DNA of 64,000 nt, taken from contig JABARV010000010.1 of the NCBI GenBank assembly GCA_019186965.1, positions 1 through 64,000 on the forward strand. Reading direction: 5' to 3'. The stretch is from Turneriella sp. Its GTDB lineage: Bacteria; Spirochaetota; Leptospiria; Turneriellales; Turneriellaceae. Of this stretch, positions 1 to 64,000 are shown piece by piece. Made by a program: the position numbers and the translations under genes. How positions within the stretch are numbered: the stretch's first letter is position 1; every line of letters starts with the position of its first letter. Below the pieces are notes generated by a model. That model was not told the origin of the DNA. It worked only from the letters and a program-made list of their open reading frames with translations, and made no database searches.

Positions 1-109
1 TCGGTGCTACGTGCGCTCTAAATTGCTTCCTTACGTGCGCACACGAAGGGAATCGGTCTGCGCTTAGCCATCCATGGCCGCGCAGACTACGCGGCGTCCT
101 GCCGCTTAA

Positions 110-167
110 AACCCCTGACGCACAGCTTAGAAGGCTGTTGCTCTATCCAACTGTGAGCCAAGGCGGT
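110..167 (-). pseudogene. tRNA-Arg(UCU)-like remnant, repeat copy 1
   Basis: On the minus strand this reads as the 5' two thirds of a tRNA: T8, G9, a D-arm GCTC...GAGC with AGTTGGATA in the loop, and a 5-bp anticodon stem ACAGC/GCTGT around loop CTTCTAA (anticodon UCU). The T-stem starts as AGGGG, but its partner strand and the 3' acceptor strand are missing, so it cannot fold into a full tRNA. It is probably a tRNA fragment caught in the repeat unit. Confidence 0.6.
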
Positions 168-302
168 TCCTCTGAACCGCCGGCTCTCCGTCTTCGGTGC
201 TACGTGCGCTCTAAATTGCTTCCTTACGTGCGCACACGAAGGGAATCGGTCTGCGCTTAGCCATCCATGGCCGCGCAGACTACGCGGCGTCCTGCCGCTT
301 AA

Positions 303-360
303 AACCCCTGACGCACAGCTCAGAAGGCTGTTGCTCTATCCAACTGTGAGCCAAGGCGGT
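303..360 (-). pseudogene. tRNA-Arg(UCU)-like remnant, repeat copy 2
   Basis: Second copy of the partial tRNA, 193 bp further on. The base 3' of the anticodon is G instead of A (loop CTTCTGA); the D-arm and anticodon stem are otherwise intact and the T-arm is again missing. Confidence 0.6.
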
Positions 361-450
361 TCCTCTGAACCGCCGGCTCTCCGTCTTCGGTGCTACGTGC
401 GCTCTAAATTGCTTCCTTACGTGCGCACACGAAGGGAATCGGTCTGCATT

Positions 451-522
451 TCGGGATGATTGGATTTGAACCAACGACCCCTTGCTCCCAAAGCAAGTGC
501 GCTACCACTGCGCTACATCCCG
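451..522 (-). tRNA. tRNA-Pro(UGG)
   Basis: The minus strand gives acceptor CGGGATG pairing with CATCCCG, a D-arm with GTGGTA in the loop, anticodon stem CTTGC/GCAAG around TTTGGGA (anticodon UGG) and T-loop TTCAAAT. The discriminator is A and CCA is not encoded. The third copy of the 193-bp repeat ends four bases past its 3' end. A TCGACG-nnn-TGTC motif (561-549) lies 27 nt upstream. Confidence 0.95.
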
Positions 523-620
523 TCTTGGCAGTCGAAAAAGGGGTTTAAGACAGCACGTCGAGCACTTAAATATAAATACTGCAAGCTTTCCCACACGTTT
601 TAAAAAGACTCTAAAATTTT

Positions 621-1424
621 TTAAAAATTATAAAATTTTTGTGTATTGGCTACACACGCAGAGGCAAGTTTTTCCACGCTCTCTCCACGCAGTTGCGCAA
701 GAAAATCCAACGTATGTTTTACATATCCAGGCTGATTAACTTTTCCGCGGTAAGGAACTGGTGCGAGAAATGGGGCATCTGTTTCTACCAAAATACGCTC
801 TAAAGGACAAAACTTCGCCGCCTCTTGGACTAACGCCGCATTTTTGAACGTGACAATCCCCGAAAACGAAATATACGCACCCAGTGAGAGGAAATCCTCC
901 ATTTCGCTTTTATTGCCCGTAAAGCAATGTATAAGGATGGGAATACCATTTGCTTCGCACCCAAGAATTTCTCTTGTGTCTTTGTGCGCTTCACGCGTGT
1001 GGATTGCCACCCCACGTTTAACTTTTTTCGCTGCACGGATAAACTCAATAAATACTTTTTTTTGGATTTCTGCTTGGTTGGAGTGGTAATGGTAGTCGAG
1101 ACCAATTTCTCCCACCGCTACAAAACGTGCATCGTCTTTGTTCTCTTCAATAAATTGAAGGCCGAATTCAAAGTCTTCGGTAGCAGCCTCCCCAGGGTGG
1201 TGGCCAATGGTGTAGTAGACACCAAATTTTTGCGAAGTGTGCGCAAGGGTACGCGCCCATAACATCGCTTGTTTATCTGCGCCAATTTCGACTATTGTCC
1301 CGACGCCATTTTTCTCAAGCGTCTGGGTTATTTCTTCAACTCCCAAACCGCGCTCCAACACCATGTCGAGATGGCAGTGCGCGTCGATTAACGTATGTAC
1401 CCGTGGCCGGAGTTGAACCGGCAC
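621..1424 (-). CDS. tatD: TatD-family metal-dependent hydrolase
   Basis: TatD-type TIM-barrel metallohydrolase; family members act as 3'-5' DNases and possibly in quality control. Visible metal-site motifs are DAHCHLD at the N-terminus, GHHPGEA, GEIGLDYHY, IHTREAH, HCFTG and ETDAPFLAP near the C-terminus. The start is a problem: relatives begin only two or three residues before the DxHCH motif, yet the codon there is GTA (1400-1398) and no ATG, GTG or TTG lies between it and the tRNA-Leu 3' end. The nearest usable codon is GTG at 1424, inside tRNA-Leu; an ATG at 1472 is also inside the tRNA. About 267 residues from the GTG. Function is sure at family level, the start is not. Confidence 0.85.
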   Translation of the reverse strand: MPVQLRPRVHTLIDAHCHLDMVLERGLGVEEITQTLEKNGVGTIVEIGADKQAMLWARTLAHTSQKFGVYYTIGHHPGEAATEDFEFGLQFIEENKDDARFVAVGEIGLDYHYHSNQAEIQKKVFIEFIRAAKKVKRGVAIHTREAHKDTREILGCEANGIPILIHCFTGNKSEMEDFLSLGAYISFSGIVTFKNAALVQEAAKFCPLERILVETDAPFLAPVPYRGKVNQPGYVKHTLDFLAQLRGESVEKLASACVANTQKFYNF

Positions 1425-1481
1425 GGCATTGCTGCCCCAGGATTTTAAGTCCTGTATGTCTACCAATTCCATCACACGGGC
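1398..1481 (-). tRNA. tRNA-Leu(UAA)
   Basis: The minus strand gives acceptor GCCCGTG pairing with CACGGGT (one G-U), anticodon stem CAGGA/TCCTG around CTTAAAA (anticodon UAA), a long variable arm typical of tRNA-Leu, T-loop TTCAACT and discriminator A. CCA is not encoded. Its 3' end coincides with the start region of tatD, so processing of this tRNA and expression of tatD are likely linked. Confidence 0.95.
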
Positions 1482-1495
1482 TCTTTAAACTGGGT

Positions 1496-1809
1496 CGCTC
1501 CTCAGACATCCTGTCCGCCGCGACCTTTGGCCATCCATGGCCTGAAGTCGCTCCTCAGACATCCTGTCCGCCGCGACCTTTGGCCATCCATGGCCTGAAG
1601 TCGCTCCTCGGACATCCTATCCGCCGCGACCTTTGGCCATCCATGGCCTGAAGTCGCTCCTCGGACATCCTATCCGCCGCGACCTCTGGCCATCCATGGC
1701 CTGAAGTCGCTCCTCGGACATCCTATCCGCCGCGACCTCTGGCCATCCATGGCCTGAAGTCGCTCCTCGGACATCCTGTCCGCCGCGACCTTTGGCCATC
1801 CATGGCCTG
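1496..1809. repeat. 53-bp tandem repeat array (6 copies)
   Basis: Units start at 1496, 1549, 1602, 1655, 1708 and 1761; the last is cut short by the 3' end of tRNA-Cys. Copies differ at only a few positions (cag/cgg, tgt/tat, ttt/tct). Each unit holds ggccatccatggcc, nearly palindromic and shared with the 193-bp array. It fills the whole spacer between tRNA-Cys and tRNA-Leu, so it would be transcribed as part of the tRNA precursor. Open frames through it follow from the repeat, not from coding. Confidence 0.95.
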
Positions 1810-1880
1810 AGGTGTCGGCCGGATTTGAACCGGCGATGGAGCTTTTGCAGAGCTCTGCCTTACCACTTGGCTACGACACC
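1810..1880 (-). tRNA. tRNA-Cys(GCA)
   Basis: The minus strand gives acceptor GGTGTCG/CGACACC, D-arm with AGTGGTA, anticodon stem GAGCT/AGCTC around CTGCAAA (anticodon GCA), T-loop TTCAAAT and discriminator U, the usual U73 identity base of tRNA-Cys. CCA is not encoded. First recognisable gene of the tRNA-Cys / repeat / tRNA-Leu / tatD transcription unit. Confidence 0.95.
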
Positions 1881-1956
1881 AATTAGTTCGCGGCCTGTGC
1901 TTGCAGCGAACCGATTTCACTCTGGAAATCTTTCTTTGGTGAAAGAGTACAAAAAA

Positions 1957-1969
1957 GACACGCCGTCAA
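1957..1969 (-). promoter_or_regulatory. TTGACG-nnn-TGTC element upstream of tRNA-Cys
   Basis: The minus strand reads TTGACG, three bases, TGTC, 77 nt before tRNA-Cys. The same arrangement precedes tRNA-Pro(GGG), dnaE and the vapB-like gene at 44587, with one-mismatch versions before tRNA-Pro(UGG), the DEAD-box gene and mnmG. TTGACG is a plausible -35 box; a good -10 is not obvious here. Confidence 0.4.
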
Positions 1970-2038
1970 CTAATATGGGGATTGCTTGCCATTATAGAAT
2001 TTATGCGGCAACCCTAAAATTTGGTGTTACTAACCCTG

Positions 2039-2067
2039 TTGCCACGCCCATGGTCCTCCGATAATAG
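2039..2067 (+). promoter_or_regulatory. Promoter of the GH18 gene
   Basis: TTGCCA (2039-2044), 17-bp spacer, TAATAG (2062-2067), then 9 nt to the ATG at 2077. The transcript would have almost no leader, and there is no clear Shine-Dalgarno sequence. Confidence 0.5.
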
Positions 2068-2076
2068 AAGAATACC

Positions 2077-3459
2077 ATGCCTCAATCGAATGATTTTTTT
2101 GTTTTAGAGCCGTCTTTACCGCAACCTTCCGAAGAGCCAACACCTCCTGAGCAAAAGCCGCCACAAAAACGGCGGGTTTGGCATTGGGGACTTTTGGGCA
2201 CTATTTTACTTTTTGCTATACCTTTTGGCATCCAGAAAGCAAACAGCGAACCGCAGGTTAAGGTCGATAAAGGAGACTTAGGACAAACTTCGGCAAAAGG
2301 AGCAAGCCTTGAGACTCCTTTAGGAAAACCAGGCCCGCTACGTGCATCTTCGTGGTCTTTTGATTACGACGTTATGCTCAAATACGCTAAACTTTACGAC
2401 GAACTCCATCCATTTATTTATGGATTAAAAGGAAGACGCCACAACACGGGCGAGCTTGTCTCTTCGTGGGGGCACACACAAAAATTAAAGCGTGTCGCTG
2501 CGCTAAGAGAAAAAAATCCAAAGCTCAAAATTATCCCAACAATTTTTCGTTGGGAAAACCCAGGAGAAAAAATTCAAGAAGCAATTGGGATGGATGGACG
2601 CACGGATATACGTGACAAGCACATAGGGATTATCCTAAAAGAGGTTGAAACATACGGCTACGACGGTATTGACATCGATTACGAAGGGATGGGCTGTGAA
2701 AAAAAAGAAAAGTTCGAAGAATTTATTGTAAAACTTGCCAACGAAATTCATTTACGAAAAAAAATACTCTCAGTTGCGGTGCACCCCAAAACCCCAACCG
2801 AATACGAAGAAGCAGAATTTAAAAAATGCAAAGGACTTAAAGAAAAAATTAAAATCGATTTTCGTGAAACTTGGCGCGGACCTTTAACGCACGATTATGC
2901 ATTTTTAGCAAAGCATGCAGATATGGTAAAAGTAATGGCGTATGAATTACACCCGCGCAAATACAGAAATCCAGGGCCAGGCCCCCAAGCCCCCAACGTT
3001 TGGCTTGAGGAAATTATCGAGTACGCGCAAGATAAAATTCCTCCGTCGAAACTCTACATGGCGATACCCACGTACGGTTACGATTGGGGGCTTAATTGTT
3101 CCACGCGTATTAAATCGGTGTACTACCACGATGTTTTGCGCATAAAAGCAGGGAAACACACGCTCAAACAACCTACTAATATCGACAACATTTTAAGCTC
3201 GATAAAGGGCGCTAAATCGTGGCGCAATTTAACTAAATTCCGAAAAATACATAAAGACAAAATATACGAAGATCCTTCGCTTTGGTATTCGTCGAATGGT
3301 TGCGCCCGCGTTGCATTTTTTATGGATAAAACAGCATTTGCCGACAAAATGGCGCTTTTGCAAAAATACCACCTTGCGGGCTTTTCCTTTTGGCAGTTAA
3401 CAAAAGATAACGACCCTGAAATACAAGAATATTTAGGTACGCTCGCACGCGCTGAGTAA
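2077..3459 (+). CDS. Membrane-anchored glycoside hydrolase family 18 protein
   Basis: 460 residues. A Pro/Glu-rich cytoplasmic start (about 1-33) and one membrane helix (about 36-53) anchor a large exported domain. That domain is a GH18 TIM barrel: the catalytic motif DxxDxDxE is present as DGIDIDYE, placing the acid/base Glu at residue 203. Later barrel motifs are VKVMAYELHP and, near the end, FSFWQLTKDNDPEI. GH18 enzymes hydrolyse chitin or peptidoglycan-type beta-1,4-GlcNAc bonds by substrate assistance; the single anchor and lack of a chitin-binding module fit cell-wall remodelling better than chitin feeding, but this is inference. Convergent with the transglutaminase-like gene, 10 bp apart. 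Confidence 0.85.
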   Translation: MPQSNDFFVLEPSLPQPSEEPTPPEQKPPQKRRVWHWGLLGTILLFAIPFGIQKANSEPQVKVDKGDLGQTSAKGASLETPLGKPGPLRASSWSFDYDVMLKYAKLYDELHPFIYGLKGRRHNTGELVSSWGHTQKLKRVAALREKNPKLKIIPTIFRWENPGEKIQEAIGMDGRTDIRDKHIGIILKEVETYGYDGIDIDYEGMGCEKKEKFEEFIVKLANEIHLRKKILSVAVHPKTPTEYEEAEFKKCKGLKEKIKIDFRETWRGPLTHDYAFLAKHADMVKVMAYELHPRKYRNPGPGPQAPNVWLEEIIEYAQDKIPPSKLYMAIPTYGYDWGLNCSTRIKSVYYHDVLRIKAGKHTLKQPTNIDNILSSIKGAKSWRNLTKFRKIHKDKIYEDPSLWYSSNGCARVAFFMDKTAFADKMALLQKYHLAGFSFWQLTKDNDPEIQEYLGTLARAE

Positions 3460-3469
3460 AAAACTTCAA

Positions 3470-4081
3470 TTACTGCACAAGTTCTTGCGGGCGGTTTGAA
3501 AAAAGGTCGTGGCAATCTTTAGAAGTTTGCATTGCCGTTAAAACCGAAGAAAGCGGCGACGGAAAAACATCGGGATAATCGACCTCTCCCAATTCGTGCC
3601 GAATAGGATACGCAAGTTTTTCAATTTCAGGTGAAAAACGCGAATCGATTCCAGGTTTATTTCCGCGGGGATCAACACGAAACCATCCTGTATCGCTTAA
3701 ATAGAGGGCGTTAAGACCGTGGAGTGCATACCCCGAATCTACAGTACCTTTACGCAAAACACGTTGGTAGCAAAAACCTGCAGGGATTCCCATTCCGCGT
3801 AAAAGCGCCGCAAGCAAGTGCGATTTAGCAAAACAAATTCCTTCTTTTTTTGTAAGCGCTTCTTCTGCGCTAATTGTAATAACCTTGCTTTGCGTGTCGA
3901 ACGAATGTTGTATCTCATCGCGTGCAACTTTAAACGCCAGCTTTGCTCTGTCGTAAGGTGTGTTTGCCGCAGCCTTTATTTTTTTTATTTTTGTTGCAAC
4001 GTAGGGGGTAGAAAATTCGCACACGCCAGGAATTTCCTTGAGGTAGTCTTCCCAAAGGTCGGATTGCATACGAAGCTCCAT
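3470..4081 (-). CDS. Transglutaminase-like (papain-fold) protein
   Basis: 203 residues from the ATG at 4081. The frame stays open upstream to 4195, but the promoter TTGCCA-N17-TACTAT sits six bases before 4081, so the shorter form is favoured. The transglutaminase core is visible: Cys in GICFAKSHLLAALLR, His in ALHGLNALYL and Asp in WFRVDPRGN form the expected Cys-His-Asp triad. Such stand-alone domains are usually peptidases or amidases rather than true cross-linkers. No signal peptide is seen. Substrate unknown. Confidence 0.75.
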   Translation of the reverse strand: MELRMQSDLWEDYLKEIPGVCEFSTPYVATKIKKIKAAANTPYDRAKLAFKVARDEIQHSFDTQSKVITISAEEALTKKEGICFAKSHLLAALLRGMGIPAGFCYQRVLRKGTVDSGYALHGLNALYLSDTGWFRVDPRGNKPGIDSRFSPEIEKLAYPIRHELGEVDYPDVFPSPLSSVLTAMQTSKDCHDLFSNRPQELVQ

Positions 4082-4087
4082 AAAGAA

Positions 4088-4116
4088 ATAGTATACGAAT
4101 ATATTTTTATTGGCAA
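4088..4116 (-). promoter_or_regulatory. Leaderless-type promoter of the transglutaminase-like gene
   Basis: On the minus strand TTGCCA (4116-4111), 17-bp spacer, TACTAT (4093-4088), six bases, ATG at 4081. This spacing puts the transcription start at or next to the start codon. Confidence 0.6.
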
Positions 4117-4186
4117 AAAAATATAAATGCCCAAACTTACATGCCGAAACTCCTTGCCGCCTGCGATGTAAGTACGTCCCTGTACC

Positions 4187-5569
4187 ATGCAACACTTTGA
4201 TTACGTTGTACTCGGCGCAGGCCCTGGCGGATATAGTTCTGCTATCCGTGCAGCGCAGTTAGGGAAAAAGACCGCTATCGTTGAGCGCGAAAACGCAGGA
4301 GGTATATGCCTCAACTGGGGTTGCATTCCTACGAAAGCGCTCCTTAACTCCGCACACCTAAAGCTCAAACTTGACAAAGGAAAATTAGGCATCCAAATCC
4401 AAGGAGACATTGGTATAGATTTAAAAACAATTGTAGAAAGATCGCGAAAAATTGCAACACGCCTCCAAAGTGGTGTAAAATCCCTCTTTAAAAAATATGG
4501 AGTAACTCTTGTTGAGGGCGAAGGAAGGTTTACCTCCAACAAAGAATTAAGCGTAAATACGGCAAATGGTGTAGAGGCAATTTCTTTCGAGAATGCATGC
4601 ATCGCTACTGGAGCGCGTGCACGTCCACTCCCTTCTTTGCCGTTTTCTCCAAAGGTGTGGCAATACCGCGACGCGTTAATTCCCCAAAAACTCCCTACAA
4701 CGCTTACCATCGTTGGGGGCGGCGCGATTGGTCTTGAATTCGCTGATTTTTACCACTCGCTGGGGAGCAAGGTTACTCTCGTGGAAATGGCGCCGCATAT
4801 TTTACCGCTGGACGACGCTAAAGTTGCAACACACCTAAAAAAAGCTCTTGAAGCACGCGGTATGCGTATTCTTGAAAATACGCAAATTATTGGTACGCAC
4901 GAAAACACCTCGGGTGTTGAAACAACCGTTAAAACCCCCGACGGTAAAGAAGAAAAAATTTTATCGGAAGTTCTGCTTGCCGCCATTGGTGTGGTACCCA
5001 ACACAGAAAATATTGGTGTTGATAAGTTTTCTATCCTGGATTCGAAAAATTTTATCCAAATCGACAAAGATTGCCGCACAAAAGAAAAAAATATTTTTGC
5101 TATCGGCGACGTAACCCAAGGAAAGCTTCTTGCCCACCGCGCTGCACACCAAGGAATTTACGTTGCAGAATTTATCTCTGGTAAAAACCCTGCGCCCATT
5201 CCAGAAATTCCTGCGTGTATTTATACTTCGCCGCAAGTGGCAACTATTGGCGTTACAGAAAAAGAGCTCAAAGATAAAAAGCACGAGTACCTAACGGGAG
5301 AATTTCCTTGGCTTGCGTCGGGAATGGCGCTCGCCGCAGGAGAGGAAAACGCGTTTACACGTGTTTTTGCCGACAAAAAAACAGGCGCAATTTTAGGAGC
5401 ACAAATCGTGGGTGAAAACGCTGCTGAGCTTATTGGCCAAGTAGCGCTTGCAATGGGTTCTGAACTTCTTGCGGAAGACTTTTTACACGCGGTTTTTCCA
5501 CACCCCACGCTTTCAGAAACCGTGGCAGAAGCATTCGGGGTCCTTACAAAAAGTGGAGTTAATTTTTAA
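4187..5569 (+). CDS. lpdA: Dihydrolipoyl dehydrogenase (E3)
   Basis: 460 residues, normal family length. FAD-dependent reoxidation of dihydrolipoamide with NAD+, for 2-oxoacid dehydrogenase complexes or the glycine cleavage system. N-terminal FAD motif GAGPGGYSS, redox pair Cys41/Cys46 in GICLNWGC, NAD motif GGGAIGLEFAD, second FAD motif AIGDVTQGKLLAHRA, and the C-terminal HPTLSE with the catalytic His439-Glu444 pair. No E1 or E2 gene is in the window, so it may serve several complexes. Divergent from the transglutaminase-like gene. Alternative family members (mercuric or glutathione reductase) are unlikely given the sequence around both active-site halves. Confidence 0.95.
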   Translation: MQHFDYVVLGAGPGGYSSAIRAAQLGKKTAIVERENAGGICLNWGCIPTKALLNSAHLKLKLDKGKLGIQIQGDIGIDLKTIVERSRKIATRLQSGVKSLFKKYGVTLVEGEGRFTSNKELSVNTANGVEAISFENACIATGARARPLPSLPFSPKVWQYRDALIPQKLPTTLTIVGGGAIGLEFADFYHSLGSKVTLVEMAPHILPLDDAKVATHLKKALEARGMRILENTQIIGTHENTSGVETTVKTPDGKEEKILSEVLLAAIGVVPNTENIGVDKFSILDSKNFIQIDKDCRTKEKNIFAIGDVTQGKLLAHRAAHQGIYVAEFISGKNPAPIPEIPACIYTSPQVATIGVTEKELKDKKHEYLTGEFPWLASGMALAAGEENAFTRVFADKKTGAILGAQIVGENAAELIGQVALAMGSELLAEDFLHAVFPHPTLSETVAEAFGVLTKSGVNF

Positions 5570-5581
5570 AAACAACTAACA

Positions 5582-6619
5582 TTAGGTAAAGTGAATCCGC
5601 GCCCCACCTACAAAATCGGTCACACAACCTATTTTTGCCACGGGGCTTTTGGGGTCGTTGCGCTGGATAATTTTTATAACGGCATCTACCTTTGTTGGTT
5701 CAACCGCGACAAGTAACCCCCCCGATGTTTGTGGGTCGCACACAACGTGGCGGCGAAAAAAATCTTCGACGCCTTCAAGCGCACCACCAAAGCTTTTAAA
5801 ATTGCGCGTGGTTCCTCCGGGAAAAATTTGTTCTTCCAAATATTCGCGTGTACCGGATAAAAGCGGCAAAGCGTTGAAATCGATACGCGCAGCAAGGTTA
5901 CGCGGCGTTAGCATTTCGAGCAGGTGCCCCGCAAGGCCAAAACCAGTTACATCGGTAATTGCGTGCACCGCGTCTTCTTTACCCAAAAGAGCGCCTACTT
6001 TATTTACATGCACCATTACTTGCGTTGCAAGGCCTTCGTGTTCGGGTTTTAACTTCTGTTGTTTCATCGCTGTGGTATGGATGCCAATACCTAAAGGCTT
6101 CGTGAGAAGGAGTACATCCCCTTTTTCAAGGGTTGAGTTGCGTTTAAGGTGTTTTGTATCCACAAGCCCGTTAACCGAAAGCCCAAACACCGGTTCTGGA
6201 ATGTCTATACTGTGCCCCCCTGCAATTGTTATCCCACAATCGGCGGCTATATCGCGTGCGCCACGGATAACTTCGTTCGCAAGGGAAGTGGAGAGTTTAT
6301 CGACAGGCCAACCTAAAATCGCAAGCGCAAGGATGGGACGCCCCCCCATCGCATAAATATCCGAGATGGCGTTTGCTGCGGCAATGCGCCCAAAGTCGTA
6401 CGCTTTGTCGACGATGGGGGTAAAAAAATCTGTTGTCGAAAGAAGCACTTGTCCTTCGCCCAAAAGGTACGCTGCTGCATCGTCGTGCTCTGCGTTACCA
6501 ACAAGAACGTTTGCGGTGGGAGCAACTACGTTATCCCGTAAAATATCTTCGAGAAGGCGCGGCGATATTTTGCAGCCACACCCTGCGCCGTGGCTAAATG
6601 TGGTTAATCTAGTGCCCAT
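5582..6619 (-). CDS. selD: Selenide, water dikinase (selenophosphate synthetase)
   Basis: 345 residues. Makes selenophosphate from selenide and ATP. The N-terminal SHGAGCGCK carries catalytic Cys14 and Lys17; this is the Cys form, with no in-frame UGA for selenocysteine. AIR-synthase-type motifs DDAAAYLLGEG, STTDFFTPIVD, GGHSIDIPEP, TDVTGFGLAGH and DPQTSGGLL follow in order. The user of selenophosphate in this window is mnmH at 50870; no selA or selB is seen here. Convergent with lpdA and separated from it by 12 bp. Confidence 0.97.
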   Translation of the reverse strand: MGTRLTTFSHGAGCGCKISPRLLEDILRDNVVAPTANVLVGNAEHDDAAAYLLGEGQVLLSTTDFFTPIVDKAYDFGRIAAANAISDIYAMGGRPILALAILGWPVDKLSTSLANEVIRGARDIAADCGITIAGGHSIDIPEPVFGLSVNGLVDTKHLKRNSTLEKGDVLLLTKPLGIGIHTTAMKQQKLKPEHEGLATQVMVHVNKVGALLGKEDAVHAITDVTGFGLAGHLLEMLTPRNLAARIDFNALPLLSGTREYLEEQIFPGGTTRNFKSFGGALEGVEDFFRRHVVCDPQTSGGLLVAVEPTKVDAVIKIIQRNDPKSPVAKIGCVTDFVGGARIHFT

Positions 6620-6705
6620 AAGCTATGCGAGTTTTTTTTGTGCCCTTGGAAAGGATTTATTGAATAAAAACTTGACCCTTTGTGCTCTGTGTACGTCAAA
6701 AGAGC

Positions 6706-8082
6706 ATGAGAAAAAAAGTACAACAGCTTTTACTCCTTAGCCTAATTTACACCGGCACAGCGCCAATTGCGTCGCATATTGAACTTGTTACAGTGCCTGC
6801 GCGGCAAGAGACACAATTAACAATTTACAATAGTGCGGATATTACCATGGTAAAAGAATCGCGGGAGTTAACGTTTAAGCCGGGGCTTAACACAATCCAA
6901 TTTTCGTGGGCGGGTACTCTTATCGACCCTACTTCTTTACGCCTAACTTTTCTTGATAAAAAAGAAAAATTGACGCTGCGTGACACCTCGTTTCCTCCCG
7001 GAAGAACAGATGCACTCCAATGGAATATCGACAGTACGCTTACAGGGCCTGCGCGTGTCGAGATTAACTATTTTACCTCTGGAATAACGTGGAGCGCAGA
7101 CTACACGGCAATAACAAATACCACAGAAAATATAATGGGTCTCGACGGGTACATCCGCGTCGTCAATAACTCGGGAGAAGATTACCCAAACGCAGAAGTA
7201 CGTTTGGTTGTGGGGACAATCAACCTTGTTGAAGGTATTGCTGAGTTGGCGCAAGGAAAATGGCGTTATGCGGAGTTAAGCGAAGAAAAACGCGATCGGG
7301 TGCGTAACGGTTTCAAACGCAAAATGAAAGCCGCAGAAAGCGCAAAGGCTGTTGCGAGATCAGAAGATGAAGCAGACGAATACCCCCAGCCCGCTCCCGC
7401 TTCAAGGCCCAAAGAGATTGTTAAAGAGGGGCTTTCCGAGTATTTTCTTTTTACCGTCGAGGGCAAGGAAAAAATACCAAACGGGTGGCAAAAACGGTTA
7501 AAAGCGTTTAGCGCAAACGAAATCGCCGTCAAAGTAATCTACCGTATGTCCGATAATAGCACAGGTTCTACGGTACATAAATTTTACGAATTTCGCAATA
7601 CTAAAGAAAAAGGACAAGATCCCAAAACAAGTTTAGGAGTCTCTCCTTTACCCGATGGCACCGTACATATTTTCTCCGAAGACAAAAAGCACAACCTTTC
7701 GTACCAAGGCGGTGTTTATATGCGGTACGTTGCCACAGGCGACAAAGTTAAGCTCGATACGGGCGTAACTAAAGAAGTTATCGTACGTACGTTTACACGC
7801 GATTTTAAACGCTACGGATTTAAAACCGATACACGTTACGATAAAGTACCCTACGTTAAAGCATGGATCGACGAATACTTTTACGAACACGAATTAGAAA
7901 ATACGCTGGAGCGCCCTGTAAATATTGAAATTGAACGTGAGTTTAGCGGTGTTTTTTTACCCGGAGAAATTCCTTTTAAATACGAAAAAGTGAGCGCAAG
8001 CTCGCTAAAATTTTTTCCCGATCTTTCATCCAGAGAAAAGAAAAAAGTAGCATACTCGATAAAAATTGAGCATAAGGAGTAA
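6706..8082 (+). CDS. Exported DUF4139-type protein A
   Basis: 458 residues from the ATG at 6706, which opens a clean signal peptide (MRKKVQQLLLLSLIYTG); the frame is open to 6682. A TTGACC box lies 34 nt before this ATG. The layout is that of DUF4139 proteins: an N-terminal beta domain, a middle part with conserved ARVEINYFTSGITWSADYTA, a Pro/charged linker (about residues 222-245) and a C-terminal beta-rich half. Function unknown in the family; export to the envelope is inferred. Tandem paralogue of the next gene, three bases apart. Confidence 0.7.
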   Translation: MRKKVQQLLLLSLIYTGTAPIASHIELVTVPARQETQLTIYNSADITMVKESRELTFKPGLNTIQFSWAGTLIDPTSLRLTFLDKKEKLTLRDTSFPPGRTDALQWNIDSTLTGPARVEINYFTSGITWSADYTAITNTTENIMGLDGYIRVVNNSGEDYPNAEVRLVVGTINLVEGIAELAQGKWRYAELSEEKRDRVRNGFKRKMKAAESAKAVARSEDEADEYPQPAPASRPKEIVKEGLSEYFLFTVEGKEKIPNGWQKRLKAFSANEIAVKVIYRMSDNSTGSTVHKFYEFRNTKEKGQDPKTSLGVSPLPDGTVHIFSEDKKHNLSYQGGVYMRYVATGDKVKLDTGVTKEVIVRTFTRDFKRYGFKTDTRYDKVPYVKAWIDEYFYEHELENTLERPVNIEIEREFSGVFLPGEIPFKYEKVSASSLKFFPDLSSREKKKVAYSIKIEHKE

Positions 8083-8085
8083 AAC

Positions 8086-9288
8086 ATGAAAACAAATACA
8101 TCTGCCTTTACAAAAAATAAAACAACAGGAATGCAAAAAAATATTATGAATAAACTTTTTTGGATAACGCTACTTTTCTCGGTGGGCTTTTGGGGGACGC
8201 TCGACGCACGGACAAAACTTGTTACAATGCCACAGCGCGAATACACGCGTATCGATTTAAAAAACCCAGACCAAACGATTGTAGAAGAAGAGCGTACAGT
8301 CAACTTGCAAAAAGGGATAAACCATATCGAGTATGCCTTTAGCGGCGTAAGCGTCGATATAAATAGCGTACAGTTCCGTGCGATAAAAACTCCCGGCCAA
8401 ACACGCGTGCTCAACGTCAATTATCCTCCCGGTGAAAATGCGCTTTTTTGGGAAGTTTATTCTGAGAAGGCAGGCCCTGGAGTTTTTCGAATTTCGTACC
8501 TTATACAAAATATATACCGTACAACGGCGTACGAAGCCGTTGTCGCTAAAAACGAAAAAACGCTTACCCTACAAGCGCATACGATGGTACAAAATGGTTC
8601 GGGAGAAAACTTTGAACGCGCTGCATTTTTTAGCACTTTAGGAGATCCGTATGAAGGAAGTTTACAAAAAGGCGAATCGAAAAAAATTCTTTCGTTTACC
8701 ACGCCTGATGTCCACTTTCGCAAAAATTATTTTTTCGACTACTCTCGCTCCAACGAAGTTTCTCTACTCTATACAATGTTAAACGAAAAATCCTCCGGTT
8801 TTCCCGAGGTAATGCTACCTAACGGCAAAGCACGCGTATACCAAGAAGATTCACAGGGCTCGGAAGCTTTTTTAGGAGAAGACTGGACACAGGAAACAGG
8901 TGCAGGGCAAAAATTGGAGTTAAAACTCGGCCAAGCAAAAGAAGTACGCGTAAAGCGTAGCGTTGTGCAGTATAAAGAAGAAATTGTACGCCTGCCGATA
9001 AAAAACTTCCACCAAACGGTTAAATACCAAATTGAAAATTTTAAAGATGCGCCTGTAGCTTTAACTCTGGTAGAGCACCCAGGCGGTGAGTGGCTTATTG
9101 AAGGCATCGAAGTTAAAGAAGAAGCGGGCGAGCGCGAATCAATGCACGAAAAAAGTGTTTCGGGTAATGTAAAAGAAGAGAGGGTTGATATCAACGAACT
9201 AAAACTACACGTATCGGTTCCCGCAAATGGCCGCGAGAAGAAAAAAATGAACGTGTACGTTAAGTTAGTTCTCAAAAACAGGTGGTGA
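8086..9288 (+). CDS. Exported DUF4139-type protein B
   Basis: 400 residues. A strong Shine-Dalgarno (aaggag, 8074-8079) fixes the ATG at 8086. The hydrophobic stretch MNKLFWITLLFSVGFWG starts only at residue 21, so the signal peptide has a long basic front, or an internal ATG at 8146 is used. It shares the plan of protein A, including the early TLVTMPQREYTRIDL-like strand set, PPGENALFWEV (compare PPGRTDALQW in A) and a long run of beta strands, but lacks the Pro-rich linker. Probably a diverged tandem duplicate and cotranscribed partner. A 7-bp inverted repeat (9281-9287 with 9305-9311) spans the stop codon. Confidence 0.65.
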   Translation: MKTNTSAFTKNKTTGMQKNIMNKLFWITLLFSVGFWGTLDARTKLVTMPQREYTRIDLKNPDQTIVEEERTVNLQKGINHIEYAFSGVSVDINSVQFRAIKTPGQTRVLNVNYPPGENALFWEVYSEKAGPGVFRISYLIQNIYRTTAYEAVVAKNEKTLTLQAHTMVQNGSGENFERAAFFSTLGDPYEGSLQKGESKKILSFTTPDVHFRKNYFFDYSRSNEVSLLYTMLNEKSSGFPEVMLPNGKARVYQEDSQGSEAFLGEDWTQETGAGQKLELKLGQAKEVRVKRSVVQYKEEIVRLPIKNFHQTVKYQIENFKDAPVALTLVEHPGGEWLIEGIEVKEEAGERESMHEKSVSGNVKEERVDINELKLHVSVPANGREKKKMNVYVKLVLKNRW

Positions 9289-9337
9289 AATTTTTGGTTT
9301 GGCGCACCACCTTGAAAAAGGGCATTTGTTAAAATAT

Positions 9338-9366
9338 TTGACACGCTTAAAGGGGTATGCTATGGT
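9338..9366 (+). promoter_or_regulatory. Promoter upstream of the TolB-like gene
   Basis: TTGACA (9338-9343), 17-bp spacer, TATGGT (9361-9366). Transcription would start near 9373 and give a leader of about 30 nt before the ATG at 9405. Confidence 0.65.
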
Positions 9367-9404
9367 GTTCCACGTAAGAGGAATAAAGAAATAGGGTTTG
9401 TAGC

Positions 9405-10601
9405 ATGAAAACATTGTTTGCCACAACAGTCCTCTTTTTGTTTGCAAACCCTGTTTTGTATGCGCTACGCACTACAAACCCTGTTATAATTAAAGCGCCC
9501 ACCACAGCGGAAAACACCACACGAGCGGAACTCAAGAAAGTTATTATTCTTGATTTTAAGAATATCGACCAAAATAAAAATTACAACTACTTAGAGACGT
9601 CCATTACCGATGCAATCCGCAACGAGCTCAAGGCAAAATTTGATTTTCAAGAATTAAATCCCCGCGTGTGGCGAATGGCTGCACAAAAAAATTATTACCA
9701 GTGGCCGAATGAAAATTATACCAAAGGGTTTGCGCTGCACTTGGGTGCGCTTTTGCAACAAGACCTGGTTGTCGGTGGGTATTACCAAGCGGTGCTTACG
9801 CAAAAGGCTGCGGGTGAAAGTGCGTATGTGCTGCAAGCGCATGTTTTCGTGATGGATGTTGGTAAGCGGAAGGTCGTCGGCGAATTCCAGATGGCATTCG
9901 ACGCCGATGCGACACTCTTTACGCGTATTGAAGAAATGGGCACGCGTGTGACTGGCGTGGCGAAAGCGGTGCTGCCCAATAAAGGCGCAACCGGCCTTAC
10001 CCCCGTCGAGTTTGACGAGGTAGGTGCAAATGAATTGGGGCTTCTTGCCGGCACGGGAGTCCTGTCTATTCCCGCTGCTTTTTCGGGTAGTTACGATAGC
10101 GACAAGCCGCTCTACGTGAAAGATTTTGCAATGCCCGTAAGCGCGGCGCTCTTTTATGCGCGCCACGATTTTCTATGGCCGCAATTCATGCTGCACACGA
10201 TGGCGGGCGCCAATTTCGGCAGTGGGAATTTTGCGGTCGCTACCGACACGAAGAAAATTCAAGCAAGTATGCTCGATATTTATGCCGCCGCACACATAGG
10301 CTATGAATTTACTTTTTGGCGCTTTAACGCAGTGCCGCTTGTGGGCGGCGGCTTTTCGTTTGCGAGTGTTAATCTCGACTACAATACACTCTCGGCGTTG
10401 CCCTTAACGCCCTCGGGAGAAAAGCGCAGCAGCGCTAAAATCAACGCGAGTGCGCCTTTCGCCGAAGGCGGCGTGAAGCTCGCGTTCAAAGTCACTAAAA
10501 ATATTTATCTACACGCGTACGCGCTTTACCGGCAAAGTTTTTATATGTCGACTTCGGTCGGCGAATTATTTACATTAGGTGGATTGAGCATGCGCTTCTA
10601 A
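9405..10601 (+). CDS. Exported TolB-like/beta-barrel protein (paralogue of 45922-46989)
   Basis: 398 residues with an N-terminal signal peptide (MKTLFATTVLFLFANPVLYA). Residues about 44-190 resemble the TolB/CsgG-type N-terminal fold (LKKVIILDFKNIDQN, YNYLETSITDAIRNEL). The rest alternates short strands, contains GVLSIPAAFSG and ends in aromatic GGLSMRF, as expected of an outer-membrane beta-barrel. The gene at 45922-46989 shares the FKNIDQN block and domain order, and both lie next to a large lipoprotein gene (this one 16 bp upstream of the DUF1554 lipoprotein). Function unknown; an assembly or export role for the neighbouring lipoprotein is a guess. Confidence 0.65.
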   Translation: MKTLFATTVLFLFANPVLYALRTTNPVIIKAPTTAENTTRAELKKVIILDFKNIDQNKNYNYLETSITDAIRNELKAKFDFQELNPRVWRMAAQKNYYQWPNENYTKGFALHLGALLQQDLVVGGYYQAVLTQKAAGESAYVLQAHVFVMDVGKRKVVGEFQMAFDADATLFTRIEEMGTRVTGVAKAVLPNKGATGLTPVEFDEVGANELGLLAGTGVLSIPAAFSGSYDSDKPLYVKDFAMPVSAALFYARHDFLWPQFMLHTMAGANFGSGNFAVATDTKKIQASMLDIYAAAHIGYEFTFWRFNAVPLVGGGFSFASVNLDYNTLSALPLTPSGEKRSSAKINASAPFAEGGVKLAFKVTKNIYLHAYALYRQSFYMSTSVGELFTLGGLSMRF

Positions 10602-10617
10602 AGCGTAAGGAGGGTAT

Positions 10618-11967
10618 ATGAAAAGTAGGATTTACACTGCGGGCGTTTTGTCGCTATTTATAGGGTGTGCGCAAGTGCCGCTTGCAGAGAAAGTAATTTT
10701 TCAAAAAGCGGGGTTTAATGACGGCGGCATCTACATCAACCCTTCATCGGGAACAACGAGCGAAGCGGGGGGTGCGCAAACCATTGGCATTTCGCTCACC
10801 TCTAAACCCACTGCAACGGTAACGCTCACCATTTCGAGTAGCAATACCGCCGAAGGGCAGATAAAGCATAGCAGTGGTACTTGCGATACGGCAGGAACCG
10901 TCGTGGCGGCCAGTTGCATACTCACATTTACCGATGCCGATTACCTGACACCCAAAAATATTTCAATGGTCGGGCAAAACGACAACGTAGTCGATGCAGG
11001 CACGGCATATAAACTACAAATTTCAGCATCGAGCGCCGACCCTCTTTACACCATTGCACAATTCGACGCGGCGAGCCTCACCAATACCGACAACGATACG
11101 GCCGATTTTGTGGCAACGCCTTCGAGCGGTCTCGTTACACGGCCCTCGGGGGGCAGTGCTACAGCTACTAGCCAGATTAAACTTTCGAGCCAACCTTCGG
11201 CGGATGTCACTTTTTTGGTCAAAAGCACCGACACGAATGGCGGCGACGTGACAACGCCAGCCGGCAAATCATTTACCTTTACCAACGCCAATTGGAACGT
11301 AAACCAGCCCCTCGTTGTAACAGGTGGAAGTGGTTCTACTCCCCTCGACTACAAAATTGTCATCGATGGTACTATCACGAGCGCCGACCCCAATTATAAC
11401 GGGAAAACGGGTACAGTCCTGCATACCGGTATTAGTCTCAAGAACATCGCGGCAGGCGATAAATACATCTTTTTTACGACAGCCGGCACGAAAGGGGATT
11501 TCGGCGGTGCCTCTAGTGCCGATACCAAATGTAATGCGGAAGCGGTTTACCCAACCGGCAAGAAACCGAACAGCAGCACGTACAAGGCGATTCTTGGAGG
11601 CGGCGGGCGCACCGCTTGCACTACAGCCAACTGCGGCGGTGGAGCCGGCGAACATACAGATTGGGTATTATTGCCGAATCAAAGCTATACCCGACAAGAT
11701 GGCACGCCTATTGGCACAACGAATGCGAACGGCATATTTACTTTTCCTCTGACGAGCTCGATCGGAGGTTCGAGTTCCTCTTGGACGGGTCTCAAAGGCG
11801 ATTGGACAACTTGGAGCAACTGTTCAAACTGGGCGAGTACGAGTGGTAATGGTTCTGCGGGCAGATCGGGAAATAACGATTCTACAGCGATTTATGAACC
11901 TCTTTACGGTGGCGGCTTTGGTCTCCCATGCAGTTCAATGTATCCCCTCTACTGCGCCGAGCAGTAG
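10618..11967 (+). CDS. Lipoprotein with Calx-beta-like repeats and DUF1554-like domain
   Basis: 449 residues. The N-terminus ends in lipobox LFIGC (Cys17 would be lipidated). Residues about 40-270 hold two or three beta-sandwich repeats of roughly 100 residues recalling Calx-beta domains (IGISLTSKPTATVTLTI, then IKLSSQPSADVTFLVK). From KYIFFTTAGTKGDFGGASSA (about residue 285) to the end the sequence matches the style of DUF1554, known mainly from Leptospira surface lipoproteins, rich in Gly, Ser and Cys. Start supported by aaggagg (10607-10613). A copy of its last 42 codons lies at 12831-12956. Confidence 0.75.
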   Translation: MKSRIYTAGVLSLFIGCAQVPLAEKVIFQKAGFNDGGIYINPSSGTTSEAGGAQTIGISLTSKPTATVTLTISSSNTAEGQIKHSSGTCDTAGTVVAASCILTFTDADYLTPKNISMVGQNDNVVDAGTAYKLQISASSADPLYTIAQFDAASLTNTDNDTADFVATPSSGLVTRPSGGSATATSQIKLSSQPSADVTFLVKSTDTNGGDVTTPAGKSFTFTNANWNVNQPLVVTGGSGSTPLDYKIVIDGTITSADPNYNGKTGTVLHTGISLKNIAAGDKYIFFTTAGTKGDFGGASSADTKCNAEAVYPTGKKPNSSTYKAILGGGGRTACTTANCGGGAGEHTDWVLLPNQSYTRQDGTPIGTTNANGIFTFPLTSSIGGSSSSWTGLKGDWTTWSNCSNWASTSGNGSAGRSGNNDSTAIYEPLYGGGFGLPCSSMYPLYCAEQ

Positions 11968-11991
11968 TAGCCGTGAAGTGGTGGTGTAAAT

Positions 11992-12157
11992 GGCATTGTC
12001 TAGGGCTGTCCAAAAAGGGTAAATTTAGCGCTTATTTTGCGTGCGTAGCACGCAAAATAAGTTAATTTTCGCCTTTTTAGGTTGCAATGGTCGCGAAGCG
12101 ACCACTTGGCCGCGTAAGCGGCCTACCCACCTATTGGACAACCCCTTAGACAATGCC
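11992..12157. mobile_element. MITE-like element, 166 bp
   Basis: Imperfect terminal inverted repeats of about 23 bp: ggcattgtctagggctgtcc on the left, and on the right the complement of ggcattgtctaaggggttgt. Inside are a perfect 14-bp stem hairpin (12031-12061, loop gta) and two smaller hairpins (12089-12103, 12108-12123). No coding frame and no clear target-site duplication. It abuts higBA and follows the lipoprotein gene. Confidence 0.7.
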
Positions 12158-12167
12158 TCTTTAATAC

Positions 12168-12196
12168 TTGCCGAGATACCGTTAATATATTAATTT
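12168..12196 (+). promoter_or_regulatory. Leaderless-type promoter of higBA
   Basis: TTGCCG (12168-12173), 17-bp spacer, TAATTT (12191-12196), five bases, GTG start at 12202. Same geometry as the mqsR, tetR and vapB promoters in this window. Confidence 0.5.
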
Positions 12197-12201
12197 ACTC
12201 A

Positions 12202-12492
12202 GTGATTGGCTCTTTTGCCGATAAAGCAACCGAAGACATTTATCACGGAGTGCGGTCAAAAAAAGCTGCAAAATTGCCACCGAATATAATCGCGGTTGCC
12301 TTGCGGAAACTGGATATGATGAACTCGGCTTCAAAACTGGATGATTTGCGAATCCCGCCCAGTAATCATTTAGAAAAGCTGGTTGGTAATTGGGCGGGCT
12401 TTTACAGCATTCGCATAAACGATCAATTTCGAGTAATATTTAAGTGGGACGATGGTGTTGCTACAGAAGTAGCAATTATCGATTACCACTAA
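12202..12492 (+). CDS. higB: HigB-family toxin (RelE fold mRNA interferase)
   Basis: 96 residues, GTG start. Opens with IGSFADKATEDIYHG and ends with GFYSIRINDQFRVIFKW...VAIIDYH, the hallmark of the HigB / plasmid maintenance killer family. Ribosome-dependent mRNA cleavage is the known family activity. The toxin-first order with the antitoxin 12 bp downstream is the normal higBA arrangement. Complete in length with no disruptions, so likely functional, unlike the neighbouring mqsR. Confidence 0.93.
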   Translation: MIGSFADKATEDIYHGVRSKKAAKLPPNIIAVALRKLDMMNSASKLDDLRIPPSNHLEKLVGNWAGFYSIRINDQFRVIFKWDDGVATEVAIIDYH

Positions 12493-12504
12493 GGAGTTAA
12501 CGAT

Positions 12505-12813
12505 ATGATACCACGAAACAGAAAAACAACACACCCTGGTGAAATTTTATTACATGAATTTTTGATACCAATGGGGCTTAGTCAACTCAAATTTGCCGAG
12601 ATACTTGATATTTCAGTTCAACGCATCAACGAAATTGTTAAAGGTAAGAGGGGTATAACGCCAGAAACTGCTTGGCTCTTTTCGGCTTTTTTTAACGTTT
12701 CACCAGAGTTTTGGATGAATCTACAAGCTGCTTATGACTTATCCACACACAAACTGGATAACAAGATTGCAAAATTAATCCATAGCCGTAAGACCCATGC
12801 AGCTATTGCTTAA
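12505..12813 (+). CDS. higA: HigA-family antitoxin (XRE-type HTH)
   Basis: 102 residues. Starts with HPGEILLHEFLIPMGLSQLKFAE and continues with the helix-turn-helix DISVQRINEIVKGKRGITPETAW and FFNVSPEFWMNLQ, all standard for HigA. Binds and neutralises HigB and represses the operon. A perfect Shine-Dalgarno (aaggag, 12491-12496) precedes the ATG. A shrunken copy of this gene lies at 14016-14103. Confidence 0.95.
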   Translation: MIPRNRKTTHPGEILLHEFLIPMGLSQLKFAEILDISVQRINEIVKGKRGITPETAWLFSAFFNVSPEFWMNLQAAYDLSTHKLDNKIAKLIHSRKTHAAIA

Positions 12814-12830
12814 CAAGGCACCCTGTTTCA

Positions 12831-12956
12831 TTCGGCAATGGCTCAGCAGGCAGTTCAGGCTTTACCGACTCCTCGGCGATCTATCAATCTCTGTACGGCG
12901 GTGGTTGGGGGCTTTCTTGTAGTAACTCAAACCGGCTCTACTGCGCCGAGCAGTAG
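12831..12956 (+). pseudogene. Fragment: 3' end of a second DUF1554-like lipoprotein gene
   Basis: An open stretch of 41 codons plus stop that matches the end of the lipoprotein at 10618-11967: GNGSAG...DSSAIYQSLYGGGWGL...LYCAEQ against GNGSAG...DSTAIYEPLYGGGFGL...LYCAEQ. The match continues past the stop (gtgaagtggtggtg). No start or upstream part exists, so this is the tail of a duplicated gene, now separated from its source by the MITE-like element and higBA. Confidence 0.85.
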
Positions 12957-13047
12957 TGGGACGGTGAAGTGGTGGTGGGCGATGGGGTGTTGAGTCGAAG
13001 GCGGTGAGAATATTTTTTGGACAGCTCCAACCATTTACGATTGCAGA

Positions 13048-13482
13048 TCAATTGGGGGTTGCTAAATCCGAAATTTTATAACTTTTTCCTTTGACCCAAA
13101 TTCGTTTTGACTTATCGTTAAAAGGAAACCGCTGTTTGCCTACATAAACAAATGGCATCCTGCCTGCACGCATCATCCAATGGACCGTTTGTCGCGGTAC
13201 CTTTAAGCTCTGAGCAATGACATCTACGGGTATTAAGGCACTCGCGGGTACTCGGGCAGAATCTTGACGTGCCCTGTTTTCCATAATTTCAACGCGCAAT
13301 CGATTCTCTGATTTTATTGTTAAAATGCCATCGTTGCATTTCCGGCAGATATATCCATCTAATCCATGAACAATAAAGGTTTTATATCCTTTGCCTTCTA
13401 CACGCTCATTTAGATTTGAGCGATAGCTCATACTGTCATGGGCGCCACAGGCGGGGCAGTCTTTCCATACTTTTTCTTTCAT
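13048..13482 (-). CDS. mqsA: MqsA-family antitoxin
   Basis: 144 residues. N-terminal zinc-binding part with two Cys pairs (CPACG and CRKCN), then a C-terminal helix-turn-helix (VIAQSLKVPRQTVHWMMRAGRMPFVYVGKQRFPF). In the known MqsRA system MqsA binds MqsR and represses its own operon. It follows mqsR by 7 bp with GAGGAAG before the ATG, the normal toxin-antitoxin order. It appears intact although its toxin is broken. The C-terminal DNA-binding part resembles a MerR/excisionase-like helix more than the XRE domain of E. coli MqsA. Confidence 0.8.
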   Translation of the reverse strand: MKEKVWKDCPACGAHDSMSYRSNLNERVEGKGYKTFIVHGLDGYICRKCNDGILTIKSENRLRVEIMENRARQDSARVPASALIPVDVIAQSLKVPRQTVHWMMRAGRMPFVYVGKQRFPFNDKSKRIWVKGKSYKISDLATPN

Positions 13483-13489
13483 AACTTCC

Positions 13490-13934
13490 TCACTTTTCCT
13501 TAAAGGATATTACTACCGTTTGGCCTGAATCAATCTGTACTTTTATGTAAGCCATACCATGCAAGACCCGCTTGTGGTATACGTCATGCCACCGAGTATA
13601 ATCTTCATAAGTAGTCATGGACTTGTAAAAATCGTCCATGGTAAGTGCAGCCACCTCTGCAATTAATTCATCCAAATCCAGAGACAATTCCGCTAACAGG
13701 CTGTTGAAAAACAGTCCAAATAGCAGGGTGTTGGCCGAGCGTAGCCGCAGACAGGCCATTTATGGCCGTTTTGCGAGGGGTTGCAAAGGGCAACCCCGGC
13801 GTCTGCGGCACGCACGGCATTTTTCAACACCCTGCCAATGCCGATCGCCTGGCCGCGTTTGTTACTCTTACCTTGCCGGCTTTTATTAAGGCTTTTACTT
13901 TGGCCAAGCTATAATGCGGCGTAGCCTTGTTCAC
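13490..13934 (-). pseudogene. mqsR: mqsR toxin gene interrupted by a MITE-like element
   Basis: The two halves of MqsR are both readable. From GTG 13934 the frame gives NKATPHYSLAKVKALIKAG and on to RRSAL, matching the family N-terminus. It then runs into the element at 13696-13834 and meets TGA within a few codons. Past the element, in another frame, comes ELSLDLDELIAEVA, then DFYKSMTTYEDYTRWHDVY, ending VVISFKEK at 13490, the conserved MqsR C-terminal half. The insertion therefore truncates and frameshifts the toxin. An 89-codon open frame (13759-13490) starts inside the element and could at most make a fusion of element sequence and the MqsR C-terminus. Confidence 0.9.
13696..13834. mobile_element. 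MITE-like element, 139 bp, inserted in mqsR
   Basis: Left end caggctgttgaaaaac and right end (complement) cagggtgttgaaaaatg form terminal inverted repeats. Internal hairpins include ggccatttatggcc and ggggttgc...gcaacccc. Flanks ctaa and ccaa may be a decayed 4-bp target duplication. No coding capacity; it would need a transposase from elsewhere. Confidence 0.75.
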
Positions 13935-13939
13935 AAAAG

Positions 13940-13968
13940 AATATATTATATTTACTTTACATCGTCAA
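13940..13968 (-). promoter_or_regulatory. Leaderless-type promoter of mqsRA
   Basis: On the minus strand TTGACG (13968-13963), 17-bp spacer, TATATT (13945-13940), five bases, GTG at 13934. Both boxes are close to consensus. Confidence 0.65.
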
Positions 13969-14015
13969 GTAAATGAGAATATCTAACTATAAAACCCACA
14001 GAGATAACTGACATT

Positions 14016-14103
14016 TTTGCCGAGATACTTGATATTTCAGTTCAACGCATCAACGAAATTGTTAAAGGTAAGAGGGGTATAACGCAAGACCCATGCAGCT
14101 ATT
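14016..14103 (+). pseudogene. Decayed partial copy of higA
   Basis: Identical or nearly so to 12592-12661 of higA, then joined to the match of 12790-12807, so the middle of the gene (about 128 bp) is deleted. No start codon region is present. A second copy of this antitoxin passed through the locus, or part of the island was duplicated. Confidence 0.9.
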
Positions 14104-14139
14104 CCACTCATGATTGGTCGTTTTTAGTTTTGCCCAACA

Positions 14140-14209
14140 CTTCGACTAAAGCGCATTGGATTGCGCAAAAATCTTGACTTTTACGCAAAATATTCTGCTT
14201 TAGTCGAAG
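14140..14209. repeat. 70-bp inverted-repeat element
   Basis: Perfect 13-bp arms cttcgactaaagc (14140-14152) and gctttagtcgaag (14197-14209) flank an AT-rich centre. Could fold as a hairpin or be a solo palindromic element. No gene in it. Confidence 0.7.
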
Positions 14210-14305
14210 GCGACGACGTTGCGCGCTTTGTCTGTTGAAATCTGTTTTTCACGCGCAAGATTCCATGGCGCACAATACCGCGCTTCATTAATTGCACACC
14301 AAAAA

Positions 14306-14392
14306 TTGCACACCAAAGACGGCCTTGAAGTCGATTTTTGTCTCATTACAGACGAAAAGCCGGCTCGCCTCATCGAAGCCAAATACGCCGAG
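14306..14392 (+). pseudogene. Remnant of a DUF4143-type ATPase C-terminus
   Basis: A short stretch reads LHTKDGLEVDFCLITDEKPA then LIEAKYAE. The pattern of TKDGxEVDF, a variable segment and IEVK resembles the PD-(D/E)xK-like end of AAA/DUF4143 proteins common in accessory regions. The rest of the gene is absent and the downstream frame runs into dnaE antisense. Confidence 0.5.
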
Positions 14393-14435
14393 GTTTTGAT
14401 TTTTTGTCGGCGTTGGGGATGTGAAAAGCTACCCG

Positions 14436-17400
14436 CTACCCCACAACCTCCATACGGCCACCCACTTTGAAAAGCGCATATTTCTCAGCGCCCAAAAGTG
14501 CACCCACGTCTTTTAGTAGCGCTTTATCGTAACGCACGCAAAAGCTCGAGTGCGCTTTTATCGATTGCAATTGCCCGTCTTCTTTCTCGCGCCAGTACAA
14601 ATATACAGGGTTGTTGCCAGAGTATTTACGTAGTGTTGTTTTAACTTGGCCAATTATGTTTTGCAGCGCAGATGGCGTTTTTACGTTGAGGTAAAGGTGC
14701 AGCGATTTTTCGACACGTTCGATAAACTGTTCTTCGGGAGTTATTCCTGTTAAGGTGTAGTTGAGCGTAGTAATTTCTTCTTCGCGAAACGCGAGCACCC
14801 GTAGGTCGAAAATTGCACAGGCGTTTTCACGCAACCGGTTTTTTACCTGTTCGTATAAATTGGGAAAAATTTTAATTTCAATTTGCCCTGTTTTATCGGC
14901 TACTTGTAAAATATAAAATGCCCCCCGTTTCGAGGTTACGGTACGTATAGAATCGATAACCCCAACAATAGAAACACGCCTTTCTTTTGAAGCTCCGTCG
15001 TCTAAATCGGCTATGGATAAGGCGCGTATATGCGAGAGGGCATCGCCGAATTTATCAAGGGGGTGCGAAGTTAAATAAAGCCCTAAAGTCATTTTTTCCT
15101 TGAGGAGTTTTTCTTCACTGGAAAACTCGGGTACCTGTGGAATTTGTAGGCGCTCTACTTCGATTTCGTCGCCGCCAAAAAGCGACGATTGTCCCGATGT
15201 ACGGTCTAGGTATGATGTCGAAGCGAACTTCAAAATTTCATCCGCGGAATGTATAATTGCAGCGCGGGAAAAGCCCAACGAATCGAGAGCGCCGGCAAAA
15301 GTTAAAACGTCGAGAACGCGCCGGTTTAATGTTTTCGCATCTAACGATTCGACAAACGCCACGAGCGATTTGAAGCGTCCACTGTTTGCAACGCGTGCAT
15401 CGACAATGGCCTGTGCGGGCGCTTCGCCCAAGCCTTTAATTCCCAAGAGGCCAAAGCGCAACCGGTGTTCATCCAAAATGGTAAAGTAGACATCAGACTC
15501 GTTGACATCGGGGGGTAGCACCTCGATACCAAGCTCTTTGGCGTGGTTAATATACCCGATAATTTTGTCGGTGTCGCCAATATCGGCATCCATCGATGCT
15601 TTAAAAAATTCTATTGTATAATTGACTTTAAGATACGCTGTTTGGTACGTGATAAGCCCATACGCTGCGGAGTGCGATTTATTAAAACCATACTTCGCGA
15701 ATTCGGCCATATTGTCGAAAAGTTCCGAAGCCCACTTCTCTTTGTGGTTCTTTTCTTTGGCGCCCGCGACGAATTGGGCTTTCATTTTTTCCATTACGTC
15801 GACTTTCTTTTTTCCCATCGCTTTTCGAAGCGTATCCGCTTCGGCGAGGGTAAAGCCACCGACAATTTGCGAAGCAAGCATAATTTGCTCTTGGTACACA
15901 AAGGTGCCGTACGTGTCTTTCAAAATGGGTTCAAGCGATGCATGCGGATACTCTACACGCATCTCGCCATTTTTACGCTTAACATAGCTTTCCGTCATTC
16001 CTGATTCCAAAGGACCTGGACGGTAAAGCGCAACAATCGCAACGATGTCTTCAAAAACACGTGGCTTGGCTTGCATCAACAATTTTGTAATGCCTGTGGA
16101 TTCAACTTGAAAAACTCCGCGTGTTTTCCCGTGGGATAAAAGCTGGTACGTTTTTTCATCGTCCAAAGGCAAATTTTGTATGTCGATTTTTATACCACGC
16201 CGCCTTTCAATTTCTTCAACGGCGTGTTGGATGATTGTTAGGTTTTTAAGACCCAAAAAGTCCATCTTCACAAGCCCCACTTTGGGAAGAAGGTTCATAT
16301 CAAACTGCGTAACAACCGAATCGGTTTTAGAATCTTTCGCGAGGGGTACAATATCGTCGAGAGGACGCGGGGCAATTACCACTCCCGCTGCGTGCTTGCC
16401 GGCGTTACGCGGCATTCCTTCAAGGCGCTTGGCAATATTAAAAAGTTCACGTTCTTTTTCGCCTTGTTCAAAGTACTTTTGTATTTCGGGAGAAGCAGCC
16501 ACTGCTTCTTCTAAAGACGTACCAGGTTTATCGGGTAAATTTTTGGAAAGCGCGTTTATAAGCTGGTAGTCAACCCCAAGTACACGCGCCACATCTTTAA
16601 TTACCGCTTTTGCCGAAAGCGTACCAAAAGTAATAATTTGCGATACGTGGTCTTCGCCATATTTTTGCACCACATATTTAATAACTTCTTCACGGCGATC
16701 GCGACAAAAGTCAACGTCGATATCGGGCATTTCTTTGCGTGAAGGGTTTAAAAAACGTTCAAAAAGCAAATCGTACTTAAGCGGATCTAAATCGGTGATG
16801 CCTAATGAATACGCAACGAGCGACCCCACTGCCGAACCGCGTCCAGGACCTACGGGAATGTTGTTGCGTTTTGCGTAATTGATAAAATCGGCTACAATGA
16901 GAAAATACCCTTCGAAGCCCATATTTTCAATAACGCCGAGCTCGTACTCCAACCGTTTGCGGTGTTCCTCGGAAACATTGCCGCCCATACGCCGTTCAAG
17001 CCCCGCTTTTGCTTCAGTTAAAAAATAGCTTCGTAACGCCGCGCCGCCATCCCCTTCGACTGCGCTCAGGGCAGGCATGCCCGTGCGACCCCTTGCACTT
17101 CCATGTGCCAAAGGAATCTCAAAATCAGGTAAAAGCGGCGCACCAAACTCGAACTCAAAATTACACATCTCTGCAATTTCAGTTGTTTGGTGAAACGCCT
17201 GCGGCAGCTCGGGATACAGGCGAAACATTTCTTCGGGGGATTTTACATAAAATTCATCGTTAAACCCAAACTCCAAAGGGTCGCTCATTTTTTTATTCAT
17301 TTGGATGCGCAACATTACTTCTTGCGCCTTTTGGTCGGCACGCGTTAAAAAGTGCGAATCGTTTGTAAGCACGAGGGGAATCTCCAACTCTTTTGAAAGT

Positions 17401-17990
17401 TGGAGCGCCCCCTTCGTAACCTCGATTTGTTCGGGAATACCGTGGTTTTGTATCTCGAGAAAAAAATTACCCTTACCTAAAATTTCGTTGAGCCGACCTG
17501 CTAGCTCTTTCGCTTTATCCATCTTTTGGCGGTAAATGAGGCGGTTGACCTCACCTGCAAGGCAAGCCGTTGTTCCAATGAGCCCCTTGCTATACTCGGC
17601 GAGCAATTCGTAATCGATTCGGGGTTTGTAATAAAGTCCCTCGGTGTATGCTTTCGATGCAAGCTTAATCAGGCTTTTGTAACCCTCCTGGTCTTTTGCT
17701 AAAAGGATTAAATGGTATGCACGCCCATCGACTAAATCGTCTTGTAGGCGTTTTTCAAAGCGGCTACCGGGAGCAACGTACGCTTCGTAGCCGATAATGG
17801 GTTTTATTCCCTCTGCTTTTGCCGCTTCGTAAAATTCGATTGCAGCAAACATGTTGCCATGGTCTGTAATTGCAACGGATTTCATCCCAAGCTCTTTTAC
17901 TTTTTTAACAAGTTCCTTCGGGCGGATTGCTCCATCCAAGAGCGAATACGTCGAATGGAGGTGTAGATGCGTAAAGTCCAACGTAGCCAT
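14436..17990 (-). CDS. dnaE: DNA polymerase III alpha subunit
   Basis: About 1184 residues. Replicative polymerase. PHP domain at the N-terminus (FTHLHLHSTYSLLDG, ITDHGNM, GYEAYV), palm with GPGRGSAVGSLVAY and catalytic PDIDVDFCRDRR, then MDFLGLKNLT, YQEQIMLASQI and TLRKAMGKKK, followed by the helix-hairpin-helix and OB-fold region. I chose ATG 17990, just before the conserved start; the frame is open to 18026. A TTGACG-TTA-TGTC motif lies 52 nt upstream. Odd: about 14-20 residues encoded around 17051-17093 come from a palindromic repeat inserted in frame between conserved parts. Confidence 0.97.
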   Translation of the reverse strand: MATLDFTHLHLHSTYSLLDGAIRPKELVKKVKELGMKSVAITDHGNMFAAIEFYEAAKAEGIKPIIGYEAYVAPGSRFEKRLQDDLVDGRAYHLILLAKDQEGYKSLIKLASKAYTEGLYYKPRIDYELLAEYSKGLIGTTACLAGEVNRLIYRQKMDKAKELAGRLNEILGKGNFFLEIQNHGIPEQIEVTKGALQLSKELEIPLVLTNDSHFLTRADQKAQEVMLRIQMNKKMSDPLEFGFNDEFYVKSPEEMFRLYPELPQAFHQTTEIAEMCNFEFEFGAPLLPDFEIPLAHGSARGRTGMPALSAVEGDGGAALRSYFLTEAKAGLERRMGGNVSEEHRKRLEYELGVIENMGFEGYFLIVADFINYAKRNNIPVGPGRGSAVGSLVAYSLGITDLDPLKYDLLFERFLNPSRKEMPDIDVDFCRDRREEVIKYVVQKYGEDHVSQIITFGTLSAKAVIKDVARVLGVDYQLINALSKNLPDKPGTSLEEAVAASPEIQKYFEQGEKERELFNIAKRLEGMPRNAGKHAAGVVIAPRPLDDIVPLAKDSKTDSVVTQFDMNLLPKVGLVKMDFLGLKNLTIIQHAVEEIERRRGIKIDIQNLPLDDEKTYQLLSHGKTRGVFQVESTGITKLLMQAKPRVFEDIVAIVALYRPGPLESGMTESYVKRKNGEMRVEYPHASLEPILKDTYGTFVYQEQIMLASQIVGGFTLAEADTLRKAMGKKKVDVMEKMKAQFVAGAKEKNHKEKWASELFDNMAEFAKYGFNKSHSAAYGLITYQTAYLKVNYTIEFFKASMDADIGDTDKIIGYINHAKELGIEVLPPDVNESDVYFTILDEHRLRFGLLGIKGLGEAPAQAIVDARVANSGRFKSLVAFVESLDAKTLNRRVLDVLTFAGALDSLGFSRAAIIHSADEILKFASTSYLDRTSGQSSLFGGDEIEVERLQIPQVPEFSSEEKLLKEKMTLGLYLTSHPLDKFGDALSHIRALSIADLDDGASKERRVSIVGVIDSIRTVTSKRGAFYILQVADKTGQIEIKIFPNLYEQVKNRLRENACAIFDLRVLAFREEEITTLNYTLTGITPEEQFIERVEKSLHLYLNVKTPSALQNIIGQVKTTLRKYSGNNPVYLYWREKEDGQLQSIKAHSSFCVRYDKALLKDVGALLGAEKYALFKVGGRMEVVG
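17051..17093. repeat. In-frame palindromic repeat inside dnaE
   Basis: The segment contains ccttcgactgcgctcaggg followed by gcaggcatgcccgtgcg. The first part is a widespread intergenic palindromic repeat in many bacteria. Here it is translated on the minus strand as low-complexity sequence (GRTGMPALSAVEGDGG) between LPDFEIPLAHG and the ALRSYFLTEAK helix. Confidence 0.6.
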
Positions 17991-18129
17991 TTTAGTTAAA
18001 AAAGGGGATGGTTCAGCGTTACACAATGCGACATAACGTCAATGTTTCTGCTATTTTGTGGTAAAAGAACACCAAAGGAATCAGGTAGAATTGCATTTGT
18101 CCGTGCGTCTCGCCACGCCCTTTTGCCCT

Positions 18130-18978
18130 ATGCAACACTCGACAATGGTATTGAAAAACCCCAAAGACGGTTTTGAACTATACGCACAAGCGTGGAAAGG
18201 AGACAAAGACACGAAGGTTCTTGTTATCCAGCACGGTTTTGGCGAGCATTCTGGCCGCTACAAGGCTTTGGCGCAAAAAGCCAACGAGCAAGGTATTGCT
18301 GTTTATGCACTCGATTCACGCGGCCACGGCAAAACACCGGGCCGACGCGGGCATGTGGACGATTTTAACCTATACGCCGACGATTTGGTTTTGCTTATCG
18401 AAAAAGCAATAGCAGAAAATTCGACAAAACCAATTTTTTTGCTTGGGCATTCGATGGGAGCGCTCGTTGCAGGGCTTGCGGCTTTACAAGACGGTGTTCT
18501 AAAAAAAATCAAAGGGCTTATTTTATCAAGCGGTGGATTTCAGCCTGTTCTCGACCCAATTAAAGCGATAAAAAAAGCGGCAGCGACACTTTTTGCAAAT
18601 TTTGCGCCTGCAATGACTGTCGACGCAGGCCTCGACATACGCCTTATTTCACGCGACGAACAAGTCGTGAAAGATTACGCCCAAGACCCCCTTGTCCACG
18701 GAAAAATATCGTTTAAAATGGGGCACGATCTTTTTTACTACGGCGAAAAACTTATTGAAATGGCGCCACGTTTTACGCTACCGCTCTTCGTTTTCCATGG
18801 AGATGCAGATGGTATTGCGCACGTTGAAGGTTCAAAGTCATTTTTCAATGCCGCAAGTTCGCAGGATAAAACGCTTAAAATTTATCCAGGTTTTTACCAC
18901 GAAACAATGAACGAACCTTTTGCCGATAGACAAGTTGTGCTAAAAAATCTTTTGGATTGGATTAACGCACATGCATAG
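18130..18978 (+). CDS. Alpha/beta hydrolase, monoacylglycerol-lipase-like
   Basis: 282 residues from ATG 18130; the frame is open to a GTG at 18058 and an ATG at 18145 is also possible. Oxyanion region VLVIQHGFGEHSGRY, then DSRGHGKTPGRRGHVDDF, nucleophile Ser in GHSMGAL, acid Asp in FHGDADGIAHVEGS and His in YPGFYHETMNEP: the complete triad of the monoglyceride lipase/lysophospholipase L2 group. Likely hydrolyses monoacylglycerols or lysophospholipids in the cytoplasm (no signal peptide). Exact substrate not readable. Confidence 0.85.
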   Translation: MQHSTMVLKNPKDGFELYAQAWKGDKDTKVLVIQHGFGEHSGRYKALAQKANEQGIAVYALDSRGHGKTPGRRGHVDDFNLYADDLVLLIEKAIAENSTKPIFLLGHSMGALVAGLAALQDGVLKKIKGLILSSGGFQPVLDPIKAIKKAAATLFANFAPAMTVDAGLDIRLISRDEQVVKDYAQDPLVHGKISFKMGHDLFYYGEKLIEMAPRFTLPLFVFHGDADGIAHVEGSKSFFNAASSQDKTLKIYPGFYHETMNEPFADRQVVLKNLLDWINAHA

Positions 18979-18987
18979 TTGGATAGC

Positions 18988-19728
18988 TTACGAATTTGGT
19001 GTAAGTAAATAGAGCGCAAGCGCGGTCGCAACCGAGACATTGTAACTTTCCACTTTACTACCAATACGCAAACGCCTCCTATGCGTTGCCCGCTCTAACG
19101 CCAAGCGGCTGAGCCCTTCTTCGGAGCCTACAACAAGAAGCGTTGCCCTGTCTTTTGCGACAAGAGAGGTGTCTTTATCCGAAAACAACTCTCCCGATTT
19201 GTCGAGCGCAACCATCACCACATCTGGATTTTTTTCAGAGATATATTGCATTAAAGAAGCAATGCTTCCTGTGTAACAAAAAGGCATTTGCGTAAGTGCT
19301 CCCGCCGATGCTTTAAGTGCGCTTGCGCCTGTAGGTGCGCTATCTTTTTGCGGTAGAAAAATTCCACGTACACCCAACGCTAAAGCACTGCGGCAAATGG
19401 CGCCTAAATTTTGCGGGTCTTTAATGCCGTCGAGCGCCAGATAAATACCTTCTGTTGCCAAGATAAAATCTTGTTTTGTAAACGTCTTTATCGAAATGCC
19501 AGCTGTACGTTCAAGGGCAATCCCTTGGTGGTTTTTTGTCCCTGTGAGCGTTTGCAATTCACCGTAGTGCATGCGCGTGACGGGTACATGCGCACGGTTT
19601 GCTTTCGTCGTTAATTTTTGGACTCTGCCGTCTGCTGAATTACGCGCAATAAATAATTTATCGCCCTCAAGAAATCCTGTTTTTTCAACCGTGTCTAAAA
19701 CTGTGTGGAATCCAAATATAATTGCCAT
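18988..19728 (-). CDS. rlmB: SpoU/TrmH-family rRNA 2'-O-methyltransferase (RlmB type)
   Basis: 246 residues. N-terminal substrate-binding part (MAIIFGFHTVLDTVE; HQGIALE) and the SPOUT knot motifs LALDGIKDPQNLGAICRSAL, LLVVGSEEGLS and ESYNVSVATALALY. The length and N-terminal domain fit RlmB, which methylates G2251 of 23S rRNA with SAM, though a TrmH-like tRNA target is not excluded. The final motif has Tyr where Leu is common (ESYNVS). It lies 15 bp downstream of cysS on the same strand, a common pairing, and is probably cotranscribed. Confidence 0.85.
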   Translation of the reverse strand: MAIIFGFHTVLDTVEKTGFLEGDKLFIARNSADGRVQKLTTKANRAHVPVTRMHYGELQTLTGTKNHQGIALERTAGISIKTFTKQDFILATEGIYLALDGIKDPQNLGAICRSALALGVRGIFLPQKDSAPTGASALKASAGALTQMPFCYTGSIASLMQYISEKNPDVVMVALDKSGELFSDKDTSLVAKDRATLLVVGSEEGLSRLALERATHRRRLRIGSKVESYNVSVATALALYLLTPNS

Positions 19729-19743
19729 TTACTTTTGTGTGTT

Positions 19744-21171
19744 TTACAACTTTTCTAAGTGCGAACCTGTTTTAGTATCTAAAATTTTATACCCTGCTTC
19801 CAAAAGCTCGTCGCGTATTGCATCAGCGCGTGCAAAATCTTTTGCAGCACGTGCGGCGTTACGTTCATCGAGCAATTTTATATACTCTGCACTAATCTCA
19901 GTTTTGGGAATTAGGGCAATAAGCCCCAAAACGGTATCGAAATAGAGGAGGGTCTTATGGATCTCGTCCCAATCGTCCTGTGCAATCGACATTCCTACAG
20001 AATCTAAAAATATATTTGCTTCACGCATATACTCGTGTACAACGGCAAGCGCACGTGGCGTATTTAGGTCGTCTGCCATTTGTGTAAGAAAAGAAAGCCG
20101 CGCACCTTCGGACGCCGTTTTAAGCGTCGAAGAAGCCTCTGCAGAATGCCTTTTGAAGCGTTCTAATTTTTGCCAAAGCGAATAAAACTTTTCAACTCCC
20201 ATCTCTGCTTGGTGTAGTGCATCCTCGGAAAAATTTACCTTTTGGCTATAATGTGCTGAAAGCAAAAAATAGCGCAAAACCTCAGCCTTTTTGCCTTGTG
20301 CGAGAAGATCGCGTAAGGTGTAAAAATTTCCTAAAGATTTCGACATCTTGCGGTTATCGACTAAAAGATGTTCGCAGTGCGCCCAGAGTTTTACAAAACT
20401 ACCGCCGTACGCTGCTTCGCTTTGCGCAATTTCATTTTCGTGGTGCGGAAAAATAAGGTCAACGCCGCCTGTGTGGATGTCTATACCGCCTTTAAAAATT
20501 TCGTGGATCATCGCAGAACATTCCAAATGCCACCCAGGGCGTCCATCGCCATGGTTAGAATGCCAATGGACACCATCTTTAGATTCCGCTTTCCAAAGAA
20601 CAAAATCGCGTATGTCGTCTTTATCGTATTCGTCGGTGTTGTAACGGGTTCCTGTTTTGTTTTTATCTAAATCAATTTTGGAAAGTTTTCCATAATCTTT
20701 TTTTTCGCTGATACGGTAATAGACCGAGCCATCTTGTTCGTATGCAACGCCAACTTTTATAAGGCGCTCGACAAGATCGAGCATTGCGGGAATATGTTCG
20801 GTTGCACGAGGGTGGTGGTCGAAGCGCGTTACGTTGAGTGTTTTTAAATCGTCGAAAAACGCCTCTGTGTAGGGTTTGGTGTATGCTAAAAGCGCTTCTT
20901 TAAGGTTTGCAAATTTTTGCGGATTTTCTTGTACAAGCGAAAGTGCGCCTTTAATCGTTTTATCGTCAACGTCGGTTAGGTTCATCGCGTGTTCAACGCT
21001 ATACCCAGCAAGCTTAAGAGTACGGTTTAGTATATCTGCAAAAATATAACTTCGAAAGTTACCTATATGTGCGTAGTTGTATACCGTTGGCCCACAAGAA
21101 TAAATGCGTACCAAAGGTTTTTCCACCTGTTCTTTTTTACGGGTGAGGGTGTTATAGAGTTGAACAAACAT
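19744..21171 (-). CDS. cysS: Cysteinyl-tRNA synthetase
   Basis: 475 residues from ATG 21171; the upstream frame to 21258 runs into tRNA-Pro and is not coding. Class I synthetase with RIYSCGPTVYNYAHIGN (zinc Cys and HIGH-like HIGN), WHLECSAMIHEIF, HTGGVDLIFPHHENEIAQSE and KMSKS in DNRKMSKSLGNF. The C-terminal anticodon-binding part is rich in Ala and Arg (LLDERNAARAAKDFARADAI). Charges tRNA-Cys, whose gene is at 1810-1880. The leader between tRNA-Pro and this gene is short, so processing of the tRNA may be part of cysS expression. Confidence 0.97.
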   Translation of the reverse strand: MFVQLYNTLTRKKEQVEKPLVRIYSCGPTVYNYAHIGNFRSYIFADILNRTLKLAGYSVEHAMNLTDVDDKTIKGALSLVQENPQKFANLKEALLAYTKPYTEAFFDDLKTLNVTRFDHHPRATEHIPAMLDLVERLIKVGVAYEQDGSVYYRISEKKDYGKLSKIDLDKNKTGTRYNTDEYDKDDIRDFVLWKAESKDGVHWHSNHGDGRPGWHLECSAMIHEIFKGGIDIHTGGVDLIFPHHENEIAQSEAAYGGSFVKLWAHCEHLLVDNRKMSKSLGNFYTLRDLLAQGKKAEVLRYFLLSAHYSQKVNFSEDALHQAEMGVEKFYSLWQKLERFKRHSAEASSTLKTASEGARLSFLTQMADDLNTPRALAVVHEYMREANIFLDSVGMSIAQDDWDEIHKTLLYFDTVLGLIALIPKTEISAEYIKLLDERNAARAAKDFARADAIRDELLEAGYKILDTKTGSHLEKL

Positions 21172-21225
21172 TTTTGTGCTTCTTTCTTTTGCATAGTAGA
21201 GCCACAGCTTGAAGAGGAGAAATTT

Positions 21226-21297
21226 TCGGGCTGACTGGATTTGAACCAGCGACCGCACGCCCCCCAGACGTGTGCGCTACCACTGCGCTACAGCCCG
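21226..21297 (-). tRNA. tRNA-Pro(GGG)
   Basis: The minus strand gives acceptor CGGGCTG/CAGCCCG, D-loop with AGTGGTA, anticodon stem CACGT/GCGTG around CTGGGGG (anticodon GGG), T-loop TTCAAAT, discriminator A, CCA not encoded. It is 54 bp upstream of cysS on the same strand. Confidence 0.95.
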
Positions 21298-21351
21298 TTT
21301 TATGCTTACGCGTACTTGGGCAAAGCCCACCAATGCGTGGACTACAAGAAA

Positions 21352-21364
21352 GACAGGGCGTCAA
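21352..21364 (-). promoter_or_regulatory. TTGACG-nnn-TGTC element upstream of tRNA-Pro(GGG)
   Basis: The minus strand reads TTGACG, CCC, TGTC, 55 nt before the tRNA. It overlaps the stop codon of mnmG (21361-21363). Likely the promoter region for tRNA-Pro and cysS. Confidence 0.4.
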
Positions 21365-23295
21365 CGATTTAGGCCTTTACGGCGCATGTTTTCCAGGGTG
21401 ATAAGTAACACATCGATATCCGACGGATCTACCCCCGATATACGGGATGCCTGTCCTAACGTACGTGGACGGATTTTTTTAAGCTTCGCACGCGCTTCAA
21501 ATTTTATTCCTTGTAAAACATCGTAGTCAAAATCCTCAGGAATTGTTTTTTCTACTGCGCCTAAACGTTTTTCAGTACGGTTGGTTTCACGCGCATTGTA
21601 ACCGTCGTATTTTACCTCCATCGCAATCTTAAGTTCTTCTTCTGGCGAAAGAAGGGGCAAACTTTCTCCTTCAAGCACACTCACTTTTAAGTCATTAAAG
21701 ATAAGGCTGATTGACTCGTGTGAAAGCTGTGGCCTCCGTAGCAACGCTTCGTATCCCATACCCTTTTGTACGCTTATTTTAGCCGCGTTGAATTGGGTTG
21801 CTATCGTGCTCGATACTTTTTTTGTTTGGATTAATTTTTTATACCGCGCATACTTTGCATATTTTTCTTCACATACAGGCATGCGGCCATCGTCCATTTT
21901 CAGATTAGCAGCGTAGTGCATTAAACGAAAATCTGCATTATCTTGGCGGAGCGTTAAACGGTGCTCCGCACGCGAGGTAAACATACGGTACGGCTCGTCG
22001 ACACCTTTATTTACGAGATCGTCTATAAGAACCCCTATATACGCTTCGTCACGCCGCAAAACAAATTCACCACGTCCTGTAGCGCGGTGGATAATGTTGT
22101 ACGCAGCAACAAGACCCTGTGCTGCAGCTTCTTCGTAGCCTGTTGTACCGTTAATTTGCCCTGCAAGATAAAGTCCCTTTACTTTTTTGGTCTCCAGTGT
22201 TGGATAAAGCTCAGTAGGTTGTATAAAATCGTATTCGACAGCGTACCCAGGCCGCATGATAACTGCGTCTTCAAGGCCAGGCACCGAACGGACAATTTTC
22301 CACTGCACGTCTTCGGGTAAGCTTGTCGAAAGTCCGTTAATGTAAACTTCGTGTGTATGTAACCCTTCGCGCTCCAAAAAAATTTGGTGCCTTTCCTTTT
22401 CTGCAAAGCGAACAACTTTATCTTCAATCGATGGACAATAACGCGGACCAATCGATTTTATTTTCCCAGAATAGAGCGGCGATCTATCTAGTGCGCCTCG
22501 AATAATTTCGTGCGTTCTATGCGACGTATACGTGATGTGGCAGTTTATTTGCGTTTGCAGCGGGCGCAAGTTTTTATATTCAAAAGTAAAACTAAAAGGC
22601 TGAGGTATTTCGTCGGGTGTCTGTATTTGCAGAGTGTCGTAGTTAATCGATGCGCCATGTATCCGTGGCGGCGTTCCTGTTTTAAGACGCCCTAAATCAA
22701 AACCGATTCTATTTAGCGAAGGGGAAAGCTCCTGCGAACTTTTATCGCCGTAACGTCCTGCTTGGGTTTGGAAATCACCAACGTGTATAAGTCCCCGTAA
22801 AAACGTACCCGTTGTTAACACAACGGCTGGAGCAAAAATTTCTAACCCACGCTGCGTTTTTATACCTGCAACAGACTGTCCGTCAACGAGTACATCCGCG
22901 ACACTATCTTGCAAAATATCAAGGTCGGGTGTTGACTCAAGAACGTATTTAACTTCATTTTGGTAGAGTTTTTTATCTGCTTGTGCGCGGGGCCCCCACA
23001 CCGCAGGCCCTTTCGAGCGGTTGAGCATTTTGTAGTGGATGCCGGTACGGTCGGTTACAAGCCCCATGAGGCCGCCCAAAGCGTCGATTTCGCGCACAAT
23101 GTGCCCTTTTGCAACGCCGCCAATTGCAGGGTTGCAGCTCATTTGGCCAATGGTATCTAGCGACATTGTAATAAGAAGAGTTTTAAGCCCCGCTTTAGCT
23201 GTAACGTATGCGGCGTCTGAGCCTGCGTGCCCTCCACCCACGATAATTGTATCGTAAGTGCGCGGATATTTAAAGTGCGCCTCTTGAACCTGCAC
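21361..23295 (-). CDS. mnmG: tRNA U34 carboxymethylaminomethyl-modifying enzyme MnmG
   Basis: 644 residues from GTG 23295. With MnmE it installs the cmnm5 group on wobble U34. FAD motif [15 protein letters not shown], then [66 protein letters not shown] and [16 protein letters not shown]. The frame is open to 23400, but the extra residues (a Cys-rich stretch) have no place in the family. A TTTACG-CGC-TGTC element sits 33 nt before the GTG, which supports the shorter form. MnmH, acting on the same base, is encoded at 50870. Confidence 0.93.
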
Positions 23296-23429
23296 ACACC
23301 AGCACGGGCAATTTTGACAGCGCGTAAAGTAACTCCAAAAGAGCAGTTGTGTATGGTCTTTCAAGTACAGCATATAGCACTGCACTGCCACCTTTAGCAA
23401 CCTAGCGATTTTTTGGGGTTCAAGTTGTG

Positions 23430-23510
23430 GGGGGTAACTACCTCATATTATGTCACATTAGGGGATAACTACCTTATATTATGTCACATGAAGGGATAAC
23501 TATCCCTACG
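23430..23510. repeat. 31-bp tandem repeat, 2 full copies plus a partial
   Basis: Units at 23430 and 23461 (ggggataactaccttatatt then atgtcacatga) and a partial at 23492, which begins with the perfect palindrome agggataactatccct (23492-23507). It lies between the DEAD-box gene and mnmG. Function unknown; a protein-binding array or transcription end site is possible. Confidence 0.8.
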
Positions 23511-23560
23511 AATGTTGGGGTGGTGCAAAATGGGGGTAAAATTTGTGGAAATGCTGGCTT

Positions 23561-24994
23561 CTATCTACGCCGGTTGCCAAATTTACGGTACTTTTGCTTT
23601 TTTTTGCCGTCTTCTTTGTACGATTTACCCTTTGCTGCTTTAATCTCTTCTTGCATTGGTGCAAAGACTGCCTTTTTATCGTAAAAGCCGCCTGCTTTGT
23701 CAAAAAGCACTTTAAGCGCCGACGCAGCGACATCCGTCACAGAAAACCCTTCTTCAACAAGACCTTGTACATATAGAAGCATGTTTTCTAAATTTGCTTT
23801 TTCTGCAATCGATTTGACGTTAGAGAGGATTAACCCTGCACGTTTGTCCATCAGCATATCGAGAGTAGGGATGTCGTGCGGATTGATAGTTGTGTTGTGG
23901 TTTTTTTCTAACCGTTTAAGTTTTCCTAGTTCGTTTGTGCGCACGAAGGCAAACGCACGGCCACTTTTTCCGGCGCGGCCTGTGCGGCCAATGCGATGGA
24001 TATAGGATTCGCTATCGCGGGGAAGGTCGAAGTTAAAGACCGCCTCGATATGGCCAATATCGATACCGCGTCCAGCGACATCGGTAGCCACGAGAAGGCG
24101 TACATTGCCGCTTTTAAGACGCGCCATAACTTTATCGCGTTGCGACTGGTTTAAGTCGCCGTGTATTCCTTCAGCGCTAAAACCACGGTTATTAAATTCG
24201 TGCGTGAGAAAATCCACTTGGCTCTTCATGTTGCTAAAAACGAGCGCTGTTTTAATGGAGTAGAAATCCATAAGGCGGATTGCTGCCTCCACACGATTTT
24301 TATCCGCAACAATAGAGTACCATTCTTCGATTTTGGGTTTATTTGCGTGGCTTCCCAAGACATTTACATGCTTAGGTGTAGTTAAGAAACGCTCGGTAAT
24401 CCGCATAATCTCTTTCGACATCGTCGCCGAAAAAAGGATTGTTTGCCTTTCTGGAGGTGCATCGGTTAAAATAAGTTCAATATCTTCGCGAAACCCTTGC
24501 GCGAGCATCTCGTCGGCTTCATCGAGCACAAAAAATTTTACCGTATTCATTTTAATGGTCTTGCGCCGCAGGTGATCCATTACACGGCCGGGTGTACCGA
24601 CGATAATTTGTGGCTTTAGTTTTAGGTCACGGAACTGCTGTCCAATTTTTTGTCCACCGTACACAGTTGCGATACTAATGGCCTTTTTGTACTTGAGGAG
24701 TTTTCGCATTTCGTCGGCAACTTGCACAGCCAGCTCGCGTGTTGGGCAAAGCACCATTGCTTGTAGATGCTTATCCGCCGTTACACGCTCAATAACGGGG
24801 ATTCCAAACGCTGCTGTTTTCCCGGTTCCTGTTTGCGCTTGGCCAATGAGGTCATGCCCTTCAAGTAGAATAGGGATTGCTTTTTCTTGGATTGGGGAGG
24901 CTTCGCGAAAACCCATATCGGTAATCGCTTGGAGTGTATTGGGAGAGACGCCGAGCTCTGCGAAATACTTTTTTTCAGGGGTGTTTGGATTCAA
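23561..24994 (-). CDS. DEAD-box ATP-dependent RNA helicase
   Basis: 477 residues. Q-motif region (FAELGVSPNTLQAITDMGF, ASPIQEKAIP), motif I AQTGTGKT, PTRELAVQ, GTPGRVMD, motif II LDEADEML, motif III SATMS, then VFSNMK, VATDVAGRGID and HRIGRTGRAGK. The C-terminal extension (about 370-477) is Lys-rich and ends KYRKFGNRRR, suited to RNA binding as in CsdA/DeaD-like helicases of ribosome assembly and cold response. Its exact subfamily cannot be fixed by eye. A GTGACG-CCC-TGTC element lies 50 nt upstream. Confidence 0.93.
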   Translation of the reverse strand: MNPNTPEKKYFAELGVSPNTLQAITDMGFREASPIQEKAIPILLEGHDLIGQAQTGTGKTAAFGIPVIERVTADKHLQAMVLCPTRELAVQVADEMRKLLKYKKAISIATVYGGQKIGQQFRDLKLKPQIIVGTPGRVMDHLRRKTIKMNTVKFFVLDEADEMLAQGFREDIELILTDAPPERQTILFSATMSKEIMRITERFLTTPKHVNVLGSHANKPKIEEWYSIVADKNRVEAAIRLMDFYSIKTALVFSNMKSQVDFLTHEFNNRGFSAEGIHGDLNQSQRDKVMARLKSGNVRLLVATDVAGRGIDIGHIEAVFNFDLPRDSESYIHRIGRTGRAGKSGRAFAFVRTNELGKLKRLEKNHNTTINPHDIPTLDMLMDKRAGLILSNVKSIAEKANLENMLLYVQGLVEEGFSVTDVAASALKVLFDKAGGFYDKKAVFAPMQEEIKAAKGKSYKEDGKKKQKYRKFGNRRR

Positions 24995-25163
24995 GTAGTG
25001 GAACGACCTAAGTGACTAAACCGGAAAGGGAGACAGGGCGTCACCTTTAATTGTGTAGAACTTCCCAAAATCTTGACTTGCTTTTTGGCATTACGGCTAA
25101 CCCTAAAGGTATAAATAGGTATAACGCAGCAAATAGAAAAGCGCGTGTTTAAGTAGATACTCG

Positions 25164-25898
25164 ATGTTGACAGAGAAAAATATAAACCAATCCAAAATTC
25201 CTGAATTAAAAGACGAAATTTTCGAACACGATAACCGTCTGGTTATTCGTTCGTATTCGCTTTCACGCGATACAGAAAAATATTTGCGCGAGTTTGTGCG
25301 TATGGCTATGGAAGGCCTAGACAGGCCAGACCTTGTCCCTGTTATCGAAATTATTGCTAAAGAGCTTGTTACCAACGCGACGAAGGCAAACTTTAAAAAA
25401 ATTTATTTCGCTGAAAACCATTTAAAACTCGATAATCCGCAAGAATACTCCGAAGGAGTGAGCCGGTTTCGCGAATCGCTTTCCGAAGAGGGGTTTCGTA
25501 AGTACGGCGACAAAGCCAAAGACGCGCAGCTTATGGTGCTCACAACCTTCGATTACGACGACGACCGTATTATCCTTGAAATACGCAATAATGTCCCCAT
25601 GACCGAAGAAGAAGAAAAACGCGCTCGCGAAAAACTTAGGATTGCGATGCAAAGCAGTGATATGGAAAAATTTATTGCAGAAAATGCCGATGAAACCGAG
25701 GGTGCAGGCTTGGGAATAATGTTATGCTTAACGACACTACGGTCATCCGATTTTGATCCACGCCTTTTTTCGATTGCATCCGATTTACGTACGCACACCG
25801 TGGCGCGTTTGGAGTTGCCACTCCACCAGGGGTACAAGCCTACACGCGAAAGATACGCAGAGCGTGCATCCCGCGGCGGCGCTCCACTTGGCGGATAG
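25164..25898 (+). CDS. Stand-alone GHKL ATPase (anti-sigma/histidine-kinase-like)
   Basis: 244 residues. The Bergerat fold is visible: N-box IAKELVTNATKAN and the glycine box DETEGAGLGIMLCLTTL, with a long insert between rich in Glu and Lys. There is no phosphoacceptor His domain, sensor or membrane segment, so it is not a whole sensor kinase; such lone ATPases often act as serine kinases or anti-sigma partners. The last 20 residues are Arg/Gly-rich. Its stop overlaps the region of the next start (TAG then TATG), so gpx is probably translationally coupled. A TTGACT box (25073) is 91 nt upstream. Confidence 0.7.
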   Translation: MLTEKNINQSKIPELKDEIFEHDNRLVIRSYSLSRDTEKYLREFVRMAMEGLDRPDLVPVIEIIAKELVTNATKANFKKIYFAENHLKLDNPQEYSEGVSRFRESLSEEGFRKYGDKAKDAQLMVLTTFDYDDDRIILEIRNNVPMTEEEEKRAREKLRIAMQSSDMEKFIAENADETEGAGLGIMLCLTTLRSSDFDPRLFSIASDLRTHTVARLELPLHQGYKPTRERYAERASRGGAPLGG

Positions 25899-25899
25899 T

Positions 25900-26385
25900 A
25901 TGGCGGAATCAATCTACGAATTTACTGCACAAAACCTTGCAGGAAAAGAAATCAGCCTTGGAGACTACAAAGGAAAAGTTGTACTTATCGTAAATACCGC
26001 AAGCAAGTGTGGTTTTACTCCACAGTACGCTGGGCTTGAAGAACTCTACAAAAAATTTAAAAACAAAGGATTTGTTATCTTGGGATTTCCCTGCAACCAG
26101 TTTGGCCAACAAGAACCCGGAGGCGCAGCAGAGATTGAGTCGTTTTGTACCATTAACTACGGCGTAGATTTTCCAATGTTTGCAAAAATTGAGGTAAACG
26201 GAGAAAATGCACACCCGTTATACAAATACCTCACAAACGCAAAGCCTGGCATCTTGGGTACCGAAGCAATAAAATGGAATTTTACCAAATTTTTAATTGA
26301 TCCAAAAGGAAATCCCGTAAAGCGGTACGCACCGACGACAAAACCAGAAGAGATTATACCGGATATTGAAAAGTTGCTCCCGTAA
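25900..26385 (+). CDS. Glutathione peroxidase-family thiol peroxidase
   Basis: 161 residues from ATG 25900, one base after the previous stop; the frame is open further back, inside the ATPase gene. Catalytic Cys37 (SKCGFTPQY, not selenocysteine), Gln71 in CNQFGQQEPG, and Trp126-Asn127 in IKWNFTKF complete the family tetrad; the second Cys (FPCNQ) is the usual resolving residue. Cys-type enzymes of this family generally use thioredoxin to reduce peroxides. No signal peptide, so cytoplasmic. Confidence 0.95.
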   Translation: MAESIYEFTAQNLAGKEISLGDYKGKVVLIVNTASKCGFTPQYAGLEELYKKFKNKGFVILGFPCNQFGQQEPGGAAEIESFCTINYGVDFPMFAKIEVNGENAHPLYKYLTNAKPGILGTEAIKWNFTKFLIDPKGNPVKRYAPTTKPEEIIPDIEKLLP

Positions 26386-26425
26386 CTTAAGATGCCAATT
26401 GACTGCACCTCTTCTTAACTAAGAA

Positions 26426-27322
26426 ATGCGTATGCCTTTATCGCTCGCCATTGTTGGTGATATGCACGGCCAATTCGATGCTACAGATGTTGAATACTTC
26501 AATGCCTCTTCGTATGACGCTCTTCTTATGGTGGGGGATCTCGCAACAAAAAATCCAGATAGTGTGTTTCGGTTAGTGCCGCTCCTTAACCAGCTTACAA
26601 AGCCAACGTATCTTATTCCTGGAAACCACGACACTACGGGAATACGCCAGCTTATTGGCGAAATTACGCATAACGATTTTCTCGTGCGCTTTGGCGCACC
26701 ATCGCAAAGTACGCGTATGGAAAAATTTGCGCGATTACTAACCACCCCTACATTGTGCGGATATTCCATACACAATTTGGGAAAACTTTCTCTTGTCGCT
26801 GCACGCCCTTTTTCGATGGGAGATTCTCGTGCATCAAGTGTTGGGGATCCTTTTGCGTTACCTGTCAATTTTAAACCATACCTCGAAAAAATATATGGAA
26901 TAACGACACTCTACGAAAGCAAAGAAAGGCTGATGTCTCTTATCGACAGAGTAAATCCGCCTTACATTGTTTTGGCGCACCATGGGCCTTTTGGCTTGGG
27001 AGAAAAAGCAACCGACATGTTTGGCGCTGATTTTTTACCAACTGAAACCGATTTTGGCGACAGGGATTTGAGCGCCGCAATAGACTATGCACATAAAATA
27101 AAGAAGCCACCTTTAGCGGTTATTGCGGGGCACATGCATTACCCGACAAAACACGGTAAAAAAAACAAGACGTGGCATCTAAAAAAAGATGGCGTACTTT
27201 ATATTAACGCTGCCCGTTGGCCACGCATTTTTAAAGAAGGCGCAAAAACAGTGCGCCACCATATCTCGCTTACAGTAGACAGTGGTGCGCGTATAGAAAC
27301 CGAGGCGCGTTACATAAGTTAA
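26426..27322 (+). CDS. Metallophosphoesterase
   Basis: 298 residues. Calcineurin-like two-metal site: GDMHG near the N-terminus (Asp12, His14), MVGDLATKN, PGNHDTT, AHHGPFG and GHMHYPTKHGK. The pattern fits single-domain phosphoesterases similar to eukaryotic TMEM/CSTP-like or cyanobacterial TIGR04168-type proteins; substrate unknown. No membrane segment. It is followed after 10 bp by the epimerase gene, with which it is probably cotranscribed. Confidence 0.85.
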   Translation: MRMPLSLAIVGDMHGQFDATDVEYFNASSYDALLMVGDLATKNPDSVFRLVPLLNQLTKPTYLIPGNHDTTGIRQLIGEITHNDFLVRFGAPSQSTRMEKFARLLTTPTLCGYSIHNLGKLSLVAARPFSMGDSRASSVGDPFALPVNFKPYLEKIYGITTLYESKERLMSLIDRVNPPYIVLAHHGPFGLGEKATDMFGADFLPTETDFGDRDLSAAIDYAHKIKKPPLAVIAGHMHYPTKHGKKNKTWHLKKDGVLYINAARWPRIFKEGAKTVRHHISLTVDSGARIETEARYIS

Positions 27323-27332
27323 AAGGAGGACT

Positions 27333-28346
27333 ATGCCAGCACAAAAAGTACTAATAACAGGCGCGACTGGTTTTGTGGGGGGACACCTTATCGAAGCATG
27401 CCTCAAGAAAAAATATAAAGTACGCGCACTTGTAATGCCGCAAGACGCTACCGTAAGCAAACTTAACAAGAAAAAAGTTGAGATTGTATACGGCGACTTA
27501 CGCGACTTTGCATCTTTAGAAAATGCGGTGCGCGGAGTGAGCATCGTTTTTCATGCTGCGGCAGTTGTTACCGATTGGGCACCACAATCACTTTTCGATG
27601 CGGTCCACATTACTGGAACAGAAAATATTTGCCGTGCTTCTGTTCGCGCCCGCGTTAAGCGTTTTGTTCTTGTAAGCACCAACGACGTGTTTGGGTTGCG
27701 TGAAGATAAAATTCTCGACGAATCAGCGCCGTTTGAACCATGGGGAGAGCCATACCCCGACACTAAAATTAAGGCAGAAGAAATTGCGTGGCGTTTTTTT
27801 CGAGAAGAAAGACTTCCTGTAACGATGGTATATCCATGCTGGATATTTGGGCCAAACGATCGAACTTTTGTGCCCCTTGTCGCAGACGCAATTCTTCGAA
27901 AAGAGATGGTGTTTTGGCGTAAAAATGTTTACGTGTGGCCTACGTACGTTGAAAACCTGGTGGATTTATTACTTAAAATAGCGATAGATAAACGTGCGGT
28001 AGGGCAAGGGTACCTTGTACACGACGGTGAAATGACAACCTTCCAAGAATTTTGTGCCCAAATTGCAGTAACCCTTGGAGAAAAACCTCCTAAACTACAT
28101 ATTCCCTATTTTATAGCTTATAGTGCCGCATGGGTTCTCGAAATAGTTTGGAAACTTTTGCGTAAAAAAACACGACCACTTTTGACGACGTATACAGTCA
28201 AAAATTTGGGTTCACAGCTACGTTTTTCCATAGCTAAGGCCGAGAAGGAACTTAACTGGAAACCACGTATCCGGTACAAAGAAGGGATGCACCGTACACT
28301 CGAGTGGCTCACATCGCTCGATACAACTACGCTTAAAGAAAAATAA
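27333..28346 (+). CDS. NAD(P)-dependent epimerase/reductase (extended SDR)
   Basis: 337 residues with a strong aggagg before the ATG. Rossmann motif ITGATGFVGGHL (residues 8-19), DLRD, VFHAAAV, Ser in VLVSTNDVFG and the YPDTK active-site pair (YxxxK). The C-terminal part (FIAYSAAWVLEIVWKLL) is hydrophobic, as in the 3-beta-hydroxysteroid dehydrogenase / dihydroflavonol reductase branch, and may associate with the membrane. Substrate not predictable; a lipid or sugar-nucleotide role is possible. Confidence 0.8.
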   Translation: MPAQKVLITGATGFVGGHLIEACLKKKYKVRALVMPQDATVSKLNKKKVEIVYGDLRDFASLENAVRGVSIVFHAAAVVTDWAPQSLFDAVHITGTENICRASVRARVKRFVLVSTNDVFGLREDKILDESAPFEPWGEPYPDTKIKAEEIAWRFFREERLPVTMVYPCWIFGPNDRTFVPLVADAILRKEMVFWRKNVYVWPTYVENLVDLLLKIAIDKRAVGQGYLVHDGEMTTFQEFCAQIAVTLGEKPPKLHIPYFIAYSAAWVLEIVWKLLRKKTRPLLTTYTVKNLGSQLRFSIAKAEKELNWKPRIRYKEGMHRTLEWLTSLDTTTLKEK

Positions 28347-28357
28347 AAGCTGCCCAC

Positions 28358-28813
28358 CTAAAACGAAAGCATCTTTGCTGTACGCCATGCAAGAATAGGG
28401 CCAAATACAACGCAAACGGTGTTGATAAACCCATTCATAAGGGCATCCGGCAGGCTGATGGAGTACCGTTGTTGCAAGATATTAAAGCTAACGTCAAGAA
28501 GCCCCAAAAAGATAAGCGCAGAAGCGGCCATTAGCGAGCAAACGACGCCGTATTTTTTATTACGCAACAACCCCACTGCGCCTATAAGTAAAAGTGGAGT
28601 AATATAGCCTAAATCACCCAACGGAAAAGAGTTTTCAAACGCACGGTAGCGTTCGCACGCAAGAAGCGGATTCATGCAAGTTTTTGACGGGTTTTCTAAA
28701 CATTGTTCTGTAGCATTTGTACAGCTTGGTTCAAGAAAATACAGCGTCCAAAAACCCATAAACCCGATAGCGAGGATAATTTGTAGAACTGCAAGTGTAC
28801 GCTTTTCTTTCAT
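28358..28813 (-). CDS. Small membrane protein, four predicted helices
   Basis: 151 residues from ATG 28813, chosen because a GTGACA box lies 34 nt upstream as in several other genes here. Helices at about 8-27, 69-85, 92-111 and 124-143. Between the first two is an outward loop with four Cys (CTNATEQC, CMNPLLAC) that may form disulfides. Family not recognised. Convergent with the epimerase gene and divergent from the sensor phosphatase. Confidence 0.5.
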   Translation of the reverse strand: MKEKRTLAVLQIILAIGFMGFWTLYFLEPSCTNATEQCLENPSKTCMNPLLACERYRAFENSFPLGDLGYITPLLLIGAVGLLRNKKYGVVCSLMAASALIFLGLLDVSFNILQQRYSISLPDALMNGFINTVCVVFGPILAWRTAKMLSF

Positions 28814-28912
28814 AGATACACGAACCACGGTAGCTACGCCTTGTCACTTATAAAGAAAGGTCGTATTCCACTAACGGCTTGACAAATTTGCAAGATATTC
28901 TCTTCTCTACTT

Positions 28913-31900
28913 ATGGAATTTTTGCGTAGCGCATACTTAGACTACTACACGGTAGGGGCACTTATCCCTGTTGTGTTCCTTTTAATCGTTGCAGTGATGT
29001 TTTATAAAATTAAAGATAAATCAGCAGCGACTCGCTTTCTTGCAACTGGTATGCTTATTTATGCTTTCTTCGTTGGAAGCTACATCGTTGCGTCAACGTT
29101 TTACCACCCTTACGCGGCATTCCACCGCTGGGGTACTGTTTTAGCGGTTTTTTCTGTATTTTCTGTTTTTATACGTGTTTTATTTCTATACCCAGAACCA
29201 AAGCAACAAAAAATTGGAATTATTCTTTTTTACGGACTTCTTATTTTGGGATTTTTTCTTTTGGCTTGGTTTGTCAGTAAAACACTACACGCAAATTTTG
29301 TTTATCACTTTGAAGGCCACTACTACGACTTCGATGCAGACGACGCAAGTTATGTTATTAGTCTCGCAATAATTGCTTATTTTGCTTTGCTCGTGGCCGT
29401 TGGAATATGGCGTGCATGGGTTGCAAAGGGGCGTGACCGTTGGGGAATCATCGGTATGATTTTTGGTTATACGTGTGGTGCATTGGTTCCCGCAGCGCTC
29501 AACACGTTAAGCCGTGAAGGCGGCATGGATCGCGGTACTTTCCAAACAGCGTTCGATCTTTTTACAATTTTGGGACTTTTTATCATCGTTATCATTTATC
29601 TTAATTCGACAAAAGACAAAACGACTTTCATGGCTAAAATTATTTTAGTCAGCGTTGTGGTTTTTGTGACAGTTGTGCAAGCAATCAGCTATTTTTCGTT
29701 CCAAGATAAAGAATTTGCGTACGACGGCGTAAAAAGCGAACAAACAAGTAGGTACCGTGAGACAGGTACAGAACCTGTAGCGATGCGCTATGCCGTTGTT
29801 TACGATCTACAAAAAAAGAAATTGGAGCCATTGAAATCAATAGAAGGTAGCGAGCCTAAAACAGAAGACCACATCAACGGATTTGAATTTTCGTTTATTT
29901 GGCAAAAAATCCAGTACCTTCAGCAGGATATCGCGTTTAAAGACAATGTGGAAAAAATTCTTCGCGATGCACCTATAACATTTGCGGGTTACGGAAAATC
30001 TATTTTGCCGCTTTTAGATGTAAAAAAAACGGCAAACAAAGCCGCCATTCTTGAAAAAATTTCTGATTTACAACGTCCTGTAATTCGTTTACGTTTTAAA
30101 ATTAAAAAGTTACCTGATTTCCATTTCCGCGAAAAGATAACTGCGCTACTTCCTAAGGTATCGCGTGTAATGCATCCCTTTGCCGATGCAATGGCTACAT
30201 TTCTTAAAGAGAACACTGTAGATAACGGTGCTGAGCTAAAAGCAAAAATTTTACAATATGTCGAAGAAGTAACTCCCCCTGGAGCACGGCACTACCGTTT
30301 AGACAAGAAATCGAAAAACCACTACACTGCATACGTTAGTATTGATTTTGCAAAAGGCCGTGTTGTTGAAGTGGGGTACGATTATTTGGATTATAGGCGT
30401 TTTGTCCACCCACTCGCAGTAAAATTTGTCATCTTGCTTTTTGCGGCAATAATTCTTATTATAGTTGGTTTTCCAATCTTTTTTAGTCCTGCGCTTATCA
30501 AGCCGCTTAATAGCTTACTTTCTGGAGTCAATCAAGTCAACACCGGTAATTTGGATGTAAGTATTCCTGTTGGCGTTGAAGACGAAATAGGGTTTCTATC
30601 GCATTCGTTTAACGGCATGGTGACCTCCATCCGTGATTCCAAAAAGAAACTTGAAGAGTACGCAACAACTTTGGAAGACCGCGTTAAAGAACGTACAGCC
30701 GAATTGCAAAAAGCGTTTGAAGAAGTTTCCGCTCTCAAAAAACAACAGGATGGGGATTACTTTCTTACGAGCCTTCTTACAACGCCTTTGGGCGCCAACA
30801 ATGCACATAGTGAAAACTTAAACGTCGATGTGGTGTTAGAGCAAAAGAAAAAATTCGATTTTCGTAAATGGTCGCGTGACATCGGTGGTGATACGTGCAT
30901 CACGGGGACAATTAAACTCAAAGGGAAATCCCATACTATTTTTCTCAATGCAGACGCTATGGGAAAATCGATGCAGGGCGCGGGCGGTATTTTAGTTTTG
31001 GGTTCTGTGTTCCATTCGGTTATTGAACGCACAAAAGCATCTCCAAAAGATCAAGACGTTTTTCCTGAGCATTGGTTGAAATACACTTTCCTCGAACTCC
31101 ACCGCGTATTCGAGGTATTCGACGGCTCGATGCTTGTCTCTTTAATTATGGGACTCATTGACGACGAATCTGGCCTTATGTACTATATCAATGCCGAACA
31201 TCCATGGTCGGTGTTGTATCGTAATGGCAAGGCAGAGTTTATCGAAAAAGAACTCGTACTGCGAAAACTAGGAACACTGGGTGTAGATAGCCATATCGAG
31301 GTAATGACATTACAGCTTGAACCTAAAGATGTCGTAATTATGGGTTCGGACGGTCGCGACGATTTACTTTTGGGTTACGAAGAAGACGGAACGCGTATCA
31401 TTAACGAGGACGAACTGCTGTTCTTAAAAATTGTCGAGGAAAGCGAAGGACACCTCGACCGTATCCGCGAAAATTTAGAAAACTACGGAGATTTAACCGA
31501 CGACCTCTCGCTATTGCGTATCGGCTACCAAGAAGGTACCCACCACGACCATTCACAACTTTCACAACACGTTATCCAACTCGTGAACCGTGCGCGTGCC
31601 GCAGTTAAAGCAGGGCAAATTAAAGCGGCAATTGGCGATCTCGAAGAAGCCAACCGTATCGACAATTCGCAACCTGCGGTGATGCGCGACTTGGTCAAGG
31701 CATACCTCAAGGTAAAAGATTACGAAAAGGCTGCCGCGCTTGCAGAAGACTATGTCCACATAAAACCAGGGGATTCGGAGTTTTTATACCTTGTGTCGTA
31801 TTGCTATAAGGTACTACAGGATTATCCAAAGGCTGCTGACTTTGGAGAACGCTTACGCCTTCGACACCACGACATGGTAAAAAATTTAATTAACCTTGCG

Positions 31901-32041
31901 GATATCTATTTTTTACAAAAAAATTATCCGCGCTCAAAAAGTATTCTAGACGTAGCTTTAAAACTAGATCCGCACAATATAAAAATAAAGCGCCTATTTG
32001 AAATGCACCGGCGTATAGAATCTGTCATTCCTAAAGAATGA
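28913..32041 (+). CDS. Membrane sensor with HAMP, PP2C/SpoIIE phosphatase and TPR domains
   Basis: 1042 residues. About seven N-terminal membrane helices (1-255), an extracytoplasmic region (about 270-500), another helix (FVILLFAAIILIIVGFPIFF), a HAMP domain (LIKPLNSLLSGVNQVNTGNL), a coiled coil (EEYATTLEDRVKERTAELQK), a PP2C/SpoIIE domain (DIGGDTCITG, NADAMGKSMQGAGG, GSDGRDDLLLG, TDDLSLL) and C-terminal TPR repeats (VMRDLVKAYLKVKDYEKAAA and following). Probably dephosphorylates a serine-phosphorylated anti-sigma antagonist in response to an outside signal; domain set typical of Leptospira. The metal-binding Asp of DGxG is replaced by NADAMGKS, which is usual in such SpoIIE proteins. TTGACA is 34 nt before the ATG. 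Confidence 0.9.
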   Translation: MEFLRSAYLDYYTVGALIPVVFLLIVAVMFYKIKDKSAATRFLATGMLIYAFFVGSYIVASTFYHPYAAFHRWGTVLAVFSVFSVFIRVLFLYPEPKQQKIGIILFYGLLILGFFLLAWFVSKTLHANFVYHFEGHYYDFDADDASYVISLAIIAYFALLVAVGIWRAWVAKGRDRWGIIGMIFGYTCGALVPAALNTLSREGGMDRGTFQTAFDLFTILGLFIIVIIYLNSTKDKTTFMAKIILVSVVVFVTVVQAISYFSFQDKEFAYDGVKSEQTSRYRETGTEPVAMRYAVVYDLQKKKLEPLKSIEGSEPKTEDHINGFEFSFIWQKIQYLQQDIAFKDNVEKILRDAPITFAGYGKSILPLLDVKKTANKAAILEKISDLQRPVIRLRFKIKKLPDFHFREKITALLPKVSRVMHPFADAMATFLKENTVDNGAELKAKILQYVEEVTPPGARHYRLDKKSKNHYTAYVSIDFAKGRVVEVGYDYLDYRRFVHPLAVKFVILLFAAIILIIVGFPIFFSPALIKPLNSLLSGVNQVNTGNLDVSIPVGVEDEIGFLSHSFNGMVTSIRDSKKKLEEYATTLEDRVKERTAELQKAFEEVSALKKQQDGDYFLTSLLTTPLGANNAHSENLNVDVVLEQKKKFDFRKWSRDIGGDTCITGTIKLKGKSHTIFLNADAMGKSMQGAGGILVLGSVFHSVIERTKASPKDQDVFPEHWLKYTFLELHRVFEVFDGSMLVSLIMGLIDDESGLMYYINAEHPWSVLYRNGKAEFIEKELVLRKLGTLGVDSHIEVMTLQLEPKDVVIMGSDGRDDLLLGYEEDGTRIINEDELLFLKIVEESEGHLDRIRENLENYGDLTDDLSLLRIGYQEGTHHDHSQLSQHVIQLVNRARAAVKAGQIKAAIGDLEEANRIDNSQPAVMRDLVKAYLKVKDYEKAAALAEDYVHIKPGDSEFLYLVSYCYKVLQDYPKAADFGERLRLRHHDMVKNLINLADIYFLQKNYPRSKSILDVALKLDPHNIKIKRLFEMHRRIESVIPKE

Positions 32042-32080
32042 CTTAGCTTACACGGTGTAGGCTAATTTTGGTTTGGTTGC

Positions 32081-32488
32081 ATGTCGATTGAAGAACGTGA
32101 AGCAAGTCTTGTTGAAAACTTTGAAACCTTTGACGATTGGGCAGATAGGTACCGTTACCTTATTGAACTTGGGGAAGAGTTACCGGCGCTTGACGAAGTT
32201 TACAAAACAACCGAAAACAAAGTACAAGGGTGCCAATCGCAGGTGTGGCTTATCGCTCGCCGTGACGGGGATAAAATAATCTTCGAAGCTGATAGTGATT
32301 CGGCGATTACACGTGGCTTAATTGCACTTTTGGTTAAACTTTTCTCTGGCGCCAACGCTTCTGAAATTGCCGCTGCGGATTTATCGTTTATCGAACGTCT
32401 TGGGTTTGCGAAACATCTTTCGATGTCGCGTGCCAACGGATTTGCTTCGATGATCCAAAAAATTAAGCGCTTGGCCTCGTCTATATGA
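32081..32488 (+). CDS. sufE: SufE-family cysteine desulfuration protein
   Basis: 135 residues, normal length. Accepts persulfide from a SufS-type cysteine desulfurase for Fe-S cluster assembly. Active Cys51 in NKVQGCQSQVWL, preceded by DDWADRYRYLIELGEELP and followed by SDSAITRGLIALLVKLFSG, all family hallmarks. No sufS or sufBCD genes are in the window. Its stop overlaps the ATG of the PEGA gene by 4 bp, although the functions seem unrelated. Confidence 0.96.
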   Translation: MSIEEREASLVENFETFDDWADRYRYLIELGEELPALDEVYKTTENKVQGCQSQVWLIARRDGDKIIFEADSDSAITRGLIALLVKLFSGANASEIAAADLSFIERLGFAKHLSMSRANGFASMIQKIKRLASSI

Positions 32489-33936
32489 GACGCTTTTTTG
32501 TTATATATTTTTTTCTTGTTTTTTGGGTTTCGAGTTTTTGTTTTTCTGTATTTCCCGATTTAGAAAAAAACGACGCCTCCGAAACAATGGGTAAAGTAAC
32601 TTGGCCAAGCGAATATTTGCTTGATTTATATTTACCACAGTGGAACGAAGAGGGCGAACGGGCGTATCTTTCGGGCGTTGTCCAAAATTTAATTGGTGAT
32701 GAGTTAGCGCTCCAACGGCGTGCGCTCACGCATGGAAAACTTACTCCATCGGTAATTGAATATCCTGTTTTGCCGTCGCACGAAAATATCCCTTCTAATG
32801 AACGCTCGCAATTGCTTTCAAGATTTCCCAAGCCTTTAGTGCTCCCTTTAAAAGTAGTGCGCCTGCGTGAGAGAGCTAAAAGTTTCTCGTGTAGCCAAAA
32901 AATAGAAAACAGGTATTCACTTGTATCAAAATTATCGGGTGAATCAAGTCGGATTCGTGTGGAAATCATTCTTTGCCACGGTTCTCAACAAATTTTTGAA
33001 CGTGCATCAAGGATAGAAGAAAAAGACTTAGTAGAAACCATACACGAACTGATGAACCCCGTACGGGCCAAACTCACAGGCGACCAGTACGCTACTTTGG
33101 ATCTAAAAACAAACCCGCCAAATGCCTCTGTCTACATCGACGATCAATTTGTCGGAAAAACTCCATTGCAGTATTCGTATTTAATTCCCGACGATTACCG
33201 TCTTGTTATCAAACGTGACAATTACGAAATTTTTACCAAAGCACTCAGTGTAAAAAACGGCGATCGTGTTTCAGAAAACTACACCCTTACATTAGCCAAG
33301 ATGGGTGGCTCGCTTATAGTGTCATCTTCTCCAGCAGGAGCACGTATATATTTAGACGCAGATTACAAGGGCATAACTCCAAAAACAATAGACAAACTTT
33401 CTTTCGGTACGTACCGGTTACATATTTTAAAAGAAGGCGCTGGTGAAATTTACCAAAATGTAACTCTTACAGAAAAAAATCCACAAGCGTCGGTCGAAGC
33501 CGAGCTTACACAGTTTGTGGCAAATAAATCCGTAGGGTTTTGGGGAATTTCGTATAAATCTTGGTACGTAGCGTCCCTGACGGCGGCGGCAGTCACATTT
33601 GGGAGTGCGGTGGCGTTTTACGTTTGGCGTGACGCCGCGCAAGAGGATATCTACGCTCGTTTGGGAGGAAAATCTTCCAGTATGTATACTGCAAGTGATG
33701 TTGCATTCCAAGCAGAACGTAAAAATGCGTATAACGAGCGCGAAAACTATGCCACAGGGTTTTTAATTAGCTCTGGCGTCTTTGCAATCGCGGCAATTTA
33801 TTTTTATGTGCAACACCTTCTTGAAAGGGACGAAGGAATAGTTATGCTAAAGCAACCACCTCGATACGGAAGTGTAGATATTGCACTGGGATTTTCCCCA
33901 GCACAATCTAATTTAGGGATTAAATTTAGGTTTTAA
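32485..33936 (+). CDS. PEGA-domain envelope protein
   Basis: 483 residues with an N-terminal signal or anchor (VIYFFLVFWVSSFCFSV). Residues about 210-275 and 278-345 are two PEGA beta-sandwich repeats (NPPNASVYIDDQFVGKTPL; SSPAGARIYLDADYKGITP). Two further membrane-like stretches follow (WYVASLTAAAVTFGSAVAFYV; TGFLISSGVFAIAAIYFYV), and the end reads like a barrel strand (NLGIKFRF). The N-terminal 200 residues recall a TolB/CsgG-like surface-structure domain. Role unknown, likely in envelope structure. Overlaps sufE by 4 bp. Confidence 0.8.
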   Translation: MRRFFVIYFFLVFWVSSFCFSVFPDLEKNDASETMGKVTWPSEYLLDLYLPQWNEEGERAYLSGVVQNLIGDELALQRRALTHGKLTPSVIEYPVLPSHENIPSNERSQLLSRFPKPLVLPLKVVRLRERAKSFSCSQKIENRYSLVSKLSGESSRIRVEIILCHGSQQIFERASRIEEKDLVETIHELMNPVRAKLTGDQYATLDLKTNPPNASVYIDDQFVGKTPLQYSYLIPDDYRLVIKRDNYEIFTKALSVKNGDRVSENYTLTLAKMGGSLIVSSSPAGARIYLDADYKGITPKTIDKLSFGTYRLHILKEGAGEIYQNVTLTEKNPQASVEAELTQFVANKSVGFWGISYKSWYVASLTAAAVTFGSAVAFYVWRDAAQEDIYARLGGKSSSMYTASDVAFQAERKNAYNERENYATGFLISSGVFAIAAIYFYVQHLLERDEGIVMLKQPPRYGSVDIALGFSPAQSNLGIKFRF

Positions 33937-34093
33937 AGCAGATTAACGTTTTTTAGACTTGCTGGCTTATCGACTTTAATTCACACTGAAAATCGCACCC
34001 GCATCCCCCCGTTTTGATAGAAAGAAGTTGCAAATTTCAGTAGCTATTCCAAAATGCCGCTTGGGCGCTTTAGAGCCTGCCCAAGGAGTATAC

Positions 34094-34318
34094 ATGAAAA
34101 AATTGGTTTTTGTTTGCTTGCTTTTTGTTGTACCAGCGCTTGGCACAACTATCTATGCAGAAAAATGTGCTAACTGCGCTTCAGGGTCTGCCTGCAACCA
34201 GTGCAGCCTCGGAAGCTCCGATTCTTTCGAAGCGCGTAAACGCTGCGAGAAAAAAGGATGCAAAATCACAGGAACAAGCAGTTGCTCAACCGCATCTAAC
34301 GTCAAAGTCTGCCGCTAA
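34094..34318 (+). CDS. Small Cys-rich exported peptide
   Basis: 74 residues with Shine-Dalgarno aaggag (34081-34086). Signal peptide MKKLVFVCLLFVVPALG, likely cut after IYA, leaves a core of about 52 residues with eight Cys at 25, 28, 34, 37, 51, 56, 64 and 73 (spaced CxxC, CxxC, then CxxxxC). Family not recognised. The plan (signal peptide plus small Cys-rich core) is that of bufferin-type precursors modified by MNIO enzymes, one of which is encoded 22 kb away at 56538; a disulfide-rich or metal-binding peptide is equally possible. Confidence 0.7.
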   Translation: MKKLVFVCLLFVVPALGTTIYAEKCANCASGSACNQCSLGSSDSFEARKRCEKKGCKITGTSSCSTASNVKVCR

Positions 34319-34326
34319 TCTAATTT

Positions 34327-34358
34327 CCCAACTATGTGCGCATGTGCACATAGTTGGG
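34327..34358. terminator. Bidirectional hairpin between the Cys-rich peptide and sucC
   Basis: Perfect 13-bp stem cccaactatgtgc / gcacatagttggg with a 6-nt loop, followed by a weak T-rich run. Positioned 8 bp after the peptide stop and 6 bp before the sucC stop (convergent), so it can end both transcripts. Confidence 0.75.
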
Positions 34359-34364
34359 TGTATT

Positions 34365-35525
34365 TTAAGCGATTGCTTTTACGACTTTCTCAGCACCGTC
34401 TTTGAGGCCATCGGCCACTTCGAGCTTAATTCCACTTTTCTTTAAAATTTCTTTTGCTTCTTCGGCGTTTGTGCCAGCCAAACGTACAATTAAAGGTACC
34501 GCAATATTTACATTTTTTGCCGCTTCGATAATTCCATTTGCAATACGGTCGCAACGCACAATACCGCCAAAGATATTTACAAAAATCGCTTTTACGTTAG
34601 GGTCAGAAAGGATAATCTTGAAACCATTTGTTACTGTCGTAACATTAGCACCACCACCCACGTCCAAAAAGTTTGCGGGCGATGACCCTGCATATTTGAT
34701 GATGTCCATTGTCGCCATGGCAAGCCCTGCACCGTTTACCATACAACCAACGTGGCCGTCTAAACGCACGTAGTTAAGGTTAAATTTTGACGCTTCAACT
34801 TCGAGGGGATCTTCTTCGGCTTCGTCGCGCATACCGGGTTGGTCTGCATGGCGGTACATCGCGTTATCGTCAAAATTTATTTTCGCATCGAGAGCCATTA
34901 CTTTGCCGTCTTTAGTGGAAATAAGCGGATTGATTTCGATGAGAGAACAATCTTCACCGTCGTAACAATTCCATAAATTCATAAGAATAGCCATCGCTTG
35001 CTTTGCCATATCACCATCAAACCCAAGCCCGTACGCGAGGCGTGAAGCTTGGAAGCGTTGCAAACCAATTGCTGGCTCAATTGTTTCCTTTAAAATTTTC
35101 TCAGGTGTTTTATGTGCTACTTCCTCAATTTCCATACCACCTTCGGTAGAAACCATCATCACAGGTTTTGAAATACGCCGGTCGAGAGTAATACCCACGT
35201 AGTATTCTTTGAGGATATCTGAGCCTTCTTCGATAAGAATAGATTTTACTTTTTGCCCTTCGGGACTTGTTTGCGCAGTTTTGAGCATCATTCCCAAAAT
35301 CGCGTTTGCATGCGCTTTCGCTTCGTCTGCCGATTTTGCAAGTTTAACTCCACCGCCTTTGCCACGCCCCCCTGCGTGTATTTGCGCTTTTACGACCGCA
35401 ACCGATTTACCTAATTTTTTGTAGATTTCAGCTGCTTCGTCTGCTTTCGTTGTAACAATACCGTTGGGGACGGCAATTTTGTATTTACGAAAAATTTCTT
35501 TACCTTGGTACTCGTGGATTTTCAT
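34365..35525 (-). CDS. sucC: Succinyl-CoA synthetase beta subunit
   Basis: 386 residues, normal for SucC. ATP-grasp N-terminal domain ([68 protein letters not shown]) and C-terminal CoA-ligase domain ([46 protein letters not shown]). TCA-cycle substrate-level phosphorylation. The alpha subunit sucD is not adjacent: upstream is the divergent TPR gene. A TTGACC box lies 35 nt before the ATG. Confidence 0.97.
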
Positions 35526-35609
35526 AGCGGATTGAGACCAAGGTGAAAATACAGGGTCAAGAAGAAGCTGTAATTCTTCCGTGTTCTGCCGATACTAAAA
35601 AAAGCAGCA

Positions 35610-36920
35610 ATGCCTCAAAAAACCATTATTATGAAAAAAATCCTCTTACAAGGTTGTTTATTTTTGGGAATAGTTATCCTGCCTCTTAAGGCAGAGGTAT
35701 ACCCGCTGATGCTCTACCGTAATTATAAGGACGCAGTACCCGAACGGGGGCTCCTTATCGGCAAAATAAACACTAAGGGGACCGATAACTCGGTGCCGCC
35801 GCAACAAATTTTGGGTTACGATGCCCGCATGGCAGTTATAAGTGCAACCATTGACAACAGCGCACACGTGTATCCAGGAATGAAGGTCTATGTCGTAAAG
35901 CGTGAACGTAACCGCACAGAAAATAAAGCGGCGCTCATTATCGCAGAAGGAGAAATCGATTCGGTTTCGGCGACCGTATTCCAAGGCCGTATGGTGCGCA
36001 TCCGTGGGCAATTTTCGATGGTTTCACGGCAGTTTTTTATTGCAGCGCCTGTCCTAAGCCATTCCATTGAAGGAGAAACGGGTACTGCCGCAGAATACCT
36101 TCTACAGGCAGAACGCTTTCGGCACGAAAACGATCTTGCGCGTGCTGCACAAGCGCTGCAACACGCAAGGGAAATTGAACCACGCAATCCTCTAGTCGCT
36201 TTACGTTACGCGGAGTTAGCGCTCATGAACGATGCCCCCGAAAAGGCGCGTATGGCGCTCCAAAAAGCGTTTGCCGAAAGACGCCGTCTAGAAAATGTAA
36301 ACGATTATCTTAATCTCGGTGCACTTTATTTAAAGCTCGAAGTCGATAATATCCCCACACAAAACCAGGGTGTTTTGAAAACAGGAACCCATCTTTTAGC
36401 GCAAATGCGGCAATTTGAAAAGGATATGGGGCAATTTGGCGCCGATTTAACTCCGCCCAAATCACGCCGTATGCGCCGCAAACAAACACACTTTTCCGCC
36501 AATTACCACCTAAACTACGGTCGCCTGCTTGTGCAGATTGCTGCTGCGATGCGTGAGTATAGCCCTGAAAGCATCACAAAAATTTTAGTGTTTGCTGAAC
36601 GCGATGCGCTTTACGCTCCTATCGAAACTCGTATTGCAACACATAGAACGCTTGCGCTTCCCCGTAAGGCGTGGGATAAAGCGTACACCGATGCCGCAAT
36701 TACACATTTTGAACTTGCACTTAAAAAAGATAGGCACAGCGAAGCTGCATACGAGCTTATACAACTATGCGACCGCGAGTGGGATGGCGCGGATAACAAC
36801 CGGCGTACGTATTTAAAACAAATCGTTACACAATACGCTACACAATACCTTGAAAAGGCACACGAAGATTACCGTATGGGGCGTGTGCGTAGCGTGCTTA
36901 ATAAAGTTAACCAAGCTTGA
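35610..36920 (+). CDS. Exported TPR-containing protein
   Basis: 436 residues from ATG 35610; ATG 35631 gives the more normal signal peptide MKKILLQGCLFLGIVILPLKA. Residues about 25-150 are beta-rich (an outer-face domain of unknown type); from about 155 TPR-like helices follow (AAEYLLQAERFRHENDLARA; NPLVALRYAELALMNDAPEK). Near the end another helical pair (ITHFELALKKDRHSEAAYEL). No catalytic motif. Its 3' end overlaps the glycosyltransferase gene, convergent, by 52 bp. Confidence 0.65.
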   Translation: MPQKTIIMKKILLQGCLFLGIVILPLKAEVYPLMLYRNYKDAVPERGLLIGKINTKGTDNSVPPQQILGYDARMAVISATIDNSAHVYPGMKVYVVKRERNRTENKAALIIAEGEIDSVSATVFQGRMVRIRGQFSMVSRQFFIAAPVLSHSIEGETGTAAEYLLQAERFRHENDLARAAQALQHAREIEPRNPLVALRYAELALMNDAPEKARMALQKAFAERRRLENVNDYLNLGALYLKLEVDNIPTQNQGVLKTGTHLLAQMRQFEKDMGQFGADLTPPKSRRMRRKQTHFSANYHLNYGRLLVQIAAAMREYSPESITKILVFAERDALYAPIETRIATHRTLALPRKAWDKAYTDAAITHFELALKKDRHSEAAYELIQLCDREWDGADNNRRTYLKQIVTQYATQYLEKAHEDYRMGRVRSVLNKVNQA

Positions 36921-37744
36921 TATTCCTTTGCACGTTTTTGGTTGCCGTATTTTATCGCACCTTTAAGAAGAATACGGCATTTTTTTTCGGCTTCTTTTAA
37001 AAGAGGTTCGGTTAAGTGCGGATTTTTTTTTGCATGCCTTAGGCTTCTATAAAAACGGTGGAGCGCCAATACGCGAAGCCTGTCAAGTTCTGCTGTTTGT
37101 GAAAGTTGCTTCCAGTCTCCTGCACGCTTAATGGTTAGTGCTTTGTCGATAAACCCTACAGGACTTTCTACTAAAAGGCGCAACCACAGTTCGTAGTCCT
37201 CACACAAAAAGAAGTGTGGAGAAAAGCCGCCACTTTGTTCAAAAAATTTTCTCTCCAAAAGCACGGCCGAAGGAGAAATCAGGCAGCGTTCAAACGCCCT
37301 TTCTAAAAAAACACCTCCTTCTTTTCGATGTTCTTTTTTCTGCTTTACTACTTTGCCACTTCGCAGCCACACTTCGTTTGTGTGTACCCATTTTATCGTT
37401 GGATTTTCGCGCATATATGCAATTTGTTCGGAGAGTTTTTCAGGACTCCAAAGATCGTCGCTATCCAAAAAAGCGATAAAGGGTGCATTTCCTTTCTGGA
37501 CACCTGTGTTGCGTGCAATACCTGGGCCGCTATTTACAGGAAGGCGCAAATGGGAAATTCGGGGGTCTATAATTTTAAGTGTCTTTTCGAGAAGAACTGG
37601 AGAAGCGTCGTCGACAATATAGAGAAAAAAATTTTTGTGCGTTTGCGCTAAAACGCTTTCTACCGCTTCGCGCAAAAGCTCTATTCTTTCGTACGCAGGA
37701 ATAACAATATCAACGGTTATTGTGGCGGTAGAAAAAGAATTCAT
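36869..37744 (-). CDS. Family 2 glycosyltransferase
   Basis: 291 residues from ATG 37744; ATG 37762 is also open. GT-A fold start VDIVIPAYERIELLREAVESV, then YIVDDASP, GPGIARNTGV and the metal-binding DSDD in FIAFLDSDDLWSPEKL, then the acceptor-side FLCEDYELWLRL. Transfers a sugar from a nucleotide donor, probably for LPS O-antigen or another surface glycan. Its start overlaps the 3' end of ribD by 35 bp, an unusual partner. Confidence 0.9.
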   Translation of the reverse strand: MNSFSTATITVDIVIPAYERIELLREAVESVLAQTHKNFFLYIVDDASPVLLEKTLKIIDPRISHLRLPVNSGPGIARNTGVQKGNAPFIAFLDSDDLWSPEKLSEQIAYMRENPTIKWVHTNEVWLRSGKVVKQKKEHRKEGGVFLERAFERCLISPSAVLLERKFFEQSGGFSPHFFLCEDYELWLRLLVESPVGFIDKALTIKRAGDWKQLSQTAELDRLRVLALHRFYRSLRHAKKNPHLTEPLLKEAEKKCRILLKGAIKYGNQKRAKEYQAWLTLLSTLRTRPIR

Positions 37745-38870
37745 CGTCTCCCAAATCACCACACTCTATTTGCGTAAATTCGTGTGCGTACGAGGAAAAA
37801 GGCGATGCGCGAGAATCTTTTTCCCAAAGACTTTCCGCATCTTTTGTTTTCGAGCGGTAAAAAGCAACCGCATCGACAAAGTGGTGTGCAAACAAAAGTT
37901 CGGCAAAAGTTGGTCCTGCTTCAATAAGAAGGCTATTAAAGCCGGCTTTGCAAATTTGTGTAAGGAGTAATTCCATTTTTTGTGAAAAATTTTCTTTCCA
38001 AATTTTTTTCTCAAAAGGAAAAATAGTAAAATGAGAGTCGATACTTTCTTGGAATGCATTAAACGCATTTTTTTCACGCGTATACCCTTCGGGAAAAAGA
38101 AACCCGCGGGCAGGCGATTTTATTTTTGTTTTGTTTGCGCTACGCCCTCCAAAAATTTGGGGTTGTAGTAAAAGAAGCGCCGTGAGTGTCGTCGATAAAT
38201 GAGTTTTGGAAAAATCTATACTTTGCGTAGGAAATCTGACGTTTAGTTTAGGTAAATCGGCAAGGGTTGTTCCAGGAGTTGCAAGCGTATATTTGTGGAA
38301 GCTCCGTAACGCCGCTGTTACAAACGCAGCCGTTTCACCACTAATTTTTCCTGAAGCGCCTTCGCGAGGAGCCATTTTCCCATCTTTTGTTTCGGCCCAT
38401 TTGAGAGTTACGCGGGGACGTTTATACTTTTGCGCAAAGAAAAAAGGGCCTGTCGTAAAATACGCTTCCTTAACAAAAGTTTCTTCGGGAGTAATTTTAA
38501 CTTCAACCCCTTTATCGCGTAAAAGTGCAACGGATTTTCCTTGGACTTGCGCGGCAAAATCACGCTCCGCTATTACAACGCGTTTTATTTTCCGCTCTAA
38601 AATAATATCCACGCAGGGAGGGGTGCGTCCATGGTGGCAACACGGTTCAAGCGTTACGTAAAGCGTTGCTTGCGTTAAATCGTCGTGCGCAAGCTGTAAA
38701 AGAGCGTCTCTTTCGGCGTGTAAATAACCTGCACGCTCGGTTGTACCCCGTGCGAGGATTTTTCCATTTTCAGAAACGACAAGTGCGCCTACAGCAGGAT
38801 TAGGGTCGGAGTTACCCACTGCGCCTAAAGCAGCTATATACGCTTCGCCAAGGAAGCGTAAATCATCCAT
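37710..38870 (-). CDS. ribD: Bifunctional riboflavin deaminase/reductase RibD
   Basis: 386 residues. Deaminase part: NPAVGALV, catalytic LHAERDALL (His51, Glu53) and zinc ligands in LEPCCHHGRTPPCVD (Cys77, Cys86). Reductase part: RPRVTLKWAETKDGKMA, GKISG, then LLIEAGPTFAELLFAHHFVD. Catalyses the second and third steps from GTP to riboflavin. The segment between about 200 and 290 is longer and less conserved than usual. No other rib gene is adjacent. It lies 2 bp downstream of cheW on the same strand. Confidence 0.95.
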   Translation of the reverse strand: MDDLRFLGEAYIAALGAVGNSDPNPAVGALVVSENGKILARGTTERAGYLHAERDALLQLAHDDLTQATLYVTLEPCCHHGRTPPCVDIILERKIKRVVIAERDFAAQVQGKSVALLRDKGVEVKITPEETFVKEAYFTTGPFFFAQKYKRPRVTLKWAETKDGKMAPREGASGKISGETAAFVTAALRSFHKYTLATPGTTLADLPKLNVRFPTQSIDFSKTHLSTTLTALLLLQPQIFGGRSANKTKIKSPARGFLFPEGYTREKNAFNAFQESIDSHFTIFPFEKKIWKENFSQKMELLLTQICKAGFNSLLIEAGPTFAELLFAHHFVDAVAFYRSKTKDAESLWEKDSRASPFSSYAHEFTQIECGDLGDDEFFFYRHNNR

Positions 38871-38872
38871 GG

Positions 38873-39337
38873 TTATGTAGAGGCGACGACGGGTAAATCT
38901 GCCGTTGCGGTTTTAATATCGACAAGGAATATAACGCCGTCTTCACCGTCTTGGTGTGCAACGCCATGGATAGAAGAGCGCGTGGTTGTGTTGGCAAAGT
39001 CGGGATTTTCTTCCATGTTATCTATAGGGATATACACGACACGCTCTACAGAATCGCACACGAGCCCTGTTAACTTATTCTCAAAAGCAACCACAATGAT
39101 ACGCGTTTCCGCTGTAGGTTCTGCAGGAGGCAGGGAAAACCTTTCGCGCAAACCCACCACGGGGATAATTTGGCCGCGTATATTGATTACTCCCAAAACA
39201 TGCGGCGGCGCATGCGGAATGCGGCGGGGTTCTTGGTAGCGCAGTACTTCCTGTGTTTCCGCAATTTCAACAGCGTACGTTTCTATACCTACTTTAAAAA
39301 GAACAAATTGGATACCACGAACATCGTTTTGTGCCAT
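38873..39337 (-). CDS. cheW: CheW-like chemotaxis coupling protein
   Basis: 154 residues. Both SH3-like halves are visible: QFVLFKVGIETYAVEIAETQ and the conserved HVLGVINIRGQIIPVVGLRERF, then IIVVAFENKLTGLVCDSVERVVYIP and VIFLVDIK near the end. Links chemoreceptors to CheA. No cheA or receptor gene is nearby, so it may be one of several CheW paralogues, common in spirochaetes. Confidence 0.93.
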   Translation of the reverse strand: MAQNDVRGIQFVLFKVGIETYAVEIAETQEVLRYQEPRRIPHAPPHVLGVINIRGQIIPVVGLRERFSLPPAEPTAETRIIVVAFENKLTGLVCDSVERVVYIPIDNMEENPDFANTTTRSSIHGVAHQDGEDGVIFLVDIKTATADLPVVAST

Positions 39338-39361
39338 TAGAAGTCCTCGCGTTAATTATCC

Positions 39362-39943
39362 CTAAATTTTATTTTCACGGTGTGGCCTATCGGGTAATCC
39401 GCCTTTTTCTCCACGTTCGCGCTTGTAAAAATAATAAAGAACCAAGGCGACAATAACAATAAAATTTAATACAACCCAAAGAAAACTGAGCGCGTGGTAA
39501 AACCCGTACGCAACCAAAGTTTGCGCGGCGATTGTACTAGAGAGGGTAAAAAAGAATGCTGCGTCGTTTTGGATGAATTTTTTTATTGCCGATGGCCATC
39601 CCAATTCATCTGCTTTTTCTTTAAGGTAAGGCTGACCGATAAACCATAATGCCGGCAAAATTGCCGAGTGGAAAAGAAGGCTTTCGTAGTGTTCTCCAAA
39701 AACTCCCCCCGTATAACTAAGCAAATACCCTAAAAGAGCGCCAATTGCCACGCCAATGTAGTTTACCGTTGTGTCGTTGTGGGTGAGCCTTTGCCATTCG
39801 CTAAAGATGAAATTGTGTGCGTAAATAAGTTCGTCGCGCGGGTATTCACGCCTACCGTCGTTTAAAAGCCTGCGGTAGTAATTTAAAAGCAAAATAAGCG
39901 CGGCTGTAATGAGTATTAAAAGCAGCGACGAAACCAGTTCCAT
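39362..39943 (-). CDS. Integral membrane protein of unknown family
   Basis: 193 residues. Helices at about 4-22, 60-80, 92-107, 130-150 and 153-172, with a conserved-looking amphipathic part (RREYPRDELIYAHNFIFSEW) after the first helix and a charged tail (YKRERGEKGGLPDRPHRENK). Family not recognised. It precedes cheW by 24 bp on the same strand and may share its transcript. Confidence 0.55.
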   Translation of the reverse strand: MELVSSLLLILITAALILLLNYYRRLLNDGRREYPRDELIYAHNFIFSEWQRLTHNDTTVNYIGVAIGALLGYLLSYTGGVFGEHYESLLFHSAILPALWFIGQPYLKEKADELGWPSAIKKFIQNDAAFFFTLSSTIAAQTLVAYGFYHALSFLWVVLNFIVIVALVLYYFYKRERGEKGGLPDRPHRENKI

Positions 39944-40036
39944 AAACCATTTTTAAGTCTCAATGCATAGATTCAATCATAATTCAACTGGTGGTTAGAC
40001 TTGACTACGGATGCAAACACAAAAGCTCTATTTTTA

Positions 40037-40065
40037 TTGACGGGTGAGTAAGTACTCACTATATT
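40037..40065 (+). promoter_or_regulatory. tetR promoter with operator filling the spacer
   Basis: TTGACG (40037-40042), 17-bp spacer, TATATT (40060-40065), six bases, ATG 40072. The spacer contains the perfect palindrome gtgagta-ag-tactcac (40044-40059), so a bound TetR dimer would sit exactly between the boxes. The start point falls on the start codon. Confidence 0.8.
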
Positions 40066-40071
40066 GCTTTT

Positions 40072-40758
40072 ATGAGACAAGCCATCACTAAAAAATCAAG
40101 GAAAAATAAATCTATTGCCCACGAAAAGGTGTTTGAATTTGAAAAATTACCCGAAGGGCAGCGGCGCATTTTAGAGGCGGCAGTCGATGAATTTGCCGAA
40201 CGGGGGTATAGCGCAACTTCGACGCTCTCTATTGCTCAACGCGCCAAAGTTTCAGAAGCGCTCATTTTCAAGTATTTCAAAACAAAAGCGGCGCTTCTTA
40301 AAAAAGCAATTTTCCCCGTGCTGGTGAGCGCGCTCATCCCTTTGGCGATTCGCGGTATGCGGGGCGTTACCGAAAGCAAACACCCCACTTTCGCCATATT
40401 TTTAGAAGAGCTTATTAAAGAGCGTTTGGCGTTTGCTAAAAAACACAGCCGCCAACTGCGCGTGCTTTTACAAGAGCTGCCGCTCAACGACGAGTTGCGC
40501 AAAAGCATTGCGGAGATTTTTTCAACAAAAGTATTGCCGATGATCCGCGAACAGCTCGTGTTCTATCAAAAAAACGGCTCGTTGATCAACAAAGATACCG
40601 ATGCGGTTTTGGATTACTTTATGCCACAAATTGTAACATTTGTGGTGGGGCGTGCTGTGTTTGGTTTTTTTTCGGATGTGGATGAAGAAAAAGCAATCCA
40701 AGACCATGTAGATTTCCTTGTCAATGGTTTGGGGAGCACAGCAGGTAAGAAACGTTGA
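40072..40758 (+). CDS. TetR-family transcriptional regulator
   Basis: 228 residues. Short basic extension (KKSRKNKSIAHE), then the HTH: RRILEAAVDEFAERGYSATSTLSIAQRAKVSEALIFKYFKTKAALLKKA. The ligand-binding half is helical and ends FVVGRAVFGFFSDVDEEKA. Likely represses its own operon through the palindrome in its promoter and is released by an efflux substrate. The three export genes follow on the same strand, the first 28 bp downstream. Confidence 0.93.
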   Translation: MRQAITKKSRKNKSIAHEKVFEFEKLPEGQRRILEAAVDEFAERGYSATSTLSIAQRAKVSEALIFKYFKTKAALLKKAIFPVLVSALIPLAIRGMRGVTESKHPTFAIFLEELIKERLAFAKKHSRQLRVLLQELPLNDELRKSIAEIFSTKVLPMIREQLVFYQKNGSLINKDTDAVLDYFMPQIVTFVVGRAVFGFFSDVDEEKAIQDHVDFLVNGLGSTAGKKR

Positions 40759-40786
40759 CTTTCAAAAAATAAGTAGAGGAAAAAAA

Positions 40787-41953
40787 ATGCAACAGCAACA
40801 AAAATTTATCCAAAAGTTCGTAAAAAAAATAAGCGCAATTAAACTTAACCGCCGTACCGTGGTGATTTTAATTTCAGTGCTGCCTATCTTGGCTCTTTTT
40901 TTCTTTGTCATGTTTCGTTCGGGGCCTTTAGCGCCCGTTTCGGTGACGGTGGCAGTGGTGGAATCCAAATCGATTCAGCCTGCAGTTTTTGGCGTGGGTA
41001 CGGTCGAAGCAAGTCAGCTTTTCAAAATTGGACCCAACCAACCCGGGCGCGTCAAAAGGGTGCTCGTCGATGTGGGCGAGCGTGTGCGCAAAGGGCAGCT
41101 TCTCGCGGTTATGGAACGCCCCGACCTGGATATTTTGACACCCAACGATCCCGAACAAGATTACGTAAAGAGCGCATTGAAGCAAGCTGAGCAAGATGCT
41201 GAGGAGCGTCTTAAACGGGCAAAAGCCACTTTGGATAATCTCCAAAATAAAACAGATGCGAACGAAGAAGATATCGCTACCGCAAAGAGCGAATTGCAAG
41301 AAGCACAACGTGAAATTAAACGTCTTAGAAGTGGTGGTAACAATGTATTACAAGTGAGTGCAAACCAAAAGCTGACCGCTCCTATTTCTGGCATTGTCGT
41401 TGCGCGTAACGCCGAACCTGGTACCGCAGTTCAATTAGGACAATCAGTCATTGATATTGTCGATCCGCAAAGTGTTCGCATTGGCGCACGCTTTGACCAA
41501 ACAGGCTCGGCGGGGCTTATGCAAGGACTCAAAGCCAAAATCTCACTGCGCTCGCAAAATGAAAGTATCGCGGGTCGGGTGTTGCGCATCGAGCCTTTAG
41601 CCGACGCGGTGACCGAAGAGATTATGGCGAAAGTTGTTTTCGATAAACAACCCCAACCATTGCCTTCTTTGGGCGAAATGGCAGAAATCAGAATTTCACT
41701 TTCTCCTCTGCCAGAGGCGCCCACAATTTTGAATGCGAGTTTAGTGCGCCACGAAGGCTCTCTGGGTGTGTGGAGGCTCGATACAAATAACCGCATCGCT
41801 TTTGTACCCGTTAAAGTTGGTGCCACCGACCTCGACGGTTGGGTAGAGGTGCGCGAAGGACTCAACGTCGGCGATCGCATCGTTGTGCATTCGCACGCGC
41901 CGCTTTCGGAAAAAAGTCGGCTGCGGATTGTGAAAGCCATCAAAGGAACATAA
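40787..41953 (+). CDS. HlyD-type periplasmic adaptor of an ABC exporter
   Basis: 388 residues from ATG 40787 (agagg upstream); the frame runs back into tetR. One N-terminal membrane helix (VVILISVLPILALFFFVMF), then barrel-sandwich hybrid (GPNQPGRVKRVLVDVGERVRKGQLLAVME), a coiled-coil hairpin (about residues 125-180, KQAEQDAEERLKRAKATLDN), the lipoyl return strand (KLTAPISGIVVARNAEPGTAV) and a membrane-proximal domain. Bridges the inner-membrane permease to an outer-membrane channel, not encoded here. Confidence 0.92.
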   Translation: MQQQQKFIQKFVKKISAIKLNRRTVVILISVLPILALFFFVMFRSGPLAPVSVTVAVVESKSIQPAVFGVGTVEASQLFKIGPNQPGRVKRVLVDVGERVRKGQLLAVMERPDLDILTPNDPEQDYVKSALKQAEQDAEERLKRAKATLDNLQNKTDANEEDIATAKSELQEAQREIKRLRSGGNNVLQVSANQKLTAPISGIVVARNAEPGTAVQLGQSVIDIVDPQSVRIGARFDQTGSAGLMQGLKAKISLRSQNESIAGRVLRIEPLADAVTEEIMAKVVFDKQPQPLPSLGEMAEIRISLSPLPEAPTILNASLVRHEGSLGVWRLDTNNRIAFVPVKVGATDLDGWVEVREGLNVGDRIVVHSHAPLSEKSRLRIVKAIKGT

Positions 41954-41955
41954 CC

Positions 41956-43158
41956 ATGATTAGTCTTGCAGGACGCGATATTGCGTACGCATGGGGAAAG
42001 TTTATTTTTACCGGCGCGGGGTTGGGACTCCTTATTGGAGTGACTCTCACGATGGCCGGTGTTTATCGTGGCATGGTCGATGACGCTAAAACACTTTTAG
42101 ACAACAGCGGAGCCGATCTCTGGGTGGTACAAAAAGATACACTCGGTCCTTACGCCGAGCCTTCGAGCATTTACGACGATGCGTACCGCAGTGTGAAAAC
42201 CGTACCCGGTGTCGCGCGTGCGGCGAATGTCACCTACCTCAACATGCAGGTTCGTGCCGGTAAAAAAGAAGTGCGTGTGATGGTTGTTGGTGTAGTGGGT
42301 GGTTTACCCGGCGAACCTGGACAACCCGGGTATTTAATCCAAGGCCGGCACATTACCCGTTCGCACTACGAAGCAGTGGTCGATGTAGCCACCGGTTTTG
42401 CGTTGGGGGATGTTCTCACGATACGGCGCAACCGCTACACTGTCGTTGGCATCACCCGTCGCATGGTTTCATCGGGCGGCGATCCGATGGTTTTTATACC
42501 GATAAAAGACGCTCAAGAAGCGCAGTTCTTAAAAGACAACGACTCGATACACGAGCAACGACGACGCACCACGTTGAACCCTGCGTTCAACCGCCCGGGA
42601 GCGCCTGGTGTGCTTTCCGCAGTCATCGAGTCGCAAGCAACCAACCCGTTTGTAAACGCGGTGCTTGTAACAATTAAACCGGGTTTTTTGCCCGATACCG
42701 TCGCCGAGCCGATTCGCCGTTGGAAACGGCTACAGGTTTTTACCCGAGCACAAATGGAAGAAATTTTGTTGGGTAAACTTATCGCCACATCGGCAAAACA
42801 AATCGGTATGTTTCTCGTTATTTTAGCGATTGTGAGCGCAGCGATTGTCGCCTTCATTATCTACACTCTCACCATGGGGAAAATCCGCGAGATAGCCGTA
42901 CTGAAACTCATCGGCACCAAAAACTGGACGATTGCTTCAATGATATTAAAGCAAGCGTTGGTGTTGGGTCTCATCGGTTTTGCTGTGGGGAAAATTGCAG
43001 TCAGTTTTTGGGCGCCCGCTTTCCCGAAATACGTGCTCATGCTTTCGAGCGACACGTTCATCGGTTTTGTTTTGGTGATGGTAATTTGTGCGTTGGCGAG
43101 TGTTATCGCCATTCGCATTGCTCTTAAAGTCGATCCGGCGGCGGCAATCAGTGGTTAA
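41956..43158 (+). CDS. FtsX-like ABC transporter permease (DevC type)
   Basis: 400 residues from ATG 41956, 2 bp after the adaptor stop. Helix at 17-36, a large periplasmic domain (about 40-275) and three C-terminal helices (MFLVILAIVSAAIVAFIIYTL, MILKQALVLGLIGFAVG, FIGFVLVMVICALASVIAI), the MacB/DevC topology, with IREIAVLKLIGTKNW as the coupling region. Uses the next gene as its ATPase. Exports a lipid, peptide or drug; substrate unknown. Confidence 0.92.
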   Translation: MISLAGRDIAYAWGKFIFTGAGLGLLIGVTLTMAGVYRGMVDDAKTLLDNSGADLWVVQKDTLGPYAEPSSIYDDAYRSVKTVPGVARAANVTYLNMQVRAGKKEVRVMVVGVVGGLPGEPGQPGYLIQGRHITRSHYEAVVDVATGFALGDVLTIRRNRYTVVGITRRMVSSGGDPMVFIPIKDAQEAQFLKDNDSIHEQRRRTTLNPAFNRPGAPGVLSAVIESQATNPFVNAVLVTIKPGFLPDTVAEPIRRWKRLQVFTRAQMEEILLGKLIATSAKQIGMFLVILAIVSAAIVAFIIYTLTMGKIREIAVLKLIGTKNWTIASMILKQALVLGLIGFAVGKIAVSFWAPAFPKYVLMLSSDTFIGFVLVMVICALASVIAIRIALKVDPAAAISG

Positions 43159-43867
43159 TTCAGGTACAGGAATAACCATTACCGGCCTTAAAAAAAGGTA
43201 TGGTTTGGGCGAAACAGCGGTCGATGCACTCAAAGGCGTCAACATGCATGTAAGTCCGGGTGAAGTGGTGGGGCTCATTGGCCCTTCGGGTTCAGGTAAG
43301 AGCACTCTTCTTAAATGTTTGGGCGCAGTAATCGAACCCACAGCAGGTGAGATGCAGTTAGGTAGCGAAACAATTTTTCGCGATAAGTGGTTGATCCCCG
43401 ACATCACCGTGTTGCGTCGGGATAAAATAGGGTTTGTTTTTCAAGCGCCGTATCTTATCCCCTTCTTGGATATTTTAGACAACGTGGCACTCTTGCCGAT
43501 GTTGGCGGGTGTTCCCAACAAAGAAGCACGCAAGCGGGCGATGGAGCTTCTTGATATTTTAGACGTTGCCCACCGCGCAAAAGCGGTACCGCGCCAACTT
43601 TCGGGAGGCGAGCAGCAGCGCGTGTCCATCGCCCGTGCGCTCATCAACCGTCCGCCGGTTGTGCTCGCCGACGAGCCCACCGCGCCACTCGACAGCGAAC
43701 GCGCATTGGCGGTGATGCGTATCTTGAACGAAATGGCGGGGATGTACCAAACGGCAATCATTGTGGTCACGCACGACGAAAAAATTATCCCCTATTTCAA
43801 ACGTATCTACGCGATACGCGATGGTGAAACACACGAACAAAAAGGCGAAGGACGCAAGTTTAAGTGA
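43151..43867 (+). CDS. ABC transporter ATPase (DevA/MacB/LolD type)
   Basis: 238 residues from GTG 43151, overlapping the permease by 8 bp. Walker [11 protein letters not shown]-loop [14 protein letters not shown], signature [15 protein letters not shown], Walker [13 protein letters not shown] (Ala-Pro rather than the common Gly-Asn after Thr) and switch VTHDEK. Powers the mechanotransmission-type exporter formed with the two preceding genes. Confidence 0.95.
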
Positions 43868-43925
43868 CAAAATAGAAAAAGATTTCAATTAAGTTGATTT
43901 ATTTTTGAGGCGGTGGATTTTATAG

Positions 43926-44339
43926 TTACTCGCGAATCATCGAAAAGCCGTGCGCGGATGCCGCGAGAGCCAGTTCGCTATCAAAGGTTGCGAAATGTAT
44001 CGGATTTTCTTCGCTGTGGCTTAGTGCCAGCGCAGTGGCGAGGTGCAGCGCGTCGAGTGTGCCAATGGGCAACAAGAAGGGTTCGGCTGCACGGCGCACA
44101 ATGTGCTTGTCGAGTTCAACAATTTGGATGGCTTCAAGAAAATTCTGTAAAGCGTCCAATTCGCTCTGGTAGAATTCGCTGCTAATTCTCTTTTGCTTGA
44201 GATGCCGTTCAAGAGTTCTGCGACATTCGACGAAAAGTAGCGCACTTGAATAAATTTTTGTATCTGCTGGTAAGGGTCGAACGGAAGATTGGCGCAACAA
44301 AATTCGTAAAAGCCATGAGCTGTCTACATAGACGTTCAC
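43926..44339 (-). CDS. vapC: PIN-domain toxin (VapC-like), module 1
   Basis: 137 residues. PIN acidic residues in NVYVDSSWLLR (Asp6), Glu in FVECRRTLERH, and LDALHLATAL (Asp), with FATFDSELALAA near the end. VapC-type RNase, usually cutting tRNA or rRNA. It overlaps the antitoxin gene by 4 bp (ATGA). Complete. Confidence 0.85.
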   Translation of the reverse strand: MNVYVDSSWLLRILLRQSSVRPLPADTKIYSSALLFVECRRTLERHLKQKRISSEFYQSELDALQNFLEAIQIVELDKHIVRRAAEPFLLPIGTLDALHLATALALSHSEENPIHFATFDSELALAASAHGFSMIRE

Positions 44340-44587
44340 ATTCTGTCCTTCCGCCTCTCTTCCAGCAAGTCTGCAATAGGGTCAAAATCCACTTCGATAG
44401 GCGATTTACGCAATTCAAATTTGCGCGTAGCGTGCGAAAGGAATTTCAGGGATTCTTTTTTTTCTAACGGCACGAGCCGCGCCACAGGAACATCGCGCTG
44501 CAAAATTTCGAGTGCGCCGTTTTTCTTGAGCTTTTTGATTTCGGCAGAGAGGTTGTTTTTGAGCTTCGAGATCGTAATCGTTCGCAT
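44336..44587 (-). CDS. vapB: Phd/YefM-like antitoxin, module 1
   Basis: 83 residues. N-terminal MRTITISKLKNNLSAEIKKL with ALEILQRDVPVARLVPLE is the Phd/VapB fold that binds DNA; the C-terminal DPIADLLEERRKDRM tail would wrap the toxin. Upstream palindrome and promoter at 44593-44622 suggest autoregulation. Confidence 0.85.
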   Translation of the reverse strand: MRTITISKLKNNLSAEIKKLKKNGALEILQRDVPVARLVPLEKKESLKFLSHATRKFELRKSPIEVDFDPIADLLEERRKDRM

Positions 44588-44592
44588 AGGCT

Positions 44593-44622
44593 ATATATAG
44601 CTATATATGGACAATACGTCAA
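44593..44622 (-). promoter_or_regulatory. vapBC-1 promoter and operator
   Basis: On the minus strand TTGACG (44622-44617), 17-bp spacer, TATATA (44599-44594), six bases, ATG 44587. The perfect palindrome atatatagctatatat (44593-44608) covers the -10 and part of the spacer. A leaderless message is implied. Confidence 0.7.
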
Positions 44623-44647
44623 TAAATTTCAGATGGTGTCATTTTCA

Positions 44648-44775
44648 CGAAAATAGCCACGGATTAACACGGATAGAAGACAAAGCGAATATCTTATCCG
44701 TGTTCATCTGTGTTTATCCGTGGCTATTTCATCCGGCATCGTTCGCCAACTCTGAATACACTTGAAAGGCCGTCG
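44648..44775. repeat. Inverted repeat and left copy of a direct repeat
   Basis: gaaaatagccacggattaac at 44648 faces its complement around 44714-44730 (gtttatccgtggctatttc). The segment 44689-44775 recurs almost unchanged at 45826-45908. The cacggataaacac words are typical of the 5' end of GxxExxY genes, so this is probably debris of that family. Confidence 0.8.
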
Positions 44776-44783
44776 TTCGTCTT

Positions 44784-44987
44784 GTGTTCTACCGTATTAG
44801 TTCCGATACGGTCTCCTATATAGCGGCGTTCCACCAAAAGCACCGGCTCGGCCTTATGTTACTCGCCGATCCAACGCTCAAAATCGAGTCTATCGATAAA
44901 GACGTGGCCCCCGTTGTCGATGTAGATGTAACGGTGGAAAAAATCAAAGCGTTGCAAGATGCGCATAAAAAACTTGACACCTTGTAA
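44784..44987 (+). pseudogene. Peroxiredoxin-like C-terminal remnant
   Basis: 67 codons. YRISSDTVSYIAAFHQKHRL then LMLLADPTLKI recalls the part of AhpC/Bcp peroxiredoxins after the active-site Cys (GVSxDSxxxHxxFxxKxxLxFxLLxDP). The catalytic N-terminal half is missing, so it is a fragment; the assignment is by pattern only. Confidence 0.4.
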
Positions 44988-44993
44988 TTACGT

Positions 44994-45305
44994 GTGCATC
45001 TTGTACACATGATTGCCGAAAACATAGCCACATCGCGTTCGAATATGAGTAGCCTTTTGCGCCAAGTCAGGCACGGCGAAACGGTCATTATTCTCGATCG
45101 TGGTATGCCCGTGGCGCGGTTTGAGCCGGTCGACACATGGACAGACGACACCTATAAACTCATGGCAGCGCGCCTCGTTAAATCGGGCGATCTCATGCCG
45201 CGCAAGAAAAAACTCGGCGATGATTTTTTTGATATGCCGCTACCCGTCGATGAAAAAGGCTCGGTGCGTGCGGCACTCATTGAAGAGAGGCGTGAGGGGC
45301 GCTAA
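44994..45305 (+). CDS. Phd/YefM-like antitoxin, module 2
   Basis: 103 residues from GTG 44994, or 98 from ATG 45009, which fits the family better (MIAENIATSRSNMSSLLRQV). Then GETVIILDRGMPVARFEPVD, the standard Phd/VapB second part; the C-terminus (RAALIEERREGR) resembles that of module 1. Directly followed by its toxin. Confidence 0.8.
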   Translation: MHLVHMIAENIATSRSNMSSLLRQVRHGETVIILDRGMPVARFEPVDTWTDDTYKLMAARLVKSGDLMPRKKKLGDDFFDMPLPVDEKGSVRAALIEERREGR

Positions 45306-45731
45306 TTGATTTTCTGGGATAGCTCGGCCATAGTGCCGCTTCTCGTGAACGAACCCAAAACGCAAGAAGCACACCAATTTTTGCAAGACGATCGCACCAT
45401 GATGGTCTGGTGCATAACTTACCTTGAAGCAACCTCGGCATTGAACCGCCGCCTACGCAGCGACGGCATACACTTTGGCCATTTTCGTGCGGGCGAAGAA
45501 CGCTTAAAGAAACTCGCCGCGTCGTGGGATCAAATTCTCTTCTCCGATAGACTCACGCAACTCGCCGTGCGCATTTTGCGCACACATCCGCTACGCACTG
45601 CCGACGCGCTACAGCTTGCGGCTGCACTCATTGCAGGCGGCAACGACCCATCGCAGATAAACTTTCTTTGCTACGATGACAGGTTGAACGAAGCAGCCGC
45701 ACGCGAAGGTTTGACACTGATGGCCGCCTAA
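45306..45731 (+). CDS. vapC: PIN-domain toxin (VapC-like), module 2
   Basis: 141 residues, TTG start at the base after the antitoxin stop. PIN residues Asp in MIFWDSSAIVPLL, Glu in TYLEATSALNRR, Asp in RTADALQLAAAL and CYDDRLNEAA. Longer spacing than module 1 and different sequence, so not a recent copy. Convergent with the GxxExxY remnant, overlapping it by 4 bp. Confidence 0.85.
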   Translation: MIFWDSSAIVPLLVNEPKTQEAHQFLQDDRTMMVWCITYLEATSALNRRLRSDGIHFGHFRAGEERLKKLAASWDQILFSDRLTQLAVRILRTHPLRTADALQLAAALIAGGNDPSQINFLCYDDRLNEAAAREGLTLMAA

Positions 45732-45871
45732 GAGCCGCATCCACCCAATTCATTCGACACGTCCATGGCACAGCCTATAATCGCTGACGGCAAATCGGCG
45801 TCGATCAAATCAATATCTTCTTTACATATCCGTGTCCATCTGTGTTTATCCGTGGCTATTTCATCCGGCAT
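45728..45871 (-). pseudogene. GxxExxY-family N-terminal remnant
   Basis: From an ATG at 45871: MPDEIATDKHRWTRI, then DLPSAIIGCAMDVSNELGG and stop. The pattern xxIIGxAMxVxxELG is the start of GxxExxY (PD-(D/E)xK-like) proteins, which normally continue for about 80 more residues. The TDKHRWTRI words come from the repeat shared with 44689-44775. Confidence 0.6.
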
Positions 45872-45908
45872 CATTCGCCAACTCTGAATACACTTGAAAG
45901 GCCGTCGA
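45826..45908. repeat. Right copy of the 80-bp direct repeat
   Basis: Near-identical to 44689-44775, differing by a few bases (gttc/gtcc, atcg/atca). Together the two copies bracket the peroxiredoxin remnant, vapBC module 2 and the GxxExxY remnant. Confidence 0.9.
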
Positions 45909-45921
45909 TGCCCCCGCTTCC

Positions 45922-46989
45922 CTACCAATGAATCTTCACACCCACGGACGCCGTGTTCAAAAGTGTTATCGGCTTTTCAATCATAGCAATACTGCGGAGC
46001 GAAAAAACAATCCCGATGTTACGCTGCAATCGGTATTCGGTTTCTAATTCAATTTGCGTAAGGGGGATTAAGAGCAATACCGACGCTTGTGCGTTGGCCA
46101 CGGGGATGCTGGTCTGCACATTGACGCCCGGGCCAGCTCCTGCGAAAAAAGAAAAATTCGATCCACGAAAAAATTCATACGCCAGTGCTGAGGAGAGCAT
46201 ATAGTTGGTCATCGTGAGCTCAAGATGCTCCACCGCAGGATTTTCTCCCGATTTGGGCGTATGTTGCAAGTACGTAAATCCGCTCACCCACCACAAGCGT
46301 GGACTCAAGCGCGGCAGGCTCGTCGCCACCGAGAGCGCTAGCACGGGCTGTTGCACTTGAAGGCGGTTGGCAACTCCCGCAGCAAAAAGACCACCGCCTG
46401 CATCGAGAGCCAGAGTGAAATCTTGAAATAGCGGTGTGGTGGATGCATAGCTTTGGCTCGCCGCTTCTTCGGGCGTGGGTAAGAGTTTTTTCGCCGCCGT
46501 CGCAATTTTACCCGCGATGGTGTTCAACGAATCGAAGATGTTGGCATCGACGACGGCAGTCAAAGTCAACGTATCGACGAGTTTGCGGTTGGGTATATCA
46601 AAAATATACACCGTTGTGAGAATTTCATCTTGGCGGGTACGCTTATTTTTTTGCGTGCGGAACCCACCGGCAATGACGACGTCTTGTTTGATGCCGATAC
46701 CTACTTGCTGTGCGGTATTTTTTGTGTAGAGTTCGTCTTTGTAATAGTAGTGCTCTTGTAAAAAATCTTCTAAAACTTTTTGGTCAGGCTCTTGGAAGCT
46801 AAAGCGTTCGTGCAAGTAAGTACGTACTGCGGACGTTAAACTTTCTTCCAGGTAGCCATAGTTGGGGTTTTGGTCGATATTTTTGAACGGCAAAATGGTT
46901 ACTTTTTTAAGCTCTGCATAGAGCGGCATCGAGAACAAAAAAAACACAACGGCGCAAAGCCAGCGGATATAAAACGGTGTGTGCGGCAT
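45922..46989 (-). CDS. Exported TolB-like/beta-barrel protein (paralogue of 9405-10601)
   Basis: 355 residues; signal peptide MPHTPFYIRWLCAVVFFLFS with cut after LYA. Then LKKVTILPFKNIDQNPNYGY and LEESLTSAVRTYLHERFSFQE, the same block as in the gene at 9405. The C-terminal half has alternating strands (YMLSSALAYEFFRGSNFSFF; IGIVFSLRSIAMIEKPI) and ends VGVKIHW. It lies 20 bp downstream of the large lipoprotein gene, so here the order is reversed relative to the other pair. Envelope protein; function unknown. Confidence 0.65.
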   Translation of the reverse strand: MPHTPFYIRWLCAVVFFLFSMPLYAELKKVTILPFKNIDQNPNYGYLEESLTSAVRTYLHERFSFQEPDQKVLEDFLQEHYYYKDELYTKNTAQQVGIGIKQDVVIAGGFRTQKNKRTRQDEILTTVYIFDIPNRKLVDTLTLTAVVDANIFDSLNTIAGKIATAAKKLLPTPEEAASQSYASTTPLFQDFTLALDAGGGLFAAGVANRLQVQQPVLALSVATSLPRLSPRLWWVSGFTYLQHTPKSGENPAVEHLELTMTNYMLSSALAYEFFRGSNFSFFAGAGPGVNVQTSIPVANAQASVLLLIPLTQIELETEYRLQRNIGIVFSLRSIAMIEKPITLLNTASVGVKIHW

Positions 46990-47009
46990 AAATATATTTC
47001 AAAAAAAAA

Positions 47010-49454
47010 TCATTGTGGCTTTTCCCAGTTGGGGCCGACGCAGCCGGTAGGGTTAGAAACTCCCGGTTGGGTGTCGGCGCAAAACGGGTACGCGGCATCG
47101 CTCTTAAATCCTGCTCCCGTGGAAGGGCACTCGATTGCGCCCGTCACTTTAGCGGCGGTGCAGTCGGCAATCCCCACACCAAAATAAATTTGGGATATAT
47201 GAAGATAAGGGTTGCTGGAACCATTGAGGGATAAATACGCGTTCTCGCTCCCCGCTGCACCGGTGTTAGAAAAAATAGACGAGTCAGCGATAGTGCTGCT
47301 GGCACTGATGACAGTTTCACCGAGATAAACGCCGCCGCCTTCATTCACGGAAGTGTTGCTCGTGGCATAAATATTTTTTAATTCGATTTTGTCTCCGGAT
47401 TCGCCATTTCCCCAGAAAGCACCGCCTTTCGCGCCAGCGGTATTTCCTTCGTAGTAGTCGTAGTACGAAAAAGTATTATAGTAGGTAGATGGACCGGATG
47501 CTTTATAAATGCCACCCCCACCCGTAGTTGCCACATTTTGGATAAAATAGTTATGGCGCGATTCGAGAGGGGTGCCACCTGCTTTTCCCTCGCCAGCTAA
47601 GCCACCGCCGTTCATCGCTTGGTTTGAGTAGAAGTAATTATGTTCGACTTTCCCATAGATAACATACGCACCACCGCCATGGCTTGTGCTCATATTTTTA
47701 ATAAATTCATTACCGGTAAATGAAGCAGGTTCTGAATCAAAAAGTACACCGCCACCCTTCCCCGCTGTTTGGTTGCGCTTAAAAACATTGTTTTGCAATG
47801 CCACGCTTGAGCTAAATCCAACGTACACCGCGCCTCCCCCTGTCCATGTCGCTTCGTTATTTTCAAATAAATTCGATATAAGTTTTATATTCCCTGTTTG
47901 TGCGTAGATAGCACCGCCGGTGTAGCCGGTGTTGTTTTGGAACAAGCTATTGCGTACAACTGAATTACCCGCTCCATTCAGGCGCAGTACGCCTGCTAAT
48001 CCGTTAGCCGCAGTATTATTGTAGTTGTTTCTAAAAATACTGTTCGACACCAATAGGTTATCCGCCGCATGGATGGGAGAAGTATCAGCATGTGTTGCGT
48101 AATCAAAATAAATGTTCCGCAACACTGAGCCGTTCAAGTAGTCATCGGTACCGGCGTCGAAGTTTGTGCCCGTACCAGCGCTAAAGGCAATCCCGCTATG
48201 TCGCACTAACGGATCGCTGGTGTTCGAGGTGGTAAAAACCGTTAAACCATCACCTGTTTCGCCCGTCACCAACGCTCCCCCCGATGCCACCGTGATACGT
48301 TTTCCTGGGTCGATGAGAATAATCGTGCCGCGTTCGATGTTCACTTGGTCGGATATTGTGATGCTTGCGGTGATGCATATCGGGTCGTTCGATGTGTCCC
48401 AAGTGGTGAGGCTGGTTATATTCGCGCTCACCGTGGTGCCACAATTTGCGGTGGGCGTCGTCCTTTCGGCGGTGCCTTGCCGCAATGGGTTTAGGCTTGC
48501 GTCTTGCGCGGTGACGCGGTATTTATAGAGCGTATTGGCGGCAAGTGAAGTGTGGTGGTAAAAAAACTTGGTCGCCCCCAGTGTTGCGAGCGTTGTGTAC
48601 GTACCCGAGCCGATGTCCTCTTCAACAAGGTATCCATTGGCGTTTGCAATTTTATTCCATGCCAAGCGGATGGTATCCGTCTTGAGTGGGATTGCCATGA
48701 GAGAAAGATTGTTATCGATAGTGCTGTTGTTGGTGATTTGCACCGCTGAGGAGAGCGTTTCGACACCGGCGGTTGCGTCTTTTACTTTGATTTGTATTCC
48801 CCCCGAAATGGCGCTATACGAAACCGAGGTTGTGGCAACTCCCGAAACAAAATTGGTGATAGGAGAGCTTGAGGTAAAAGTGCCGGTGCTCGAACTCGCG
48901 GCAAGAGTTATGGGTCCGTTATAGCTCGTGAAGGTTTGGTTGTCGCCGCCAATAGCGGTGATGGTGATGGTAAAATTTTCTCCCGCCACTGCGGTTGTCG
49001 GTACGCTGATATTAAAACGCGCCAAACTTGCCATCGGACGCACTAAAATGCTGTTGCTCGTGCCGCGCACCGCCTTTGATTTTTCACTGACCGCCGTGAG
49101 CGCAATCGATTCGGTGCCGCTGCCGCCGAGTACTACATGGTATTTTGCGGTATAAGTACGCTGCCCGTTCTTCCATTCTCCAGCGGGTGTGATTGCGGTG
49201 ATACTTCCCGTACCCACCACGCTCCACGCCAACTCGTCGTTAAAACCTTTGACGGTATTTTCGGAGGACGCATCGATGGCGCGCACAACAACTTGAAAAT
49301 TTTGATCCACAATCGCCTGTGAATCGGCGGTAATTTCAAACGTCGCGCCTGAAGTCGTGGCGATACATTCGCCGTCCAGGACACACTGTTGCGTTTTATT
49401 GCACGCAAACAGGGCAAAAAAGAAAAAAATCCATGCGTAGTGTTTTAATTTCAT
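47010..49454 (-). CDS. Large lipoprotein with Ig-like, FnIII-like and Pmp-like beta-helix parts
   Basis: 814 residues from ATG 49454 (AAAGGA upstream); two earlier ATGs are open to 49481. Lipobox FALFAC. Residues about 30-240 hold two Ig-like repeats (FEITADSQAIVDQNFQVVVR; ARFNISVPTTAVAGENFTIT). About 250-340 is fibronectin III-like (IRLAWNKIANANGYLVEE; LAANTLYKYRVTAQD). From about 360 a right-handed beta-helix with repeated GGA/GGG-V/I-Y and FxxN motifs (NSLFQNNTGYTGGAIYA; NLFENNEATWTGGGAVYV), resembling polymorphic membrane protein repeats. Likely a surface adhesin or similar; not tested. Confidence 0.8.
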   Translation of the reverse strand: MKLKHYAWIFFFFALFACNKTQQCVLDGECIATTSGATFEITADSQAIVDQNFQVVVRAIDASSENTVKGFNDELAWSVVGTGSITAITPAGEWKNGQRTYTAKYHVVLGGSGTESIALTAVSEKSKAVRGTSNSILVRPMASLARFNISVPTTAVAGENFTITITAIGGDNQTFTSYNGPITLAASSSTGTFTSSSPITNFVSGVATTSVSYSAISGGIQIKVKDATAGVETLSSAVQITNNSTIDNNLSLMAIPLKTDTIRLAWNKIANANGYLVEEDIGSGTYTTLATLGATKFFYHHTSLAANTLYKYRVTAQDASLNPLRQGTAERTTPTANCGTTVSANITSLTTWDTSNDPICITASITISDQVNIERGTIILIDPGKRITVASGGALVTGETGDGLTVFTTSNTSDPLVRHSGIAFSAGTGTNFDAGTDDYLNGSVLRNIYFDYATHADTSPIHAADNLLVSNSIFRNNYNNTAANGLAGVLRLNGAGNSVVRNSLFQNNTGYTGGAIYAQTGNIKLISNLFENNEATWTGGGAVYVGFSSSVALQNNVFKRNQTAGKGGGVLFDSEPASFTGNEFIKNMSTSHGGGAYVIYGKVEHNYFYSNQAMNGGGLAGEGKAGGTPLESRHNYFIQNVATTGGGGIYKASGPSTYYNTFSYYDYYEGNTAGAKGGAFWGNGESGDKIELKNIYATSNTSVNEGGGVYLGETVISASSTIADSSIFSNTGAAGSENAYLSLNGSSNPYLHISQIYFGVGIADCTAAKVTGAIECPSTGAGFKSDAAYPFCADTQPGVSNPTGCVGPNWEKPQ

Positions 49455-49567
49455 TGCCTGTATCCTTTTCATAAAAATCAATAATTTTTAGTAATCGATA
49501 GGTTTTCAGAACCTGTGCGTGGGTGATTACAGGTTAAAAAATTGCTGCACAGGTTATTTAACGATAG

Positions 49568-49915
49568 ATGGTTCGTACAAGAATATTACAATGGATTCCT
49601 CTGTCAATACATTTGTCGATTCCTTTGTCTTTTTTTCTTGATGATTTTATGGATAGTAAGCTGTTGCAAAAACAGCGTCGAATACGAAATTTTTTCAGTA
49701 TACTGCTTAAGATAAAACTAACACCAAAAATGCTTTACATTCCGCCGTTGTGGTGGCACGATGTGCGTAACGAAAAAAAATCAATAAGCCTAAATTTTTG
49801 GTTTGCCCCCATAGGAGGGATTGCATTTCTTGCATGGCTCTCTGCAGTGGCAAAAAAAGTTTTAGGAGTTTATCGTTACGAATATAGAAAGCCAGAAGAT
49901 ACAAAAGCAATATAA
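49568..49915 (+). pseudogene. Cupin/JmjC-like C-terminal fragment
   Basis: 115 codons (or 88 from ATG 49649). MLYIPPLWWHDVRN followed by SISLNFWF matches the conserved IPxxWWHxVxxLxxSIxxNFWW of cupin-8/JmjC proteins, including one iron-binding His. The N-terminal HxD part of the metal site is missing and no promoter or Shine-Dalgarno is seen, so a degraded gene is more likely than a working one. It abuts the nuclease gene with no spacing. Confidence 0.5.
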
Positions 49916-50860
49916 ATGGTACGTTCTTGTTTGTTACTTCTATTTTTAACTGCCAACATTTATCCTTGGGGTATGCGTGGCCACCGTATTGTTGCGCGTA
50001 TTGCAGAAGGGTATTTAACAGATACCGCACGTGAAAAAATCAATACACTCCTTAAGGGCGAGTCGCTTGCGTATGTATCGAATACTCCTGATCACTTACG
50101 ATCCAATGAAAAATGGCAATGTGCAGATCCACTCCACTATGTAAGCGTTAGTGAAGGCGAAGCATACCAAGCTTCGACCAAAAATGCATCGGGCGATATT
50201 GTACAAGCGCTTATATATTTTGAAGACCTTTTACGTAGCCGCAGTACATCCGACTTGGAGAAACGTAACGCGGTTATTTGGCTCACCCACCTTGTGGGCG
50301 ACATGCACCAACCGTTGCACGTTGGGCGTGCGTGCGACCGTGGAGGTAATACCGTTTCGGTGGCATGGTTTGGTAAAAATTCCAATTTACACAAAGTTTG
50401 GGATTCAGAACTTATTAACCACGAAGAGTTAAGTTTTTCTGAGTATGCGATAGACATCGATAAAAGCAACGAAGAGGAGCGCAGCCGATGGGCGAAGTCA
50501 ACATACCTCAACTGGATTGACGATGCACACTTAAGACAAGAACAAATTTACACATGCTTCGCACAGGATGGTTGTTGTTTTGATAAAAAAAATGGAAAGT
50601 GTGTTTTGGCAAAAACTGTTTTTTCCTCTTGTGGAAAGACAACTCCATCGCCTATTGCATTAAAATACGCGTACGTTGCAAATAACCGCAACCTTCTAAA
50701 CTTACAGCTTTTGAAGGCCGGAGTGCGTTTGGCCGCTCTTTTTAACCGAATTTTTGACGGAACACCGCTTGCTCCAAGCGAAATAGCTATGCGTGAAAAA
50801 ATAAAAAACGAAAGTATCAGGAACAAAATTGGTACCTGTATAAATAACGCGCTGCGGTAG
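49916..50860 (+). CDS. S1/P1-type zinc nuclease
   Basis: 314 residues. The signal peptide (MVRSCLLLLFLTANIYP) would be cut before Trp18, which must be the mature N-terminus because its amino group binds zinc in this family. Further zinc ligands: His23 in WGMRGHRIVA, HYVS, WLTHLVGDMHQPLHVG, then GGNTVSV and LHKVWDSELI. Cys-rich loop CFAQDGCCFDKKNGKC is an insert. Exported, degrades single-stranded DNA or RNA, possibly for nutrient uptake. It reads into mnmH 9 bp later. Confidence 0.9.
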   Translation: MVRSCLLLLFLTANIYPWGMRGHRIVARIAEGYLTDTAREKINTLLKGESLAYVSNTPDHLRSNEKWQCADPLHYVSVSEGEAYQASTKNASGDIVQALIYFEDLLRSRSTSDLEKRNAVIWLTHLVGDMHQPLHVGRACDRGGNTVSVAWFGKNSNLHKVWDSELINHEELSFSEYAIDIDKSNEEERSRWAKSTYLNWIDDAHLRQEQIYTCFAQDGCCFDKKNGKCVLAKTVFSSCGKTTPSPIALKYAYVANNRNLLNLQLLKAGVRLAALFNRIFDGTPLAPSEIAMREKIKNESIRNKIGTCINNALR

Positions 50861-50869
50861 GAAAAACTT

Positions 50870-51871
50870 TTGCCTACGGATTTACCTGTTGCTGAATTTT
50901 TACAGCTTAAAATTCCATACCTTGACGTACGCTCTGAAGGTGAGTTTGCATTAGGGCATATACCTAACGCGGTATCGATGCCGCTTTTTAATAACGAAGA
51001 GCGTGCACAGGTGGGGACGCTCTATAAAAAATCGGGAAGACAAAAGGCTTTGCTCCAAGGGCTTGAATTTGTGGGGCCACGTATGCGCAAATTGGCCGAA
51101 CAGGGTTTAAGTGCGGCACAAAATAACCGTGTCGCTGTGTATTGCTGGCGTGGCGGAATGCGCTCCGCCTCGGTAGCATGGCTCCTTGAAAAAGTGGGGC
51201 TTGAAGTATTTATCCTTAAAGGTGGATATAAAGCGTACCGAAATTTTGCAATCCGCCTTTTTGCAAAGCCGTATCTACTTAAAGTAATTGGTGGAAAAAC
51301 AGGTTCACGAAAAACTCAGCTTTTGGCAACCTTGGTGGAACAAGGAAAAAATGCCATCGATTTAGAGAGCCTTGCAAACCACCGAGGCTCTGCGTTTGGT
51401 TATTTTGGAGAAACACCACAGCCAACGCAAGAACACTTTGAAAACCTGCTTGCGTTTTCACTTTTTAAGTTGCGAGAAAACGAGCCTGTTTTTATTGAAG
51501 ATGAAAGCCGCCTTATTGGGCGTGTGCATATTCCCGACGCATTGTGGAGTCAAATGCGTAACGCAAATGTTATTGTACTTAATTGGCCATTAGAGGCACG
51601 TATTGATTTTTTAACGCATGAATACCAAGAAAATAGTGAAGTTATGAAAAAAAATATTGAAGCGATAAAAAAGCGTTTAGGCGGTGATCGCTATAAAGAA
51701 GCGTTAGCGTATCTTGCGGCAAACGATCGTGCGGGTGTTTGTCGCATTGTGCTCGCGTATTACGACCGTGCGTACGAGTATGGATTATCAAAACGTAACC
51801 CTGGAATGGTTCGGTATGTGGATGGAGAGAAGGCGTTGGCGAATTTTCCGCATTCAATTTTATTTGAGTAA
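50870..51871 (+). CDS. mnmH: tRNA 2-selenouridine synthase MnmH (SelU)
   Basis: 333 residues, TTG start with taggaa upstream. N-terminal rhodanese domain with catalytic Cys92 in VAVYCWRGGMRSAS, then a P-loop domain whose Walker A is GGKTGSRKT (residues 141-149). FEDIRLIGR-like motif appears as FIEDESRLIGRVHIP. Converts 2-thiouridine at U34 of tRNA-Lys, Glu and Gln to 2-selenouridine using selenophosphate from SelD and geranyl as intermediate. In many genomes selD and mnmH are neighbours; here they are 44 kb apart. Confidence 0.95.
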   Translation: MPTDLPVAEFLQLKIPYLDVRSEGEFALGHIPNAVSMPLFNNEERAQVGTLYKKSGRQKALLQGLEFVGPRMRKLAEQGLSAAQNNRVAVYCWRGGMRSASVAWLLEKVGLEVFILKGGYKAYRNFAIRLFAKPYLLKVIGGKTGSRKTQLLATLVEQGKNAIDLESLANHRGSAFGYFGETPQPTQEHFENLLAFSLFKLRENEPVFIEDESRLIGRVHIPDALWSQMRNANVIVLNWPLEARIDFLTHEYQENSEVMKKNIEAIKKRLGGDRYKEALAYLAANDRAGVCRIVLAYYDRAYEYGLSKRNPGMVRYVDGEKALANFPHSILFE

Positions 51872-51960
51872 ATTATTTCTCTCGTCTTTACTGAATTACT
51901 ATATTGCTTATTGAGGAACTTGGCATAAAAAACACGCAAAAGCAGTAATCTGTTTATCCA

Positions 51961-52920
51961 TCACCTATTAATTTTACCTGGCAGAATAAGATTGTATGGA
52001 CGACGCAAAATTTTAGTTCGAAAAAATCTTTCTATCTTTCGAAAAAGTAAAAATATACGCCAGATAAGCGCGTCCTCTTTGTAATACGCGATAATTTCTT
52101 TTTCTGTAATAGATTTAATTTGTGGGTAGTTTTTTTGTAAATATGTATTGGCAATTATCAAAAACGGGGCGATGAGTTCTTGTTTTTTTTCTTTAAATAA
52201 ATTTGCGATTAAATCTATAATTATCAACCTAAAATTGTAGTACCTTGTTACGACATCTTTAAGAAAAAATAGTTTGATAACCCAAACTAACATAGAAGGA
52301 CAAATTCTTAAAAACAAATTTGCATCGAGTTGTTCTGCTCCATTTTTTTTCATTAGTGGCGTACTTGTATCAAGATACCTAAGTGAATCTTTTTTGTTTA
52401 GCGAAAACGACCAGTTAGAAAGTTGGCCATCCAAGCCAATTTCATTTCCAGGATTTTTTGCGTTGTATTTAACGACTTTCGCCATTGTTTCAAGAACTTT
52501 TAGCAACAATGTGTTTGCTTCTTTTATATTTATGGTATGGATTAATTTATGGCAAATGCTTTCTGGAGCAAGTAGTTTTTGGCTAAGGTATAAAACAGGT
52601 TTTCCCTGCCGAGAGGTTACTTTGTGGCAACCATAATCAGGGGTAACAATACCAATTTTACTAAGAATTTCATGGTATTCCAAGTACAACTTTTCGTAAT
52701 AGGTAGCCTCGGCTTCGGTTTCAAATAAAGCCATGCGTTTAAAAGCAATCCCCGCTAAAGGTTTTTCTTTGAATATGAATACCGTAGACATTTCGCCGTA
52801 ACCGATAATTTTTACTGCATGCTTGTTTGTTTCGGGATTTGCCGTATCCAAATTAAGTTCAAAATCCGAAAGGATATTTAGCGCATTTGTAGTAATGCGT
52901 ATTTTATTTGCTTTTGTCAT
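51961..52920 (-). CDS. Protein-kinase-fold protein of unknown function
   Basis: 319 residues. A glycine-loop-like VKIIGYGEMSTVFIFKE with downstream AGIAFKRMA (possible ATP lysine), a catalytic-loop-like GLDGQLSNWSF and a metal-loop-like LRYLDTSTP, in the order of aminoglycoside kinase or RIO-type small-molecule kinases. The His-Arg-Asp core is not canonical. The C-terminal 120 residues are basic and hydrophobic, perhaps membrane-associated. It overlaps the aminotransferase gene by 4 bp, so these act together. Which molecule it phosphorylates is unknown. Confidence 0.55.
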   Translation of the reverse strand: MTKANKIRITTNALNILSDFELNLDTANPETNKHAVKIIGYGEMSTVFIFKEKPLAGIAFKRMALFETEAEATYYEKLYLEYHEILSKIGIVTPDYGCHKVTSRQGKPVLYLSQKLLAPESICHKLIHTINIKEANTLLLKVLETMAKVVKYNAKNPGNEIGLDGQLSNWSFSLNKKDSLRYLDTSTPLMKKNGAEQLDANLFLRICPSMLVWVIKLFFLKDVVTRYYNFRLIIIDLIANLFKEKKQELIAPFLIIANTYLQKNYPQIKSITEKEIIAYYKEDALIWRIFLLFRKIERFFRTKILRRPYNLILPGKINR

Positions 52921-54215
52921 AATATAGAAATAATTCCCTTTATAACGCGGTATTTAATAGATTTCATTTTTTCAAAAGCGGTTTTGAGCGAGTTTACAAG
53001 TTCAAGAACTTCTGCGTCCGTCATAATTAATGGCGGGAGAAATTGCAAAACCTTGGGATCGTTATTTGCGTATACAGCAAAAACACCGCTATCTGCCAAA
53101 GCCTTTAAAAAAGTCCAGCATGTTGGTTTGTCTTTGAAAACTAATCCCATAAAAAGGCCAATTTGTCGGCACTCAATAAAAAAATCGTATTTAGCGGCAA
53201 GAAGTTCAAATTCGCTTTTGAGGTAATCAGCATGGCGGCTTACCCCAGACAAAAAGTCTTTATCAGATGCAATTTCTATAACTTTCATTGCAGCAAAACA
53301 TCCAATTTCACTACCACCAAAAGTAGAAATATGGATAAAGGGATCGTTTTTGAAAATAACTTCAAATTTTTCTCGAAAACAAGTTGCTGTTATGGGATAA
53401 ATTCCGCCAGAAAGTCCTTTGCCTGTAATAAAAATATCGGGTAAAATTTTATAATGTTGAAAACACCAAATTTTTCCTGTGCGTCCAAGGCCAGTTTGGA
53501 TTTCATCTAGTATGAGCAGTATATTTTTTTCGTCGCATAGTTTTCTTACTGCTTTCATGTACTGCCTGGAAAAAATGGGCATACCCAAAGTTGCAGGTAT
53601 AGTTTCCAAAATAAAGCATGCAGTGTTCTCGTCGATAGCGTTTTTTAATGCATCGATATTCCCATGTTCAATTTGCTTAAAATCGGGCATTCGGGTATTA
53701 AAAGGTGCGCTGTACTTTTCTTCACCCGCCGACATTGCGAGCCCGGTATGTCCATGGTAGCCGCCGACAATAGAAATAACTCCCGACTTTTTTGTAAATC
53801 CACGCGCTATTTTAATGGCCAGGTCCATGGCTTCCCCGCCCGAAACACCAAAAATAGTTTTGTACGTTTCTTGTTCGTTTTGGGGTAAGCTTGCATTTAT
53901 ACTTTCATTTATTTTTTCTGCTAGGAGCGCCTTAGGTCCAGAGATAAAGTGGTGGTTACCGATATCGTAATTTTGTAACGCTTCTGTTACAGCAGAAATA
54001 ACCTGTGGATTTCGGTGACCAAGGTTAAAAACCCCGCCATTGCAATGGCAGTTTAGGTATTTTTTTCCTTCTAAATCTGAAAAATAAATGCCTTGCCGCT
54101 TATCCATAACAATATCAAGGCGGTATTTTTCAAAGAACTCAGCTTTGTAACGGGCGACGTATTTTTTATACGACGTTTTAATTTGTTTTTTATTCTGTTT
54201 TTCTGTTTCAGGCAT
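52917..54215 (-). CDS. Class III PLP-dependent aminotransferase
   Basis: 432 residues. Class III features: GxNxGHRNPQVISAV-like GVFNLGHRNPQVISA, VSGGEAMDLAIKIAR, GGYHGHTGLA, ILDEIQTGLGRTG and the PLP-lysine motif ITGKGLSGG. Closest by eye to ornithine/putrescine/4-aminobutyrate-type enzymes, but the substrate cannot be fixed. It overlaps the upstream hydrolase by 8 bp and the downstream kinase-like gene by 4 bp: a translationally coupled trio. Confidence 0.88.
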   Translation of the reverse strand: MPETEKQNKKQIKTSYKKYVARYKAEFFEKYRLDIVMDKRQGIYFSDLEGKKYLNCHCNGGVFNLGHRNPQVISAVTEALQNYDIGNHHFISGPKALLAEKINESINASLPQNEQETYKTIFGVSGGEAMDLAIKIARGFTKKSGVISIVGGYHGHTGLAMSAGEEKYSAPFNTRMPDFKQIEHGNIDALKNAIDENTACFILETIPATLGMPIFSRQYMKAVRKLCDEKNILLILDEIQTGLGRTGKIWCFQHYKILPDIFITGKGLSGGIYPITATCFREKFEVIFKNDPFIHISTFGGSEIGCFAAMKVIEIASDKDFLSGVSRHADYLKSEFELLAAKYDFFIECRQIGLFMGLVFKDKPTCWTFLKALADSGVFAVYANNDPKVLQFLPPLIMTDAEVLELVNSLKTAFEKMKSIKYRVIKGIISIL

Positions 54216-55542
54216 TGATATTGACCATAGAATTTTGTCTTTTGCGGTGGAACTTATAGAAAGGCGAAAAATTGGATTTTAGATTTGCTTTTTCAAGTTT
54301 TTCTGTCCACTCGGCAATTTTGTCAAAGTGCGTTTGCAAACATTCAGAAGAAAATTTATCAAGCTTACCAAAATTTTTCTTTTTAAATAAATCTGACTCG
54401 TGTTTTATAAACGCAGCTTCTATACGATTTCTCTCTGCAAAATATAGCGATGCAGCGTTTTTATAATCTACTAAAGTTTTACGGTGGAGTTTTTCGTGCC
54501 GCCACCACAAAGAAGAATCGGGAAATTCACCGGGCGCTAAAAATTCCTCCGGGGTGATATTTTTTCCAGGAATATAAAAAGGTTTGAACAAAGAGGTGCA
54601 AGGTGCAGCAGTCCCCGTAAACCAAAAGGTAGAAGGTTGTTTTTCTCTAAGTTCTGCCACAAGCGAACCACAGGTTTGGCTTGGAGTAACAAATCCCGTT
54701 GAGTGCATACATACAGAACCCATGCTGGCTTTATTGGGCGCAAAGTTCGAATCACTAATGTTGTGCGTGCGTAGAATTTCCATTGCATCTGCAACGCCAA
54801 AGGTGTTTTGGCGTTCTTTACCGCGCATTAAAGTTGTTTTAGCCCTGCGTTTGCACATGCTAAAGGTGGTAAAAAACCAATCGGAGTAATCACGCGCAAA
54901 ATCGAAATCTACTCCCTTCTTGATAAAATTATTTTTTTCCGCAAAATGGATTAAATCTTTACTTGAAAGATCGTATTCCTTGCCGATTGTAAGTCCGTTT
55001 GAGATAGAATAAAAGTCTTTTACTTTTACGGCTGCCCATTGCTTGCCAGCCGTCTCTAAAACCCAAGCATCTTTTTTATCTGTAATAATATAGCTATTGG
55101 AATAAAACATATTTTTGTCTTTGTAGCCACCGCACGCATCTTGCCCGTATTGTTCTGTCAATTCAGTGATGAGTTCAAGGGCAGCCTCTGCTGTTTTTTT
55201 TCGTTCAAGAGCAAGGCGCAGCATATCCATACCTGTAAGGCCGTTATTTTTTTTCTCTGGCTTTATTTTTGTAAAAACAGCTTCGTTACCAATAACTAAA
55301 CCATGTTGGTTGGCGCCCATTTCTGCGCCCCACATGTGGAAGGGTTTCGATAAAATAACTTCGTAAGATTCTTTTGCTTGAGGAATTTCAATGAAGGTGG
55401 TCTTTAGCGTCTTTTCTTTGTACTTTTTTGCAGCAAAACGCACAAGAGCTTGCGCCTCATTAGGTTCTCTGTCAGAATTCTTTCCAAAAATTATATTTCC
55501 CGAACGCGTAAAATTTTTGTTAGCCACAAAGGTGTCGCACAT
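54208..55542 (-). CDS. C69/secernin-like Ntn-hydrolase (dipeptidase family)
   Basis: 444 residues. Starts MCDTFVANKNFTRSGNIIFG: Cys2 becomes the N-terminal nucleophile after loss of Met, as in peptidase C69/secernin, with GKNSDREPNEAQ following. Other family stretches are MGANQHGLVIGNEAVFT and AWVLETAGKQW. No signal peptide. In other organisms such enzymes cut dipeptides or amide-linked acyl groups. First gene of the operon with the aminotransferase and kinase-like protein, and divergent from the OmpL47-like gene. TTGACA lies 34 nt before its ATG. Confidence 0.85.
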   Translation of the reverse strand: MCDTFVANKNFTRSGNIIFGKNSDREPNEAQALVRFAAKKYKEKTLKTTFIEIPQAKESYEVILSKPFHMWGAEMGANQHGLVIGNEAVFTKIKPEKKNNGLTGMDMLRLALERKKTAEAALELITELTEQYGQDACGGYKDKNMFYSNSYIITDKKDAWVLETAGKQWAAVKVKDFYSISNGLTIGKEYDLSSKDLIHFAEKNNFIKKGVDFDFARDYSDWFFTTFSMCKRRAKTTLMRGKERQNTFGVADAMEILRTHNISDSNFAPNKASMGSVCMHSTGFVTPSQTCGSLVAELREKQPSTFWFTGTAAPCTSLFKPFYIPGKNITPEEFLAPGEFPDSSLWWRHEKLHRKTLVDYKNAASLYFAERNRIEAAFIKHESDLFKKKNFGKLDKFSSECLQTHFDKIAEWTEKLEKANLKSNFSPFYKFHRKRQNSMVNINA

Positions 55543-55609
55543 AAATCAAGGCCGAAACCAAGAATAGAGTTGTCAATAAAATAACGCCAAAAATTTTCTT
55601 ACTTTATCG

Positions 55610-55638
55610 TTGACCGAGTATGCTTTACTTGCACAATA
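55610..55638 (+). promoter_or_regulatory. Leaderless-type promoter of the OmpL47-like gene
   Basis: TTGACC (55610-55615), 17-bp spacer, ACAATA (55633-55638), five bases, ATG 55644. The upstream ATG at 55620 lies inside this promoter, so it is unlikely to be the start. Confidence 0.5.
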
Positions 55639-55643
55639 AAATT

Positions 55644-56525
55644 ATGAGATATTTTGTAGTGGCGGTCTCCATCGTTTTTTCGCTTACCGCACAAGAGGAT
55701 AAAAAACAAGTTACGGATAAAATTTTTTCGATTAACATAGAAATGCCTGAGAATGCAGAATATACAGAAATTGAATTTTCGGATATCAACCTCTCAGAGG
55801 CAAGTGACGAAGATAAAATTTCAGGCGCTCGCGTAAACATTGTGCGCACAAAAGAAAAAATTTTTCGAGAGCGCCTTTCCAGCGAGATCCGGTTTTTTCG
55901 TGTGCGCTCCATCCATAAGACAGGCGTCGCAGGGGCGTATAGCCGCACATACCCTGTAGATGCGTATTTAGTAAAGCCGTACCGCGACGTTACAATTCCT
56001 GTAGTGCAACAGGGACAAACAGAGTACCTCTTGGGAAGCCGCATTGAGCTACCAACACAACCAAACCTCGTTACTAAATATAAAATCGGTGACGGCGAAT
56101 TTATCGAATACCGTGAACCGATTATTTTTGATAAACCCGCTACATACAATATGCTGGTAAACCTTGAGAACGAAAACAAAGAAGTAGTGTTTTCAAAAAA
56201 ATTTATTTTCAAGGTAGAGTTAAACGCGCCTGAAACACGCGCAGTTATCGCGAGCCCCATCCACTCTTCACGCGGCATCATGTTTGGTAAAGAAAGCACG
56301 TTCCTTTTTTTGGTCACCGATAATGAATCAGGGGTTGACAAAACTTTCTTTCGTGTCTTGCCCTTGGGAAAAGAAATTGTTCCCAATTCTAATAGTGAAT
56401 ACAAGAAGCGTTTAACGTACGCAGATTTATGTACGCAAGAAAAAATTACCCTTGTCGAATTTTACTCCACAGACAAAGCAGGCAACAAAGAACACCCGAA
56501 ATCGCAAGTCATTTTTTGTGAGTAG
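55644..56525 (+). CDS. Exported OmpL47-like beta-sandwich protein
   Basis: 293 residues from ATG 55644, with signal peptide MRYFVVAVSIVFSLTA. Several beta-sandwich segments; the last (VTDNESGVDKTFFRVLP and ITLVEFYSTDKAGNKE) has the DxxSGV...YSxDxAGNxE plan of OmpL47-type domains. Surface or periplasmic. It precedes the MNIO fusion gene by 12 bp on the same strand and is therefore its likely operon partner, but it has only two Cys and does not look like an MNIO substrate. Confidence 0.65.
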   Translation: MRYFVVAVSIVFSLTAQEDKKQVTDKIFSINIEMPENAEYTEIEFSDINLSEASDEDKISGARVNIVRTKEKIFRERLSSEIRFFRVRSIHKTGVAGAYSRTYPVDAYLVKPYRDVTIPVVQQGQTEYLLGSRIELPTQPNLVTKYKIGDGEFIEYREPIIFDKPATYNMLVNLENENKEVVFSKKFIFKVELNAPETRAVIASPIHSSRGIMFGKESTFLFLVTDNESGVDKTFFRVLPLGKEIVPNSNSEYKKRLTYADLCTQEKITLVEFYSTDKAGNKEHPKSQVIFCE

Positions 56526-56537
56526 ACTTTTTCCATA

Positions 56538-58169
56538 ATGCTTGGTGTTGGACTTAGGGCGAAGCACTTTCCCCATCTTTTAAAAAAAAGAGCCAAGCTA
56601 GATTTTTTTGAAATTCTTTCTGAAAATTATATAGATACCGAAGGCCGTCCGCTTTCGGTTGTTGAGCGCTTGCGCCGTGACTACCCCATGTGCATGCACG
56701 GGGTTTCACTATCCATTGGCTCCCTAAACGGTGTACGTGCAGATTATTTAAAAAAATTAAAAAACCTCGCAGATAAAATCGAACCTTTTTTAATCTCTGA
56801 TCATTTTTGTTTTACGGGATTAAAAAATTTTAACTCGCACGATTTGCTGCCGCTTCCTTTTACACAAAAGATGGTTAGTGTTTTGGTAAAAAACATCGAT
56901 TATGTACAAAATTTTTTGAAAACAACAATTGCTTTAGAGAACGCTTCGAGTTATCTCTCGTGGCGACAAAGCGAAATGCCGGAGTGGGAGTTTATCAATG
57001 AAGTTGTTCGCCGTAGCGGATGCAAAATTCTTCTCGATGTAAACAATGTTTACGTCAATGCAGTAAATCATCGTTTCAGTGCGGATGTTTTTTTAAACGC
57101 AATTAATCCAACCGATGTCGCCGAAATCCATATTGCAGGTTATAGCGATATGGAGACACACCTTTTCGACACGCACTCGATGCCAGTTTACCCCGTCGTG
57201 TGGAAGCTTTGGGAAAAATACGCGTACCGTTTTGCAAAAACACCTGCAATGGTCGAGCGCGACGACGATATTCCTGCGTTCCCTGCGCTTGAAAGGGAGG
57301 TATTGCGCATGGGGGAACTTCGTAAAAAATCTATTAAAAAAAATAATTTTACGTGCGAAAAACAAAGAACAACCGAAACTAAAAATAAACTTCAAGAAAA
57401 TTTGGCACCTGTTATCGCCAAGGCTTCAAGTGTTGGCGCATTACAGAAAACTTTTCTCGACGATATAAAAAACCAGAGTTTTATATCGCTCGATAAAATT
57501 ACTGCAGGTGGAACTCTCACTCGCAAAGCAGCGCTCCAAGTTTACCACACAGGATATACCGCAAGGCTAAGTAGCGCTCTTGAGTCTACGTACGAAGCGG
57601 TGTGGTACGTTTTAGGAGATAAGCTTTTTTTTAAAGCGTGCAAAGAATATATAAAGAAGTACCCATCGGATACGTATAACCTAAACAGCTATGGAGAGAA
57701 TTTTCCCAAATTTCTTAAAAAACGATTTGTAAAAATGGATTTTTTACCTCACTTAGCGCTTTTTGAGAAAACTTTTTATGGTTTATTTAACGCAAAAAAT
57801 CCCCAAATAAAAAATATCAACTATAACGCTATCGACCCTACAAAAACGGTGTTTAATTTTTTTTCTACAGTACACCTTCTTCACTTTCCATACAAAATTT
57901 TTACGCTATGGAAAAACAGGGCTAAAATTTCCGATGGGTATATTCCCTCACGTTTTGCCGAAGTCGAGTATCTTGTTTTATATAAAATGAACGATGCTGT
58001 TGAAATACAAATTTTAACGCACGAACAATTTCAAATAGCGCAAGCGCTCCACCGAAAAAAATCGCTTGCTGAAGCCCTTAAAGGAATTTCCGCTCCGCCA
58101 AAAAAAATACAAGAGCTGTTTGCGTCGCTTGCACAGCCAGGGATAATTGAATCGTTGTCGACAAAATAA
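56538..58169 (+). CDS. MNIO (DUF692) enzyme fused to a DUF2063 partner domain
   Basis: 543 residues. Residues 1-265 are a multinuclear non-heme iron oxidase of the DUF692 family: His54 in MHGVSLSIGS, His89 in ISDHFCF, Glu134-Asn135 in ALENASSY, Asp167-Asn170 in LLDVNNVYVNA, His178, Glu196/His198 in EIHIAGY, Asp211/His213 in DTHS and Glu240 in VERDDDIP. A linker follows, then residues about 300-540 match the DUF2063 (BufC/HvfC) partner: RKAALQVYHTGYTARLSSAL, TYEAVWYVLGDKLF, LPHLALFE. In known systems these are separate proteins that modify Cys of a peptide precursor. No precursor is next to it. Confidence 0.88.
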   Translation: MLGVGLRAKHFPHLLKKRAKLDFFEILSENYIDTEGRPLSVVERLRRDYPMCMHGVSLSIGSLNGVRADYLKKLKNLADKIEPFLISDHFCFTGLKNFNSHDLLPLPFTQKMVSVLVKNIDYVQNFLKTTIALENASSYLSWRQSEMPEWEFINEVVRRSGCKILLDVNNVYVNAVNHRFSADVFLNAINPTDVAEIHIAGYSDMETHLFDTHSMPVYPVVWKLWEKYAYRFAKTPAMVERDDDIPAFPALEREVLRMGELRKKSIKKNNFTCEKQRTTETKNKLQENLAPVIAKASSVGALQKTFLDDIKNQSFISLDKITAGGTLTRKAALQVYHTGYTARLSSALESTYEAVWYVLGDKLFFKACKEYIKKYPSDTYNLNSYGENFPKFLKKRFVKMDFLPHLALFEKTFYGLFNAKNPQIKNINYNAIDPTKTVFNFFSTVHLLHFPYKIFTLWKNRAKISDGYIPSRFAEVEYLVLYKMNDAVEIQILTHEQFQIAQALHRKKSLAEALKGISAPPKKIQELFASLAQPGIIESLSTK

Positions 58170-58175
58170 TTTATT

Positions 58176-58562
58176 TTATATAACGCCAAGAACCACTAAC
58201 GCTGCCCATGAATATCCAACTGTGGTTATAGTAAAAGAAATTGCAGAGAATACTCCAAAAGGCGACAGTGTTGATTTTTTTATATCGGGTTTAACGGCCA
58301 TGACAAGAAAAAGAAACGGATTTAAAAACGAACCAACGATAATAAGGTGAGCCATGTGTTCGTTCCCTTGGGGGCCTACAATGTGGTACACGACCCAGTT
58401 GAGTATAGCCATTAAAATATAATCAATATGTGCACTTAAGAGGTGCTTTTGGTTTTTGATAACTTTGGGAAAAAATCCTAAGTACTTAACAACAACGAGG
58501 AGCCACGCTAAAAGGAGCGATACAAGAAGAAGTACCGCACCCGATTTAAGCAAAATTTCCAT
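58176..58562 (-). CDS. Small membrane protein, hydroxylaminobenzene-mutase-like
   Basis: 128 residues, four helices (about 6-28, 46-66, 75-93, 105-126). The short conserved-looking motif HLLSAHIDYILMAILNWVVY recalls HabA-like small membrane proteins, but a sure family assignment is not possible by eye. Convergent with the MNIO gene, 6 bp apart; it starts 2 bp after the LysM-FecR stop, so it shares that transcript. Confidence 0.5.
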   Translation of the reverse strand: MEILLKSGAVLLLVSLLLAWLLVVVKYLGFFPKVIKNQKHLLSAHIDYILMAILNWVVYHIVGPQGNEHMAHLIIVGSFLNPFLFLVMAVKPDIKKSTLSPFGVFSAISFTITTVGYSWAALVVLGVI

Positions 58563-58564
58563 AA

Positions 58565-59341
58565 TTAAATTTCCGCAGGCTTAATTTGTGGGGGTAGAGG
58601 TAGTTTAAATGGTTTCATTGGCGGTTTACCTTTTATAACAAACGTACCCATACCCGAAGGAACCTCGACAGTTACTTTTTGTGCAGAGACATCAACCTGG
58701 CCTTCGTAGCAAGCAAGCCCTGAATTTTTTGCAGTGGCGTTTAGCTCAAAGATTGTTCCACGCACAGCGGCAACCGCAGCAGGTGTTCTGATGGCAAGAT
58801 GGCCACCAAACTTACGCATTCCCCCTGCCTGCGCTTGCAAGCGTCCGTTTTGCAAAGTAAAAATTAATTCTTTACTCGCTTTATCGACTTTGTTGACGAT
58901 GATATACGATTCTGGTTGTATGCGTAAAATTGCCGCATTTGCCAATTGCAAGTGTACGGTGGAGCGTACGCCCGTACGTACTTGGTCTTCGGAAAAAAGC
59001 CCAAGCTTTAAAAGGAGTTCTTTCCATTTGCGCTCCTGTGCGCGTGCATATTCTGCACTGCCCGATTTATAGATAACAACTGCCGCTGGTTTTTTTCCTA
59101 AATTTGCAGGGACTTTAAGCTTCATTCCCGGTTGGATTAAATTCGGATTTGCGATTTTATTATACTTGAGCAAGGCAGGCCACTGGCTTGGGTCCTCAAG
59201 ATACTGCTTTGAGATTTTGGCGAGAGTATCCCCCCGCTTTACTTCAACAATTTGCAGCTGCTCTCCAGCAGAATCTTGTGCCCAAGCCAAAGAAGCAATG
59301 GACAGGGCTAAAAAAAATAAAACCAAATTTTTGATTTTCAT
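58565..59341 (-). CDS. Exported LysM-FecR protein
   Basis: 258 residues. Signal peptide MKIKNLVLFFLALSIASLAW, cut after AWA. LysM peptidoglycan-binding domain (IVEVKRGDTLAKISKQYLED; NPNLIQPGMKLKVP), then a FecR domain (TGVRSTVHLQLANAAILRIQ; IRTPAAVAAVRGTIFEL) typical of spirochaetes, and a Pro-rich tail (KPFKLPLPPQIKPAEI). Periplasmic, wall-bound; probably structural or sensory. Confidence 0.88.
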   Translation of the reverse strand: MKIKNLVLFFLALSIASLAWAQDSAGEQLQIVEVKRGDTLAKISKQYLEDPSQWPALLKYNKIANPNLIQPGMKLKVPANLGKKPAAVVIYKSGSAEYARAQERKWKELLLKLGLFSEDQVRTGVRSTVHLQLANAAILRIQPESYIIVNKVDKASKELIFTLQNGRLQAQAGGMRKFGGHLAIRTPAAVAAVRGTIFELNATAKNSGLACYEGQVDVSAQKVTVEVPSGMGTFVIKGKPPMKPFKLPLPPQIKPAEI

Positions 59342-59347
59342 AAGTGT

Positions 59348-59376
59348 TAACTATTCTTTTATAGACGCTGAGTCAC
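59348..59376 (-). promoter_or_regulatory. Leaderless-type promoter of the LysM-FecR gene
   Basis: On the minus strand GTGACT (59376-59371), 17-bp spacer, TAGTTA (59353-59348), six bases, ATG 59341. Confidence 0.45.
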
Positions 59377-59421
59377 GCAAAAATAGGCCGAATGCTAAAG
59401 TTTTCTTAAAAGCTAAAAAAT

Positions 59422-60168
59422 ATGTTGAATATTCGAATTAACCGTAATCTTATCCAAGCGTTGGGTATCGCCATAGGGAGCGCTGCGCTATATTTTTTGC
59501 TCAACCACCTTACAGGTAACCGTCCTGGCATGTATTGGGGGACATTCTTCGACCACAGTATCCCGTTTACCCCGTGGGCTATTTTTGGATACGCATTGGG
59601 TTACGTATTCGTATTTGTGCCGTTTTTTCTTTTGGCGGACGAACTTCTCTTAAAAAAAATTTTTTTAGGATTTATTTTATGCACTATTCTTGCGCTCTTA
59701 ATTTTTCTTGTTTTTCCAAGTAGACTTCCACGCCATGGAATTCCTACGCAGGAAAATTTTTTTTACTGGAGCATAGCGCTAATTTACGTTACCGACAGAC
59801 CCGTAGCGGCTATCCCCAGCTTACTTGCACTCCATGCATTTTTTGCATCGTGGTGCGTTTTTGCTTTTTATAGAAAAATTGGTATAGCGCTTTTTGTCGC
59901 TTCTTTCCTTTTTGCGGTATCTGCCGTTGCGCTACGGGAACAAGTTGTATTGAGTATTGCGCTTTCATTCGCGATTGCGACGTTAATCTTTTTCTACTTA
60001 ATACGCCCTTTAATAAAGAACAAAAATACCGCCAAAATACACGAAACCAATGCGCTTATTTTTGCGCTTTGGAAAAAAATTGCAATCCTTTATGGTGGCA
60101 TTATTCTTGTTGGCTTTATTCTTTTTTTTGTCGGAGTACGTTTTTTGCCCGTTTTACCGGAGAACTAA
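59422..60168 (+). CDS. PAP2-like membrane protein (degenerate)
   Basis: 248 residues, six or seven helices. TFFDHSIPFTPWAIFGYALG and later RPVAAIPSLLALHAFFASW follow the plan of PAP2/inositol-phosphorylceramide-synthase-like enzymes (IPFxPxxxxxY; PSLHxxxA), but the His of PSLH is displaced (PSLLALH) and the third motif (normally STxxxxQHyxxD) is only ALREQVVLSIAL. It may be a phospholipid transferase or an inactive relative. Its stop overlaps the start of the next gene (TAATG), indicating coupled function. Confidence 0.55.
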   Translation: MLNIRINRNLIQALGIAIGSAALYFLLNHLTGNRPGMYWGTFFDHSIPFTPWAIFGYALGYVFVFVPFFLLADELLLKKIFLGFILCTILALLIFLVFPSRLPRHGIPTQENFFYWSIALIYVTDRPVAAIPSLLALHAFFASWCVFAFYRKIGIALFVASFLFAVSAVALREQVVLSIALSFAIATLIFFYLIRPLIKNKNTAKIHETNALIFALWKKIAILYGGIILVGFILFFVGVRFLPVLPEN

Positions 60169-61763
60169 TGAAAAACAAACTTAAAACACGCAACCCTGTA
60201 GGCTGGGGATACACCGAAGAAAAGATAACCCCAAAAGAAAAGGAAGCAGTTCTTAAAAATATGCAAGCAACTTTTCCAAAACTTACCTTTGAAGAAAACC
60301 CTACTTTAGACGCAAAACAAATTCCGTTAAATAAGTGTCGAACCGACATACCTTACTCCCTTGCAAATTTTGTTTCAAACACGCACGAGATACGGCTTTT
60401 GCATGCAGTTGGGCGCAGCTTTCGCGACTTGGCCAAACTCCGAGAAGTGCGGCCACTTGTTGCTCCCGATGTTGTCGCAGCACCTACAAGCCGCGCAGAG
60501 TTAATCCGGCTGCTGGAATGGGCTGCTAAAAATAACTTTGCTGTAATTCCCTTTGGTGGAGGTTCAAGCGTCGTAGGCGGAGTAAATCCCGAAGGGATGG
60601 ATGCGTTCAACGCAATTGTGACTGTCGACATGCAGCAGATGAACCGTGTTTTGTCGGTAAGCAAAAACGAACTTGTTGTGCACGCCGAAGCGGGGATTTT
60701 AGGGCCAGACCTCGATGCCGCGCTACGTCCCTATAAAATGCACACGCGTTACTTTCCGCAGTCTTTCCACCACAGTACCTTGGGTGGTTGGATTGCAACC
60801 CGAGGCGCAGGGCACAACAGTACAGTGCACCAAAAAATTGAAGAGCGTATCGAATCGGTTGCCGGAGTTTTAGCTGACGGAAGAGAGCACGAAACGCGTC
60901 CGCTTCCTGCGACAAGCGTTTTAATTGACCCTAAAAGCTATTGGACGGGAAGCGAAGGTATGCTTGGGTTTATTACCGATGCTCGGTTACGCGTATACCC
61001 ACTTCCCGAGTACCGAGGGTTTCGCGCCCTTTCTTTTAGTTCCTTTAGCGCTGCGCTTGAAGCAGCAAGGCACATTGCGCAATCAGAAATTTTTCCTGTA
61101 CAACTACGCGTTTTAGACGAAGACGAAAATGCGCAAACAGCGCGTTTGGCCGGTGTTGCCCCTACAAACGAAGCGCTACTTATTTTGGGAGATGAATCTT
61201 TATACCCTATTGTCGAAACACGGCTAAATTTAGCGGCGAATATTGCTACCCAGTGTGGTGGAAGAAAAAACGAAAGTGCATCGCGTCTTTTGCGCGAGTG
61301 GGTACGGATGTTTTTCCGCCAACCTTACTTGCGCGATATGCTTATAGACTACAGCATTATCGTCGATACATTTGAAACGGCGGTAGTGTGGGATAAAGCT
61401 CTGGAATTCCATAGCTATGTTAAAAGCGCTACGCAAGATGCACTCCAAGGGCTTTGCGGCGGAGGGCACGTTGGCTGCCGCGTTACGCACGTCTATAGCG
61501 ACGGGCTATGCCTTTACTACTCTTTTTATGGATTAGGAAAAAAAGGCGCCCTTGGTGAAATATGGAGTAAGATTAAACACCGCGCAAGCGAAGAAATTAT
61601 CCGGCGGGGAGGCACTATTAGCCACCACCACGCAATGGGACGCGACCACCGTACTTATGCACACGATGAGTTTTCATGTATACACCGCGAAACTCTCGTT
61701 GGCTTAAAAAAATCCCTCGACCCCAAAGGGATTATGAACCCAGGGCTTTGTGTCGCGCCGTAG
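60168..61763 (+). CDS. FAD-linked oxidase, alkyl-dihydroxyacetonephosphate synthase-like
   Basis: 531 residues from ATG 60168, overlapping the previous stop. FAD-binding-4 domain: VVAAPTSRAELIRLLEWAAK, IPFGGGSSVVGGV, and STLGGWIATRGAGHNST. C-terminal GGTISHHHAMGRDHRTYA supplies the His-rich active-site loop of alkyl-DHAP synthase (AGPS), which swaps the acyl chain of acyl-DHAP for a fatty alcohol to make ether lipids. Start FPxxxxEENPTLDAKQIPLNK-like region is also AGPS-type. Coupling to a PAP2-like membrane protein supports a lipid role. A D-lactate/glycolate oxidase identity is less likely. Confidence 0.82.
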   Translation: MKNKLKTRNPVGWGYTEEKITPKEKEAVLKNMQATFPKLTFEENPTLDAKQIPLNKCRTDIPYSLANFVSNTHEIRLLHAVGRSFRDLAKLREVRPLVAPDVVAAPTSRAELIRLLEWAAKNNFAVIPFGGGSSVVGGVNPEGMDAFNAIVTVDMQQMNRVLSVSKNELVVHAEAGILGPDLDAALRPYKMHTRYFPQSFHHSTLGGWIATRGAGHNSTVHQKIEERIESVAGVLADGREHETRPLPATSVLIDPKSYWTGSEGMLGFITDARLRVYPLPEYRGFRALSFSSFSAALEAARHIAQSEIFPVQLRVLDEDENAQTARLAGVAPTNEALLILGDESLYPIVETRLNLAANIATQCGGRKNESASRLLREWVRMFFRQPYLRDMLIDYSIIVDTFETAVVWDKALEFHSYVKSATQDALQGLCGGGHVGCRVTHVYSDGLCLYYSFYGLGKKGALGEIWSKIKHRASEEIIRRGGTISHHHAMGRDHRTYAHDEFSCIHRETLVGLKKSLDPKGIMNPGLCVAP

Positions 61764-63287
61764 CTATTCTACCACTGGAGGCGGTACAATACGTTCGGGC
61801 TTTGCCCAAGTGTTGAGTTTTTCGACCGTAGACCACTTTTCGGCAATTTGTACACGGCTAAACTCTTCTGTAAAAACGGCTTCGTTGTATGCAAGAGTCG
61901 TATCGTCGGGAAAAAGTGCACGGGCGCGGGAAAAAATTTCAGACGCTTCGTCGTAGCGCCCCAATTTGTGCGCATAAATCGCTGCTTCGTTGAGCACGGC
62001 TTTATCTTCCGAAAAATCTTCGAGGAGCGAAGCGACCTCCGCCCAAGCATCGTGTAGCATACCGCTCATAAGAAGGGCTCGTGCATAAAAAAGCCTATAG
62101 TTACGCATTTTTCGAAAAACTCCCAATACCGCAAAACAACGTACAGCATCGTTAAACCGCGCAAAAAGACAAAAATATTTGAAATAGTGTAAACGGTAAA
62201 TTAGGCGGGGTTTTTCTGCATCGCCAAAAAGCCACTCGCGTGTGTTTTCTGCACCCAAAATGGCATCAATTTTGGTGGCAAGTTCTTCCGGTAAATCCTC
62301 TTTCACAAAAACCGACGGGTTCGCTATATGGAAAAGTGCATCTGCAATTGTTTCGCAAGGCTGCTTTTCCACCCAAGCCGAAAGGCGTTCCGCATTTCCC
62401 GAATTGTACACACGCAACCAACGCGATGGGTTCATCCACTTGCGTAGCGTTTGCAAGTTAACGCGGTAAAGCCCTTCTTCAAAAATTGGATTTTCAACGG
62501 CGTTTTTATAAATACTACGGATGGGTAGCTTTTGCGCCAGTTCCAGTTCGTAAAATCGCAAAAAAGCCGTTGGCAAGATTTTTTGTAACTCTTCCCATTT
62601 TTTTGGCAAGATATTGGGCAAGGTATAAAGCTCAACCGCAGCGTAAAAGATTGGTTTTGACCAATGTTTCAACCCGGGTACTTCAAATACGGTAACTGGC
62701 TTTCCTACTATATCTTGAAACAAGAAACGTACAAGCTCTTTTTGCTCAGGAGGAATTTGTGCATGGCTAACTACCTTAAGAACAAATTCCTTGTAGCGAT
62801 TATCGGATAAATGCCAAAGTAACAGTGTCGCATAAAGTCCATTGACTGCAAGCCCAGCGCCAGTGTTACACAATTGCAAAATACTTTCTACGTCGACTCC
62901 TTTTGCTGCATCCACCAAATGTAAGCGGTGTATGCCTCCCGACTCGTCGAATGCAAATGGTGGAAGAAGCGCGTCGATTTTTCCCTCGGGAGAATGCCGT
63001 TCGTATATTCCCTGTGTCCAGGGGCTTGCGATATCTCCGATAGTCAGCTTTGCACGTTTAACACCGTATGCATCGGTTTTATTTTCTTCTGCGTTAGTTA
63101 CAGGCGCTTTTTCTTGTGACTTAGGGGTGTCTTTCGATGCGTTAGAAGAGGGCGAACGAAGGCGTTGCGTTTTTCGGATTGCAACTATTAGTGTCGTAAT
63201 CGCGATTGCAACTAAAACAATAAAAACAGAAAGAGCGATTAGGTACGGTTGATAATCATGCCAAAGCGTTGCAAATTTGATAGGCAT
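61764..63287 (-). CDS. Membrane-anchored TPR protein
   Basis: 507 residues. N-terminal helix YLIALSVFIVLVAIAITTLI, a polar linker (about 45-75), a long helical body and C-terminal TPR-like repeats (LSMSGMLHDAW-type ALLMSGMLHDAWAEVASLLE; AAIYAHKLGRYDEASEIFS). No enzyme motif. It starts 4 bp after the lon stop, so it is cotranscribed with lon. Function unknown; a scaffold at the inner membrane is possible. Confidence 0.65.
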   Translation of the reverse strand: MPIKFATLWHDYQPYLIALSVFIVLVAIAITTLIVAIRKTQRLRSPSSNASKDTPKSQEKAPVTNAEENKTDAYGVKRAKLTIGDIASPWTQGIYERHSPEGKIDALLPPFAFDESGGIHRLHLVDAAKGVDVESILQLCNTGAGLAVNGLYATLLLWHLSDNRYKEFVLKVVSHAQIPPEQKELVRFLFQDIVGKPVTVFEVPGLKHWSKPIFYAAVELYTLPNILPKKWEELQKILPTAFLRFYELELAQKLPIRSIYKNAVENPIFEEGLYRVNLQTLRKWMNPSRWLRVYNSGNAERLSAWVEKQPCETIADALFHIANPSVFVKEDLPEELATKIDAILGAENTREWLFGDAEKPRLIYRLHYFKYFCLFARFNDAVRCFAVLGVFRKMRNYRLFYARALLMSGMLHDAWAEVASLLEDFSEDKAVLNEAAIYAHKLGRYDEASEIFSRARALFPDDTTLAYNEAVFTEEFSRVQIAEKWSTVEKLNTWAKPERIVPPPVVE

Positions 63288-63291
63288 TAAA

Positions 63292-64000
63292 CTACATCGG
63301 TTGTGTTGTCGCGCCTGTTAAGTGTGTTGCGTAAAACGCGAGCCCTGCTTTTTCTTGAAACACAGAACTTCCTTGCACAAGCGCCAGAGCAATTACCTCA
63401 CGAACATGGCTTACAAAGTGGAATTGCATTTGTTGGCGGATACTTTGTGGAATTTCTATAAAATCTTTTTCGTTATCCCTGGGGCAAATTACGTGGGTGA
63501 TGCCACCACGAAATGCCGCGAGTACTTTTTCTTTTAGGCCGCCAATCGCAAGTACATTGCCGCGTAGCGTAACTTCTCCCGTCATTGCGATATGGCTGTA
63601 AACGCCGCGCTGCGTTAGCGCAGAAATTATCGCCGTGACGAGGGTAATCCCCGCCGATGGCCCGTCTTTGGGAATTGCGCCTTCAGGAACATGGATAAAA
63701 ATATCGTTTTTTTCAAAAAAGTCGAAGGTAAGCCCTAAGTGTGGCGCTTGCGAACGTACAAAACCTATTGCGGTGTTTGCCGATTCTTTCATTACATCGC
63801 CCAAATTTCCTGTAAGGGTAAGCTTCCCCTTGCCGTGCGCAAATGCGACTTCGATATTGAGTATATCTCCGCCGGCAGATGTCCATGCAAGCCCTGAAAC
63901 TTTACCAATGGGATTTTCTAATTCTTTACGCGTGTACAAATATTTTTGCGGACCTAAATAGCGGATAATCGACTGCTTATCCAAAACCTTGGAACCTTCT
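63292..64000 (-). CDS. lon: Lon protease, 3' part (cut by window edge)
   Basis: Only the C-terminal part, about 235 residues, is in the window; the frame runs off the right edge ([19 protein letters not shown]). It contains the S16 protease domain: [16 protein letters not shown], catalytic Ser in [14 protein letters not shown] and Lys in [11 protein letters not shown], with [15 protein letters not shown] between. The ATPase part lies outside. The C-terminus (about 50 residues after the proteolytic fold) is longer than in E. coli Lon and ends TGATTQPM. Confidence 0.95.

What the first reader, a model, noticed from the sequence alone, without database searches (positions are those of the whole stretch)
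51961..55542. Overlapping operon of C69 hydrolase, class III aminotransferase and kinase-fold protein
Overlaps of 8 and 4 bp bind three enzymes not known to me as a pathway. An N-terminal-nucleophile amide hydrolase, a PLP aminotransferase and a small-molecule-kinase-like protein could release an amine, convert it and phosphorylate the product, for example a novel amino-polyol, polyamine or lipid head group.
Basis: partly seen in the sequence, partly recalled or inferred. Interest (0 to 1): 0.66.

Follow-up and report, generated by a model that had tools for sequence, protein, structure and literature searches.

The report
Amidase–kinase–PLP-enzyme operon, DUF6206 kinase type
Three overlapping bacterial genes encode an amide-cutting enzyme, a vitamin-B6 enzyme and a kinase-like protein of unknown family; the last two are neighbours almost wherever they were found across two phyla and probably work as 'phosphorylate an amino alcohol, then break it down', a known trick carried out here by parts not described before.

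Summary
The three genes and their 8- and 4-bp overlaps are real. The 'kinase-fold' protein is DUF6206 (Pfam, no function). The aminotransferase-like (AT) and DUF6206 (K) genes are a fixed pair: same strand, −34 to +23 bp apart, in 35 loci of two phyla, and in the 393-genome sample the AT subfamily was found only in genomes with K. The C69 gene is a frequent third partner: 18 of 20 AT–K genomes against 42 of 373 others, and 12 of 15 in the second phylum, often unlinked.

K keeps all kinase catalytic residues and is predicted to have a kinase fold. Every K-linked AT has lost both gate residues of ordinary class-III transaminases (PatA Glu243 is Thr209, Arg426 is Gln391), while K-less AT paralogues, one in the same genome, keep them. 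The two solved class-III phospholyases lost them too. A Thioclava plasmid carries amidase, C69, APH kinase and a phospholyase-type enzyme in a row.

Most likely reading: C69 frees an amino alcohol, K phosphorylates it, and the AT-like enzyme eliminates phosphate and ammonia. The substrate and the lyase activity are inferred. New variant of the known kinase-plus-phospholyase logic.

The parts
54208..55542 (-). C69/secernin-like Ntn amide hydrolase (444 aa); predicted nucleophile Cys2 (MCDT)
   Evidence: Pfam PF03577 8e-12 and AAT PF03417 1e-8; Cys2 in 28/30 relatives; structure model failed
52917..54215 (-). Class-III aminotransferase-fold PLP enzyme (432 aa), PLP lysine K266, gate residues lost (T209, Q391)
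   Evidence: Aminotran_3 1e-80; mapping to PatA K300/E243/R426; invariant in K-linked copies
51961..52920 (-). DUF6206 kinase-fold protein (319 aa): K61, D164, N169, D184
   Evidence: PF19709 7e-23; model pLDDT 83.9; Foldseek to protein kinases and APH(2''); residues 36/36
54208..54215 (-). 8-bp overlap of C69 and AT genes
52917..52920 (-). 4-bp overlap (ATGA) of AT and K genes
53589..53591 (-). Thr209 codon at the place of the gate Glu (OAT E235 / PatA E243)
53043..53045 (-). Gln391 codon at the place of the carboxylate-binding Arg (OAT R413 / PatA R426)
53418..53420 (-). Lys266 codon, PLP Schiff-base lysine
   Evidence: aligned to PatA K300
52429..52431 (-). Asp164 codon of K, catalytic-loop Asp (DGQLSNW)
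   Evidence: 36/36

Best explanation
The operon encodes a short amino-alcohol degradation or salvage route. C69 hydrolyses an N-acyl, peptide or glutamyl-type amide and frees a compound with a primary amine next to a hydroxyl. The DUF6206 protein phosphorylates that hydroxyl with ATP. The class-III PLP enzyme acts on the amine as an ammonia-phospholyase, eliminating phosphate and then ammonia, and gives an aldehyde. Shown: the genes, the near-obligate AT-K pairing, C69 co-occurrence, intact kinase and PLP residues, loss of the transaminase gate. Inferred: lyase rather than transaminase, order of steps, substrate.
For: AT then K on the same strand within -34..+23 bp in 35 loci. AT subfamily and K in the same genomes: 19 shared of 20 and 20 in a 393-genome sample; the one AT without a K hit has a K cut off by the contig end. 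C69 in 18/20 AT-K genomes versus 42/373 others (p 3e-14) and 12/15 versus 17/360 in the second phylum (p 2e-12). AT and K distance matrices correlate, r 0.86. K: kinase-fold model, catalytic residues 36/36. All 34 K-linked ATs with readable sites have lost both gate residues; the 8 K-less paralogues read, including one in the same genome (L140), keep them (roles in PMC4244111, PMC5372011). The solved phospholyases 5g4i and 6tor also lack the pair (5g4i has Thr and Lys, 6tor Cys and Lys). Thioclava plasmid: amidase-C69-APH-class-III enzyme whose nearest solved structures are those phospholyases. Gate-less relatives of the window AT lie near an APH kinase and RidA (Pseudomonas) or a phosphodiesterase and a phn gene (Phyllobacterium).
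Against: The window AT is nearer in sequence to putrescine and acetylornithine transaminases than to the solved phospholyases and has Gln, not Lys, at the Arg position. No conserved aldehyde dehydrogenase, transporter or RidA beside AT-K was seen in the spirochaete loci, though most neighbours were not annotated one by one. C69 occurs without AT-K, intermixed in its tree. No substrate is indicated.
Confidence: 0.42

Rival explanations
1. Biosynthetic order: the class-III enzyme is a true transaminase that uses an unusual acceptor or donor (not 2-oxoglutarate/glutamate bound by the Arg), making an amine that K then phosphorylates, for example for a lipid or glycan head group; C69 trims a precursor.
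For: Closest solved relatives are transaminases; Aminotran_3 PLP residues intact; glycerate 2-kinase next to the cluster in two loci hints at a polyol; no catabolic genes seen to be conserved nearby.
Against: Loss of both gate residues in every K-linked copy and in none of the K-less paralogues read; same loss in solved phospholyases; related gate-less enzymes sit with phosphoester, phosphonate or kinase genes.
Confidence: 0.3
2. AT-K is the functional unit and C69 is only a loosely linked housekeeping hydrolase with its own role.
For: C69 has homologues in about 40 sampled genomes of the phylum without AT-K, in varied neighbourhoods, and its tree mixes both kinds; AT-K occurs without C69 beside it at many loci.
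Against: Genome-level co-occurrence is strong in two phyla even when unlinked, and C69 sits in a kinase/phospholyase operon in Thioclava.
Confidence: 0.18
3. K is a protein kinase, AMP-transferase or pseudokinase that regulates the PLP enzyme rather than a small-molecule kinase.
For: Best fold matches are protein kinases; the strict one-to-one pairing and a conserved C-terminal LPxKIxR tail could be a docking motif.
Against: Glycine-rich loop and catalytic loop are atypical (no HRD His); the same slot is filled by APH-type phosphotransferases in Thioclava and Pseudomonas.
Confidence: 0.1

Closest known systems
Hydroxylysine kinase (HYKK) + 5-phosphohydroxylysine phospholyase; ethanolamine-phosphate phospholyase (ETNPPL)
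   Same: A kinase phosphorylates an amino alcohol and a class-III PLP enzyme eliminates phosphate and ammonia (ETNPPL chemistry in PMC8233209; the hydroxylysine pathway from own knowledge and the title of the reference quoted there); ETNPPL lacks the Glu/Arg gate (read).
   Different: The kinase there is APH-type (own knowledge), here DUF6206; the PLP enzyme here is a separate branch nearer to putrescine transaminase; a C69 hydrolase is added.
Thioclava plasmid operon amidase-C69-APH-class-III enzyme (L146)
   Same: C69 33.5% identical, a kinase and a gate-less class-III enzyme in one row of genes.
   Different: Different kinase family and a different class-III branch; not experimentally studied as far as I know.
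[quoted passage not shown]
   Same: Class-III enzyme annotated as a transaminase but a lyase, with key specificity residues changed (PMC8154272).
   Different: Acts on a phosphonate, releases water and ammonia, needs no kinase; the window AT scores far below the family cut-off (207.6 vs 525).
E. coli putrescine aminotransferase PatA/YgjG
   Same: Closest solved sequence; PLP lysine and pocket Gln274 kept.
   Different: PatA has Glu243 and Arg426, replaced here by Thr and Gln.
Pfam DUF6206 (PF19709)
   Same: K is a member, 81.6 bits over a cut-off of 30.4.
   Different: The family has no assigned function and no paper in the library.

Membership tests
DUF6206 (PF19709) | Score above Pfam gathering cut-off | tested here: met
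   81.6 vs 30.4 bits
Protein-kinase-like (PKL) superfamily kinase | Kinase fold | tested here: met
   Model pLDDT 83.9; Foldseek probability about 1 to kinases, but TM only 0.3-0.4
Protein-kinase-like (PKL) superfamily kinase | ATP-binding Lys, catalytic Asp, metal-binding Asn and Asp | tested here: met
   K61, D164, N169, D184 in 36/36
Protein-kinase-like (PKL) superfamily kinase | Phosphotransfer activity | not testable with these tools
   Needs enzyme assay
Class-III (subgroup II) PLP enzymes | Aminotran_3 domain with PLP lysine and Asp | tested here: met
   1.3e-80; K266, D237 conserved
2-oxoglutarate-dependent class-III transaminases (OAT/PatA type) | Glu-Arg ion pair (OAT E235/R413) | tested here: not met
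   T209 and Q391, in all 34 readable K-linked copies
Class-III phospholyases (ETNPPL/A1RDF1 type) | Closest sequence relatives are solved phospholyases | tested here: not met
   6tor E 6e-29 against 3.5e-59 for PatA
Class-III phospholyases (ETNPPL/A1RDF1 type) | Gate Glu/Arg pair absent | tested here: met
   Thr at the Glu place as in 5g4i; Gln instead of their Lys at the Arg place
Class-III phospholyases (ETNPPL/A1RDF1 type) | Elimination of phosphate and ammonia | not testable with these tools
   Needs enzyme assay
Peptidase C69 / Ntn hydrolases | Cys nucleophile after initiator Met | tested here: met
   MCDT; Cys2 28/30
Peptidase C69 / Ntn hydrolases | NCBIfam C69 dipeptidase equivalog cut-off | tested here: not met
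   51.8 vs 250 bits, so not called a dipeptidase
Peptidase C69 / Ntn hydrolases | Ntn fold | tested here: inconclusive
   Model pLDDT 36

The most novel reading that the evidence does not exclude
DUF6206 is a new family of amino-alcohol kinases, near-obligately paired with a second, independently evolved branch of class-III phospholyases, together degrading an undescribed amide-linked amino alcohol in spirochaetes and Desulfobacterota.
Probability: 0.35. Interest if true: 0.7.

Novelty: new variant of a known kind. Interest (0 to 1): 0.55.

Why it matters
It gives a domain of unknown function (DUF6206) a concrete, testable role, and it would correct the annotation of a whole branch of 'aminotransferases' that have lost the transaminase gate. 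If right, the kinase-then-phospholyase way of opening amino alcohols arose with unrelated parts more than once, and points to an amide-linked amino alcohol, not yet identified, that these bacteria use.

Tried and rejected
C69 structure prediction with three sequences failed (pLDDT 36) and is not used. DUF6206 has no paper in the library and no sequence-level relative in the PDB, even by profile. K was not found in plasmid records. C69 neighbours in K-less genomes gave no conserved partner. A K profile found no K in ten C69-bearing genomes counted as K-less (no positive control in that call). Glycerate kinase, DUF2126 amidoligase, Amidohydro_3 and MFS neighbours were each seen only once or twice and were not built into the model. 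Membership in known class-III equivalogs was rejected: all scores are far below cut-offs. Promoter and terminator scans were at chance level or only slightly above it.

Full report
OBSERVATION. Both neighbours, mnmH below and an OmpL47-like gene above, are on the plus strand, so the three form one unit. Pfam names them Peptidase_C69/AAT, Aminotran_3 and DUF6206, a family of unknown function. None reaches an NCBIfam cut-off.

CONSERVED COMPANY. In 393 genomes of the window's phylum (spirochaetes, judged from the Leptospiraceae title of L023, which matches the sampled same-genus contig G110:C258 in contig length and gene positions) DUF6206 occurs in 20. The AT subfamily above about 390 bits, plus one partial copy, occurs in 20, and 19 genomes are shared. 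The extra AT genome, G219, has a K whose start follows AT and is cut by the contig end. The extra K genome, G170, has a divergent DUF6206 with no AT or C69 beside it. In the phylum of the Syntrophaceae MAG L024, 15 of 395 genomes have K above the cut-off, with AT upstream in 13 of them (not L123, L126). Over all loci read, AT precedes K on the same strand with a spacing of −34 to +23 bp in 35 loci. Two further divergent K genes (L045, L136), counted among these, also sit behind a divergent AT, so the pairing survived duplication. Pairwise distances of AT and K correlate at r = 0.86.

C69 is looser. It is found near AT–K in nine of the first set of loci (in L023 on the other strand) and elsewhere in the genome in most others, giving 18 of 20 AT–K genomes against 42 of 373 without (Fisher p 3e-14), and 12 of 15 against 17 of 360 in the second phylum (p 2e-12). 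Genomes are not independent, so these p values overstate the case, but the same pattern in two phyla does not depend on one clade. Without AT–K, C69 has no conserved neighbour and its tree mixes both kinds. It is therefore a frequent partner, not part of the core.

THE KINASE-LIKE PROTEIN. AlphaFold2 on four sequences gave pLDDT 83.9 and pTM 0.83. Foldseek finds protein kinases and APH(2'') at probability 0.93-1.00 with low TM. The Lys of the N-lobe (K61), the catalytic-loop Asp and Asn (D164, N169 in DGQLSNW) and the DFG-like Asp (D184) are invariant in 36 of 36 relatives, so it looks active-site-complete and not degraded. The very C-terminus, LPxKIxR, is almost as conserved and unexplained. 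Many spirochaete copies carry an extra N-terminal domain of about 190 residues that Pfam does not recognise.

THE PLP ENZYME. The nearest solved relative is E. coli putrescine aminotransferase. The alignment puts its PLP lysine K300 on K266 and Gln274 on Q240. Its gate pair Glu243/Arg426 (equivalent to OAT E235/R413, which handles the 2-oxoglutarate/glutamate carboxylate; PMC4244111 and PMC5372011) falls on T209 and Q391. All 34 K-linked ATs with readable sites show the same replacement (motifs ExxPATxG and Q-x2-P). All eight K-less AT paralogues that I read, one of them in the same genome (L140, G000:C10), keep Glu and Arg. The enzyme therefore probably does not use the ordinary second half-reaction of class-III transaminases.

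THE ANALOGY THAT DECIDES THE READING. On a Thioclava plasmid the window C69's relative (33.5% identity) sits in a row: amidase, C69, APH phosphotransferase, class-III enzyme. That class-III enzyme is closest, by nearly fifty orders of magnitude in E-value or more, to the two solved class-III phospholyases, 5g4i and 6tor, and both of these lack the gate pair (Thr and Lys; Cys and Lys). In other plasmids, gate-less relatives of the window AT stand near an APH kinase, an SDR and RidA (Pseudomonas sp. MPC6) or directly after a type I phosphodiesterase with a phn-type protein and phnF nearby (Phyllobacterium; the phosphodiesterase also in Mesorhizobium). Enzymes of the class-III group that proved to be lyases are known: PbfA and ethanolamine-phosphate phospholyase (PMC8154272, PMC8233209).

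MECHANISM. Amide hydrolysis by C69 (inferred from family), phosphorylation of the freed amino alcohol by K (inferred from residues and fold), elimination of phosphate and ammonia by the PLP enzyme (inferred from the gate loss and the analogies). I put this at 0.42. A true transaminase with an unusual partner substrate followed by K is the main rival (0.3).

NOVELTY. Kinase plus phospholyase is known in animals (hydroxylysine kinase and its phospholyase; title of reference 24 quoted). New here are the kinase family, the branch of PLP enzyme and their near-obligate pairing. It works like that system; it is not a member of the known phospholyase family, whose sequence test it fails. Hence: new variant of a known kind.

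LIMITS.

Noticed in passing
window 56538-58169 (+): One 543-aa ORF fuses an MNIO (MbnB/TglH/ChrH, above the bufferin-maturase BufB cut-off) with a DUF2063/HvfC-type RiPP partner domain, directly downstream of an OmpL47-like protein gene (55620-56525).
   Followed up: no
L031-L044 (spirochaete loci): Long form of DUF6206 proteins (about 510 aa) with an N-terminal domain of about 190 aa unknown to Pfam.
   Followed up: partly
window 51964-51987 and relatives: Conserved C-terminal tail LPxKIxR of DUF6206 relatives, its Arg in 36 of 36, with low confidence in the model; no explanation.
   Followed up: partly
L026 (G170) 8119-8961: The best-scoring DUF6206 protein of the phylum sample (163.9 bits) lacks the glycine-rich loop and is not linked to an aminotransferase; perhaps a second DUF6206 lineage with another role.
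   Followed up: no
L115 5260-6648 and L030 2681-3853: Glycerate 2-kinase (DUF4147/MOFRL) gene beside the AT/K/C69 genes in two distant lineages.
   Followed up: partly
L146, L149 (Thioclava plasmids): Amidase-C69-APH row with a divergent solute ABC transporter; in one strain a phospholyase-type gene follows, in the other it is not in the row.
   Followed up: partly
window 44994-45731 (+): Small two-gene unit that looks like a VapBC-type antitoxin and PIN toxin; read from translations only.
   Followed up: no
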